Source: Desulfarculales bacterium (GTDB lineage Bacteria > Desulfobacterota > Desulfarculia > Desulfarculales > Desulfarculaceae). From it: 42,636 nucleotides of DNA. Below, one piece after another: positions 1 through 42,636 of the stretch; position 1 is the first letter of the stretch, and each line of letters begins with the position of its first letter. The position numbers were made by a program, and so were the translations under genes. Under the pieces are notes generated by a model. That model worked only from the letters and a program-made list of their open reading frames with translations. It did not search any database and had not been told where the DNA came from. The stretch lies in contig JAIRYI010000014.1 in the NCBI GenBank assembly GCA_031267815.1, positions 1 to 42,636 of the forward strand. Direction: 5' to 3'.

Positions 1-2
1 AT

Positions 3-146
3 ATACTTCATCCAGGGAAAGCAAAGCAAGCTCATAATCAAAAGAAGAAGTCCAGATGTAACAATTCTTGCGACTATATCATTATCAATGAAGAGGGAAT
101 ACCATTCTGTATTGTAAAATCCGATCAAGGCGTCACAGAAATTTAA
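3..146 (+). CDS. C-terminal fragment of an unidentified protein
   Basis: An open frame enters from the left edge and stops with TAA at 144-146, giving 47 residues. The end of the protein reads like real coding sequence (...YIIINEEGIPFCIVK...), with two closely spaced cysteines earlier (residues RCNNSC). I do not recognise the family. The codon use is AT-rich, unlike the GC-rich genes that follow, which may mean a different origin. The start lies outside the window. Confidence 0.45.
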   Translation: MLHPGKAKQAHNQKKKSRCNNSCDYIIINEEGIPFCIVKSDQGVTEI

Positions 147-370
147 GGCAACAACACAACTCAAAAGCGGAAATATGCATTGAACCAGCAGGACCAACCC
201 CTGACCACATATTTTCAAGACGCGTTTCATCTATATAACTACCGAAGCGGAAAGACCGGCCGAGGCCGGCAAGGGGGGCTTTGGGTATCCCCGAAGGAAA
301 GATTTAGTTTTTTATGCCTTTTGTATTTTTACGCAACTTCAGTCAACCCGGGAAAGCCGTTTGAAGCAAC
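147..370. other. Non-coding stretch before the structured repeat
   Basis: No convincing gene is seen here. The stretch contains a short inverted repeat CCGGCC-GA-GGCCGG near 259-272 and a hairpin (AGCCGTT / AACGGCT) around 354-374 that leads into the repeat at 371-490. A 65-residue frame from a TTG at 180 shows no recognisable domain and is not called. Confidence 0.5.
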
Positions 371-490
371 GGCTTAAAAACAAAAACCATGATTTCCCGC
401 CCTACCCACCCTTTAAAGGTATTTTGTTTTTAAGCCAAGCAGCCGGAAATCTGCCCTTTACACCCGATGGTTTAGGGTGCTAAAGTACAC
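371..490. repeat. Structured repeat, copy 1
   Basis: A 120-bp element that recurs at 19686-19805; about 98 of the first 110 positions match without gaps by hand count. Its main feature is an inverted repeat of about 18 bp (371-388 with 418-436) enclosing a C-rich loop. It is followed by two smaller possible hairpins (GCAG/CTGC and CACCC/GGGTG). The C381-G426 pair of this copy is T-A in the other copy, a compensatory change that keeps the stem. It could be an RNA gene, a transcript-end structure or a small non-autonomous mobile repeat; the sequence alone does not decide which strand matters. Confidence 0.7.
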
Positions 491-517
491 ACTATGTTTA
501 ATGTTTTTCAGGATCTA

Positions 518-1033
518 CTAATTATCGCCAATGGTTATACTGTTTACAGTAACCGCGCCGGAGGGTCTTTTGCCGATAGCCTTTACAACATCCATACCTT
601 CGATAACTTTGCCGAAAACCGCATGTTTGCCGTCCAGCCAGGGGGTTGGGACCAAAGTGATGAAAAACTGCGACCCGCCGCTGTCAGGGCCGGCGTTGGC
701 CATGGACAATATGCCCGGCGCGTCATGCTGCAAGCCGGGGCCAAATTCATCGGCAATAGTATAGCCAGGCCCTCCCCTGCCTGTGCCGGAAGGATCCCCG
801 CCCTGAATCATAAAATCATCTATTACCCGGTGAAAGGTGGTATTGTCATAAAAATTTTTTTCCGCCAGGCTGATGAAATTAGCGCTGGTGTTAGGCGCCC
901 GATCATCAAACAGTTCGATTTTAAATGTCCCGGCCGTGGTGGAAAAAGTGGCCACCGGCCGCGCCCAGGCAAAAGCCGGCACTAAAAACAGGGCGGCAAT
1001 CAACAAAAAAAAGGATGGAATAATTTTTTTCAT
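518..1033 (-). CDS. Exported cyclophilin-type peptidyl-prolyl isomerase
   Basis: A single-domain cyclophilin that catalyses cis-trans isomerisation of proline peptide bonds. The family motifs are present in order: [19 protein letters not shown], the FMIQGGDP loop, [20 protein letters not shown] and [14 protein letters not shown]. The N-terminus [20 protein letters not shown] is a signal peptide ending near AWA, so the enzyme should act in the periplasm. I place the start at the ATG at 1033 because a purine-rich AAAGAGAGAG ribosome-binding site precedes it; an in-frame GTG at 1072 would add 13 residues ahead of the signal peptide and is less likely. The mature domain, about 150 residues, is the usual size for small bacterial cyclophilins. 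Confidence 0.93.
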
Positions 1034-1099
1034 GACTCTCTCTTTAATAAATTTCGCCTCAATTTTTTTCACGCCAAGTAACGCATAAAAAATTGTATC

Positions 1100-1396
1100 T
1101 TATTTTTCCCCTTCCGCATCTCTTAGTTTGTCCAGCTTGCAATTGCGGAAGTAAAGAACAAGGTCTATGCTCACAATAAAAAAATTAAATGTATAAGGGA
1201 TTAATAAAAAACTGTCCAGCCCGGCGTCCAATAAGCATTTGCCTATTCCGGCTATATAGCCTGAAAAAACCAGCATAATAAAAACACCGCTTTTGCCTTT
1301 GGCAGTGCGTGATTTGACAGATTTATAAATGGAAACCGGCCATGAGGCGGCAAAACACAAAAGCATTACTGTTTCAAATAATATTACTAAATCCAT
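1100..1396 (-). CDS. Small PQ-loop/SemiSWEET-like membrane protein
   Basis: A 98-residue protein with three hydrophobic segments, roughly residues 3-22, 36-57 and 64-83. The sequence SWPVSIYKSVKSRTAKGKS between segments one and two matches the layout of small bacterial PQ-loop (SemiSWEET-like) proteins, where a Pro-x-x-x-x-Lys turn follows the first helix. The family includes sugar transporters that work as dimers, but no substrate can be read here. It begins only a few bases after the end of dnaN on the same strand, so it is probably co-transcribed with dnaN. The family call is by pattern and moderately sure. Confidence 0.6.
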   Translation of the reverse strand: MDLVILFETVMLLCFAASWPVSIYKSVKSRTAKGKSGVFIMLVFSGYIAGIGKCLLDAGLDSFLLIPYTFNFFIVSIDLVLYFRNCKLDKLRDAEGEK

Positions 1397-1399
1397 AAC

Positions 1400-2515
1400 T
1401 TAAATTCGCATCGGCATAATAACGCTCAAAAATCCCGGATCTCCCTCCCCTCTTAACACACAGGGATTCTGTTCATCAATAAAAGTTATATTAAGCAGAT
1501 CCGAACGCATGGCCGCGCACACATCCATAAAATAACTGTAATTAAAAGCCACGCTGAAATCTTCTCCGCTGTAATCGGCGCCAAAGGATTCCCGGCTGTC
1601 TCCGATCTGAGGATTTTGGCTGGAAAGCTCAATCAACCCGTCTTTAAAATCCAGGCGCACTCCGTTATAAGTATCAGCAGCCATTATAGCCACTCTTTTC
1701 AATACTTCATTAAAATCCATCCGGCTTATATTTATTATTTTTCCTTTGGATTTTGGAATAACCGCTTCATAATCGGGGAAAGCTCCTTCCTGGAGACGGA
1801 TTATCAGTTTTAAGCTTTCTTTCCGCAACAGGGCAAAAGTCTGGTTGAGGCCAAAATCCAGATTTCCGCCTTCATCAGTCATCCGGCGCATTTCCACCAC
1901 CCCTTTACGGGGAATTAAAGCTCCTTTTTCAAGATTGAAAGCTTCAATTCCCTCCATTTCCCTGTCAATCAGGGAAAGACGGTGCCCATCGGTGGAAACA
2001 AAGCGCAACATAAATTTTTCTTCCATTTCCCTTTTCTGCACATAGAGACCGGCCAGATTAAAGCGGGTTTCTTCCTGGGAAATGGAAAAGATTGTCTTGT
2101 CAATCATTTCTTTTAAAATTACGGAATCAAAATTCAGCAGGCTTATGCTGTCAATCACCGGTAAAGCCGGGAAATCATCGGCCGCCATACACATTATATT
2201 GTAACTGGCCTTGCCGCTGCTTATATGCAATTGCATATTTTCTTTACTCTTCAAATATATTTCCTCTGTAGGCATTTCCCGGGCTATCTGATAGAGTTTG
2301 CGGGCGGGAACAGTCAGTTTGCCTTCCTTGTGTACCTTTGCCTGATATTGGCCTTCTAAGCTTATCTCCAAATCCGTGGCGTTTACTATCAGGCTGTCTT
2401 CTTTTGCTTCCAGCATTACGTTAGCCAGAATGGGCATTGAGCTTCTGCGTTCTATAATAGCCTGAACTTTGGCCAAGGCCTTGATCATTTCTTCTTTGTT
2501 TATTGTCAGTTCCAT
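1400..2515 (-). CDS. dnaN: DNA polymerase III beta subunit (sliding clamp)
   Basis: The 371-residue length is standard for the beta clamp, which encircles DNA as a dimer and tethers DNA polymerase III. Characteristic stretches are the N-terminal KEEMIKALAKVQAIIERRSSMP, then RFNLAGLYVQ and RFVSTDGHRLS in the middle domain, and the C-terminal ending VIMPMRI, which helps form the pocket for clamp-binding motifs. It lies downstream of dnaA on the same strand, in the classic dnaA-dnaN order, but is separated from it by 379 bp that probably hold origin sequences. A GGAG sits about 12 bases before the ATG. Confidence 0.98.
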   Translation of the reverse strand: MELTINKEEMIKALAKVQAIIERRSSMPILANVMLEAKEDSLIVNATDLEISLEGQYQAKVHKEGKLTVPARKLYQIAREMPTEEIYLKSKENMQLHISSGKASYNIMCMAADDFPALPVIDSISLLNFDSVILKEMIDKTIFSISQEETRFNLAGLYVQKREMEEKFMLRFVSTDGHRLSLIDREMEGIEAFNLEKGALIPRKGVVEMRRMTDEGGNLDFGLNQTFALLRKESLKLIIRLQEGAFPDYEAVIPKSKGKIINISRMDFNEVLKRVAIMAADTYNGVRLDFKDGLIELSSQNPQIGDSRESFGADYSGEDFSVAFNYSYFMDVCAAMRSDLLNITFIDEQNPCVLRGEGDPGFLSVIMPMRI

Positions 2516-2894
2516 TTTTAAAGCGGCTCCGAAAAGAGTATTGATTTATTTCCCCGATACATGACATGGGCCAAGCGACCAGTTAATTTTATGCTTTATC
2601 AGATTTTATTTCATAAATCGCCTGGAAAGTGATTTTTTAAGGGAATAACTTCCCCCAAGAGAGCGCTTTTTTAGGAAGCGCCCGCCGCCGGGCAATATTT
2701 ACGGCGTAAAAAAATTTATAAACTGGCTTTAATGTTTATTATTTTTTTATATATTAAATACTAAATCATAATAATAATATATGAAAAAATGTGGAAAAAT
2801 TAAATAAGCCGGTAAAAATAAACAAAAATTATAAATATTATTTCTTAACAGCTATTTCGTATTTTCAACCTGAAGGAGGAAAATTCATAAGTTA
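2516..2894. other. AT-rich dnaA-dnaN intergenic region, candidate origin part
   Basis: No gene is supported in these 379 bp. The part from about 2710 to 2870 is extremely AT-rich, as expected for a DNA-unwinding element. The 9-mer at 2790-2798, read on the minus strand as TTTTCCACA, fits the DnaA-box consensus TTWTNCACA exactly. A second, weaker site TTATCAACC overlaps the dnaA stop. A GC-rich hairpin-like patch (GCGCTTTTTTAGGAAGCGC) lies near 2664-2682. Oriented between dnaA and dnaN, this resembles the downstream half of bipartite origins; that role is inferred. Confidence 0.5.
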
Positions 2895-4259
2895 TCAACC
2901 AGGCGCGTTTATTATTTTAATATTTTTTTCTCCGGTTATATATTCCTCCAGACGGCGGATTTGCTCCGAAGCCTCATAATTGCTCCTTATGGAGACTTCA
3001 ATTCTTTTAACCCCCTTAAGCACGGTGGAGTGGTCTTTATTGCCAAAAGCCTTGCCTATTTCCAAAAAAGAAGTCCGGGTGAGTTTGCGGGACATATACA
3101 TGGCTATTTGCCGGGGATAGCTTACTTCCCGGTGTTTGCGCCCGCTTTTTATATCTTCCGCGGCAACGGAAAAATATTCCGCGACAATATTGATAATGTC
3201 TTCCAGTTTTATTTTATGGCCGCCGGCCAGGGAATTAATAATTTTGGAGGCCATCTCTACAGTTATTTCCACTCCCTGAATTTCGCTCACCGCTATAAGC
3301 TTGGTCAAATACCATTCCAGAGCGCGGATGTTGCTGTCAGGCTGGCGGGCCAAAAACTGAGCTACATTTAATCCCAGTTCTATTCCCCTTTCCAAAGCCT
3401 TGTTATACAAAATGCTCATCTTCAGTTCTTCGTCGGGAGGCTGCAAATCGGCCAGCAAACCACACTCGAAACGGCTGCATACTTTTTTTCCCAGATATAT
3501 TATATCCTTGGGCATTTTGTCGCTGGTAACCACAATTTGTTTGCCGTAATTGTATAAAGTGTTGAAGGTGTGAAAAAATTCTTCTTGAGTTCTTTCTTTT
3601 CCCCCTAAAAACTGAATATCATCCAATAGCAGGCAATCCACATGCCGGTATTTTTCCTGAAAAGAATTTACCCCGTCAAAACGGACAGCTTTAAACAGAT
3701 CATTGGTAAAGTTTTCCGCGGAACAATAATAAACTTTGGCTGAGGGGTTATTGTCCAGAATAGCGTTGCCAACGGCGCATAACAGATGGGTTTTGCCCAG
3801 ACCGGTTCCGCCGTATATAAATAAAGGGTTATACTGGCCTCCCGGCTGGGAAGCTACCGCCTTACAGGCGGCATGGGCCAGCTTATTGCTGGAGCCCACC
3901 AGAAAATTGCTGAAAACATAGCGGGGATTAAGGGAAGAGTATTCTCTTTTTTTATCGCTTAAGCTCACCGGTTCGTTTTCAGGAGGCAAGACCGGCGCTT
4001 CCGGTAAAGGAGCGGAGTTTCCGGCAATTGCCAGAGACAGCAGCATGGGTTTGCCGGAAACCAAAATCAGAGCCTGTTCCAGCAAATTATGATAATTGTC
4101 TTTTATCCAATTTAAAAATAGATAATTGGGCACCAGCAAAGTGGCGGTCCCATCATTGACCGTCAACGATGTCCGGCTGAACCAGGTATTAAATTCATGC
4201 TCATTTAAAACTGAAAGGAGATGGCTGCTTAAACTCCCCCACAGTGCTTGGTTACTCAA
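2895..4259 (-). CDS. dnaA: Chromosomal replication initiator protein DnaA
   Basis: DnaA binds origin DnaA boxes and, with ATP, melts the origin and loads the helicase. The 454-residue protein has an N-terminal interaction domain (about 1-80), a short Pro-rich linker, and the AAA+ domain with Walker A GGTGLGKT and Walker B LLLDDIQFLGG. The C-terminal DNA-binding domain carries the signature DHSTVLKGVKRI. The start is a TTG at 4259 preceded by GAGGGCGG with about 7 bases spacing, which gives MSNQALWGSLSSHLL. The start region, including ribosome-binding site and first codons, is copied almost exactly at 8362-8394. The gene is divergent from acsD, with DnaA-box-like sites between them. Confidence 0.98.
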   Translation of the reverse strand: MSNQALWGSLSSHLLSVLNEHEFNTWFSRTSLTVNDGTATLLVPNYLFLNWIKDNYHNLLEQALILVSGKPMLLSLAIAGNSAPLPEAPVLPPENEPVSLSDKKREYSSLNPRYVFSNFLVGSSNKLAHAACKAVASQPGGQYNPLFIYGGTGLGKTHLLCAVGNAILDNNPSAKVYYCSAENFTNDLFKAVRFDGVNSFQEKYRHVDCLLLDDIQFLGGKERTQEEFFHTFNTLYNYGKQIVVTSDKMPKDIIYLGKKVCSRFECGLLADLQPPDEELKMSILYNKALERGIELGLNVAQFLARQPDSNIRALEWYLTKLIAVSEIQGVEITVEMASKIINSLAGGHKIKLEDIINIVAEYFSVAAEDIKSGRKHREVSYPRQIAMYMSRKLTRTSFLEIGKAFGNKDHSTVLKGVKRIEVSIRSNYEASEQIRRLEEYITGEKNIKIINAPG

Positions 4260-4275
4260 AATAATCCGCCCTCAA
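4243..4275. repeat. 33-bp repeat over the dnaA start, copy 1
   Basis: This segment covers the dnaA ribosome-binding site, its TTG start and the first few codons. The same 33 bases occur at 8362-8394 in the same orientation with one difference (C4247 versus A8366). Identity ends sharply on both sides. Confidence 0.85.
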
Positions 4276-4487
4276 TTTAAAATTTGTCACATATTTAGTC
4301 ACATATTTATTCATATATTAATGAATAATAGCCAATTTTGTGAGGTCATTGATATTATAAATCTACAGCAAAGACAATTTTCCCACCAGCTAAACTTGAA
4401 CGGCCGGGCCGGCGGCCCTCCGGGACAAAGAGACGATTATAGGGTAAAATACAAGATTGAGTGTTTTTTTGTAAGGAGTAAAGGTAG
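4260..4487. promoter_or_regulatory. Divergent dnaA/acsD control region with phased DnaA-box-like sites
   Basis: Three 9-mers, TTTGTCACA (4283-4291), TTAGTCACA (4295-4303) and TTATTCATA (4307-4315), each match the DnaA-box consensus TTWTNCACA at eight of nine positions. They are spaced exactly 12 bp apart; the first two sit in a perfect tandem repeat of GTCACATATTTA (4286-4309). This is a good candidate for DnaA autoregulation or the upstream part of the origin. Further right is AT-rich DNA, then a GC-rich inverted patch near 4402-4424, and the acsD ribosome-binding site AAGGAG ahead of the ATG at 4488. I cannot assign -10/-35 elements with confidence. Confidence 0.55.
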
Positions 4488-5444
4488 ATGGCATTTAAAC
4501 CGCTTGCCTGTAACGGGAAAACAGCCGTGGAGTATTTGGGGGAAAAGTCTTGTCCCGTTGGGGGGGATAACTGTTTCAGTTTTCACTTTTTTGAAGGCGC
4601 CCGCCCGTCCCAACCTCTGCTGGCTCTGGAAGTCTGGGATATTTACCCGCGGGAGTGGCCGGATGTTTGCTGCCAGGCTTACGGCCGCAACCTCAGCAGT
4701 CCTTTGGATTGGGCCGCCGCCGCCTTGGCCGCGGGCGCTCAAGCCATAGCTTTACAGCTCAAATCCATTGATCCCAACGGCCTGGACGCCGGCCCGGAAC
4801 CGGCTCTGGGTCTGGTGGGAGAGTTACTGGACAAAATAGATGTTCCTCTAATTGTGTGGGGATGCGACAACGCGGAAAAAGACGCCCTGGTTCTGAGCAC
4901 GCTGGCGGCCCGTTATGCCGGCCGCAAATTGATTCTGGGCCCGGTGGAGGAGGCCAACCATAAACGCCTGGCCCCGTTGGCCGCCGAATATGGCCACACC
5001 ATCTGCGCTACTACCCCTATTGACGTCAACTTGGCTAAACAATTGAATATTTTATTGCAAAACCAGGGTGTGCCCCTGGAAAAAATATTGATAGATCCCA
5101 CGACAGGAGGGCTGGGCTATGGCCTGGAATATACTTATTCGGTCATGGAGCGCCTGCGCATAGCCGCCCTGCAGCAAAACGATCAGGTTCTGGCTTTACC
5201 GCTTATCTGTCATTTGGGTAAGGAAATATGGAAGTCCAAGGAAGCCAGGCAGCTTAGGGAAGAGGCTCCGGAAATGGGCGAGGATAACCGGGGCGTATTT
5301 ATGGAAATCAGCGCCGGGGTCAGCCTGTTGCTGGCCGGCGCCAATATATTGGTGCTGGGCCATCCGCAAAGTTTGCGCGGGCTGCGGGATTTTATCGATC
5401 TTCTTTTTTCTCCCGCCCAAGCGGAGAATGAATTATGGCTTTAA
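4488..5444 (+). CDS. acsD: Corrinoid iron-sulfur protein small subunit
   Basis: The small (delta) subunit of the corrinoid/iron-sulfur protein that carries the methyl group from methyltetrahydrofolate to acetyl-CoA synthase in the Wood-Ljungdahl pathway. The 318-residue protein has the TIM-barrel style of this family: ALEVWDIYPREWPDV near the start, AIALQLKSIDPNG, VPLIVWGCDNAEKDA, LILGPVEEANHK and KILIDPTTGGLGYGLEYTYS. It overlaps acsC by 10 bases, so translation of the two subunits is probably coupled. The genes for CO dehydrogenase and acetyl-CoA synthase are not in the window. Confidence 0.93.
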   Translation: MAFKPLACNGKTAVEYLGEKSCPVGGDNCFSFHFFEGARPSQPLLALEVWDIYPREWPDVCCQAYGRNLSSPLDWAAAALAAGAQAIALQLKSIDPNGLDAGPEPALGLVGELLDKIDVPLIVWGCDNAEKDALVLSTLAARYAGRKLILGPVEEANHKRLAPLAAEYGHTICATTPIDVNLAKQLNILLQNQGVPLEKILIDPTTGGLGYGLEYTYSVMERLRIAALQQNDQVLALPLICHLGKEIWKSKEARQLREEAPEMGEDNRGVFMEISAGVSLLLAGANILVLGHPQSLRGLRDFIDLLFSPAQAENELWL

Positions 5445-6787
5445 GCGGCATTCAGATCTTCAGCTTTCTGCCCAAGAGCAACTGCAAAGAGTGCGGCGCG
5501 GCCACCTGTCTGGCCTTTGCCATGAATCTGGCCGCCAATAAAGTTCAGCTGGAGCAATGCCCCCATCTAACTCCAGAGGCCAGAAACAGTCTGGCCCAGG
5601 CTTCGGCTCCGCCTATCCGCAGAGTGGAAGTGGGAACAGGCCCCGCCCGGGCTGTTCTGGGAGAAGAAACCGTGCTTTTCCGCCATGAAAAGACCTTTAA
5701 CCATCCCCCTCTGCTGGCGGCCGGCCTGGAAGATAACCGTCCGGACTGGGAAAACAGGCTTAATTCCTGGCGGGAGCAGCAATGGGAAAGAGTGGGCTTA
5801 AGCCTGCGTCCGGAAATGGTCTTTTTAACCTGCGCCAGCCAGGAGGCGGGACAGTTTCAGGCCGTGGCGCAAAAGGCGGCGGAGCTTGATTTTGCCCTGG
5901 CTTTGCAGGGGTCAGCGGAAATCCTGGCCCAGGTTTTACCGTCTCTGGCTTCCGCGCGGCCCCTGCTCTGCGCCGCTCAGGAAGATAATTGGGAAATCAT
6001 GGCTGATCTGGCCTTGCAATACCGCTGCCCCCTTCTGCTCAGAGGCAGGGGCACGGAAGCGTTGGCCGGGCTTAGCGGCAAACTGCGGCAAAGAGGGGGG
6101 CAAGATCTGGTTCTGGACGCCCAAACCCGCACCCTGGCCCAGACCCTGGCTTCCAATGTGACTTTGCGCCGGGCCGCGCTGCTGGATAAAAATCAGGGCC
6201 TGGGCCTGCCCATAATCAATTTCGCCTCGGTGGCGGGCGGTGACCCGGCCGCAGAGGTTATGGCGGCCAGCCTGATGATCTGTAAATACGCCAGTATTAT
6301 TGTCCTCAGCGATTTTAAACGGGAGAGCCTGTTCCCTCTGCTTTTGCTGCGCCTCAATCTTTTTACCGATCCTCAGCGTCCCATGACCATGCCCCAGGGC
6401 ATTTATCCCATCGGCAATCCCGGGCCGGATTCTCCGGTATTTGTAACCACCAATTTTTCTCTCACTTATTTTATAGTCAACGGTGAAATTGAAAACGCCC
6501 GTTACCCGGCCTGGCTGCTCATTATGGATACCGAAGGCCTTTCGGTACTCACCGCCTGGGCGGCGGGCAAATTTGTGGGCGATACCATTGGCGCTTTTGT
6601 TAAAAAAAGCGGAATAGAAGAAAAAATAAAGCACCGCCAGATCATTATCCCCGGTTATGTCAGCGGAATTAAAAGTGAACTGAAAGAGGCTCTGCCTGAC
6701 TGGCGGATAACGGTGGGTCCTCGGGAAGCCAGCCGGGTGCCTCAGTTTTTGAGGGAATGGAATTTACAGCAAAATGACGCGAACTAA
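5435..6787 (+). CDS. acsC: Corrinoid iron-sulfur protein large subunit
   Basis: The large (gamma) subunit of the corrinoid/iron-sulfur protein, which holds a [4Fe-4S] cluster and the cobamide that accepts the methyl group. The N-terminal cluster motif is clear: Cys17, Cys20, Cys25 and Cys42 (NCKECGAATC ... QCPH). A TIM-barrel middle part (about 90-310) and a C-terminal cobamide-binding part with SPVFVTTNFSLTYF, DTEGLSVLTAWAAGKF and IPGYVSGIKSEL follow. The length of 450 residues is normal for the family. The ATG at 5435 lies within the last codons of acsD, and acsE follows after 12 bases, so D-C-E form one operon. Confidence 0.93.
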   Translation: MALSGIQIFSFLPKSNCKECGAATCLAFAMNLAANKVQLEQCPHLTPEARNSLAQASAPPIRRVEVGTGPARAVLGEETVLFRHEKTFNHPPLLAAGLEDNRPDWENRLNSWREQQWERVGLSLRPEMVFLTCASQEAGQFQAVAQKAAELDFALALQGSAEILAQVLPSLASARPLLCAAQEDNWEIMADLALQYRCPLLLRGRGTEALAGLSGKLRQRGGQDLVLDAQTRTLAQTLASNVTLRRAALLDKNQGLGLPIINFASVAGGDPAAEVMAASLMICKYASIIVLSDFKRESLFPLLLLRLNLFTDPQRPMTMPQGIYPIGNPGPDSPVFVTTNFSLTYFIVNGEIENARYPAWLLIMDTEGLSVLTAWAAGKFVGDTIGAFVKKSGIEEKIKHRQIIIPGYVSGIKSELKEALPDWRITVGPREASRVPQFLREWNLQQNDAN

Positions 6788-6799
6788 AGGAAGCGAAGC

Positions 6800-7675
6800 A
6801 TGAAGTGTATCGGGGAAAATCTCAATGTCATGCAAAAGAGCCTTAATCAGGCCTTTCAGGAACGCAATCCCGGCCCGGTGCAGGAGATGGCCCGGCAGCA
6901 GCAGCGGGCGGGCATGGCCTGGATAGATGTGAACCTGGGCCCGGCCCGCAAAAACGGTCCGGAGCTGATGGACTGGCTGGTGCGGACTATCCAGGAAGCG
7001 GTGGATTTGCCCCTGTCTCTGGACACTTCCAATATTGAGGCCATGGAGGCGGGTCTGGCCGCGCATAAAGGCCGGGCCCTGATTAATTCCATCATGGCCC
7101 GGCCGGAGCGCTATAATGCCATGCTGCCTCTGGTCACCCGCTATGACGCGGATATGATAGCCCTGCTCTGGGGTCCGGAAGGATTGCCCAGAGATGAAAA
7201 TGAGCGCGCCGCCTGGGCGGTGGAGCTGATTTACGCGGCCAATGAGATGGGCATAGACAATCAGCGTATTTATGTTGATCCCATCATAACTCCTCTGAAT
7301 ATCCAGCAGGACCAGTTGCCGGCGGTGCTGCGCTTTATGGCCATGCTGCCGGAAATAGCCCCGGGAACGCGCTCGGTGGGCGGGCTTTCCAATTTAAGCA
7401 ATGGCACCCCCTGGCGCGAGCCTTTGAATCAGACATATCTTGCCATGCTTAAAAGAGCGGGCATGTACAGCGCTATTTTGGATTACAAAGACCGGCTGCT
7501 CATAGATATTGCCGCGGGTAAACGCCCTGATATTGAACAGGTGGTGGTAGCGGTGGAGGATGGCTCTCTGACCTCGCCGCAAGAGGTGGAGGAGAATCTG
7601 CGCGTATTCGCGCGCGCGGCCAGGGTCATCCTGGGGCACAGCCTTTATTCCGATTCCTGGATGAAATTAGAATAG
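6800..7675 (+). CDS. acsE: Methyltetrahydrofolate:corrinoid iron-sulfur protein methyltransferase
   Basis: Transfers the methyl group of 5-methyltetrahydrofolate to the cob(I)amide of AcsCD. It belongs to the pterin-binding TIM-barrel family. Asp75 (LSLDTSN), Asn96 (LINSI) and Asp160 (YVDPII) coincide in number with the pterin-site residues I recall for the Moorella enzyme, and Asn198 in GGLSNLSNG corresponds to its catalytic Asn199. At 291 residues it is somewhat longer than the roughly 260-residue Moorella protein, mostly at the C-terminus. It is the last gene of the acsD-C-E operon; nothing else of the pathway follows. Confidence 0.92.
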   Translation: MKCIGENLNVMQKSLNQAFQERNPGPVQEMARQQQRAGMAWIDVNLGPARKNGPELMDWLVRTIQEAVDLPLSLDTSNIEAMEAGLAAHKGRALINSIMARPERYNAMLPLVTRYDADMIALLWGPEGLPRDENERAAWAVELIYAANEMGIDNQRIYVDPIITPLNIQQDQLPAVLRFMAMLPEIAPGTRSVGGLSNLSNGTPWREPLNQTYLAMLKRAGMYSAILDYKDRLLIDIAAGKRPDIEQVVVAVEDGSLTSPQEVEENLRVFARAARVILGHSLYSDSWMKLE

Positions 7676-7793
7676 CAGATCCTGAAAAAGCCGAAGCTTA
7701 ACTTCAGAATTGACTGGAATAGCGCGGGCAGCGCTCCCAATGCGAAGCGTTTTGTGAAATCCAATCATTTCCCTTTGCTCACGGAGGTTTCAT

Positions 7794-8354
7794 ATGCGGC
7801 TGAAAAATATTATTTTGTTGCTCCTGGCCTTGTCCGGCTGCGCCGGTTCGGGAACGCAGGTGATGATGGGCAGAGACATCAATTTGCCCGCCGCGGGGGG
7901 CAGCGCCGTTTTCCTGGAGGTCTATAACAACAGCGTTGCTCCTCTGGACAATCTGCGGGATTTGCTGGCCGGGCGCTTACGCCAGCAGGGCTATCAGGTA
8001 CTGGAAACCCTTGATCAGGCTCATTACTATGTGCAGCTTGACGTGGTGGAGTTTGGCCTTTCCACGGAAATCAGCCAATCCCCCATTATTCCCGGCATCG
8101 GGATCGGGCTGGGCAGCTGGGGGGGCATAGGCTTAGGGCTGGGGGCAAGCCTGCCCGGCCTTTTCAGCCGTCAGAGTTCCCGCTATACCATGTATGCCTA
8201 TCTGCGCATTGAAGAAATGCGGAATCAGGCGGGGACAATGCATGAATCCAGCCTGGTCAGCCTCAGCGAGAGCGCGACTTTTGAAGAAGGAGTGGTTTCC
8301 ACCCGCGACGCCATGCTGGATCGGATCATGGCGTTGTTTAAATCAGCAGATTAA
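7794..8354 (+). CDS. TraT-like outer-membrane lipoprotein
   Basis: A 186-residue lipoprotein with a short hydrophobic signal and lipobox LSGC (Cys16). The middle, VFLEVYNNSVAPLDNLRDLL followed by RLRQQGYQVLETLDQAHYYVQ, matches the TraT complement-resistance family (VFLQI-N-S ... KGYQV--DKA-YW-Q in TraT). A glycine-rich stretch (about residues 101-125: PGIGIGLGSWGG and onward) replaces the glycine/alanine-rich membrane segment of TraT. TraT proteins lie in the outer membrane, which supports a two-membrane cell. An ACGGAGG ribosome-binding site precedes the ATG. It converges on the TetR gene. Function beyond the family is unknown. Confidence 0.78.
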   Translation: MRLKNIILLLLALSGCAGSGTQVMMGRDINLPAAGGSAVFLEVYNNSVAPLDNLRDLLAGRLRQQGYQVLETLDQAHYYVQLDVVEFGLSTEISQSPIIPGIGIGLGSWGGIGLGLGASLPGLFSRQSSRYTMYAYLRIEEMRNQAGTMHESSLVSLSESATFEEGVVSTRDAMLDRIMALFKSAD

Positions 8355-8361
8355 CCCGGAT

Positions 8362-8394
8362 AGTGATTGGTTACTCAAAATAATCCGCCCTCAA
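8362..8394. repeat. 33-bp copy of the dnaA start region, copy 2
   Basis: Begins seven bases after the lipoprotein stop codon and matches 4243-4275 at 32 of 33 positions. On the minus strand it carries the dnaA ribosome-binding site, TTG start and first codons, which then run into an unrelated 11-residue frame ending at a TGA. It lies downstream of the TetR gene on that strand. Confidence 0.85.
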
Positions 8395-8421
8395 GCTAAA
8401 GCGGCAATCTGTTTTACTTCG

Positions 8422-8459
8422 CGCGCCTTTTCTCTGGCCGAAGCCAGAGAAAAGGCGCG
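8422..8459. terminator. Convergent hairpin between lipoprotein and TetR gene
   Basis: A perfect 17-bp inverted repeat (8422-8438 with 8443-8459) around a CGAA tetraloop, the strongest hairpin in this part of the window. The stem contains runs of T/A four long, but no long U-tract follows on either strand. It sits between two converging genes, so a bidirectional terminator is the natural reading. Confidence 0.65.
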
Positions 8460-8479
8460 TTCGTCCCCGCTCAAAACTT

Positions 8480-9070
8480 TTATTCCTGAACAATTCCGCG
8501 GGCAAAGACCCGGCTCAAGCTGTCCAGGGTCTGGGCGCCGGGGCTGACCAGGCCTTGACCCAGGGCGAAAAAGCCGCAGCTGAGGCTTAAAATGCTCAAA
8601 GCCAGATCGGCGGCATTTTCCCGCCATGCCGTCTCTTTGCAGGCGGGGCGGATCACCTCCGCCAATTTTTCCAGATGCCGGGTAAAGATCTGTTTAATCT
8701 CGCCGCCCTCCGCTCCGGAACGGACCGCCAAACCCTGGACAAGTAAAGAAGCCACTTCCGGACGCAATTGGAAGTAACGCAGATACACTCCGCCCACATT
8801 GGCCAGCCCCACTCCGGGGTCAGGCTGACTGAGCGGGCTTAAGCGCCGGCTCAGATCATTGAGCCAGTAGTCCAGCGATTGAAATACAAAATCATCTTTA
8901 TTTTTAAAAATATTAAAGAATGTCCCCTTGCCCACCCCGGCCGCGCCGGTTATTTCCTCCACTGGACAGTTGGAAATTCCCTTTTCCGCCATTAACTTGG
9001 CGCCCATATCAATAAGCTTGCGTTTAAGCTGCTGATGCCGTTGCTGGGTGCGTGAACTGGCTCCTTCCAT
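8480..9070 (-). CDS. TetR-family transcriptional regulator
   Basis: A 196-residue one-component repressor-type regulator. The N-terminal helix-turn-helix is typical: LIDMGAKLMAEKGISNCPVE, then EITGAAGVGKGTFFNIFKNK and DDFVFQSL. The remaining helices (about 70-190) form the variable ligand-binding domain, with no recognisable ligand signature. The gene before it on the same strand is the SPOR protein (9096-9464), only 25 bases away, so they may be co-transcribed. It converges on the TraT-like lipoprotein. The target genes cannot be deduced. Confidence 0.88.
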   Translation of the reverse strand: MEGASSRTQQRHQQLKRKLIDMGAKLMAEKGISNCPVEEITGAAGVGKGTFFNIFKNKDDFVFQSLDYWLNDLSRRLSPLSQPDPGVGLANVGGVYLRYFQLRPEVASLLVQGLAVRSGAEGGEIKQIFTRHLEKLAEVIRPACKETAWRENAADLALSILSLSCGFFALGQGLVSPGAQTLDSLSRVFARGIVQE

Positions 9071-9095
9071 TTTTTAACCTGCTCAAACCGGACGG

Positions 9096-9464
9096 CTAAT
9101 ACTGATCCAGATCGATAATCAACGGGTCAACCTTGAATTTACCAGCAATAGCCTGCAGACTTTCCCTGGCCTGATCATAAGCGGTGAACGGACCCACCAG
9201 GACATAATACCGGACTTTGTCATCCAGGCGCGGGCGCTCTTCCACCCAGGCGGCATAGCCGGCCAGGGAAAGAGTTTCCGCCAAACGGTTGGATTGGACG
9301 GGACCGACGAAAACGCCCACCTGCACCGCGTAATGGGAGGGGGAAACCGCAGCCGCCCAAGGAGCGCTTTGCAGAGACAGGCCCAAACCTAAAATAATTA
9401 ACCAGACTGGATAATTAAGAATTGATCGAACCCAGCGGGGGCGGCATGTGACAATTAATTTCAA
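9096..9464 (-). CDS. SPOR-domain protein
   Basis: A membrane-anchored or exported protein with one hydrophobic segment (WLIILGLGLSLQSAPWAAA) followed by a C-terminal SPOR domain: YAVQVGVFVGPVQSNRLAET, then YYVLVGPFTAYDQARESLQA. SPOR domains bind glycan strands lacking stem peptides, usually at the division septum. I choose the TTG at 9464 because AAAGG stands eight bases before it; an in-frame TTG at 9494 would add ten residues but has no ribosome-binding site. At about 120 residues it is a minimal SPOR protein. The 175 bp upstream, up to 9639, hold nothing I can identify. Confidence 0.8.
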   Translation of the reverse strand: MKLIVTCRPRWVRSILNYPVWLIILGLGLSLQSAPWAAAVSPSHYAVQVGVFVGPVQSNRLAETLSLAGYAAWVEERPRLDDKVRYYVLVGPFTAYDQARESLQAIAGKFKVDPLIIDLDQY

Positions 9465-9639
9465 TAAACTGACCTTTGTGGGTACAAAAAGCAATGAACC
9501 GCAACCGCTGCGTTTTTCGTAACCGGATGTTTTGTTGGTCTTAATAATAACAGATTGTACGAAAAATATCTTTTTAAATTCCTGCTCTTCCCCTGCTTCT
9601 TCCCCGGCTCTGCAACCCGTTTTAAGCTCCGCCGCCAGT

Positions 9640-11511
9640 TCAGACCAAAAGGCAGACAGCGCCCAGCCACAGGCTCATTTCCAAAAGCAGCCACTGCCCG
9701 GCGGTCAGAAAAAGCGCCCGCCGGGGGATTATCCATTGCCACAGATTTAGGGCCAGCCAAGGGGCGAAAAGGGCCGGACTTAAAAGCAAGGGCCAGCCTG
9801 TCAGGCATAAAGGAGCCATAATCAGGCCCAGGCCGGATAAAAGGCTCAACAAATTGAGTAGCATCCTGGTATGGCGCGGGCCCAGAATAATGGGTACGGT
9901 CTCCTGGCCTATAAAGAGATCTCCTTGCATGTTGCACAGATCGGAGAGGGAATTTCTGGTAAACATAAGAGTCATGACATAGAGAAGCGCCGCCGCCGGC
10001 AGACCCCGGCCGCTACCGGAAGCGGCGTCCAGATAAGCCGGCAGCGCTGGCAAAAGAGCGCAGGCCACGCCCCAGGCCAAGACCGTGTTAACGGTTTTGG
10101 AGCCGGGCAGGGAACGCAGACGGGCCACAAACCCATGTTGGGGCAGGGAATAAATAATGCCCAGACCCATCATGGCCAGCAGGCAGAAAAAGGAAGGCAG
10201 GCCCGCCAGAAAAGACAGAAGCAGAGCGCCCGCGGCGCCGGCCCCGGCCAGGGGCCAGAGAATTTTGCGATGGCGGTAGAGGAAAATGCTCTGCTCCGGG
10301 TCACTATACTGATCGGCCTGACTGCGCCACAAACGGTTGCCCAGATGCATGGCCAGCACAAAACAGAAGGCCATGGCGGCAGGAAGCCAGGCCGGGATCA
10401 GACCTTGTATGCGCATGGCCGCCATGGTCAGGGCGGCCGCGCCCAGGCCCAGAGCCGCCTGACTGCGCAGCAGAAAAACTGTCAACGCCCGGCCCGCCCT
10501 TGACCCCAGGGAAGGCGTCCGCCCCGGCAGGTCTTCAAGCCGGCGGATAATTTTTTTTATCATCCAATTGGGAGTGCTGGCTCCGGCGGTTACGCCAACG
10601 GTATTAAGGCCCGCCAATTGCCCGCGGGGAAGATCGCCTTCATCTTCCACCAGAAAGGCCGGCGTTCCGTTTTTCGCGGCCAGATCGGCCAGGCGCAGGC
10701 TGTTGGCGCTCTGCCGCCCTCCTACCACCACCACCGCGTCCACTTCCCGCGCCATTTTTATAACTTCATCCTGGCGTTTGCGGGTGGCCGAACAAATAGT
10801 CTGGTAAACGCGCACTTCCCCGAAACGCGCTTGCAAGGCAGCGCACACCTGCTGGAAGTTCTCCTGATTTTGGGTGGTCTGAGCCACTGCCACCAAATTG
10901 TGCAGGCCGGCGGGCAGGCTGGCCGCTTCCGCGGGCGAACCCACCACATAACCCCGCCTGTGGCGGAGCCGTTCCGCCGGCTTTTGCCGTAAAAATTCCC
11001 GGCGGCGAAAAACAGGAGAGGGGAGAGAGAAATTTTTATCCTTAAGCCGCCCCTTGGCGCCCAATATCCTCTTTACTTTTGGGCTTAAACCGGGAACCCG
11101 GGCATGAGCCAGCAGGCCCACCACTTCGGGATGGGCGGCATCCCCGACAATGATGACCGAAGCCCCCCGCAAGGCGGATTGGGCTATAATCTGCTGTACC
11201 CGGATAACCCGGGCGCAGGTGCCGTCGATAAGCCGGCTGAAGCCGGCGGCTTTAAGTTTGGTTTTAGTTTCCGGAGGCACGCCGTGGGCGCGGATAATTA
11301 CTGTTCCTCCGCTAACCGTTTGCGGAGGAGGGATTTTCTCCAGCACCCGGATCCCCCTTTTCTGTAACAGTTGCATCACCTGGGGATTATGAATAAGGGG
11401 GCCATAGCTATAGATAGGCTTTTCACTCTTGTTTAAGGAAGTTAAAGCCAGTTCCATGGCCCGGCGCACTCCCATGCAGAATCCGGCGGTAGCGGCCAGG
11501 CTCAGGCGCAT
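9640..11511 (-). CDS. ispH: IspH-UbiA fusion protein
   Basis: Residues 1 to about 325 are 4-hydroxy-3-methylbut-2-enyl diphosphate reductase, the last enzyme of the non-mevalonate isoprenoid pathway. The three [4Fe-4S] cysteines are present (Cys12, Cys99, Cys240), as are HNPQV and the catalytic HPEV motif (Glu129). About 45 extra basic residues (142-187) interrupt this domain before YVVGSPAEA. Residues 345-623 are a polytopic membrane domain of the UbiA prenyltransferase type; its second motif, SLSDLCNMQGDLFIGQETVP, is well kept. The first Asp-rich motif looks altered (GNRLWRSQADQYSD). The gene overlaps the upstream dihydrouridine synthase by 10 bases. The fusion could bring isoprenoid supply and a membrane prenyltransfer step together. 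Confidence 0.88.
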   Translation of the reverse strand: MRLSLAATAGFCMGVRRAMELALTSLNKSEKPIYSYGPLIHNPQVMQLLQKRGIRVLEKIPPPQTVSGGTVIIRAHGVPPETKTKLKAAGFSRLIDGTCARVIRVQQIIAQSALRGASVIIVGDAAHPEVVGLLAHARVPGLSPKVKRILGAKGRLKDKNFSLPSPVFRRREFLRQKPAERLRHRRGYVVGSPAEAASLPAGLHNLVAVAQTTQNQENFQQVCAALQARFGEVRVYQTICSATRKRQDEVIKMAREVDAVVVVGGRQSANSLRLADLAAKNGTPAFLVEDEGDLPRGQLAGLNTVGVTAGASTPNWMIKKIIRRLEDLPGRTPSLGSRAGRALTVFLLRSQAALGLGAAALTMAAMRIQGLIPAWLPAAMAFCFVLAMHLGNRLWRSQADQYSDPEQSIFLYRHRKILWPLAGAGAAGALLLSFLAGLPSFFCLLAMMGLGIIYSLPQHGFVARLRSLPGSKTVNTVLAWGVACALLPALPAYLDAASGSGRGLPAAALLYVMTLMFTRNSLSDLCNMQGDLFIGQETVPIILGPRHTRMLLNLLSLLSGLGLIMAPLCLTGWPLLLSPALFAPWLALNLWQWIIPRRALFLTAGQWLLLEMSLWLGAVCLLV

Positions 11512-12479
11512 AATTTCTCCGGGGCGTAAAAAAAATTATCCGCCAAACGAAGAAGCTCGGACAGATCCTTGCACATTCCCGCCCGGCGGCGCAAGGCGCC
11601 AATCCCGGGCTTGCCTCCCCCCCGCCACATGATAAACTGGCGCACCAGATGGAGCGCCAGGCCGGGCCCGTCCAGGCGAAGCGCCAGAGAAGCCTGGGCA
11701 TGCAAATCAAGGCGTATTTCCTCTAATGAAGGTTCGGGAAAAGCATGCCCTTCGCGCAGGGCCCTGGCCCGGGCGAAGATATAGGGATCGGCCAGAGCCG
11801 CGCGGCCAATCATCACGCCGTCGCAGCCGGTCTGAGCCAGCATGGCCACAGCGTCATCCGCGCTTTTCACGTCCCCGTTGCCCACTACCGGCACGGCCGC
11901 CCGCTTTTTCAGCCAGGCAATGGCCGGCCAGCAGGCCCGGCCGCCGTATCCCTGGGCCACGGTACGGGCATGGAGGCAGATGGCCGCCAGAGGCGCATCC
12001 TCCAGAAAAGACATTATCCTCTCCAGATCATTGTGCTTATAGCCCAGACGGATTTTTACCGTAACCGCCTGCCCAAAACCCTGAGCCGCCGCTTCCAGCA
12101 CCTGGCGGGCCAGATCCGGGGTATCCAGCAAAGCGGATCCGGCCCCCTGACGGCGGACTTTACGCACCGGGCAGCCCATGTTTATATCCAAAAGCCCATA
12201 GCCCCGCTTCCTTGCCCAGGCCGCGGCTTTTCCCATGGCCGCGGGATCGGCCCCGAACAATTGCAATGCCAAGGGAGCTTCCTCTTCCAGGGTGCGGGTC
12301 AGGCGCAAAGTCTGAGGCTGCTGGCGGATAAGCCCGGCGCTTGATATCATTTCAGAATATACTAAAGAGGCGCCGCCTTTTTTGAGGGTGAGGCGGAAAG
12401 GAAGATTGCTCACCCCGGCCAGAGGGGCGGCCACAAAAGGAGAAATTAACTCTAAACCAGCCAGCAGCATAATGGGCAA
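11502..12479 (-). CDS. dus: tRNA-dihydrouridine synthase
   Basis: An FMN-dependent enzyme that reduces uridines in tRNA D-loops. The 325-residue protein has the family's TIM barrel: FVAAPLAGVSNLPFR, then LALQLFGADPA, and the active-site motif LLDINMGCPVRKV with catalytic Cys103. FMN- and RNA-contacting motifs follow (KIRLGYKHND, ICLHARTVAQGY, VVGNGDVKSADDA, GVMIGRAAL). The motif spacing is closest to DusB. Its stop overlaps the start of the ispH-ubiA gene by 10 bases, so the two are co-translated. It is divergent from the radical SAM gene at 12543. Confidence 0.92.
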   Translation of the reverse strand: MPIMLLAGLELISPFVAAPLAGVSNLPFRLTLKKGGASLVYSEMISSAGLIRQQPQTLRLTRTLEEEAPLALQLFGADPAAMGKAAAWARKRGYGLLDINMGCPVRKVRRQGAGSALLDTPDLARQVLEAAAQGFGQAVTVKIRLGYKHNDLERIMSFLEDAPLAAICLHARTVAQGYGGRACWPAIAWLKKRAAVPVVGNGDVKSADDAVAMLAQTGCDGVMIGRAALADPYIFARARALREGHAFPEPSLEEIRLDLHAQASLALRLDGPGLALHLVRQFIMWRGGGKPGIGALRRRAGMCKDLSELLRLADNFFYAPEKLCA

Positions 12480-12542
12480 TTGTACCTAAAGCGGCCGGGA
12501 TGAGCCAGTGCCAACACCAAGGACAAAAATCGGGACTGTAAT

Positions 12543-13487
12543 ATGAAGCAACCGCCTTCCGCCCTTTTCGGGCCGGTACCCAGCCGCCGCCTAGGCTTGA
12601 GCTTGGGCATAGACCCGCTTGATTTTAAAACCTGCTCCCTGGACTGCGTCTATTGCGAGCTGGGCCTTACTACCCGTCTTACCGGCCGGCGCGGCCGCTG
12701 GCGCGATTACCGCCAGATTCTGACTCAGGTTAAGAACTGTCTCTCGCAAATGAAACGCATACCCGACAGCCTGACGGTAAGCGGTTCCGGCGAGCCTACC
12801 CTGCATCTGGATCTGGGGGCTTTGCTGGAAGGCCTGGGCCAGTTAAGCCCGGCCCGGCGGACGGTGATCACCAATTCCACCTTGCTTCATTTACCCCAGG
12901 TACGCCGGGATCTGGGCAAAGCTGATTTGCTGATGCCCAGTCTGGACGCGCTGAGTCCGCCGGTTTTCGCGGCTCTCAACCGCCCGGCGCCTGATTTGAA
13001 CCCGCAAAAAATGCTGCGCGGGCTCATGGACTTGCGACAGGAATTTTCCGGTCCCATTTGGCTGGAAATATTGCTGGTGGCCGGGATCAATGACCAGGAA
13101 GAAGAATTGGACAAACTGCGCCGGGCCGCGGCCGATCTGCGGCCGGATCTGGTGCAGCTCAATACTATTGTCCGCCCCCCGGCCCTGGCCGCTTACGCTC
13201 CGGTGAGCGCCCCCCGCCTGGCCGCTTTGGCGGCCGGCTTTGATCCTCCCGCCGTTGTCATTTCTCCCCCCCAGGCCCCAAACAGTCCGCGGGAAGAAGC
13301 CGGGAATGAGGCGGAAGACGTCATTATCCGGACTGTCAGAATGCGGCCCTGTACCGGCCGGGATCTGCTTAATGTCACCGGCCTGAACCGGATCCTTTTG
13401 CAAAGCTCCTTGCGCCGCCTCCTGGCCCAGGGGGCGATAGAAATTCAGGACTATGCCGGCCGCCGTTATTATCGGGGCAAAATATGA
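12543..13487 (+). CDS. Radical SAM protein with C-terminal winged-helix-like domain
   Basis: A 314-residue radical SAM enzyme of the COG0731 type. The N-terminus FGPVPSRRLGLSLGID is characteristic, and the [4Fe-4S]/SAM motif is Cys31-x3-Cys35-x2-Cys38 (CSLDCVYC). VSGSGEPTLH is the SAM-contacting GEPT-type motif. The last 75 residues (EDVIIRTVRMRPCTGRDLL and onward, up to YAGRRYYRGKI) look like a winged helix. The substrate is unknown; related proteins are often only called Fe-S oxidoreductases. It overlaps the HAD gene by four bases (ATGA), so the two are translationally coupled. Confidence 0.82.
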   Translation: MKQPPSALFGPVPSRRLGLSLGIDPLDFKTCSLDCVYCELGLTTRLTGRRGRWRDYRQILTQVKNCLSQMKRIPDSLTVSGSGEPTLHLDLGALLEGLGQLSPARRTVITNSTLLHLPQVRRDLGKADLLMPSLDALSPPVFAALNRPAPDLNPQKMLRGLMDLRQEFSGPIWLEILLVAGINDQEEELDKLRRAAADLRPDLVQLNTIVRPPALAAYAPVSAPRLAALAAGFDPPAVVISPPQAPNSPREEAGNEAEDVIIRTVRMRPCTGRDLLNVTGLNRILLQSSLRRLLAQGAIEIQDYAGRRYYRGKI

Positions 13488-14158
13488 AGAAAAAAATCAA
13501 AATCAAAGCCCTCATTCTGGACTTCGACGGCACCATGGCCACTCCCTCAACTCTGGATTTTGACGGTATTAACCAGACCCTCTCCCTTAATCTGCGCCAA
13601 AAAGGGCTGCTCTGGCCGGAACAGGGCTATCTGCTGGAACGAATCCGTATTTTATATGAAACCCTGCCCCGCGCTTGGGGAGAGGAGAAAAGCAATGCCC
13701 TGTTGCGGGAAATAAAAGCCTATATAATGAGCCGGGAAATGGAAGCGGCCAGAGAAAGCCGCCTGTTCAGCTTCACCCCGAAGGTGCTTGCCCAGGCCCA
13801 GGCAATGGGCCTGAGTCTGGCTATTGCCAGCCGCAACTGCGGGCCGGCCATTTTGTCGGTCTTTCCCGAAGCCCGCAATTATGTCCTCCTGTCCAGAGAA
13901 AAGGTGACTCAGATCAAGCCTCACCCCGGTCATTTCCGGGAAGCGGCCCGGCTTATGGGAGTGGATATAGACGCCTGCGCCGCCGCCGGCGATCATGTCA
14001 TGGATATGGAGGCGGCCGCGGCGGCCGGCTGTCTGGGAGTGGGAGTTCTGAGCGGTTTGAGCAGCGCCGGGGAATTGCGGGAAGGAGGCGCGGATATTAT
14101 TGTCGCCGGGCTGGCCCAGTTACTGCCAATCCTGGCGGAAAAAGGCTATCTGGCTTAA
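13484..14158 (+). CDS. HAD-superfamily hydrolase (phosphoglycolate phosphatase-like)
   Basis: A 224-residue haloacid dehalogenase-type phosphatase. Motif I is LILDFDGTMATP with the nucleophile and acid aspartates, motif II is LAIASRN, the motif III lysine lies in REKVTQIKPHPGHF, and motif IV is AAGDHVMDMEAA. A helical cap lies between motifs I and II (about residues 30-95). This arrangement is that of Gph-like enzymes, but the substrate cannot be told. It starts inside the end of the radical SAM gene (ATGA overlap). Confidence 0.85.
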   Translation: MKKKIKIKALILDFDGTMATPSTLDFDGINQTLSLNLRQKGLLWPEQGYLLERIRILYETLPRAWGEEKSNALLREIKAYIMSREMEAARESRLFSFTPKVLAQAQAMGLSLAIASRNCGPAILSVFPEARNYVLLSREKVTQIKPHPGHFREAARLMGVDIDACAAAGDHVMDMEAAAAAGCLGVGVLSGLSSAGELREGGADIIVAGLAQLLPILAEKGYLA

Positions 14159-14243
14159 AGCCAGAAAAATGGACTCCGAAAAACCGCCCAAATCACCCTT
14201 AAACCGGCTAAAGGCAAACTCTTTTTGCGGAAAGTATGGGCTT

Positions 14244-16010
14244 ATGATTATTTCCCTGCGCCTGCGTATATTTCTGTATTCTCTTTTCTGTCTGGCCCTG
14301 ATGGGAAGCGGCCTTCTCCTGGTTTTACAGCCCTGGCTGGAAGAGCGGAATGAAGAGACGATTTATCAGCGGCTGAAAACCGCTTCCGCTTTGAGCATTA
14401 AAACAGCAGCCCGCCACGAAGGCGATGATTGGCATGATTTGGTGCGGGAACTGAGTCAGGCCTGCGCCTGCCGGGTCTCTGTCATCACTAGCCAGGGACG
14501 GCTGCTGGCCGACTCTCTTTTACATCCCGATGATTTTGCTCACCAGGAAGATCACGGGCAAAGAAAGGAAATCGTGGAAGCCCTGCTTACCGGCCTGGGC
14601 AGCAGCCTGCGCCACAGCAGTTCTCTGGCGGAAAGACAGCTTTATCTGGCCCAGCCGCTGCCGGAGAGGGAAATTGTCCTGCGCTTTTCCTCCGCTCCGC
14701 CCGCGCGGCCTTTGGCTCTTCTGCCCTGGCCGGACTTGCTGCTCCTGCTGGGGGGCGGTATCCTGCTGCTGTTTCTCAGCGCCCGCCTCCTGGCTGGGCG
14801 CTATGAGCGGCCGGTGCGGGAAATAGCCGCTTCTCTGCCCGATCTTGCCCAGGGCCAGGCTACTTTCCTCTGGCGCGCCCTCAAATACGATCCGGATATA
14901 GCCCGTCTGGGCCAAGGCCTGGAAGCCGCCGCCCAGGCCATAAAAGATAAATTTCATAAACTCGGACAGGACGCCATGCGCCTGCAGAGTCTTTTGCAGG
15001 GTATGGCGGAACCGGTTTTGGCGGTAAACCAGGATAAGCGTATAAGCCTTTGCAATCAGGCGGCGGAAAGACTGCTGGGGACGGATATCCTGGGGCGGAA
15101 CACGGCTTCGGTCATCCGCAGCGCGGAACTGCCGGCCGCCCTGCACCGGGCGGCCCGGGAAAAAGAGGCGGTGCGCGAAGAAATTTTTCTGCCGGGCGGG
15201 CAGGTGTGGGAAGCGGTGTGTTCTCCCTTGCCGGAAACAGCCGGCTTGGCCGAAGTGGTGGTTATTTTGCATAATATTACCCAGGCCAAACAATTGGAAA
15301 ATATTCGCCGGGATTTTGTGGCCAATTTTTCTCATGAACTGCGCACCCCTCTGGCGGTAATTCAGGCCGCCCAGGAGACCCTAAGCGGCTTCTTCACCAA
15401 TGATGAGGGCAAGCGCTTTCTGGACAGCATTGCCCGGCAAACAGCCCGCCTGCAGGCGATCCTGGATGATTTGCTCAAACTGGCCCGTTTGGAATCGCCC
15501 GAGTGGCTGACCGCGCCCCACCAACCGGTTGCCGTGGCCCGGCTTATCCATGAAGCCGGCCGGGCTTTGGAAGAAAAAGCCAGGGCCGCCCAGGTGACTG
15601 TAGTGATTGAGCCGCTGCCGGATATAATTATCCAGGCGGAAGCTCATACTCTGGAGCAGGCGCTCGTCAATTTATTGGATAACGCGGTTAAATACAGCCC
15701 TGCCGGAGGCCGGGTGTTTGTGCGCGCCGGCCGAAGCGAAGGCCGGCTGGAGATCGCGGTGGAAGACAGCGGCCCCGGCATCGCTCCGGAACATCAGGAG
15801 CGCATTTTTGAGCGTTTTTACCGGGTTGACAAAAGCCGGGCCAGTTTGCCGGGCAGCACCGGCCTAGGCCTGGCCATTGCCCGGCACGCGGCCCGACTGC
15901 ATGGCGGGGAAGTGAAATTAAAAAGCCGGCTTAACCGGGGCAGCGTTTTTTATCTAATTGTGCCTCTGGCGAAAGACGCGGATCGGGAGGATGGTCAACT
16001 TGAAAACTAA
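14244..16010 (+). CDS. PhoR-type sensor histidine kinase
   Basis: A membrane sensor kinase of about 588 residues. Order: a transmembrane helix (IFLYSLFCLALMGSGLLLVL), an extracytoplasmic sensor part, a second helix (LPWPDLLLLLGGGILLLFL), a HAMP-like linker, a PAS domain (SLLQGMAEPVLAVNQDKR), then HisKA with phospho-acceptor His364 (FVANFSHELRTPL) and the ATPase domain (N box LVNLLDNAVKYSP, G1 VEDSGPGIAPE, F box ERFYRV, G2 GSTGLGLAIA). This layout matches PhoR. I place the start at the ATG at 14244, just before the first helix; an ATG at 14169 is an alternative. Its end overlaps the response-regulator gene. No phosphate-transport genes are nearby, so the stimulus is unproven. Confidence 0.9.
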   Translation: MIISLRLRIFLYSLFCLALMGSGLLLVLQPWLEERNEETIYQRLKTASALSIKTAARHEGDDWHDLVRELSQACACRVSVITSQGRLLADSLLHPDDFAHQEDHGQRKEIVEALLTGLGSSLRHSSSLAERQLYLAQPLPEREIVLRFSSAPPARPLALLPWPDLLLLLGGGILLLFLSARLLAGRYERPVREIAASLPDLAQGQATFLWRALKYDPDIARLGQGLEAAAQAIKDKFHKLGQDAMRLQSLLQGMAEPVLAVNQDKRISLCNQAAERLLGTDILGRNTASVIRSAELPAALHRAAREKEAVREEIFLPGGQVWEAVCSPLPETAGLAEVVVILHNITQAKQLENIRRDFVANFSHELRTPLAVIQAAQETLSGFFTNDEGKRFLDSIARQTARLQAILDDLLKLARLESPEWLTAPHQPVAVARLIHEAGRALEEKARAAQVTVVIEPLPDIIIQAEAHTLEQALVNLLDNAVKYSPAGGRVFVRAGRSEGRLEIAVEDSGPGIAPEHQERIFERFYRVDKSRASLPGSTGLGLAIARHAARLHGGEVKLKSRLNRGSVFYLIVPLAKDADREDGQLEN

Positions 16011-16698
16011 CGCCCGGATACTGATCGTGGAAGACGATCCTGATTTGAGCGATCTGCTCAACTACAATCTCCGCAACAGCGGTTTTGAATGCAAACTTAT
16101 TCCTGACGGCCTGCAGGCCCATGCCTGGCTCAAGAACAATACACCGGATTTGATCCTGTTGGATTTAATGCTGCCCGGCATGGACGGGCTGGAACTGAGC
16201 CGGCGCCTGCGCCAGGACAAAAAAGACATTCCCCTGATCATGCTGACCGCCAAATCCGAGGAAGTGGACAAAGTGGTGGGCCTGGAACTGGGAGCTGACG
16301 ACTATGTGACCAAACCGTTCAACATGCGGGAACTCATATTGCGGGTCAAGGCGGTGCTGCGGCGGGGACGGGCCGAGCATGAACTGCCGCCGGAGCGTTC
16401 CTGGGGGCGTCTGCGCATTGACGAACAGGCGCATCAGGCCTGGCTGGACGATAAACCGCTGGAACTCACCGCCACTGAATTTGCTCTGCTCCTGTTTTTA
16501 TCCTCCCGCCCGGGACGGGTGCAAACCAGGGAACATTTACTGGAGCAGGTGTGGGGCTACGCCAATCCCGGCTACGCCCGCACCGTGGACACTCATATGC
16601 GCCGCCTGCGCCAGAAACTGGAACCAATTCAGGACTGCCTGGAGACCATGCGCGGGGTGGGCTACCGCTTTAATCCCGACCCGGCCAGGCAGACGTGA
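16000..16698 (+). CDS. OmpR/PhoB-family response regulator
   Basis: Partner of the preceding kinase. The receiver domain (about 1-120) has the acidic pair Glu11-Asp12, phospho-acceptor Asp55 (LILLDLMLPGMDG), the LTAKSEE switch and the conserved Lys in YVTKPFN. A C-terminal OmpR-type winged helix follows (LTATEFALLLFLSS, REHLLEQVWGY, RTVDTHMRRLRQKL, RGVGYRF). GGGAGG at 15985-15990 directly abuts an ATG at 15991 but is nine bases from the TTG at 16000, so I prefer the TTG start; the ATG would add three residues. It overlaps the kinase stop, showing translational coupling. Confidence 0.92.
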   Translation: MKTNARILIVEDDPDLSDLLNYNLRNSGFECKLIPDGLQAHAWLKNNTPDLILLDLMLPGMDGLELSRRLRQDKKDIPLIMLTAKSEEVDKVVGLELGADDYVTKPFNMRELILRVKAVLRRGRAEHELPPERSWGRLRIDEQAHQAWLDDKPLELTATEFALLLFLSSRPGRVQTREHLLEQVWGYANPGYARTVDTHMRRLRQKLEPIQDCLETMRGVGYRFNPDPARQT

Positions 16699-16713
16699 AC
16701 CCCAAGGGGTTCA
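16696..16713. terminator. Short convergent hairpin at the response-regulator stop
   Basis: TGAACCCC-AA-GGGGTTCA is a perfect 8-bp inverted repeat that includes the stop codon. It lies between two converging genes, but no U-tract follows, so termination is only a possibility. Confidence 0.35.
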
Positions 16714-16720
16714 AATGGAA

Positions 16721-17788
16721 TTAATGGCCGCGCCGGTATTGGCGCACGTTCTTCAAGTGATCCTCATGCCTGACCGTGAAGTTATGGCTGCCGTCCCTTT
16801 TATCGCTGGCGACAAAATACAGGTAATTAGTTTCCGCCGGCTGTAACGCGGCGGCCAGACTGGCCCGGCCCGGAGAGCAGATAGGGCCTGGAGGCAGGCC
16901 GGGGCGGGTGTAAGTATTATAGGGGTGATCCGTTTGCAGCAGGCGCCGGGAAATCGCTCCCTGATGGCCGGTTCCGTAGAGTACGGTGGGATCCGCCTGC
17001 AAAGGCATGCCCAGGCGCAGGCGGTTATGATAAACCGCGCTCACTAAAGGCCGTTCCTCATCCAGGCCGGTTTCTTTCTCAATAATACTGGCCAGAGTGA
17101 GCAACTGATGGCGGTTGAGAGCAAGATCTCCCTGATAAGGGGGCAGATCTTCCCATACCTGCCGGAATCGCTCCGCCAGACGGGTCAGCACTCCCCTGGC
17201 GTCGCCCGGCTGGCTGGTGAAAAAATAGGTGTCAGGAAAAATATAACCTTCCAGGCTGTCCGCGCTCAGGCCCAGAGAGGCGAGGAAGTCTCTGTCCCCG
17301 GCCAGACGGCGCCCTTCTTCCTCGGTCAGGATAATCAGTTCCCCGCCGCCGGGTTTGCTTAAGGGCTGGGCCAGGCGGCCGATAATCTGTTCCAGGTTAA
17401 ATCCTTCCGGCAGAACCACCCGGTACAAAAGGCTGCGGCCTTCCAGCATAACCGTAACCAGTTCCCAGGCGCTGGCGCCCGGCCTGATGCTGTATTCTCC
17501 GGCTTTTAAACCGCTCTCCGCCCCGCGCAGCCAGACGGCCAGCCGGAAGGCATATTCGCTGTCCAGCAAACCGGCCTGACGCAGATCCGCGGCAATACGC
17601 CCCGCTCCGCTGCCTTTGCTGACCGGAAAAATAATTTCATCATCCCTCTCCGCCGCGGCGGGGAGATTGAGCCAGCGCCAGCCCGCCCCGGCCGTCAGAA
17701 GGCCGAGCAGCAACACGCCTCCCAGGATGAATTTTACGGCTCTCAGCTTTAAGTTAAGCGGCCTGGCAGGGGAGTGCGGCTGAGACAT
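16721..17788 (-). CDS. mltG: Endolytic murein transglycosylase MltG
   Basis: A 355-residue inner-membrane enzyme that cuts nascent glycan strands and so ends peptidoglycan chain growth. It has one N-terminal transmembrane helix (FILGGVLLLGLLTAGAGW), a LysM-like part (about 50-120) and the YceG catalytic domain. The catalytic Glu lies in LASIIEKETG; SAVYHNRLRLGMPLQADPTV, HPYNTY and GLPPGPICSPG are also hallmarks. An AGAGAG ribosome-binding site precedes the ATG. ruvX lies 19 bases upstream and proC upstream of that, giving the operon proC-ruvX-mltG; the ruvX-mltG pairing is common in bacteria. Confidence 0.95.
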   Translation of the reverse strand: MSQPHSPARPLNLKLRAVKFILGGVLLLGLLTAGAGWRWLNLPAAAERDDEIIFPVSKGSGAGRIAADLRQAGLLDSEYAFRLAVWLRGAESGLKAGEYSIRPGASAWELVTVMLEGRSLLYRVVLPEGFNLEQIIGRLAQPLSKPGGGELIILTEEEGRRLAGDRDFLASLGLSADSLEGYIFPDTYFFTSQPGDARGVLTRLAERFRQVWEDLPPYQGDLALNRHQLLTLASIIEKETGLDEERPLVSAVYHNRLRLGMPLQADPTVLYGTGHQGAISRRLLQTDHPYNTYTRPGLPPGPICSPGRASLAAALQPAETNYLYFVASDKRDGSHNFTVRHEDHLKNVRQYRRGH

Positions 17789-17807
17789 GTGTTCTCTCTT
17801 TTTTTAT

Positions 17808-18257
17808 TCAAACGCCAGCGTTGGAAGCCCAAAGATCCTCCGCCAAAGGCCCGGACCGGAAATAACGTTCCATGATGAGGGCGGCGGCCAGTTTATCCAC
17901 CGCCCGCCGCCGCCGCTTGCGGCTAAGGTCAGCGGCCAGCAGAAACTCGGTGGCTTCCCTGGTGGTTTCCCATTCATCCACAAAGGCCACCGGCAAACAG
18001 GACGCCCGGCCCAGACGGGCGGCAAAAGCCAAAATCTTTTTCGCCATCAGGCTTAAGCGGTCGTCCGCCTGCCGGGGAAGGCCGACCACCCACAGACAGG
18101 CTTCTTCTTCCAGGGCTATTGTCTTCAAGGCTTGAATATCCCTGTCCCGTCCCTGGCGCGCCAAGACACATTTGGGCAGGGCCAGGGCCAGATCCGGCCG
18201 GCCCAGAGCCACGCCAATGCGTTCCTCTCCCACGTCCAGGGCAAGAATCACATTCAC
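17808..18257 (-). CDS. ruvX: RuvX/YqgF RNase H-like resolvase
   Basis: A 149-residue protein of the YqgF family (putative pre-16S rRNA nuclease/Holliday junction resolvase). The first catalytic aspartate is in LALDVGEERIGVA, the middle strand WVVGLPRQADD corresponds to the family's VVGLP motif, and VAFVDEWETTREA carries the conserved D-E-x-x-T/S motif. The last acid is in RRAVDKLAAALIME. The start is a GTG at 18257 after a G-rich site; a GTG two codons later is possible. It sits 12 bases after proC and 19 bases before mltG. Confidence 0.92.
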   Translation of the reverse strand: MNVILALDVGEERIGVALGRPDLALALPKCVLARQGRDRDIQALKTIALEEEACLWVVGLPRQADDRLSLMAKKILAFAARLGRASCLPVAFVDEWETTREATEFLLAADLSRKRRRRAVDKLAAALIMERYFRSGPLAEDLWASNAGV

Positions 18258-18269
18258 AGTTCCCCCCGG

Positions 18270-19106
18270 CTACAGGTTGTGGCTGGAACGGCTGAGTTCT
18301 CTGCTGCGCTGGGCGGCGGCGTTTATCGCCTCCATGATTATGCCTCTCATTCCCGCTTTTTCCATTACCGCCAAGCCATTGATAGTGGTGCCTCCGGAGG
18401 AGGTTACCATGCTTTTCAGAACGGCCGGGTGTTCGTTGCGTTCCAGCATGAGATGGCAGGCTCCCAGCATGGTATTGGCGGTCAGCACGGTGGCTGTCTG
18501 GCGGTCAAGGCCCTGCTGCACCGCGCCGTCAATCATGGCTTCTATGATAAGAAACATGTAGGCCATGCCGCTGGCTGAAACCGCGGTTACCGCGTCCATG
18601 TGTTTTTCCGGCACCACTACCGTGGCGCCCACAGAGGCAAAAAGGTCCTGAGCCAGTTTGAGCTGTTCAGGATTAGTGCTGGATCCGGGAGTAAGGACGC
18701 TGATGCCCTGGCGGGCCAGAATACCGGTATTGGACATGACCCGCATAATGGGCTGGCCCAAAGGCAGGCTGGCGGCCAGAGTGGCCAGAGTGACTCCGGC
18801 GGCCAGACTGATGACCAGGGTTTTGGAAGAAAGCAGGTCCAGGCAGGCGTTGAGCGAAGACACCACATCCTGGGGTTTTACCGCCAGCACCATGATATCC
18901 AGGGAAGTGGAGGTCTCCAGGCGGGAAAAAATGGTCAGCCCCTGCAAGTCCTCTTCCCGCCGCAGGATATCTAAGCGGTTTATATCTTTTTCAATCAGCA
19001 CTATCTTTTCGTGAGACAGGCTGTTGGAGGCCAACAGTCCTTTTACCAGAGCGGTACCCATCATACCCCCCCCCAGCACAATCAAGCCACAATCTTTTAG
19101 CTGCAA
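18270..19106 (-). CDS. proC: Pyrroline-5-carboxylate reductase
   Basis: Catalyses the last step of proline synthesis, reducing 1-pyrroline-5-carboxylate with NAD(P)H. The 278-residue protein has an N-terminal dinucleotide fold (LIVLGGGMMGTALVKGLL), MVLAVKPQDV and RVMSNTGILARQG. The C-terminal signature follows: MDAVTAVSASGMAYMFLIIE, then MVTSSGGTTINGL. In VSASGMAY the usual glycine and proline are replaced (family: VSGSGPAY). The start is a TTG at 19106 preceded by AAAGGAGG at six bases, an excellent ribosome-binding site. It is the first gene of the proC-ruvX-mltG group. Confidence 0.94.
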   Translation of the reverse strand: MQLKDCGLIVLGGGMMGTALVKGLLASNSLSHEKIVLIEKDINRLDILRREEDLQGLTIFSRLETSTSLDIMVLAVKPQDVVSSLNACLDLLSSKTLVISLAAGVTLATLAASLPLGQPIMRVMSNTGILARQGISVLTPGSSTNPEQLKLAQDLFASVGATVVVPEKHMDAVTAVSASGMAYMFLIIEAMIDGAVQQGLDRQTATVLTANTMLGACHLMLERNEHPAVLKSMVTSSGGTTINGLAVMEKAGMRGIIMEAINAAAQRSRELSRSSHNL

Positions 19107-19162
19107 AATCCGCCTCCTTTAAACACAGTTAATTTAGAGTGCATTTCATAAATCATTTTTCG

Positions 19163-19204
19163 AGGCTTGAGCAATTTGCCGGGCATGGCAATTTGCTCAA
19201 GCCT
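19163..19204. repeat. Hairpin repeat, GCAAATTGCC-N6-GGCAATTTGC family, copy A
   Basis: An 18-bp inverted repeat (19163-19180 with 19187-19204) with one T-T mismatch and a six-base loop GGGCAT. The inner ten bases of the right arm, GGCAATTTGC, are identical to those at 23053-23062 and 24262-24271; the outer arms differ. It is 56 bp upstream of proC. Confidence 0.8.
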
Positions 19205-19302
19205 ACCCGGTAAAAGTGTGATTAAAGCCAGGTATGCTTGCATAACAAACATTTTGCAAACACTTGTTATGAAATCGGCCCATTCGCGGCCCGCTTCAAC
19301 CC

Positions 19303-19319
19303 GCATATTTTTAATATGC
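19303..19319. repeat. AT palindrome GCATATT-TTT-AATATGC
   Basis: A 7-bp inverted repeat followed directly by TGCAGGCCTCC. The combination GCATATT-n3-AATNTGC-nn-CAGGCCTC recurs at 36241-36267, and a close relative is found on the minus strand at 28745-28760. Confidence 0.6.
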
Positions 19320-19430
19320 TGCAGGCCTCCCTTAAGGTGATTTATGCATACAGATTCTAAAAGTTTACCGCTGATCATAATTTATCGCAATAGGTTATTG
19401 GGTTATTCACTCCCCCGGCACCGGGGGGCG

Positions 19431-19458
19431 CTAAAAACCGCACGGACGCGGTTTTTAG
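19431..19458. terminator. Hairpin with A/T-rich stem
   Basis: CTAAAAACCGC-ACGGAC-GCGGTTTTTAG is a perfect 11-bp inverted repeat with a six-base loop. It resembles a terminator on either strand (stem ending in TTTTTAG), but no gene ends here, so its role is open. Confidence 0.4.
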
Positions 19459-19685
19459 GGAAGCGCTGATTAAATGGATTTTGCAAAAATGCCTTTTAGC
19501 AATTATGCGATTTGCGGTATTGGATTCTTAGGACAATTCCAGCAAAACGCGAAACGCGTTTTCAAGGAGCCACGGAATGACGGATGGAAAATCGCGTAAA
19601 TTTTCACGGCCTTCCCGTCATTGCCAGTGGCACGCGTAAGCGTTTGATGCAATCCCCTTTCATTGCCCGCTTGGGTCAAAAACGC

Positions 19686-19805
19686 GGCTTAAAAATAAAA
19701 ACCATGCTTTCCCGCCCTATCCGCCCTTTAAAGGTATTTTATTTTTAAGCCAAGCAGCCGGAAATCTGCCGTTTGCATCCGCCGGCTTAGGCTGCCAAAG
19801 CGTAC
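19686..19805. repeat. Structured repeat, copy 2
   Basis: Second copy of the element at 371-490, same orientation. The long stem is 19686-19703 with 19733-19751; here T19696 pairs with A19741 where the other copy has C-G. The following GCAG/CTGC hairpin is unchanged. The third small stem is weaker in this copy because of a mismatch. Identity fades after about 110 bases. Confidence 0.7.
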
Positions 19806-19900
19806 ATTTTTAAGCGTTACGATTTATTAAGCGTTCTTTTTTGAAAAAGGCGCTTCGGTTTTTTCAGGGCCGGTTAAATTAGAATAATCCAGTTGGCGGG

Positions 19901-19936
19901 CCTGATCATTTTAAGATAAATTTATCTTAGATCAGG
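19901..19936. promoter_or_regulatory. Long palindrome upstream of the M24 peptidase
   Basis: TAAGATAAATTTATCTTA (19912-19929) is a perfect 18-bp palindrome. It is flanked by CCTGATC (19901-19907) and GATCAGG (19930-19936), which also pair. It ends 39 bp before the ATG at 19976, so it could be an operator for a dimeric or tetrameric regulator, or a cruciform/transcript hairpin. Confidence 0.45.
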
Positions 19937-19975
19937 GAATTAGAGTTATTATGACCTTTCAATTGAAAAAGAACA

Positions 19976-21067
19976 ATGATAAAAACCAGAATCGGCAAAT
20001 TAAGGCGGCGCTTAAAACAGGAAGGCCTGCCGGCCATTTTAATAACCGTCCCGGCCAACCGCTTTTATCTGTCCGCCTTCACTCCGGAAGACGGCCAGGC
20101 GGGAGAATCTTCGGGCGCTCTGCTGATAAGCCAGGACGCGGCTTTCCTCTTGACCGATTTCCGTTATAAATTGACCGCCCTGGCGGAAGCCGTCTATTAT
20201 GAAATTCGTCTCTGTCCCGCCGGGCAGGCGCAGGAGCTGGCCGAACTCAGCCGGGATCTGGGTCTGAAAAAGCTGGCCCTGGAAGAAGGAGGGCTTCTGT
20301 TCAGTCAGTGGCGGCAACTGGAAAAAAACTTGCCCGGCCTGGAACTGGTTCCGGCCGGCGGGCTGGTGGAAGATCTGCGCCAGATAAAAGAAGGCGCTGA
20401 AATAGAGGCTATCCGCCGTAGCCTGGAACTGATGGAACAGGCCCTCATGCAAACAATGAGCCAGACAGCGGCGGGGCGCAGCGAGCGCGCTCTGGCGCTG
20501 GAACTGGAGCGCGCGGTGCAGGATCTGGGGGGCGACGGGTTGAGCTTTCCCGCCATTGTGGCCGGCGGCCCCCGCGGCGCCGAACCTCACGCTCAGGCCG
20601 GCGGGGATATCATCAGTCCGGATTCTCCTCTGGTGGTTGATGTGGGAGCGGCCCATAAAAAATACATGAGCGATATAACCCGCACCTATCTGGAACAGGG
20701 CCGGGAAGGGTTTAAATGGAAAGAGGTATATGCCACGGTCCGCCAGGCCCTGGAAACCGCCCTGGCCGGCATAAAGCCGGGCATGAGCGGGGCCCAGGCA
20801 GACGCTCTGGCCCGCCGGGTTATTGAAAAAAAAGGCTACGGCCCCAATTTCGGCCATTCCCTGGGCCATGGAGTGGGGCTGATGGTCCATGAGGCCCCCT
20901 CTCTTTCCCCCCGTTCCCGGCAGCAACTGCTTCCCGGCATGGTTTTTACTCTGGAACCGGGCATTTATATTCCCGGCTGGGGAGGCGTGCGCTTGGAACA
21001 GATGGTGGCTCTGGAAGAAACCGGCTGCCGCCTGCTCAACCGTTTGGATCATTTCTACAATGAATGA
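19976..21067 (+). CDS. pepP: M24-family Xaa-Pro aminopeptidase
   Basis: A 363-residue two-domain metallopeptidase that removes N-terminal residues next to proline. The N-terminal creatinase-like domain spans about 1-125. The catalytic pita-bread domain carries the metal ligands: Asp in VVDVGAAHKKYMSDITRTYL (two aspartates), His in FGHSLGHGVGLMVHE, Glu in FTLEPGIYIPG and Glu in GVRLEQM. All five ligands are present, so it should be active. Distinguishing PepP from PepQ is not possible from sequence alone. The end overlaps the recombinase gene by eight bases, so the two are translationally linked. Confidence 0.9.
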   Translation: MIKTRIGKLRRRLKQEGLPAILITVPANRFYLSAFTPEDGQAGESSGALLISQDAAFLLTDFRYKLTALAEAVYYEIRLCPAGQAQELAELSRDLGLKKLALEEGGLLFSQWRQLEKNLPGLELVPAGGLVEDLRQIKEGAEIEAIRRSLELMEQALMQTMSQTAAGRSERALALELERAVQDLGGDGLSFPAIVAGGPRGAEPHAQAGGDIISPDSPLVVDVGAAHKKYMSDITRTYLEQGREGFKWKEVYATVRQALETALAGIKPGMSGAQADALARRVIEKKGYGPNFGHSLGHGVGLMVHEAPSLSPRSRQQLLPGMVFTLEPGIYIPGWGGVRLEQMVALEETGCRLLNRLDHFYNE

Positions 21068-21965
21068 GCAATGCGTCCTGCACGCGGACATTGACGCCTA
21101 TCTCCTCCACCTGGCCGCGGAGCGGGGTCTGGCCCGCCTGACGGTCAGTTCCTATGCCGAAGACCTTAACCACCTTAGCGCATATCTGATTGCCCAGGGA
21201 GTGAATTCCTGGCAGGAGGTGGATACCTTGCACGCTCTGGCCTATCTGGCGGCCAGCCAGGCTTCCGGTCTGGCCGCTTCCACCAGAGCCAGACGCTTAT
21301 CCGCTTTCCGCGGTCTGATCAAGTTCATGCTGGCCCAGGGACGTTTGCCCAAGGACCCTTTGCATGAACTGAACGGGCCCGGCCAACCCAGCCATTTGCC
21401 GGAATTTTTGAGTAAAGAAGAGGTGCTGCGCCTGCTGGAGGCGCCTGATCCGGCCACTCCCCTGGGGAGCCGGGACCGGGCTCTGCTGGAGATCCTGTAT
21501 GGAGCGGGCTTGCGGGTCAGCGAAGCCGCCGGCCTGGAAGTAAGCCAGGTGCAATTTCAGGTGGGCTGTCTCAGCGTACGGGGCAAAGGCGGCAAAGAGC
21601 GCCTGGTGCCGGTACACCAGACCGCGCTGGAATGTTTGCGCGCCTATATGGAGGGAGCGCGGCTGAATCTTCTGAACGGGCTGCGCCGGGAAACAGTGTT
21701 CGTCAACCGCCGCGGCGGGAGCTTAAGCCGCATGGGTATATGGAAAATAGTCAAAAAATACACCGTGCTGGCCTCTATCAGCACTCCGGTCTCCCCTCAT
21801 TCCCTGCGCCATACCTTTGCCACCCATCTCCTGGAAGGCGGGGCCGACCTGCGCAGCCTGCAGCTCATGCTGGGGCACAGCGCCATCAGCACCACCCAGA
21901 TTTACACCCATGTCAGCCAATCCCATTTAAGCCAGGTACACCGCAAATACCATCCCCGGGGATAA
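21060..21965 (+). CDS. xerD: Tyrosine recombinase XerC/XerD
   Basis: A 301-residue site-specific recombinase that resolves chromosome dimers at dif sites before cell division. The N-terminal SAM-like DNA-binding domain (about 10-100) includes ADIDAYLLHLAAERGLARLT and TRARRLSAFRGLIKFML. The catalytic residues are all visible: Arg in GAGLRVSE, Lys in RGKGGKERLVP, His and Arg in HSLRHTFATHLLEGG, His in LMLGHSAISTTQIYTH and Tyr in the same stretch. The ATG at 21060 lies inside the end of the peptidase gene. No integron, transposon or att-like site surrounds it, so a housekeeping Xer role is likely. Its length and motifs fit XerD best. Confidence 0.9.
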   Translation: MNEQCVLHADIDAYLLHLAAERGLARLTVSSYAEDLNHLSAYLIAQGVNSWQEVDTLHALAYLAASQASGLAASTRARRLSAFRGLIKFMLAQGRLPKDPLHELNGPGQPSHLPEFLSKEEVLRLLEAPDPATPLGSRDRALLEILYGAGLRVSEAAGLEVSQVQFQVGCLSVRGKGGKERLVPVHQTALECLRAYMEGARLNLLNGLRRETVFVNRRGGSLSRMGIWKIVKKYTVLASISTPVSPHSLRHTFATHLLEGGADLRSLQLMLGHSAISTTQIYTHVSQSHLSQVHRKYHPRG

Positions 21966-22056
21966 GCGCGCCGCCTCTCTGGCAATGACAGGGCAGCCCG
22001 GCCGCCGTTTACTCGCTCTTTTATTCAGACAAAACCGCTTCTGTTATTTTTCTCTC

Positions 22057-22118
22057 TTGACAAATAAATCCAAACCGGCCAAACTATACCAATAAAACAT
22101 ATCGGTTTAATATGTTTT
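22057..22118 (+). promoter_or_regulatory. Promoter-like element and operator-like inverted repeat before the ABC operon
   Basis: A perfect -35 hexamer TTGACA lies at 22057-22062; the -10 is unclear (TATACC is 22 bases away, too far for a standard sigma-70 site). Just downstream is AAAACATAT-CGGTTTA-ATATGTTTT (22094-22118), a perfect 9-bp inverted repeat with a 7-base spacer, as expected of an operator for a dimeric regulator. The first gene of the importer-ligase-reductase cluster starts at 22238. Confidence 0.45.
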
Positions 22119-22237
22119 GAAATGTGACCCCCCCTTTACGCCAATAAACAGCCCGCTCCGCTTGGCTGGCAAGAAGGGATAACAAGGTCTCTTTTCTGGC
22201 GATTCACGGATAACCACGAAAGGTAATTGAGGAATAC

Positions 22238-23017
22238 ATGGGAGCCAGTATTGAAATCAAAAGCGTGAGCAAAATTTTCCACGCTAGCGGTGAAAAAGGA
22301 AATACTACCGCCCTCGACAATATAAACGCCGCAATCACGCCCGGGGAATTCATTTCAATTCTGGGGGCCAGCGGATGCGGCAAGAGTACTTTGCTTCGAA
22401 TCATAGCGGGGCTCGACAGCGCCACTTCCGGGTCCATATATTGCGGAGGAGAAGCCGTGGTCAGCCCTGATCCGCGCCGGGGTCTTGTCTTTCAGGAACA
22501 CACCCTGTTCCCTTGGATGACCGTGCGCGGCAACATTGAATTTGCCCTGAAAGCCACCAATCAGTACCAGGAAAAACGCCAGGAGATCGCTCAATGGCTG
22601 CGTCTTGCCGATCTTGAAAGTTTTGCCGGCAGTTATCCCCACCAGCTCAGCGGAGGAATGCGCCAGCGGGCTGCTTTGGTCAGAACTTTGGCGGTGGCGC
22701 CGGACGTTGTGTTGCTTGACGAGCCGCTCGGCGCCCTTGACAACTTCACCCGTATGACCTTGCAGGACGAACTCATAAGGCTTTGGACGGAGCGCCGCAG
22801 CACCATGCTCATGGTCACCCACGATGTGGACGAAGCTATCTATCTCAGCCAGCGCGTCATATTGATGTCTCCCCGTCCCGGACGGGTCAAGGATATCCTC
22901 GATATTCCGATGGGTTATCCCCGCGACAGGGCCTCAGGATATTTTGCGGAACTGCGGATAAAAATTCTGAAACAACTGGAGTTTGCCAAAACCGTCCAGG
23001 AGGACTACACGATATGA
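22238..23017 (+). CDS. ABC transporter ATP-binding protein (SsuB/TauB/NrtD-like)
   Basis: A 259-residue ATPase that powers import. Walker A is GASGCGKST, the Q-loop lies in GLVFQEHTLFPWMTV, the ABC signature is QLSGGMRQRAAL, Walker B and D-loop are VVLLDEPLGALD, and the H-loop is MVTHDVDEA. This pattern, with ...LFPWMTVRGN and DEALYLS-like DEAIYLS, is that of the nitrate/sulfonate/taurine importer group. It is the first gene of a five-gene cluster. The 114 bp before the next gene contain a hairpin repeat. Substrate unknown. Confidence 0.92.
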   Translation: MGASIEIKSVSKIFHASGEKGNTTALDNINAAITPGEFISILGASGCGKSTLLRIIAGLDSATSGSIYCGGEAVVSPDPRRGLVFQEHTLFPWMTVRGNIEFALKATNQYQEKRQEIAQWLRLADLESFAGSYPHQLSGGMRQRAALVRTLAVAPDVVLLDEPLGALDNFTRMTLQDELIRLWTERRSTMLMVTHDVDEAIYLSQRVILMSPRPGRVKDILDIPMGYPRDRASGYFAELRIKILKQLEFAKTVQEDYTI

Positions 23018-23034
23018 AACATGATAGAAGCCGT

Positions 23035-23064
23035 TTGCAAATTGCCAGGGAAGGCAATTTGCAA
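23035..23064. repeat. Hairpin repeat, GCAAATTGCC-N6-GGCAATTTGC family, copy B
   Basis: TTGCAAATTGCC-AGGGAA-GGCAATTTGCAA is a perfect 12-bp inverted repeat with a six-base loop. It begins 18 bases after the ATPase stop codon and ends 67 bases before the binding-protein start. The right flank CAACAGATCTC resembles CAACAGGCCTC after the hairpin at 36231-36267. Confidence 0.85.
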
Positions 23065-23131
23065 CAGATCTCGGATCGGCTTTACCGGAAAAGAGGATGC
23101 AAAATTCACCGCCAGGAAAGGATATAACCGT

Positions 23132-24220
23132 ATGAAAAAGATAGTTTCCTCTGTAATGCTCACATTTTTACTGACCGCCGTCCTCATCGGATACGAATGG
23201 GGATATTATCAGGCCCGGGCTTGGGGCGGCCAACTGGAACAGACCGAATTTAATCTCGGCCATCTTAACTCAACCGCTCACCTGCTCGCCTTTGTCGCCG
23301 CGGAAGAGGGATTCTTTAAAGAAGAGGGCCTCGACGTTACCCTCACCCTCTTTGCCAGCGCCGGCGAACTTGCGGCCGGTCTTACCACCGGCAAACTGGA
23401 CGTGGCCCTTATCGGCTCTGTCCCCACAATCGCCTTTCAAAGCCAGGGACAGCCGCTGACCATTTTCGGCGGCGCCATGACCAACGGGCACGGTTATGTG
23501 GTAAAGCCGAAATTTGTCGAGGGACTCAGCGACGATGAAATCGACATCACTGTTTTGAAGGGCTTGCGGGTGGCCACCACAAAACCCAGCGTGCAGGACC
23601 TTGAGCTGCAAATCCTTCTCAGGAAGGCAGGTCTCACCTATTCGACGGAGCCGGGTGAAGCGGATGTGACGGTAGTGTACTTTGACAGCCAGAAAGACGC
23701 CTACAACGCGATGCTGGGCGCGGAAATAGACGCTGTCAGCGTATACAGCCCTTATGCTTCACGGGCTATCAGCGAAGGCTACAAAGTGATCTACTACTGC
23801 GCCCATGAAGAAGAATTTCTGAATCAGCCCTGCTGCCGCCAGGTGGCCGAGTCGGCCGCGTTTTCTTCCAAGCCCAACGCCTACGCCGCTTTCGAGCGGG
23901 CCATGATCAAGGCTTACAAATTTTCTCAGGAAAACAGGGAAAAGACCATTGACGACGTCGCCAAATATATTCGGATCGACCGCAATCTTATCGAAACAGA
24001 AGTCTACGGCGGATACGCGTGGTCTGTGCCCGATCCTGACAGATTGGCAACTCTGGCGCTCAAGGCCAGCGTCGTCGAGTTCGGCTACACCAAAGATTAC
24101 GACATCAATCCGCTTTACGACACAAAAACATATGAAAGCGCGCTGCGCAGCCTGATTGCGGAACACCCGGATGACGCGGTCTACGCGGAGCTTCTCAAAC
24201 GTTTTGCCGACGCCAACTGA
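23132..24220 (+). CDS. ABC transporter substrate-binding protein (SsuA/NrtA-like)
   Basis: An exported binding protein of 362 residues. The start is the ATG at 23132, preceded by AAAGGAT, giving MKKIVSSVMLTFLLTAVLIG, a signal/anchor segment without a lipobox. Family features are LNSTAHLLAFVAAEEGFFKEE, LDVALIGSVPTIAFQSQG and LRVATTKPSVQDLELQILL. The region after residue 200 (SQKDAYNAMLGAEIDAVSVY) is the typical second lobe. The family binds small anions such as sulfonates, nitrate, aromatic acids or thiamine precursors; the ligand here is not deducible. Two adjacent cysteines (QPCCRQ) are unusual for an exported lobe. Confidence 0.88.
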   Translation: MKKIVSSVMLTFLLTAVLIGYEWGYYQARAWGGQLEQTEFNLGHLNSTAHLLAFVAAEEGFFKEEGLDVTLTLFASAGELAAGLTTGKLDVALIGSVPTIAFQSQGQPLTIFGGAMTNGHGYVVKPKFVEGLSDDEIDITVLKGLRVATTKPSVQDLELQILLRKAGLTYSTEPGEADVTVVYFDSQKDAYNAMLGAEIDAVSVYSPYASRAISEGYKVIYYCAHEEEFLNQPCCRQVAESAAFSSKPNAYAAFERAMIKAYKFSQENREKTIDDVAKYIRIDRNLIETEVYGGYAWSVPDPDRLATLALKASVVEFGYTKDYDINPLYDTKTYESALRSLIAEHPDDAVYAELLKRFADAN

Positions 24221-24239
24221 AGGCAAATCCATAATGGGG

Positions 24240-24277
24240 GCCGCCGCAAATTGCCATGGCCGGCAATTTGCGGCGGC
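24240..24277. repeat. Hairpin repeat, GCAAATTGCC-N6-GGCAATTTGC family, copy C
   Basis: A perfect 16-bp inverted repeat (24240-24255 with 24262-24277) with the six-base loop ATGGCC. The ten-base core is the same as in copy B, while the outer arms here are GCCGCC/GGCGGC. It lies 20 bases after the binding-protein stop and 35 bases before the permease start. Confidence 0.85.
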
Positions 24278-24312
24278 ATTTTCGCCAAGCTATAAGGGAA
24301 ACTCGCATCCAA

Positions 24313-25209
24313 ATGGCTATGAAAATAAAATGGCTGTGGCCTCACCTGCTGTTCGCGGGTTTTCTGCTGGTTTGTCTGTTGCCGGACAAGATAAAAGGGG
24401 ACAGTTGCACCTTGTACGCTGTCGTTCTGGCCTCGGCGCTGGAGATTATCGCCATCGTGTCGGGAAAACGGAGGGTACTGAGGGATTTGATGTTCTTCAT
24501 GCTCGCCCTCCTCATCATATGGACCCTGGCGACTTCGAAATTCAACCTGTTGCTGGAATTTCTTTTCGCGCCGCCCGGCAGGGTGCTGAGGCAGTTTATC
24601 CTGGATTACCAGGAATTGATTCGCCATATTGTCAGTTCCCTGGGCCTGATATTGAACGGCTGCGCGCTGGGCCTGATCGCGGCGATTCCGCTGGGGCTTT
24701 TCATCGGCTACAGCGCCAGAGTGGGCAAGACGGCGATGCTGATATCCAAATTTTTGTCGTCCATACCGCCCATCGTGTACATACCCTATGGAGTCGCCTT
24801 GCTGCCCACTTTCAGGAGCGTCAGCGTCATGGTCATTTTTTTGGCGACATTCTGGCCGGTGCTGTCCGGAACTGTCGCCGGAGTCATGTATACCGAAAAA
24901 AAATATCTGGAGGTGGCCAAAAATCTGGGCTGCGGCAAGTTCCGGACCTTGGCCCGGGTCGTATTGCCCAGCGCCTTGCCCCAGATATTTACAGGCTGCA
25001 ACCAGGGGCTCTCGGTATCGTTCATTTTGCTGACTTCGGCGGAAATGATCGGCGCCAGAAACGGCATGGGCTTTTATGTAAATTATTTCTCGGATTTGGG
25101 CGACTATACCCGGACCATGACCGGCGTTTTTTTGATCGGAATTGTGATTAGCATAGTATACCTGGCAGTCGGCAGACTGCAGCGGTATATGCTTAAGTGG
25201 CAGATATAA
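24313..25209 (+). CDS. ABC transporter permease (SsuC/TauC-like)
   Basis: A 298-residue inner-membrane subunit with six to seven hydrophobic segments. The transporter motif that docks on the ATPase is at YLEVAKNLGCGKFRTLARVV, followed by LPSALPQIFTGC, the EAA-loop layout of this family. I start at the ATG at 24313 (MAMKIKW), because the in-frame ATG at 24256 lies within the hairpin repeat; AAGGG stands upstream. Together with the two preceding genes it makes a complete importer. The ligase gene follows after 28 bases. Confidence 0.88.
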   Translation: MAMKIKWLWPHLLFAGFLLVCLLPDKIKGDSCTLYAVVLASALEIIAIVSGKRRVLRDLMFFMLALLIIWTLATSKFNLLLEFLFAPPGRVLRQFILDYQELIRHIVSSLGLILNGCALGLIAAIPLGLFIGYSARVGKTAMLISKFLSSIPPIVYIPYGVALLPTFRSVSVMVIFLATFWPVLSGTVAGVMYTEKKYLEVAKNLGCGKFRTLARVVLPSALPQIFTGCNQGLSVSFILLTSAEMIGARNGMGFYVNYFSDLGDYTRTMTGVFLIGIVISIVYLAVGRLQRYMLKWQI

Positions 25210-25237
25210 TACAGAATATATTGATAATGGGGAGGAT

Positions 25238-26566
25238 ATGAAAATGCCGGAAGGTAAATACTGGGCGCCTGAAATCGAAACTCTCCCGCGTAAGGAGCTG
25301 GAAGCGCTGCAGCTTGAGTCATTGCGGGAAGAGATTGCCCACGCTTACGCCAACAGCCCTTACTATAAGAGGTCCTTCGAGGCCGCCGGCTTGCAACCGG
25401 AGGCCATAAAATCGCTTGCGGATATCGCAAAGTTTCCGTTCATCGATAAAAAAACCCAGCGCGACACCCAGGGCGTCGGTTCGTTTCTCGGTGAACTGGC
25501 GGCGGTCCCGGAAAAAGACGTCGTTTTTGTGAGTACATCCAGCGGTTCTACGGGTATTCCGACCATGTCTCCGTTTACGAAACAGGATTTCGATGAATTT
25601 CAGGATGTGGAGAGCCGCTGGTTCTGGCAGGCGTCCATGCGCCCCAATGACAGGTATGTCCACGCCCTGAATTTTTCGCTCTATGTAGGCGGGCCGGACG
25701 TTATCGGCGCTCAGAATCTCGGCGCGCTTTGCATCTGGGGCGGAACCCTGCCCAGCGAAAGGCTGATTTTTATCCTGAAGGCATACCAGCCGACCTGTAT
25801 TTGGACAAGCCCCAGTTATGCCTGGTATCTGGGCGAGACCTGCGTTAAAAACGGAATTGACCCCAGGAAAGATCTGTCGATCAGCAAAATTTTTGTGGCG
25901 GGCGAGATGGGGGGAAGCATAAGCGCGACCCGGAAAGCCATAGAAGACCTGTGGGGCGCCGAGTTGTTCGATTTCTACGGCCTGTCGGATATTTTCGGGG
26001 CCTGCGCCGCGCAATGCGAAGTCCATGACGGCCTGCATATTGCCGAGGATCATATCCTCGTGGAGACAGTCGATCTGACCACCGGCGCAATCCTTGAGCC
26101 GGGCCGGCGGGGTGAACTGGTATACACAACGCTCAGAAAAAAAGCCCGTCCCATGATACGTTTCCGCACGGGCGACATAGGCTGGATCGACTACACGCCC
26201 TGCCCCTGCGGGCGCACCCACGGGCGGATACACGTGGACGGCCGAAAAGACGACATGTTTATCGTCAGCGCCGTCAACGTGTATCCGAGCGATATCGAGT
26301 ATGTCGTCCGGGCCCTGACGGAAGTTACCGGGGAATACCGGATACGCATCTATGAGCAGGATTTAACTTGCAAATACGAAGTGACCGTGGAAAACGCCGG
26401 CTCAAAGAGCGATGGGGAAGTCGCGGCAAGAGTGTCCAACGCCTTACGGGCCCGGGTTGGAGTCAAGCCGGCCCGGGTGATAGTCCTGCCGGACGGCGCA
26501 ATTGAACGCAGCACCCACAAAGCCAGGCGGGTTGTGGATGAAAGAACGCGGACAGTTGCCCAGTAA
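25238..26566 (+). CDS. PaaK-like acyl/aryl-CoA ligase
   Basis: A 442-residue AMP-forming ligase of the phenylacetate-CoA ligase family, activating a carboxylic acid with ATP and CoA. Motifs: LREEIAHAYANSPYYKRSF near the start, the P-loop STSSGSTGIPT, the adenylate-site motif FDFYGLSDIFGA, MIRFRTGDIGWID, the PCPCGRTHGRI segment and VDGRKDDMFIVSAVNVYPSD. The adenylation core ends near 345 and the small C-terminal domain follows. GGGGAGG lies just before the ATG. Close linkage to an importer and a reductase suggests that it activates the imported acid; the exact acid is unknown. Confidence 0.85.
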   Translation: MKMPEGKYWAPEIETLPRKELEALQLESLREEIAHAYANSPYYKRSFEAAGLQPEAIKSLADIAKFPFIDKKTQRDTQGVGSFLGELAAVPEKDVVFVSTSSGSTGIPTMSPFTKQDFDEFQDVESRWFWQASMRPNDRYVHALNFSLYVGGPDVIGAQNLGALCIWGGTLPSERLIFILKAYQPTCIWTSPSYAWYLGETCVKNGIDPRKDLSISKIFVAGEMGGSISATRKAIEDLWGAELFDFYGLSDIFGACAAQCEVHDGLHIAEDHILVETVDLTTGAILEPGRRGELVYTTLRKKARPMIRFRTGDIGWIDYTPCPCGRTHGRIHVDGRKDDMFIVSAVNVYPSDIEYVVRALTEVTGEYRIRIYEQDLTCKYEVTVENAGSKSDGEVAARVSNALRARVGVKPARVIVLPDGAIERSTHKARRVVDERTRTVAQ

Positions 26567-26580
26567 TAAATAATTCATCA

Positions 26581-28530
26581 ATGAAAACAGAGACATCAAT
26601 GAAAACAGAGAAAAAGAAGACCCTTCTGCGTCCGGGCCTCCATACCGGCGCCGCCAACGCATTCAGCGGACCGCTGACCGCGGAAATAAATGTAACTGAA
26701 TCTGCAATAACCGCCATTACCGTCACCGAGGAAAGAGAAACCCTGGGCATCGGATCCGCGCTTACCGGAGAAGGATATGAAGGCGATACCCCCCTTGCGG
26801 TTATTCCCTCACGAATCATTGCCGCGCAATCTGTTTCCGTCCCCAAAGTCCCAGGAGCGGCGGTCACCTCATCCGCGCTCATAAGGGCGGTGAAAAAGGC
26901 GTTGCTGGCCGCGGGCGCCGATATTGATGAATGGACGGTAAAACCTGAGACCAAACCGCCCCAAACTTTAGTCGCCTTTGCCGATGTGGTTATAATAGGC
27001 GCGGGCGGGGCGGGCCTGATTGCCGCCATAGCCGCGGCCCAAAATGGTGCGGAATCTGTCCTGCTGCTTGAAAAAAACGGCGCCGCGGGCGGGGATCTGT
27101 TAATTGGCGGGGGAATATACAACTGCCCGGATGCTTATTTGCAGTCAAAAATCCGGATGACGCAGGCCAAAAGCATGATAATCGAGTCTGTTCTCAGCAA
27201 AAAACCGGTTTCCGAATTACACCGCCGCCTGCAGGACAAAGTTAAAGGGGAATGGGAAGAATTTAAAAAATCCGATAATAACTCGCTGTTTGACACCCCA
27301 AGCTGGTACGCGCTACAGACGTTTGACGGAGGAGACGAAATCGGCAACCTGGAACTGATTCAAATTATGTGTGACAATTCTGAGCCGGCATACCGCTGGA
27401 TCAATTCCCTGGGAAGCGAATTTAATGATTACGTCACCCAAGGCGCCGGTTCTTTGTGGGAACGGACCCATTCATCCAGCAAAATACTGGGAACCGGCTT
27501 TATAAGCGCATATGTGAACAGCATTGCCCGGGAAAAACGAATAAAAATGGTTGTCAACACAAAGGCCAATGAACTGTTGATCAATGAAAACGGTGAGGTA
27601 AAGGGAGTTCGGGCCACAGATCCCGATGGAAACGAAAAATTGTATTATTCCCAAAGAGGCGTGATTCTCGCCACCGGCGGGTTCGCCGCAAATCCCCAAA
27701 TGGTGTCTGAATATAATACTTCCGACAAATGGAAAGGGGTTGACTTGAGCAAGGTAAAAACGAGCAACCGATCTTCGTGTTCGCAGGGCGATGGAATCAA
27801 GATGGCGCTTCGCGCGGGCGCGGCCTTGACCCAAATGGAACATATCCAATTGATATATTTGGGCAACACCCGGTCGGGAGCGGTCAGCATGTATCCTCCC
27901 CGGTGTGTTAGCGGAACAGATCAGATCATGTTCATCAATAAAGACGGGCAAAGATTCGTTGCCGAAGACGGCAGAAGGGACGAAATCTGCCTGGCCGTTC
28001 TTTCCCAGCCGGACGGGTTTTTTTATGTGTTTGAATCAGGCGACGGCCATGCGCCCGATTTGGACAAGGACCTGACCGCAGACCGACATCCGCTTCGCGT
28101 TGCTGAAAAACTGGGTTATATTTTCACCGGGCAAACTTTGGATGAACTGGCGGAGAAAATTAATGTGGACAAAACCGTCTTAAAAAATACGGTACAGGAG
28201 TTTAACCGCGCCGCGGAAACAGGAAAAGACGCTTGGGGGCGGAAATTGTTTACGACAAAGTTCAGCCAGGGGCCTTATATCGCCACTCCCCGGAGCGCGG
28301 TTTTACACCATACCATGGGCGGCCTGGTAATTGACGCCTCATGCCGGGTTATTTCCGCCCAAGGGGAGATCATAAAAGGGCTGTATGCCGCGGGAGAAGT
28401 AACCGGGGCCATTCACGGGGCCAACCGTCTGGGAGGAAACGCGGTGGTGGATACCGTGGTGTTCGGAAAAATTGCGGGAGCGGCCATAGCCGCCGATTCT
28501 TCAGCGGACGGCGTCAGCGGGTGGGACTGA
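26581..28530 (+). CDS. Fumarate/urocanate-reductase-like flavoprotein with degenerate FMN domain
   Basis: A 649-residue protein with an N-terminal FMN-binding-type domain (about 20-112) and an FAD-binding reductase domain (about 135-645, GAGGAGLIAAIAAAQNG). It has no heme motif and no signal peptide. In family members the FMN is attached to the Thr of SGAT; here the site reads PGAAVTS, with Ala94 in place of that Thr. Reductase residues are kept: RFVAEDGRRDEI (catalytic Arg), HHTMGGL (His) and GANRLGGNAV (Arg). The usual IHPT histidine region reads IQLIY. It probably reduces the double bond of an organic acid or related compound. It follows the ligase after 14 bases. Confidence 0.85.
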   Translation: MKTETSMKTEKKKTLLRPGLHTGAANAFSGPLTAEINVTESAITAITVTEERETLGIGSALTGEGYEGDTPLAVIPSRIIAAQSVSVPKVPGAAVTSSALIRAVKKALLAAGADIDEWTVKPETKPPQTLVAFADVVIIGAGGAGLIAAIAAAQNGAESVLLLEKNGAAGGDLLIGGGIYNCPDAYLQSKIRMTQAKSMIIESVLSKKPVSELHRRLQDKVKGEWEEFKKSDNNSLFDTPSWYALQTFDGGDEIGNLELIQIMCDNSEPAYRWINSLGSEFNDYVTQGAGSLWERTHSSSKILGTGFISAYVNSIAREKRIKMVVNTKANELLINENGEVKGVRATDPDGNEKLYYSQRGVILATGGFAANPQMVSEYNTSDKWKGVDLSKVKTSNRSSCSQGDGIKMALRAGAALTQMEHIQLIYLGNTRSGAVSMYPPRCVSGTDQIMFINKDGQRFVAEDGRRDEICLAVLSQPDGFFYVFESGDGHAPDLDKDLTADRHPLRVAEKLGYIFTGQTLDELAEKINVDKTVLKNTVQEFNRAAETGKDAWGRKLFTTKFSQGPYIATPRSAVLHHTMGGLVIDASCRVISAQGEIIKGLYAAGEVTGAIHGANRLGGNAVVDTVVFGKIAGAAIAADSSADGVSGWD

Positions 28531-28693
28531 AGCCAGGCTCCAATTTATTGGCGTGATGACATTGGGGGCAGTAGGCCACTCCCAAAAGGCTGCTCATGAA
28601 TACATGTTTGCAGCGCTCGCATACTATTTCCCGTTGCCGGGGCGGTTTTATGTCGGTTATGATCAGATTTCTGCGCTGCTGCTGGGAAGTCAT
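28514..28693 (-). CDS. 59-residue zinc-ribbon protein
   Basis: A short gene with two CxxC pairs 15 residues apart (VCERCKH ... YCPQCHHANK), the pattern of a zinc ribbon. The ATG at 28693 has AGAGGGG just upstream. It ends inside the last codons of the flavoprotein on the other strand (17-bp overlap). Nothing in the sequence gives a function; such proteins often bind DNA, RNA or a partner protein. Because it converges on the reductase gene, transcripts of the two would overlap. Confidence 0.6.
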   Translation of the reverse strand: MTSQQQRRNLIITDIKPPRQREIVCERCKHVFMSSLLGVAYCPQCHHANKLEPGFSPTR

Positions 28694-28744
28694 ATCCCCT
28701 CTTGAAAGTTGGTTGGTTTTTAAAATATTTTAACAGAACCTGTT

Positions 28745-28760
28745 GCATATTTAAATATGC
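28745..28760. repeat. Perfect 16-bp palindrome GCATATTTAAATATGC
   Basis: Lies between the zinc-ribbon gene and the BASS-like transporter gene. On the minus strand it is followed by AACAGG, matching the context of the palindromes at 19303 and 36241. It may be an operator for the zinc-ribbon gene or a member of the AT-palindrome repeat group. Confidence 0.5.
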
Positions 28761-28798
28761 GGGCGGCCAGCCTGCCGCCCGGAATTATCCAAACGCGG

Positions 28799-29716
28799 TC
28801 AAACCGCGGCCAGAGGTAATTTTTTATCCGCCCACAGCCGCAAAAACGGCATTGGCAAAAAACTGGGCAGCATGAAGCCCATGGCCAGAACGGTGGCGTC
28901 CTGGCCCAGAAAATGGCTTGCCGTGGCCGCGGCCAGGCCGAAGTTGCCAAGGCCCAGAACCAATACCCCGGTGGTGGCGGGCAGGCGCAAAAAGAAGCAC
29001 AGGCTGAAAGCCACCCCGGAGGCGGCCAGCACTGCCCCGGAGGCCAGCAGAAATAAAAACAGGCTGTGGCAGAAATCCTGCAGCACGGCCCCGGCATAAG
29101 GGGCAATCAGGCTGCTGGCGGTAAAAAATACCATAAACCGGCCGATATAAGGCGCCGGCCGGGCAATGACTCCAAGCGCCCGGGGGGTGAAACGGCGCAT
29201 GAGCAGCACCAGAAGAGAAGGACTCAGCACCGCCAGCGCCAGCATCAGAAACATATTGAACAGATTGAAAGCCACCTCCGCGCCCAGGCAGAGTTTGAGC
29301 AGAAAAGGCAAAGTAAAAGGCATGATCAGGGAAGTGAGCAGAACCACTTGCATTACTCTTACCACATTGCCCCCCAAAAACCCGGCCAGCATGGGCGCCA
29401 TGACCGCGGTGGCCACGCCGCCTGCCATAATCATGCCCGCCGCCTGCTCCGGGGCCAGGGCCGCGGTCAGGGCCCAGAGAAAAAGCGGCATGACCATGAC
29501 CTTGATTCCGCTCCACATGATCACCTCGCCCGCCTGAGACGGGCTTAAACGCAACAGAGCCTTAAGCCGCACCGGCAGAAAACTTATGAACTGGCCTATG
29601 GCCACAATGACAATGGCATAAGGAGAAACAGGGAGAAAAACTTCCGGCGCCAGCACCCCCGCGCCAAGCCCCAGCAGCGCGCACAGGATCATAAGGATGT
29701 CCAGAAAGTAGGACAA
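28799..29716 (-). CDS. BASS-like (bile acid:sodium symporter-type) membrane transporter
   Basis: A 305-residue membrane protein with about nine or ten hydrophobic helices. The middle of the first half, MIMAGGVATAVMAPMLAGFL, and its counterpart VLGLGNFGLAAATASHFLGQ form the paired glycine-rich crossover regions typical of the bile acid:sodium symporter fold. The family imports or exports organic acids. The start codon appears to be TTG at 29716, five bases after the thioesterase stop; an ATG at 29692 is a possible alternative. Family assignment is by overall pattern. Confidence 0.6.
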   Translation of the reverse strand: MSYFLDILMILCALLGLGAGVLAPEVFLPVSPYAIVIVAIGQFISFLPVRLKALLRLSPSQAGEVIMWSGIKVMVMPLFLWALTAALAPEQAAGMIMAGGVATAVMAPMLAGFLGGNVVRVMQVVLLTSLIMPFTLPFLLKLCLGAEVAFNLFNMFLMLALAVLSPSLLVLLMRRFTPRALGVIARPAPYIGRFMVFFTASSLIAPYAGAVLQDFCHSLFLFLLASGAVLAASGVAFSLCFFLRLPATTGVLVLGLGNFGLAAATASHFLGQDATVLAMGFMLPSFLPMPFLRLWADKKLPLAAV

Positions 29717-29721
29717 GCTGT

Positions 29722-30114
29722 TCAGCCCACAAAATGATAGGCCATGGTCTGCCCGCTGGCTATCAAGACCCCGTTTTCATCGCTGACCTTGACGTCCCAT
29801 ATGCTTAAGCGGCGTTTGATGCTGACCGGCCGGGCAACGGCATAGAGTTTGTTGTCTGCCGCGCCGGTGTTGAGAAAGTCCACCTTGCCCTGACATAAAA
29901 TGGCTTTGTAGTCAAAGGCGTTGCAGGCAATGGCCGAAGCCTGGTCCACCAGGGCGTAAATAATGGTGCCATGCACCACCCCCAGGGCATTCAAATGGCG
30001 GGGTTCAGGGACAAGCTCCACCACCGCGCCTTCGCTGTCCAGTTTTTTTAATTTTATCCCTAACATACGGGCCACAGGATCATTACTTACCTTTTCCAGG
30101 GCATAATTGGACAT
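29722..30114 (-). CDS. PaaI-type hotdog-fold thioesterase
   Basis: A 130-residue hotdog protein that should hydrolyse an acyl-CoA thioester. The family motif HLNALGVVHGTIIYALVDQA carries the conserved V-H-G and the acidic Asp at the start of the long helix; LCQGKVDFLNTG and SIWDVKVSDENGVLIASGQT follow. AAGGAGG precedes the ATG by eight bases. It is immediately upstream of the BASS-like transporter. With the PaaK-like ligase only 3 kb away, the two could act at opposite ends of one CoA-dependent route, though they are on opposite strands. Confidence 0.85.
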   Translation of the reverse strand: MSNYALEKVSNDPVARMLGIKLKKLDSEGAVVELVPEPRHLNALGVVHGTIIYALVDQASAIACNAFDYKAILCQGKVDFLNTGAADNKLYAVARPVSIKRRLSIWDVKVSDENGVLIASGQTMAYHFVG

Positions 30115-30270
30115 TTTCTTCGCCTCCTTAATAAAAAAATTCAGGCCGCCTCGGCTGGCTTCAAGTGCGGGTGTTACAAATCTTTAACATGCTTTCCAAG
30201 CTACCGGCTCGCCCTGGCCCATCTTCGCCAGCACATTGAAGCTAATGCCCGCCGTTTTTTTCAGCGCCGA

Positions 30271-31251
30271 TTATTGCGGCGCGGGAAAAAAGGCGGCGAA
30301 TTCGGTGGCGGCGCGGGTAAAGCTGTCCTTGCTCTCCGCCGCCTCCAGCCATTGCTTCCCTTTGCCGGCGTGGGGCGCCAATTTAAGCCCCAGCAAGGTC
30401 AAAGCCCGGCAAAAGGGAGCGCGCGGGTCTAAATCCAGGGCCGGGGTTCCGCTGCGGGCGGATTCCCGCACAACTTCATCTTCAGGCAGAAAAGCCATGA
30501 TTTCCACGTTCAGGCCCAGATCCTCATCCGCCCAGGCCTGCACCTGGCGGGCCTGAATAAATTCATCAATCGACCGCAGCCGGTTCAGCACCAATTTGGG
30601 CCGGATCCCGGCCAGGAGCGCGCGCGCCTGTTTTTCCGTATCCCCATCCAGGCTGGCCAGCAGGCTCAACATAGCCTGGCTGCCCGGCCCCCGGCTCCGT
30701 TCCCGGAAAAGGGCCAGAGCCGCGGCCAGCCCGCGGCTCTCCCGGCTTAAAGGGGTGAGAAGGCGGTAGACCATATTTTTATAGAAATTGAAGGCATTGA
30801 GTTCGGCGGCCTGTTCCGGGGTCATCACCAGCAGGGTAAAGGGAGTACTCAAAAAAAAATCAGTCACCGTCAGAGAACTGCCCGCCCCCAGATCCAGGAG
30901 GACGAAATCCTGGGACAGGCGGGATATATCCCGGAAAAGCTTGCGTTTGCGCTGAAATTTGGGATTGGCAGCATTGGGCAGGCAGGCGTCTCCGGGCACA
31001 AAATAAAGCCTGGGCTCGCGCACCGGCTTTATCAGGCCGGATAATTCATGCCCGCGCCCGGTCAGCAGCTCGCCCAGGCCGGGTTCCGAGTTGTCCAGGG
31101 CCAGCAGGTTATGCAAATCGGATCCGCCCAGATCCGCGTCAATGATAAGCGCGCTATGGCCCAGGCGGGCCATGACCATGCCCAGATTGGCGGTAATCAC
31201 GGTCTTGCCTATGCCGCCTTTACCTCCGCCCACACTCAACACCAACGGCAT
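30271..31251 (-). CDS. MinD/ParA-like P-loop ATPase
   Basis: A 326-residue ATPase with the deviant Walker A GGGKGGIGKT, switch region ALIIDADLGGSDLHNLLAL and Walker B-type VLLDLGAGSS. These fit the MinD/FlhG branch. Later parts, LLVMTPEQAAELNAFNFYKN and GIRPKLVLNRLRSIDE, also match that branch. The MinD membrane-targeting helix is not obvious at the C-terminus. The ATG at 31251 overlaps the TGA of the upstream propeller gene (TGATG), so the two proteins are made together. It may position or count a cell-surface structure; no direct evidence in the window says which. Confidence 0.8.
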   Translation of the reverse strand: MPLVLSVGGGKGGIGKTVITANLGMVMARLGHSALIIDADLGGSDLHNLLALDNSEPGLGELLTGRGHELSGLIKPVREPRLYFVPGDACLPNAANPKFQRKRKLFRDISRLSQDFVLLDLGAGSSLTVTDFFLSTPFTLLVMTPEQAAELNAFNFYKNMVYRLLTPLSRESRGLAAALALFRERSRGPGSQAMLSLLASLDGDTEKQARALLAGIRPKLVLNRLRSIDEFIQARQVQAWADEDLGLNVEIMAFLPEDEVVRESARSGTPALDLDPRAPFCRALTLLGLKLAPHAGKGKQWLEAAESKDSFTRAATEFAAFFPAPQ

Positions 31252-32837
31252 CAGCGTGTCCACCCGCGCCACAGTTCCAAAAGGGGCCGATACCAGGCCG
31301 CGCTGGCCTGGGCCCGCAAGGAAATGCAGTCGCAGCGCACCCGCACCCCGTCTTGCAGGGTGTAGAGGCGTAAATTGAGCCCGGTGGTCAGATGTTCCAG
31401 CTGAAAAGAAATAGTAAAAGTCATGTATTGCCCGTCTCCGGCCAGGTCGTCCCCGCTCAGCAGGCTCTCCAGCAGTATTTCCCGGCCGTTGGCTATGGCC
31501 AGGCGCAGGAGCGGCCCCGTTGCCGGCGCGGAAGCAAGGCCGGTTATTTTGAGGCGAAAATCCGCCTGATAACCGCCGGCGGGCAGGGTCTCCTCTTCCG
31601 TCACAAGCAGCAAACCGGCGGACGCGCCGGGAGCGCTTTCCAGGCTGAGCCATCCCGGCGAGTTGTGGTCAATGACCGTGATTGCGCGGGAAGTGGCGTA
31701 TTGCCTGGCGTCGTAAATGAAATCAATCTCCTGGTGAAGCGGCGCGCCCACCTGGGGCCGCCAGCTGGGATGGAGATCCGGAGCGCTGTGCTGGGTCAGG
31801 CGCAAAGGGCGGCCGTTAGTCTGCTGCAGCCAGACGTCATAGCGGCCGCTCTCTAAATCGCGCGTATATAAAGGCGCTTTGGCCCATACCAGCCCCGGCC
31901 CTCCCAGGGCGAAATCAGCCTGAATATTCCAGCCGTCCTCGCCGCTTAACTGTTGAATGCGGCCCTTATCCTCCCACATCCAGACGCCGGTGCCGGAATG
32001 GGATTCTTTCAGCATTTCCCTGATAAAGACAAGCGCTTTTGAATCCCTGCTCCAGCGGGCAAAGCTTCCATCGCCCAGGGCCGCGTAAATGCCGGTGCGG
32101 CCGTTTTGCGGGTCCAGGTCAAGCACAAAAAGCTGGCCCTGGCCCAGGCCGAACAAATTTTCATACAAATTAAATTCCGCCGCCAGACGGAGGCCGCTGG
32201 GAGACAGGCGCAGGCGGAACAGGCCGGGATGATGACGCAAAGCCGGCGGGAGGATTATGGGAACCGCCTCGCCGCCCAAAAGAGGGCGCAGGGAATAACC
32301 CTGATGCGGGTTATAGATCAGCATAAGTTCAGCGCCGCTCAGGCCGGCGAAACGTTCTTCCTGTCCCAGAGGGGACAAACAGCGCGGCCCGGCCATGTCC
32401 GGCTGGGCCACAAATATCTGCACCGGCCCGTTTTCGTCGCTGTGATAAATAAGACGGCGGCCGTTCTGAATAAATTCCGGGTCGGTATAATTGGCCGGGC
32501 CCAGGCTGAGGCGGCTTAAATTACTGCCGTCGGCGTTTACCCGGAACAGACGCCATTTGCCGTCGCGGCGCGAGGAGAACACCACTTCGCCCGCCACTTT
32601 ACCTTGGGCCTGTTCCAGATCGCGGTGTTCGGCCGGGGTGAGATATAGAGGCTGCCCATAGGCCCCAAGGGAAGCCGGGGTGATCAGGATGAGCGCGGCC
32701 AGCAGGCTCAACGCCAGGGCGGCCCGGAGCGGACGGACGGAGGGCCTCTTGAAGACAAAGGCGCGGACAGGATGGATTATCATCCTTAACCCGGCAATAT
32801 CACGCCGAAAAAATAAAAAAACACCGGGCATGAACAT
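31251..32837 (-). CDS. Exported PD40/WD40-like beta-propeller protein
   Basis: A protein of up to 528 residues with an N-terminal hydrophobic signal (LRAALALSLLAALILITPAS). After it come several TolB-type propeller repeats, seen as VVFSSRRDGKWRLFRVNADG, LIYHSDENGPVQIFVAQPD, FARWSRDSKALVFIRE and VWLQQTNGRPLRLTQHSAPD. The last 140 residues look like a separate beta-rich domain. An in-frame ATG at 32783 gives a more usual signal peptide; the ATG at 32837 has only a weak ribosome-binding site. It starts 24 bases after the RNase P RNA and is coupled to the MinD-like gene. It may bind a periplasmic partner; function not known. Confidence 0.72.
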   Translation of the reverse strand: MFMPGVFLFFRRDIAGLRMIIHPVRAFVFKRPSVRPLRAALALSLLAALILITPASLGAYGQPLYLTPAEHRDLEQAQGKVAGEVVFSSRRDGKWRLFRVNADGSNLSRLSLGPANYTDPEFIQNGRRLIYHSDENGPVQIFVAQPDMAGPRCLSPLGQEERFAGLSGAELMLIYNPHQGYSLRPLLGGEAVPIILPPALRHHPGLFRLRLSPSGLRLAAEFNLYENLFGLGQGQLFVLDLDPQNGRTGIYAALGDGSFARWSRDSKALVFIREMLKESHSGTGVWMWEDKGRIQQLSGEDGWNIQADFALGGPGLVWAKAPLYTRDLESGRYDVWLQQTNGRPLRLTQHSAPDLHPSWRPQVGAPLHQEIDFIYDARQYATSRAITVIDHNSPGWLSLESAPGASAGLLLVTEEETLPAGGYQADFRLKITGLASAPATGPLLRLAIANGREILLESLLSGDDLAGDGQYMTFTISFQLEHLTTGLNLRLYTLQDGVRVRCDCISLRAQASAAWYRPLLELWRGWTR

Positions 32838-32860
32838 GAATGAGATCTCATCAAAAATGT

Positions 32861-33220
32861 GGCAAGCAGACCTGTAAGCCGAGTTCTGTTCCCATTTGTC
32901 AACGGGCGACGGCCATTAATCTAGGGCGCCGGTTGCCCGGCGTCTCCAGCGACCTACCCTGGGGCTTAAGCGGGCCGCTTTTAAATCGCCCCTCTATTTG
33001 GTCTTGCACCGGATGGGGTTTACCAGCCTTAAACGTCGCCGTTTAAGCTGGTGAGCTCTTACCTCACCTTTTCACCCTTGCCGGTAATCCCGGCGGTTTA
33101 TTTTCTGTGGCACTTTCCGTGGGGTTTCCCCCCCCTGGCGGTTAGCCAGCATCTTGCCCTTGGTGCTCGGACTTTCCTCCCGCCTTTATGCCAGGCCGGC
33201 GGCCGTCCGGTCTGCTTGCC
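32861..33220 (-). ncRNA. rnpB: RNase P RNA
   Basis: The catalytic RNA of RNase P, which trims tRNA 5' ends. The ends form a perfect 12-bp P1 helix (GGCAAGCAGACC with GGTCTGCTTGCC). The universally conserved GAGGAAAGTCCGAGC lies at 33165-33179 (minus strand), and the 3' CAGAACTCGGCTTAC lies at 32874-32888. The length of about 360 nt and the layout fit bacterial type A. It is followed at 24 bases by the propeller-protein gene on the same strand. Confidence 0.95.
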
Positions 33221-33234
33221 GTAACTATCAGATT

Positions 33235-33657
33235 TTATTTCCCCTGCGCCCCTTCATCCATGGCCTGGTTGGCCAGGGCGTCGGCCTGGTTGTTGCGGGC
33301 GCGGGGGATATGAATTATTTCCACTTCTCCAAGCTGTTGCAGCAAAGCCAGGGCCTGCTGATAAAGCGGTTTCAGGTGAAGGCTTTTCACTTTATAGATC
33401 CCGTTGAGCTGCCTTACCAGCAACTCGCTGTCCAACCTTACCAAAAGCCTGTCCGGTTTATACTCCGCCGCCGCCCCCAGCCCCATAATGAGGCCCTGGT
33501 ATTCAGCCACGTTATTGGTGGTATGGCCCAGATACTGTTTCATCTCCCGGATGATTTCCCCGCTGGCGGAGCGCAATACCGCCCCCGCTCCCGCCGGACC
33601 CGGATTGCCCCGGCTGCCGCCGTCCGCTTCCAACACCAGCATCGCGTGTTTAAGCAT
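33235..33657 (-). CDS. RNase HI-like protein
   Basis: A 140-residue RNase H-fold protein. The catalytic acids are visible: Asp12 in EADGGSRGNPG, Glu52 in NNVAEYQGLI, Asp76 in VRLDSELLVRQ and the last Asp in RNNQADALANQAMD. This compact form lacks the basic handle of E. coli RNase HI and belongs to the branch often annotated ribonuclease HI family or reverse-transcriptase-like. It probably cleaves RNA in RNA-DNA hybrids. It overlaps the upstream COG1579 gene by eight bases and sits just upstream of rnpB; the RNase H-COG1579 pair is common in related bacteria, as far as I know. Confidence 0.88.
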   Translation of the reverse strand: MLKHAMLVLEADGGSRGNPGPAGAGAVLRSASGEIIREMKQYLGHTTNNVAEYQGLIMGLGAAAEYKPDRLLVRLDSELLVRQLNGIYKVKSLHLKPLYQQALALLQQLGEVEIIHIPRARNNQADALANQAMDEGAQGK

Positions 33658-34372
33658 GGAGACTTTCGTTATCCGCCCAATAAATAATCCGTTTGCAGGA
33701 AGGGCAGTGCATCAGCTTATCACCCCGCAGAAGTTCGTTGAACTGCTGGGGAGGAATCTGCATATGGCATACCCCGCAATTGCCTTTGCTGACCGGAGAT
33801 ATGCCCACTCCCTGGCGGCGGGAGCGGATAAAATTATATTCGCGGATAAGGACCTGATCCACCAGCGATTCCGTTTCCGCCCGGTTGGAGGTTATTTCCC
33901 GCAATATTTTAAGGGCCTCTTCCTGGCGCCGGGCCAGTTCCTCCCCGGCCGCGGCGTGGGCGGAGCGCCTGGCGTTAAAAGCCGCCTCCAGAGCGGCTGC
34001 CTTGGGTTCCAGGGCTTCCTGCTTTTCCATAATCTCCAGAATAATATCCTCATTGCTTTTGATTATGTCGCGCCCTTCGTCCAGTTCAGCGCCGGCGGCC
34101 CGGTGTTCACGCTGATTGGTGCTGCTCATGAGTTTGCTTTCCGCCTTACGCATCCTGAGTTTAACGGTTTCCGTCTCATCTTCCAGGGTTTTGCGCTGTC
34201 CCTTAAGGCGGGCCAGATCAGTGGAGAGTTTTTCAAATTCCATCCCCGCCTCTTTTTCCTCCTGGGCAAACTTTTCCAGTTTGCGGGGAATTTCCTCCAT
34301 CTCTTTTTCCAATAAAAATACGGTTTTGTCCACTGCCTGAAGCTTGATCAAAAGGCGCATCTGTTCTAGCAA
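33650..34372 (-). CDS. COG1579-type coiled-coil zinc-ribbon protein
   Basis: A protein of about 240 residues that is mostly a long alpha-helical coiled coil (about 10-175, rich in Glu, Lys and Leu). It ends in a C4 zinc ribbon, NCGVCHMQIPPQQFNELL followed by MHCPSCKRIIYW. This domain pair defines the COG1579 family, a putative nucleic-acid-binding protein. I place the start at the TTG at 34372, because AAGGAG stands seven bases before it; TTG at 34390 and ATG at 34360 are in-frame alternatives with poorer sites. It overlaps the RNase H-like gene by eight bases. Confidence 0.85.
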   Translation of the reverse strand: MLEQMRLLIKLQAVDKTVFLLEKEMEEIPRKLEKFAQEEKEAGMEFEKLSTDLARLKGQRKTLEDETETVKLRMRKAESKLMSSTNQREHRAAGAELDEGRDIIKSNEDIILEIMEKQEALEPKAAALEAAFNARRSAHAAAGEELARRQEEALKILREITSNRAETESLVDQVLIREYNFIRSRRQGVGISPVSKGNCGVCHMQIPPQQFNELLRGDKLMHCPSCKRIIYWADNESLHA

Positions 34373-34423
34373 AATACCACTCCTTCTCAAACATTTAATA
34401 AAAACTTGAACAGGCTAAGGCCG

Positions 34424-35548
34424 TCAGAGCCATTGCCACATACTTTTAACCCTGGGTATGCGCACCCGGCAGCTCAAGCCGGCTCGCTTGAGTTCCCGGC
34501 CCAGGCGGCGCGCCCAAGGCTCCACCATCACCGCTTCGCTGGCGTAATGTCCCGCCAAAAACAGACAGATATTCAAATCAGAAGCCAGCGAAGCGCTGTG
34601 ATGTCCGGACTCGCCGGTGACAAACACCTGAGCGCCGGCGGCGGCGGCGGCTTTTAAGCCCATGCCTCCGGATCCGCCCAGCACCGCCACCCGGCTGACC
34701 CGCTCCGGCAGCGGCCCGGCATACTGGGGCGCCGGGCAGGCAAGTTTTCGGGCCGCTTCCCGCAGAAAAACCTCGCCCGGTTCCGCTTCCGTCAAATCTC
34801 CCACCTGCCCCCAGCCAACGCCCGCCGGACGGTTGAGCAGGGGTATAATATCATAGGCTGGTTCCTCATAGGGATGAACCCGGTGAATAGCCGCCACCGC
34901 CGCCGCCAGGGCGGATTGAGGCAACATGACTTCCAGACGCGTTTCTTCCACCCGGCTTAAAGCGCCTCTGCGCCCCAGGCTGGGGTTGGCTTCCGGGCCG
35001 GGCCGGAACTGACCTGTCCCCCGGCCGGCAAAGGAACATTCCTGATAATGGCCCAGGCGTCCGGCGCCAGCGGCAAACAGAGCCTGACTGAGGGCCTGGG
35101 TCTGGCTGACCGGCACAAAGACGGCCAGCTTGAGCAGATGCCCGCCTTCCCGGGGCAGGAGGGGCTGTAAATTTTTCAGGCCCAGGCGTTCAGCCAGGGC
35201 ATGACTGACCCCGCCCCAAGCCGCGTCCAAATTGGTATGGGCGGCAAATATATTGAGCCCGGCGGCGGCGGCTTTCAGCAAAGCGGCCTGGACAGGCTGG
35301 CCGCAACGAAGATTTTTAAGCGGCTCAAAGATGGGGGGATGGTGCAGGAGAAGCATTCGCGCCGGTTTACTCCCCGCCTTTTCCAACAGGGCCGCATCCG
35401 CCTCCAGGGCAACCCAGACTTCTTCCACTATAGCATCTTCGCGCCCGGCAAGCAGGCCCACGTTGTCCCAGGGCTCAGCCAGCCAAGAGGGCGCCCAATT
35501 TTCCATTATGTTAATAATATCATCAACTTTTGGACATGGTAAAGCCAT
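34424..35548 (-). CDS. NIF3-family dinuclear-metal protein
   Basis: A 374-residue protein of the NIF3/YqfO family, which forms hexameric toroids with a two-metal site and is sometimes labelled GTP cyclohydrolase I type 2. The metal ligands are seen in LLLHHPPIFEPL, FAAHTNLDAAWGG and the C-terminal FVTGESGHHSASLA and GHYASEAV. Between the two halves is the extra PII-like domain of the long YqfO type (about 135-245, ending with HPYEEPAYDIIPL). It stands upstream of the COG1579 gene with a 51-bp gap; the NIF3-COG1579 pairing is familiar. The true substrate is not settled for the family. Confidence 0.92.
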   Translation of the reverse strand: MALPCPKVDDIINIMENWAPSWLAEPWDNVGLLAGREDAIVEEVWVALEADAALLEKAGSKPARMLLLHHPPIFEPLKNLRCGQPVQAALLKAAAAGLNIFAAHTNLDAAWGGVSHALAERLGLKNLQPLLPREGGHLLKLAVFVPVSQTQALSQALFAAGAGRLGHYQECSFAGRGTGQFRPGPEANPSLGRRGALSRVEETRLEVMLPQSALAAAVAAIHRVHPYEEPAYDIIPLLNRPAGVGWGQVGDLTEAEPGEVFLREAARKLACPAPQYAGPLPERVSRVAVLGGSGGMGLKAAAAAGAQVFVTGESGHHSASLASDLNICLFLAGHYASEAVMVEPWARRLGRELKRAGLSCRVRIPRVKSMWQWL

Positions 35549-35602
35549 AATGCTTCCATAGGGCCACGGGGGAGGAAGAAGTCAAAATAAACACCCGGAA
35601 AA

Positions 35603-35676
35603 TGGGCCCACCTGGACTCGAACCAGGGACCGACCGGTTATGAGCCGGGGGCTCTAACCAACTGAGCTATGGGCCC
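35603..35676 (-). tRNA. tRNA with CAT anticodon (probably elongator tRNA-Met)
   Basis: Folds as a complete cloverleaf: acceptor GGGCCCA with TGGGCCC, D-arm GCTC-AGTTGGTTA-GAGC, anticodon loop CTCATAA (CAT), and T-arm CCTGG-TTCGAGT-CCAGG with discriminator A. The CCA end is not encoded. The outermost anticodon-stem pair is a C-T mismatch (CCCGG with CCGGT). CAT could also be an isoleucine tRNA if the C is changed to lysidine; overall similarity to elongator tRNA-Met favours Met. Confidence 0.88.
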
Positions 35677-35722
35677 GTGTAACTTCAAAGTAAAAAATTA
35701 TATATGCCGGAACCTTTGAATG

Positions 35723-36160
35723 TCAAGAGTCCGGCGGGCCGGCCAGGATCTGCCTGCTTAAAGCCATAACCGGAGCCTGATCCCGCAAATCCCGGACCTG
35801 AGCGGCCAGCATATCATGCCCCCGGCCGCGCAAGGCCTGTTCCAGGCTCTCCCAGAAGACCTCCGCCTCCGGGGGGCGGGAAGAAGGCGGCTTGACTTCC
35901 GTGCCCCGCAGGCGGTTAAGCTCTTTATGGCCCAGTTCGGTGTAAAAGGCCAGCCATTTCTGGTTGAGCCAGAAGGCTCCCACCTGCCAGGCGGAGCGCA
36001 TTTCCTGCACCAGATTCTCCATCTCACTTTGCGCAAAAGAGTTTTGGCGCATAAATTCCGCCAGATCCGCCATATTGCCTCCGGGCAGGCGCACCTGCCC
36101 GGAGGCGCTGTAAGCGCCCTGGCTTTCCAGAAAGGTGAGCAGGCAAAGCTTTAAATCCAT
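35723..36160 (-). CDS. Hypothetical protein
   Basis: A 145-residue protein that I do not recognise. It seems soluble and mainly helical, with a tryptophan-rich stretch (SAWQVGAFWLNQKWLAFYTE) followed by a basic segment and a Pro-rich turn (KPPSSRPPEAE). No signal peptide or cysteine pair is seen. CGGA stands a few bases before the ATG. The tRNA gene lies just downstream of it. GC content and codon use match its neighbours, so it is probably a real gene. Confidence 0.6.
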   Translation of the reverse strand: MDLKLCLLTFLESQGAYSASGQVRLPGGNMADLAEFMRQNSFAQSEMENLVQEMRSAWQVGAFWLNQKWLAFYTELGHKELNRLRGTEVKPPSSRPPEAEVFWESLEQALRGRGHDMLAAQVRDLRDQAPVMALSRQILAGPPDS

Positions 36161-36493
36161 AATTCCGCCATTAAAGTGAACACGCTCTAACCTCTAAACT
36201 GTATCGCGGATAAGGAAAAATGACCAGATGGAGGCCTGATGCATATTACAAATTTGCAACAGGCCTCAGATAGGAAAAAGGCCTCCGGAGCGGCAATGTC
36301 CTCCTCTGGCGCAACGCCCCGGCAGCGCCTTGCCCGGCGGCCACAGGGCAAAGCCGTTTTCCCGTCCAAATTTTCGCGATAAAAATTTTCTATTCTGAAG
36401 CTTGTCCGGTAAACTTAAGCCAGCCCGCGCCGCTTTGCCGCCAATTTTTCAGCGCGGTCAGGATCAAGGTGTTTTTATATTCGGAGGTTGGCC
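36161..36493. other. Non-coding region before the three-paralogue cluster
   Basis: 333 bp without a supported gene. It contains the hairpin at 36231-36267, a second AGGCCTCC (36281-36288, after AGGAAAA) that could form an alternative stem with 36230-36237, and the GGAGG ribosome-binding site of the next gene. A 60-residue minus-strand frame (36187-36369) crosses the hairpin and has no recognisable features. Promoters of the hypothetical gene and of the lipoprotein gene should lie here. Confidence 0.5.
36231..36267. repeat. Hairpin with GCATATT...AATTTGC core
   Basis: GAGGCCTG (36231-36238) pairs with CAGGCCTC (36260-36267); inside it GCATATT pairs with AATTTGC around ACA with one mismatch. 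The right side, AATTTGCAACAGGCCTC, links two repeat types: it resembles the right flank of hairpin copy B (AATTTGCAACAGATCTC) and the palindrome at 19303 (AATATGCTGCAGGCCTC). Confidence 0.6.
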
Positions 36494-37936
36494 ATGAAAT
36501 CCGCAGTGAGTTCCTGTTTCCTCTTGACCATAGCGATTACCCTCTTCGCCTGCGTTCCCCAAGCGGTGCCTGAAGACCCGGCGCCCGCTCCCCGGCCCCA
36601 GGCCATCGCCGCTCCCGCGCCGCCGCCGGACCGCGCCGTCATCGCCGCCCCGCCCGCTTCGCAAAGGTCTTTGGGTGCCTTGGGTCTGAACGTAAACCCG
36701 CCCCAGGGCATGTGCTGGCCGGAAATTGACGGCCGCGACGCCCGGCTTTACGCCCGGATGAGCGAGGGCATGGAGAACTTGAGCCTGCAGCCGCTGGCGC
36801 TGGCCCTTTCCTGCGGACAGTTGGAGGCCTGGCGGGCCGGCCCGGACCGGCTTCCCTCTTCTTATGTGTTTGTGGCTCAGAAAATGGACGCCCGGGTGGG
36901 CGGGGGCGGCGCCGGCCAGGCCAAAGAGCGCTGGATCATGGTTCAGTCTCTGGGCGGCAATTTCGGGTTTTATCCTCAGGAACAATACGGGCGGATGGAT
37001 TATCTCAAAACCCAGGCGGCCAAACTGGCTCCGGGGGAGATGATTCAGCTGGGAGAAATCCGCCGTGACGAAATGGCCTTATATACGGTGAGCCTGCGGC
37101 GGCCGGCAAGCGGCGGAGTGCAGTTTGTACTCAGCCAGTACAGCCAGCTCCGGGGGACTCCGGTAGTGATTTCCTGGCATCAGCCTTTAGAAGAAGTGGA
37201 CTCGCTTTCCCGCCGGGTGCTGGCCTCTTCTTCCTGGCTGGCCCTCCTGGTCCGGCAGAGTGATGAACCGGCCTCCGCTTCGCCCGCGCCCGCCGGCAGA
37301 GTTGTGCCCGCTGCGGACGCCTCCCCCTCACCCGCCGGCAGAATTGCGCCCGCTGCGGATGAACCGGCCTCCGCCTCCCCTGCGCCCGCGCCCGCTGTCA
37401 CCCCGTCCCCCCTCTCCCCGGCTTACGGAGACCGATCGGAAAGAAGAGCCGACGCCGGGCAGATAGCGGCGGAAAATCTTGTTGCCGCCCGCAGCGCGGC
37501 GGCCAGGCAAAAAGACGTCACCGGCTGGGAAAAGGCATCTTTTGGCCTCACTCTGGCCCAGCTGGGCCAGGCCTATGACCTGGACGAGGCCTGGCAGGAA
37601 GAAGTGCGCGGGCAGGCTTACTATCTCAAAGACAAATTCGCCGCTATTGGCGGCATGCAATTCAGAGTTTTGTTTGATTTCAGCGAAAGCCCTTTAGGCG
37701 AAGGCAATTTGGGCCGGATCATCTTCAGCAACACCACCGGCGGAGGCAGCCCGGCTTTCCAGAAATCATCTTTGCTCAATACCGTCAATTCCTGGTACGG
37801 CCTCCCCAGTCAGGATGACAGCCGGGCGGGCGGCCCAGTTCTCTGGCAGCGGGATTCCGGCCAGGCTTCCCTGCAAATGATTACCGGCGACGCCGGAACC
37901 GTCTGGCTGCTGGTGCTGGAAGCCAGGCAACCCTGA
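36494..37936 (+). CDS. Lipoprotein with repeated-domain C-terminus (paralogue 1)
   Basis: A 480-residue lipoprotein: signal MKSAVSSCFLLTIAITLFAC with lipobox LFAC (Cys20), GGAGG six bases before the ATG. A Pro/Ala-rich linker follows the signal (about 21-55). The middle (60-255) is a domain I do not recognise. A second low-complexity Pro/Ala/Ser linker with internal repeats (about 255-315) leads to a C-terminal domain (345-480) starting GWEKASFGLTLAQLGQAY and including NSWYGLPSQ and VLWQRDSG. This domain recurs in the next two genes. The three genes are close together and on one strand, so they form an operon. Function unknown. Confidence 0.8.
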   Translation: MKSAVSSCFLLTIAITLFACVPQAVPEDPAPAPRPQAIAAPAPPPDRAVIAAPPASQRSLGALGLNVNPPQGMCWPEIDGRDARLYARMSEGMENLSLQPLALALSCGQLEAWRAGPDRLPSSYVFVAQKMDARVGGGGAGQAKERWIMVQSLGGNFGFYPQEQYGRMDYLKTQAAKLAPGEMIQLGEIRRDEMALYTVSLRRPASGGVQFVLSQYSQLRGTPVVISWHQPLEEVDSLSRRVLASSSWLALLVRQSDEPASASPAPAGRVVPAADASPSPAGRIAPAADEPASASPAPAPAVTPSPLSPAYGDRSERRADAGQIAAENLVAARSAAARQKDVTGWEKASFGLTLAQLGQAYDLDEAWQEEVRGQAYYLKDKFAAIGGMQFRVLFDFSESPLGEGNLGRIIFSNTTGGGSPAFQKSSLLNTVNSWYGLPSQDDSRAGGPVLWQRDSGQASLQMITGDAGTVWLLVLEARQP

Positions 37937-37953
37937 ACAGAGGGCGTTGGCCC

Positions 37954-39372
37954 ATGTTTTTTTGTTTTTTGTCCCTAAACCGGCGATACAAATTTCACAA
38001 ACTTCTGGGGCCTATGGCGGCGCTTTTACTGCTTCCCGCCTCAGCCCAGGCTTTTATTCTGCCTGTGACCGTCCAGGGTGAAACCGCTCCCGCCAGGCTG
38101 GAATTCGGCCTGAGCCAGGCGGAATTGGCGCGTGCCTGGAACTTCCTTCCCTGGCCGGAAAAAGAGGACTCAGCCTCCCTTTTGCCGGTTGAGATTTTAA
38201 GCGCCGGGGAAATTGAACTGTTTGCCCGGCCTTTTCTCACCCGTTTTGTTTTTGAGCGGCCCCAGGCTGGGGGGCGGCTGATCGGCCTGCGCATGGTGCG
38301 TTGGGAAAAAGGGGCAAAGGATGAAACCGCCCTGACCGGATTTATCGCCGCCCTTAATGAAGTTCTGGGCGCGCGGGAAGAGCGGATTCAGGAAGAAGAA
38401 AACGATTCGCGCCTTTCTTCCTGGCGCTGGCCGGGCGTGTTTTTTTCCTGCCGCCAGGACGGGGCCGGCCAGACCTGGTATCTGAGCGTCTGGCCAACCT
38501 CCTCCTCCTTTGCCCCGGACTTTCTGCCCGAACTGCCTCTGGGGCGGAGCATGGCCCAACTGGAGCCGCTTTTGCAGCCGTATTTTGAACCGGGCCTGCC
38601 CTGGCCGGCCCGGCCTTTGCGGCAAAATCAGACCGGCCTGCTCACAAACGGCATTGCCTTGAGCCGCTCTCTGTTTTTATTCGCCGGCTATCGCCCCCAA
38701 GACGGGCTGACCGGAATATTGCTGATTTTTCCCGCCCTGCCCGCCAGCGCCTGGCAGGAAGCGGCTCTGGAAGATTTAAGGGAAGAACTCAGCCTCAGAT
38801 ACGGCCCCTGCCGCTCCGACGGGCCTGACCGCTACCGCTGGGAGAACAAAGGCGGCAGTTTAAGCCTGAGCCGTCAGGCTGACGGAAGTTGGCGGCTGTT
38901 GGGCCTGAGTTCCGCCGCGCCGGCGGACTTGCCCTCCGCGCCGGCGGACTTGCTGCCTCCGGGGGAGCGTGACCTCACCGGCTGGGATAAATTTCAATGG
39001 CATATGCCTCTGGACGCCGCCCTTGATTTATGCCCGCCCGGCGCCCGGACCGGGATGCTGGCCTACGGCCAGGAAAGGCGTTTTATTTTCAGCCGGACCC
39101 GCCTGAACAACCTGGACCACGGCTTGCGCCTTTCCTTCAACGGTCAGGGATTATATGAGATCATGCTGAGTTATGACGGCCCGGGCCGCGAGGGGGAAGG
39201 AGGAGAACAAGAGACGCTGCTTGAGCTGCGCCGGCTTTACGGTGATTTTGACTGGCGCCGCGAAGACGGCAACGAACAGATTTTTTGCTGGTCGCGGGCG
39301 GGCGGCTATCTTGAGTTCACAAATTTTAAAACTTCCGGGCGTGGCTGGCGCCTGGTATTCAGCGCCCGCTAA
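37954..39372 (+). CDS. Exported protein with three copies of the repeated domain (paralogue 2)
   Basis: A 472-residue exported protein with an N-terminal hydrophobic segment (LLGPMAALLLLPASAQAF) that looks like a cleavable signal ending in SAQA; no lipobox. Three similar units follow: about 45-175 (LEFGLSQAELARAW ... WYLSVWP), 185-320 (LGRSMAQLEPLLQ ... WRLLGL) and 340-472 (LTGWDKFQWHMPLDAALDL ... GWRLVFSAR). Each has a hydrophobic F-x-V/F-x-F strand, a helix ending in LYG/RYG and a final W-x-L strand. A duplicated SAPADLP/SAPADLL linker precedes unit three. The start ATG has AGAGGG rather far upstream. Function unknown. Confidence 0.78.
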   Translation: MFFCFLSLNRRYKFHKLLGPMAALLLLPASAQAFILPVTVQGETAPARLEFGLSQAELARAWNFLPWPEKEDSASLLPVEILSAGEIELFARPFLTRFVFERPQAGGRLIGLRMVRWEKGAKDETALTGFIAALNEVLGAREERIQEEENDSRLSSWRWPGVFFSCRQDGAGQTWYLSVWPTSSSFAPDFLPELPLGRSMAQLEPLLQPYFEPGLPWPARPLRQNQTGLLTNGIALSRSLFLFAGYRPQDGLTGILLIFPALPASAWQEAALEDLREELSLRYGPCRSDGPDRYRWENKGGSLSLSRQADGSWRLLGLSSAAPADLPSAPADLLPPGERDLTGWDKFQWHMPLDAALDLCPPGARTGMLAYGQERRFIFSRTRLNNLDHGLRLSFNGQGLYEIMLSYDGPGREGEGGEQETLLELRRLYGDFDWRREDGNEQIFCWSRAGGYLEFTNFKTSGRGWRLVFSAR

Positions 39373-39397
39373 AGCTGATTTCTAAGAAAGGTATATT

Positions 39398-40831
39398 TTG
39401 TCCATCCGAACCGCTATTTTTTACGCCGCCGCCGGCCTGCTGTTTTTATCGTCCTGCGTCACAACTCCTCCCCCCGGCGAAGAACGGGCGCGGCTGACCG
39501 ATTTCAGCCGGGAACTGGGCCAGCCCTTTACCGGGCTGGAAAGCGCCTATCAGCTTATTCCGCCCGCCTCCGGCTTTAATGAAGGCCGTAACTTGAGCCG
39601 CCTCCAACCGCCCTGTTATCTGGGAGGCCTGCCCTTTGAAACGGTGCTGATTTTTGACCGGCCCGGCCGGGATGGCAGCCTGCGGGGGGTGGAAGGCCTC
39701 TGCCGCCATCTGGACGCTTCCGACGCTCCCCTTCATCAGGCCCGGATGCTGGAAGATCTGAGCGCTTTATGGGGCGCCCCGGTTCAGAACGAAGGCTTGA
39801 GCTGGAGCTGGGACAGGGAGAATTTCACCGCCTCCCTGCTGGCTTCCCGGACAGAAGGGGTAAACGGCCGCCTGACCTGGGTGTTCAGCCTGGAAGAAAA
39901 ATTCACCCCCCTTGCCTCTCCGTCCGCGCAAATCCTGTCAACTTTGGGGGGATGGGATAAAGCTCTGTTCGGCTCCACTCTGGCTGATCTGGAAAAAATC
40001 TATTCTCTGGGCCAGTTGGGGCGATCCCGCTTGAACGATAAACCGGCCGGCATGGTGGAAAATGAGATCATCTATCTGGGCTATCCCTTCAAGGCCGCTT
40101 TTTTCTTTGACCGCTTCACTCCCCAAGCCTCTCTGGTGGGCGTGGATCTGTATCTGCTGGAAGACACAGACCCTGAACAGTGGCGGCAGAAACGCCAGGC
40201 CGCGCTGGCGACCTTGAGCAAACTTTACGGCCGGCCCAGCGCCGGCAAAGACGGGCACCGTTTTATCTGGACCTGGAAAGACAGCAAGGGCAGCCTGACC
40301 TTTACCGACACCAGCAGAAACAGCCGCACCACCTGGCTGCTGTCTTTCCGGCCCGCTCCCGGCCGGGTTACCCCTCCCCCCGCCCTGGCCGCCCCCCGCA
40401 CTCCCCAGGACATTGCCGGTTGGGCCAATGTGCGTTTCGGCATGAGTCCGGCCCAGATGGAATTGCTCTATACCGGCCAAAGCCCGGCCTTTACAGCCCT
40501 GGCCGGTTCCGGCTATGGCTTTGCGGATACGCTCCGTTTTGAAGACCTGGACTTCAAGGTTCTATTTTTATTTGACCGCCAGAGCCGCCCTCCCCGCCTG
40601 AGCCAGGTGGTTCTGAGCCGCCGGGCTTCCAACGAAGAGGAAGACAGCCTGGAAAAACGGCTGCGGCTGATGAATATGCTCACCGCCTGGTACGGCCCGC
40701 CCAGCCAGGATTTGCTGGAGGCGGAAGGAGGGGGTAAAGCGGTCTGGCAACGCCCTTCCGGATCTCTGGAATTCCACGATATGCCGGAAATAATGACCTG
40801 GGTGCTGAATTACCGCTCCATCCTGGACTGA
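39398..40831 (+). CDS. Lipoprotein with three copies of the repeated domain (paralogue 3)
   Basis: A 477-residue lipoprotein starting with a TTG at 39398 (AAAGG six bases upstream). The signal is MSIRTAIFYAAAGLLFLSSC with lipobox LSSC (Cys20). Three units follow: about 30-175 (residues from DFSRELGQPFTGLE to WVFSLEEKF), 185-315 (GWDKALFGSTLADLEKIY ... SKLYGRPSAG ... TWLLSFRP) and 340-477 (GWANVRFGMSPAQMELLY ... TAWYGPPSQ ... WQRPSGSLEF). The last unit is the closest match to the C-terminus of paralogue 1 (WYGxPSQ and VWQR/LWQR). Its 3' end overlaps the methyltransferase gene by 22 bases on the other strand. Confidence 0.8.
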   Translation: MSIRTAIFYAAAGLLFLSSCVTTPPPGEERARLTDFSRELGQPFTGLESAYQLIPPASGFNEGRNLSRLQPPCYLGGLPFETVLIFDRPGRDGSLRGVEGLCRHLDASDAPLHQARMLEDLSALWGAPVQNEGLSWSWDRENFTASLLASRTEGVNGRLTWVFSLEEKFTPLASPSAQILSTLGGWDKALFGSTLADLEKIYSLGQLGRSRLNDKPAGMVENEIIYLGYPFKAAFFFDRFTPQASLVGVDLYLLEDTDPEQWRQKRQAALATLSKLYGRPSAGKDGHRFIWTWKDSKGSLTFTDTSRNSRTTWLLSFRPAPGRVTPPPALAAPRTPQDIAGWANVRFGMSPAQMELLYTGQSPAFTALAGSGYGFADTLRFEDLDFKVLFLFDRQSRPPRLSQVVLSRRASNEEEDSLEKRLRLMNMLTAWYGPPSQDLLEAEGGGKAVWQRPSGSLEFHDMPEIMTWVLNYRSILD

Positions 40832-41421
40832 GGCCGGCAGGCGGCCAGGGCGCGCGCGTCTTCCTGGCTTAAACGCACTTTTTTGAGTTCCACCTGCAGG
40901 TGATCCACCGCCCGGGGCAGGCGGGCCATTTCCTTGGGGCTGAGGCCCTGGGCCTGCAGCTCTTCCCCGTAGGGACTCAGCACCATGGCGTAGCTCTCCA
41001 AATGAAACCGGGCCTTGCGCCAGCCCAGACGCCAGAACCATTCGCAGTAATACTGCCAGCTGTTTTCGTTAAAAGCCCGCACATGGGTAGGGTCCTGCCA
41101 GGCCCCCAGGGACAGGTCATAGGGCACATAAATCCGCATAATCCCGCCCACGCGCAGGAGTTCCAGGCAGGAAGCCATCGCCGTCACCAGATTCTCAATA
41201 TGTTCCAACACATCCAGGGCCAGAACCGTTTCAAAGGTGCCGGGATGAAGCACAATGGGGCCGAAGCGGCGGGTGGTAAAGGCGCGGACCGGCCCGGTGA
41301 AGAGGGGCTGGTTTAAATCAAAGACAATATCCGGGCCATATTCCGGATCAATATCCAGATTGAGGCACTTATCCCGGAATTTGGCCCCGCAGCCCAGGTT
41401 AAGTTTAAGGGGGTAACTCAC
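40810..41421 (-). CDS. SAM-dependent methyltransferase
   Basis: A 203-residue class I methyltransferase. Motif I is LKLNLGCGAKFRD, an acidic residue follows at LNLDIDPEYGPDIV, and the DVLEHIENL motif (Methyltransf_11 type) and LLRVGGIMRIYVP come next. The substrate is unknown; similar genes near flagellin in related bacteria can belong to glycan or flagellin modification, which is an inference here. It starts 15 bases after the TPR gene on the same strand. Confidence 0.85.
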   Translation of the reverse strand: MSYPLKLNLGCGAKFRDKCLNLDIDPEYGPDIVFDLNQPLFTGPVRAFTTRRFGPIVLHPGTFETVLALDVLEHIENLVTAMASCLELLRVGGIMRIYVPYDLSLGAWQDPTHVRAFNENSWQYYCEWFWRLGWRKARFHLESYAMVLSPYGEELQAQGLSPKEMARLPRAVDHLQVELKKVRLSQEDARALAACRPQSRMER

Positions 41422-41436
41422 CTTGCCCCCTTGCGC

Positions 41437-41988
41437 CTAAGAAAAAAGGCCAAGATCATTGGGAAACTGGGCCTGCAAAGCCTCTATTTTATCTTTGTGT
41501 TCGGGAAAACGGTGAGCGATGTTGTTGAGCATGCTCTTGGCCTCTTCCCACTGGCTGCGCACCATGTACAGTTTGGTGAGATTAAAGTGATAAATATAAT
41601 TGTCCGGATCCAGGGAAACAGCCAGTTGCAGGGTTCTCAGCCCCGCGTCCAGCCAGCCGCCGCTCACCAGAGACGCGCCCAGGGAATTGTAAGCTTTGGC
41701 GTTGTGCGGATCCGCCTGCGCCCAGCGCCGATGGACGGCGCTGGCGCCGTCAAAATCCTGTCTGGCCATTAACATGTGGCCCAGCTCTTCCAGAAGGGGG
41801 ACATCCTCAGCCACGTTTTCAGGCAAAAGCGCCAGCATGGCCAGGGCGTCTTCGCGCCGTTCCAGGAGAATAAGCTCTTTAATGCCGGCCAGAGATGGCT
41901 CGGAGGCGGCAGGGGCCGAGTGAGGGGAAGAAAGGGGGGTATGCTTTATGCTTCGAGTGATTTTTTTCTTTTTCTTTTTTTGCGTCAC
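41437..41988 (-). CDS. TPR-repeat protein
   Basis: A 183-residue protein. It opens with a very basic stretch (MTQKKKKKKITRSIKH) and a Ser/Pro/Ala-rich linker, then three or four tetratricopeptide-type repeats, visible as DGASAVHRRWAQADPHNAKA, YNSLGASLVSGGWLDAGLRT and LQLAVSLDPDNYIYHFNLTK. TPR units mediate protein-protein contacts. Its position between a methyltransferase and flagellin suggests a role in flagellin export or modification, but this is only positional. The gene lies downstream of flagellin on the same strand, behind a terminator. Confidence 0.82.
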   Translation of the reverse strand: MTQKKKKKKITRSIKHTPLSSPHSAPAASEPSLAGIKELILLERREDALAMLALLPENVAEDVPLLEELGHMLMARQDFDGASAVHRRWAQADPHNAKAYNSLGASLVSGGWLDAGLRTLQLAVSLDPDNYIYHFNLTKLYMVRSQWEEAKSMLNNIAHRFPEHKDKIEALQAQFPNDLGLFS

Positions 41989-42234
41989 GGTCGGTGTCCT
42001 CGGCTAACATAAACAATCGGTCGCCTCAGGCTCAACGCCTGGCGATTTTATAATAATATTTTAATTTTAGCAAAACTTCAGCTGGAAATAAAGAAAAAAT
42101 CAAACTTTCAAAAGAAAACTATAAAGAAGCGCCCGGTTTTATTTTCAAACCGCCGCCCTGCCGGCTTGCCCCACCCGGCTTTACATCAATCGCCGCGAAT
42201 TAAATGAGTTTGTTTTTAAGCCGCCGGCGGAAGC
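41989..42234. other. Non-coding AT-rich stretch upstream of the TPR gene
   Basis: About 250 bp without a gene, probably holding the promoter of the TPR-methyltransferase pair (minus strand). The part from 42040 to 42130 is AT-rich. No clear sigma-70 or sigma-54 element stands out. Confidence 0.4.
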
Positions 42235-42282
42235 AAAATAAAAAACCCGGCGGGGGAGAAGAATTATCTTCCCCCCCGCCGG
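42235..42282 (-). terminator. Rho-independent terminator of flagellin
   Basis: A 16-bp stem with one mismatch (42245-42260 with 42267-42282) and loop AATTAT. On the minus strand it is followed by TTTTTTATTT. It lies about 80 bases after the flagellin stop codon. On the plus strand it is followed by CGTTTTT, so it may act in both directions. Confidence 0.85.
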
Positions 42283-42360
42283 GCGTTTTTAAGCAATCAG
42301 GTTTAGGTGTTAACTAATCAGTCTTAATTTTCAATAATCAACCCCTAATATTTAGTTAGT

Positions 42361-42636
42361 TTAACCAATTAACTGCAAAGCCAGCTGGGGCAGGCTGTTG
42401 GCCTGGGCCAGCATGGCGGTGGCCGCCTGGGCCAGAATATTATTGCGGGTAAACTCGGTCATCTCGGTGGCTACGTCCACGTCGGAAATGCGGCTTTCCG
42501 CGGCCTGCAGGTTTTCCGCCTGAATCTGCAAATTGGTTATGGTGTTTTCCAGACGGTTCTGCACCGCCCCCAGGCTGGCCCGGGCCACGTCCTTTTTATT
42601 GATGGCCGTATCCAGGGCGTTGAGGGCCTTCTGGGC
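42361..42636 (-). CDS. fliC: Flagellin, C-terminal part
   Basis: The last 91 residues of a flagellin; the gene continues past the right edge. The C-terminal D0/D1 signature is clear: ASLGAVQNRLENTITNLQ, then ENLQAAESRISDVDVATEM, FTRNNILAQAATAMLAQANS and the end LPQLALQLIG. This region forms the coiled-coil core of the filament and contains the export and polymerisation surfaces. A strong terminator follows. The cell is therefore flagellated or carries flagellar genes. Confidence 0.95.
   Translation of the reverse strand, partial: AQKALNALDTAINKKDVARASLGAVQNRLENTITNLQIQAENLQAAESRISDVDVATEMTEFTRNNILAQAATAMLAQANSLPQLALQLIG

Follow-up and report, generated by a model that had tools for sequence, protein, structure and literature searches.

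What a short folded sequence is when it occurs twice in one stretch of DNA, with a matched change on both sides of its stem, is the question raised by the window analysed here, the whole 42,636-nt contig C9 of a Desulfarculales genome (2.38 Mb in 109 contigs). A repeat search of the window returned one family (D1) with copies at 370-485 and 19685-19800 that are 89% identical over 116 nt, which bears out the resemblance of about 89% that a sequence-only reading had reported for two 120-bp elements. With copy 1 as the BLAST query against the genome, copy 2 is recovered at E = 1.2e-37. The compensatory pair that the same reading had noticed in the long stem is exact in the sequence: C381-G426 of copy 1 is replaced by T19696-A19741 in copy 2, and the stem, which has 18 pairs, is unchanged on either side. 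Compared with shuffled sequence, the plus strand folded as RNA gave z = -3.46 for copy 1 and -2.95 for copy 2. Folded as DNA, the 67-nt core reached -5.2 and -3.5, respectively, on the plus strand, and the core folds better than shuffled sequence on both strands. Three explanations had been offered, namely an RNA gene, a transcript-end structure, and a small palindromic mobile element.

The description of the element as two-copy does not survive a search of the genome, in which the 67-nt hairpin occurs about 40 times. BLAST of copy 1 matched 47 places, and a covariance model trained on 27 copies of the core matched about 40 separate places, counted after discarding reverse-strand self-matches produced by the palindrome. 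All 42 core copies scored are intergenic according to codon-usage gene calls, and about 86% of the window is coding. Copies occur in both orientations and the adjoining genes are convergent, divergent, or co-directional; between co-directional genes, copies running with and against the genes are about equally frequent (orientation counted by hand). Among the scored core copies there is no orientation bias and no preference for convergent 3' ends. The window also carries a solitary, intergenic 15-nt core arm (TTTGTTTTTAAGCCG) at 42209-42223, perhaps the remnant of a copy. Unrelated to the element, a 46-nt direct repeat (TTGGTTACTCAAAATAATCCGCCCTCAA, 87%) occupies two intergenic places at 4236-4281 and 8355-8400.

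Outside this genome, the same kind of search found the element in none of 59 relatives, and 62 other genomes of the class yielded no copy of the hairpin. An exact scan for the loop pattern in 85,000 species genomes and viral contigs had no match, nor did a distant BLAST of a full copy against plasmids and phages. The repeat family thus appears to be confined to this bacterium among those searched, a set in which its genus is otherwise unrepresented.

Set side by side, the surroundings of all copies revealed modules in a fixed order on one strand, M5-core-M3. A complete copy comprises a left terminal inverted repeat beginning TGTAACATTTAAAACTTATA, an AT-rich left arm, the M5 hairpin, the 67-nt core, and M3, whose end is the right terminal inverted repeat, ending AAGTGTTACAGCGTAC. 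In longer copies the AT-rich left arm starts with TGTAACATTTAAAACTTATATTTTATGATG or GTATCTTGTGTCATTTAAAA and the right side ends with TGTACATTTTTAAGTGTTACAGCGTAC. The left and right ends are inverted repeats of each other, imperfect ones, with left ends often reading TGTGTCATTTAAAA; the terminal inverted repeat TGTAACAYTTAAAA has 21 genomic matches with at most one mismatch, versus 3 for the reversed control. Both ends are present in the copies at C57:6864-7190 (about 325 bp, longest open stretch 70 codons) and C109:5277-5499 (about 220 bp). The 120-bp unit recognised at the outset is a real match, but it covers just the inner hairpin and the right end of this longer element (Table 1); about 15 further copies also have M5 on the left side of their core.

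Table 1. Parts of the two copies of the element in the window.
Feature	Position	Strand	Basis or remark
Copy 1, module M5: small hairpin CTTTGGGTATCCCCGAAGG, then GAAAGATTTAGTTTTTTATGCCTTT	264-321	+	92% to M5 consensus
Copy 1, 48-nt spacer of the longer sub-type	322-369	+	similar spacer at C38:350, C41:1104, and C41:4007
Copy 1, core hairpin	370-436	+	arms 371-388 and 418-436, loop 389-417; covariance model score 100.2 bits; fold; covariation over 27 copies
Copy 1, loop G-quadruplex motif GGGTGGGTAGGGCGGG	396-411	-	motif scan; broken in copy 2
Copy 1, module M3, right end decayed or truncated	437-486	+	92% to M3 consensus over positions 1-50
Copy 2, core hairpin, U-A where copy 1 has C-G	19685-19751	+	covariance model score 94.0 bits
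Copy 2, module M3 with right terminal repeat TGTACATTTTTAAGCGTTACG	19752-19820	+	91% to M3 consensus

Tetramers of the form GYAY flank both ends. They match exactly solely in a small derivative on C88 (GCAC/GCAC) and read GTAT/GTAC in C57 and C80; they may be part of the inverted repeat, and no clean target-site duplication was established at the element ends examined. Truncation has affected many copies irrespective of the core, which is missing from those at C80:13370 and C41:13336; the junctions of these two differ and fall at short repeats. At a contig end (C72:16-425), the core and a short M5 are arranged in tandem as three full units and one partial unit with a period of about 114 bp; this array lies directly upstream of an argC-like gene and may continue past the end of the assembly.

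Whether the stem is kept in further copies was a check set beforehand, and the core passes it. Across the 27 core copies, 95.2% of stem cells are paired (a shifted partner gives at most 64%), and three pairs show double changes: C4-G74 became U-A twice, A11-U67 became G-C four times, and C12-G66 became U-A four times. The 10 double-change cells compare with 3.1 +/- 1.5 in shuffles, and they are scattered over several places in a tree computed with those columns masked, a weak tree of short sequences. The neighbouring M3 hairpin is unsupported as a conserved structure: it lacks covariation and is 83% paired, no better than shuffles, so pairing is kept specifically in the core.

A compensatory pair alone is nevertheless no proof of an RNA fold, because template switching between the arms of a hairpin yields compensatory changes without selection (PMC8794818); quasipalindrome mutations are documented in E. 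coli (PMC7202029). There is close to an even chance that the paired changes of the core arose in this way during replication and say nothing about function, the repeat simply decaying, and such an origin is compatible with a mobile element. The mechanism is documented in both papers, the stem mismatches show no strand preference, paired change is seen in the long palindrome only and not in the short M3 hairpin, and core loss with differing junctions fits hairpin-promoted slippage. Against it, half-changed stems exist (G-T in C72, A-C in C65, T-G in C68, and C-A in C26), which indicates that some changes were made one side at a time, and selection for a palindrome would lead to the same end state. 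At the DNA level, selection or replication template switching may keep the core paired.

The same stems bear on the proposal that the copies are RNA genes or cis-acting mRNA structures (a small RNA, an RNase III site, a stabiliser, or a terminator) selected as folded transcripts. If a one-strand transcript were under selection, G-U on that strand should outnumber A-C; the stem mismatches comprise 5 G-T and 6 A-C, three of the five G-T coming from one tandem array, and this near equality gives no sign of a one-strand RNA. The core stem does covary, in other MITEs the stem-loops undergo RNase III processing or are a source of small RNAs (PMC10969869), and one copy lies just upstream of an argD-like frame, as the C72 array does of its argC-like frame. 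Set against this, copies take both orientations relative to genes and do not favour convergent 3' ends, a terminator-like U-run after the stem is absent, and no Rfam family is recognised. At the gathering score, Rfam 15 finds RNase P and a tRNA only in the window; at relaxed thresholds the best sub-threshold match to copy 1 has an E of 0.38, and the C57 copy has none. We consider a family of selected transcripts quite unlikely; neither an RNA gene nor a dedicated transcript-end structure is supported. The compensatory pair is real and recurrent, yet it is not enough to make an RNA gene likely.

The loop of the core holds, on the minus strand, a short-loop G-quadruplex motif (GGGTGGGTAGGGCGGG). 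Four G-tracts kept across copies would have marked a conserved G-quadruplex, which we reject as the motif is intact in only 18 of 42 core copies; a sub-lineage carries CCCGCTTATGCCCACCC instead. With the motif also lost in copy 2, it is a feature of the amplified form and not a strict requirement. It is unlikely, in our judgement, that the core is a DNA structural signal, so far of this species alone, in which the palindrome extrudes, a G-quadruplex or i-motif forms in the loop, a transposase or host protein recognises it, and selection keeps the pairing.

Of the three explanations first offered, the mobile element is the one that fits: there are dozens of copies, intergenic and in both orientations, some of them truncated or core-less, and the family has terminal inverted repeats and nested insertions. 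The element probably belongs to a non-autonomous, gene-free family of MITE-like interspersed repeats with about 40 copies. This assignment rests on size, lack of a gene, inverted ends, and intergenic multiplicity: MITEs are below about 500 bp without coding capacity, and the complete copies on C57 and C109 fall within that size; they have terminal inverted repeats of about 4-30 bp, represented here by the left and right ends; and they are multicopy and mostly intergenic, as all scored copies are. Size, intergenic placement, stem-loops, and truncated copies all agree with those reviewed for prokaryotic MITEs (PMC10969869). A host-maintained, REP-like DNA site for chromosome organisation or gyrase/IHF binding, with no mobile element involved, would also be intergenic and palindromic and could number about 40. 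We hold it to be very unlikely, given that terminal inverted repeats and a modular body of 220-325 bp exceed a REP, that many copies are truncated irrespective of the core, and that the sole Y1 transposase of the genome is flanked by unrelated hairpins. The core as an independent mobile unit was likewise rejected, as nearly every core still has M5 or M3 sequence.

In the MITE-like reading, the element would have been multiplied by a transposase that worked in trans on its terminal repeats, after which copies would have decayed and been truncated, with tandem amplification at C72. The core stays palindromic while copies diverge. The extruded hairpin may be recognised in the course of mobilisation or replication, or template switching may re-copy one arm using the other as template. 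Maintenance at the DNA level is the most economical reading, and the data need no RNA role.

No mobilising transposase with the ends of the element was found near the Y1, DDE_Tnp_1, or rve genes of the genome (one Y1, two DDE_Tnp_1 fragments, and three rve genes, none with convincing ends nearby); the search covered these three families in an assembly broken at many repeats, so this absence is no proof. The Y1 gene, an IS200-like frame of 146 aa at C100:284-646, lies between hairpins of the type CCGGCTAAAGCCGG, and a RAYT/REP system was rejected on the grounds that this transposase is single and its flanking hairpins are unrelated to the core. An IS1-like element on C106 (about 36998-37860) adjoins a solitary right end of the main repeat; its gene was dismissed as a partner since it has its own ends (GAGAGTGTT). 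A search made without an insertion-sequence library gave no match to the edge of a known insertion sequence.

Another family of repeats, R2, is represented at 19455-19656 of the window and has 39 matches in the genome. It is a second MITE family, about 225-285 bp long, bounded by GGAAGCGCTGATTAA and showing TTAA target duplications, complete in C55:1821-2070, C52:17355-17637, C42:12789-13013, and C42:17747-17971. Its ends recall the IS5 family; a truncated DDE_Tnp_1 gene is located at C42:197-454. R2 copies are up to 98% identical, and R2 is younger than the main element. It is inserted in M3 of the main element at C52 and C16 and in a left end at C42, and hence the main element was there first at these three places; at C52, the sequences TGTACATTATTTAA and TTAAATGTTACACCGC on the two sides of R2 form one interrupted M3.

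A puzzling pair of structured repeats is explained here as members of a family that is absent from every other collection searched. A lone compensatory pair that distinguishes two copies of a repeat says little in favour of an RNA gene. With about 40 diverged copies, the palindrome offers a natural test set for whether selection or template switching lies behind compensatory changes, with the non-covarying M3 hairpin beside the core as its internal control.

The repeat family is new, but its kind, the prokaryotic MITE-like element, is already known; literature searches brought up nothing close to the same loop or hairpin repeat, or to an IS5/TTAA MITE parallel. Correia of Neisseria, QMITE1/2 of Coxiella, and Chunjie of Geobacter are likewise gene-free, shorter than 500 bp, and bounded by terminal inverted repeats (PMC10969869), and they too have tens of intergenic copies, stem-loops, and many truncated derivatives; our element differs from them in its own sequence, its large inner palindrome, and the G-quadruplex motif in the loop. 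The pneumococcal BOX, RUP, and SPRITE repeats (PMC3049150) share the modular, partly tandem units, and, as with the element and R2, different families insert into one another (nesting, PMC10969869), but their modules and ends are different, and kinship in sequence is not expected. REP sequences linked to IS200/RAYT are also intergenic hairpins in many copies, whereas the element has two-sided inverted repeats and the only Y1 gene of the genome sits between unrelated hairpins. Repeats with G-quadruplexes (PMC4692102) or intrastrand triplexes (PMC4666352) resemble it in being interspersed and potentially forming non-B DNA; unlike them, the element carries its G-quadruplex motif in a MITE-like hairpin loop, where more than half of the copies have lost it.
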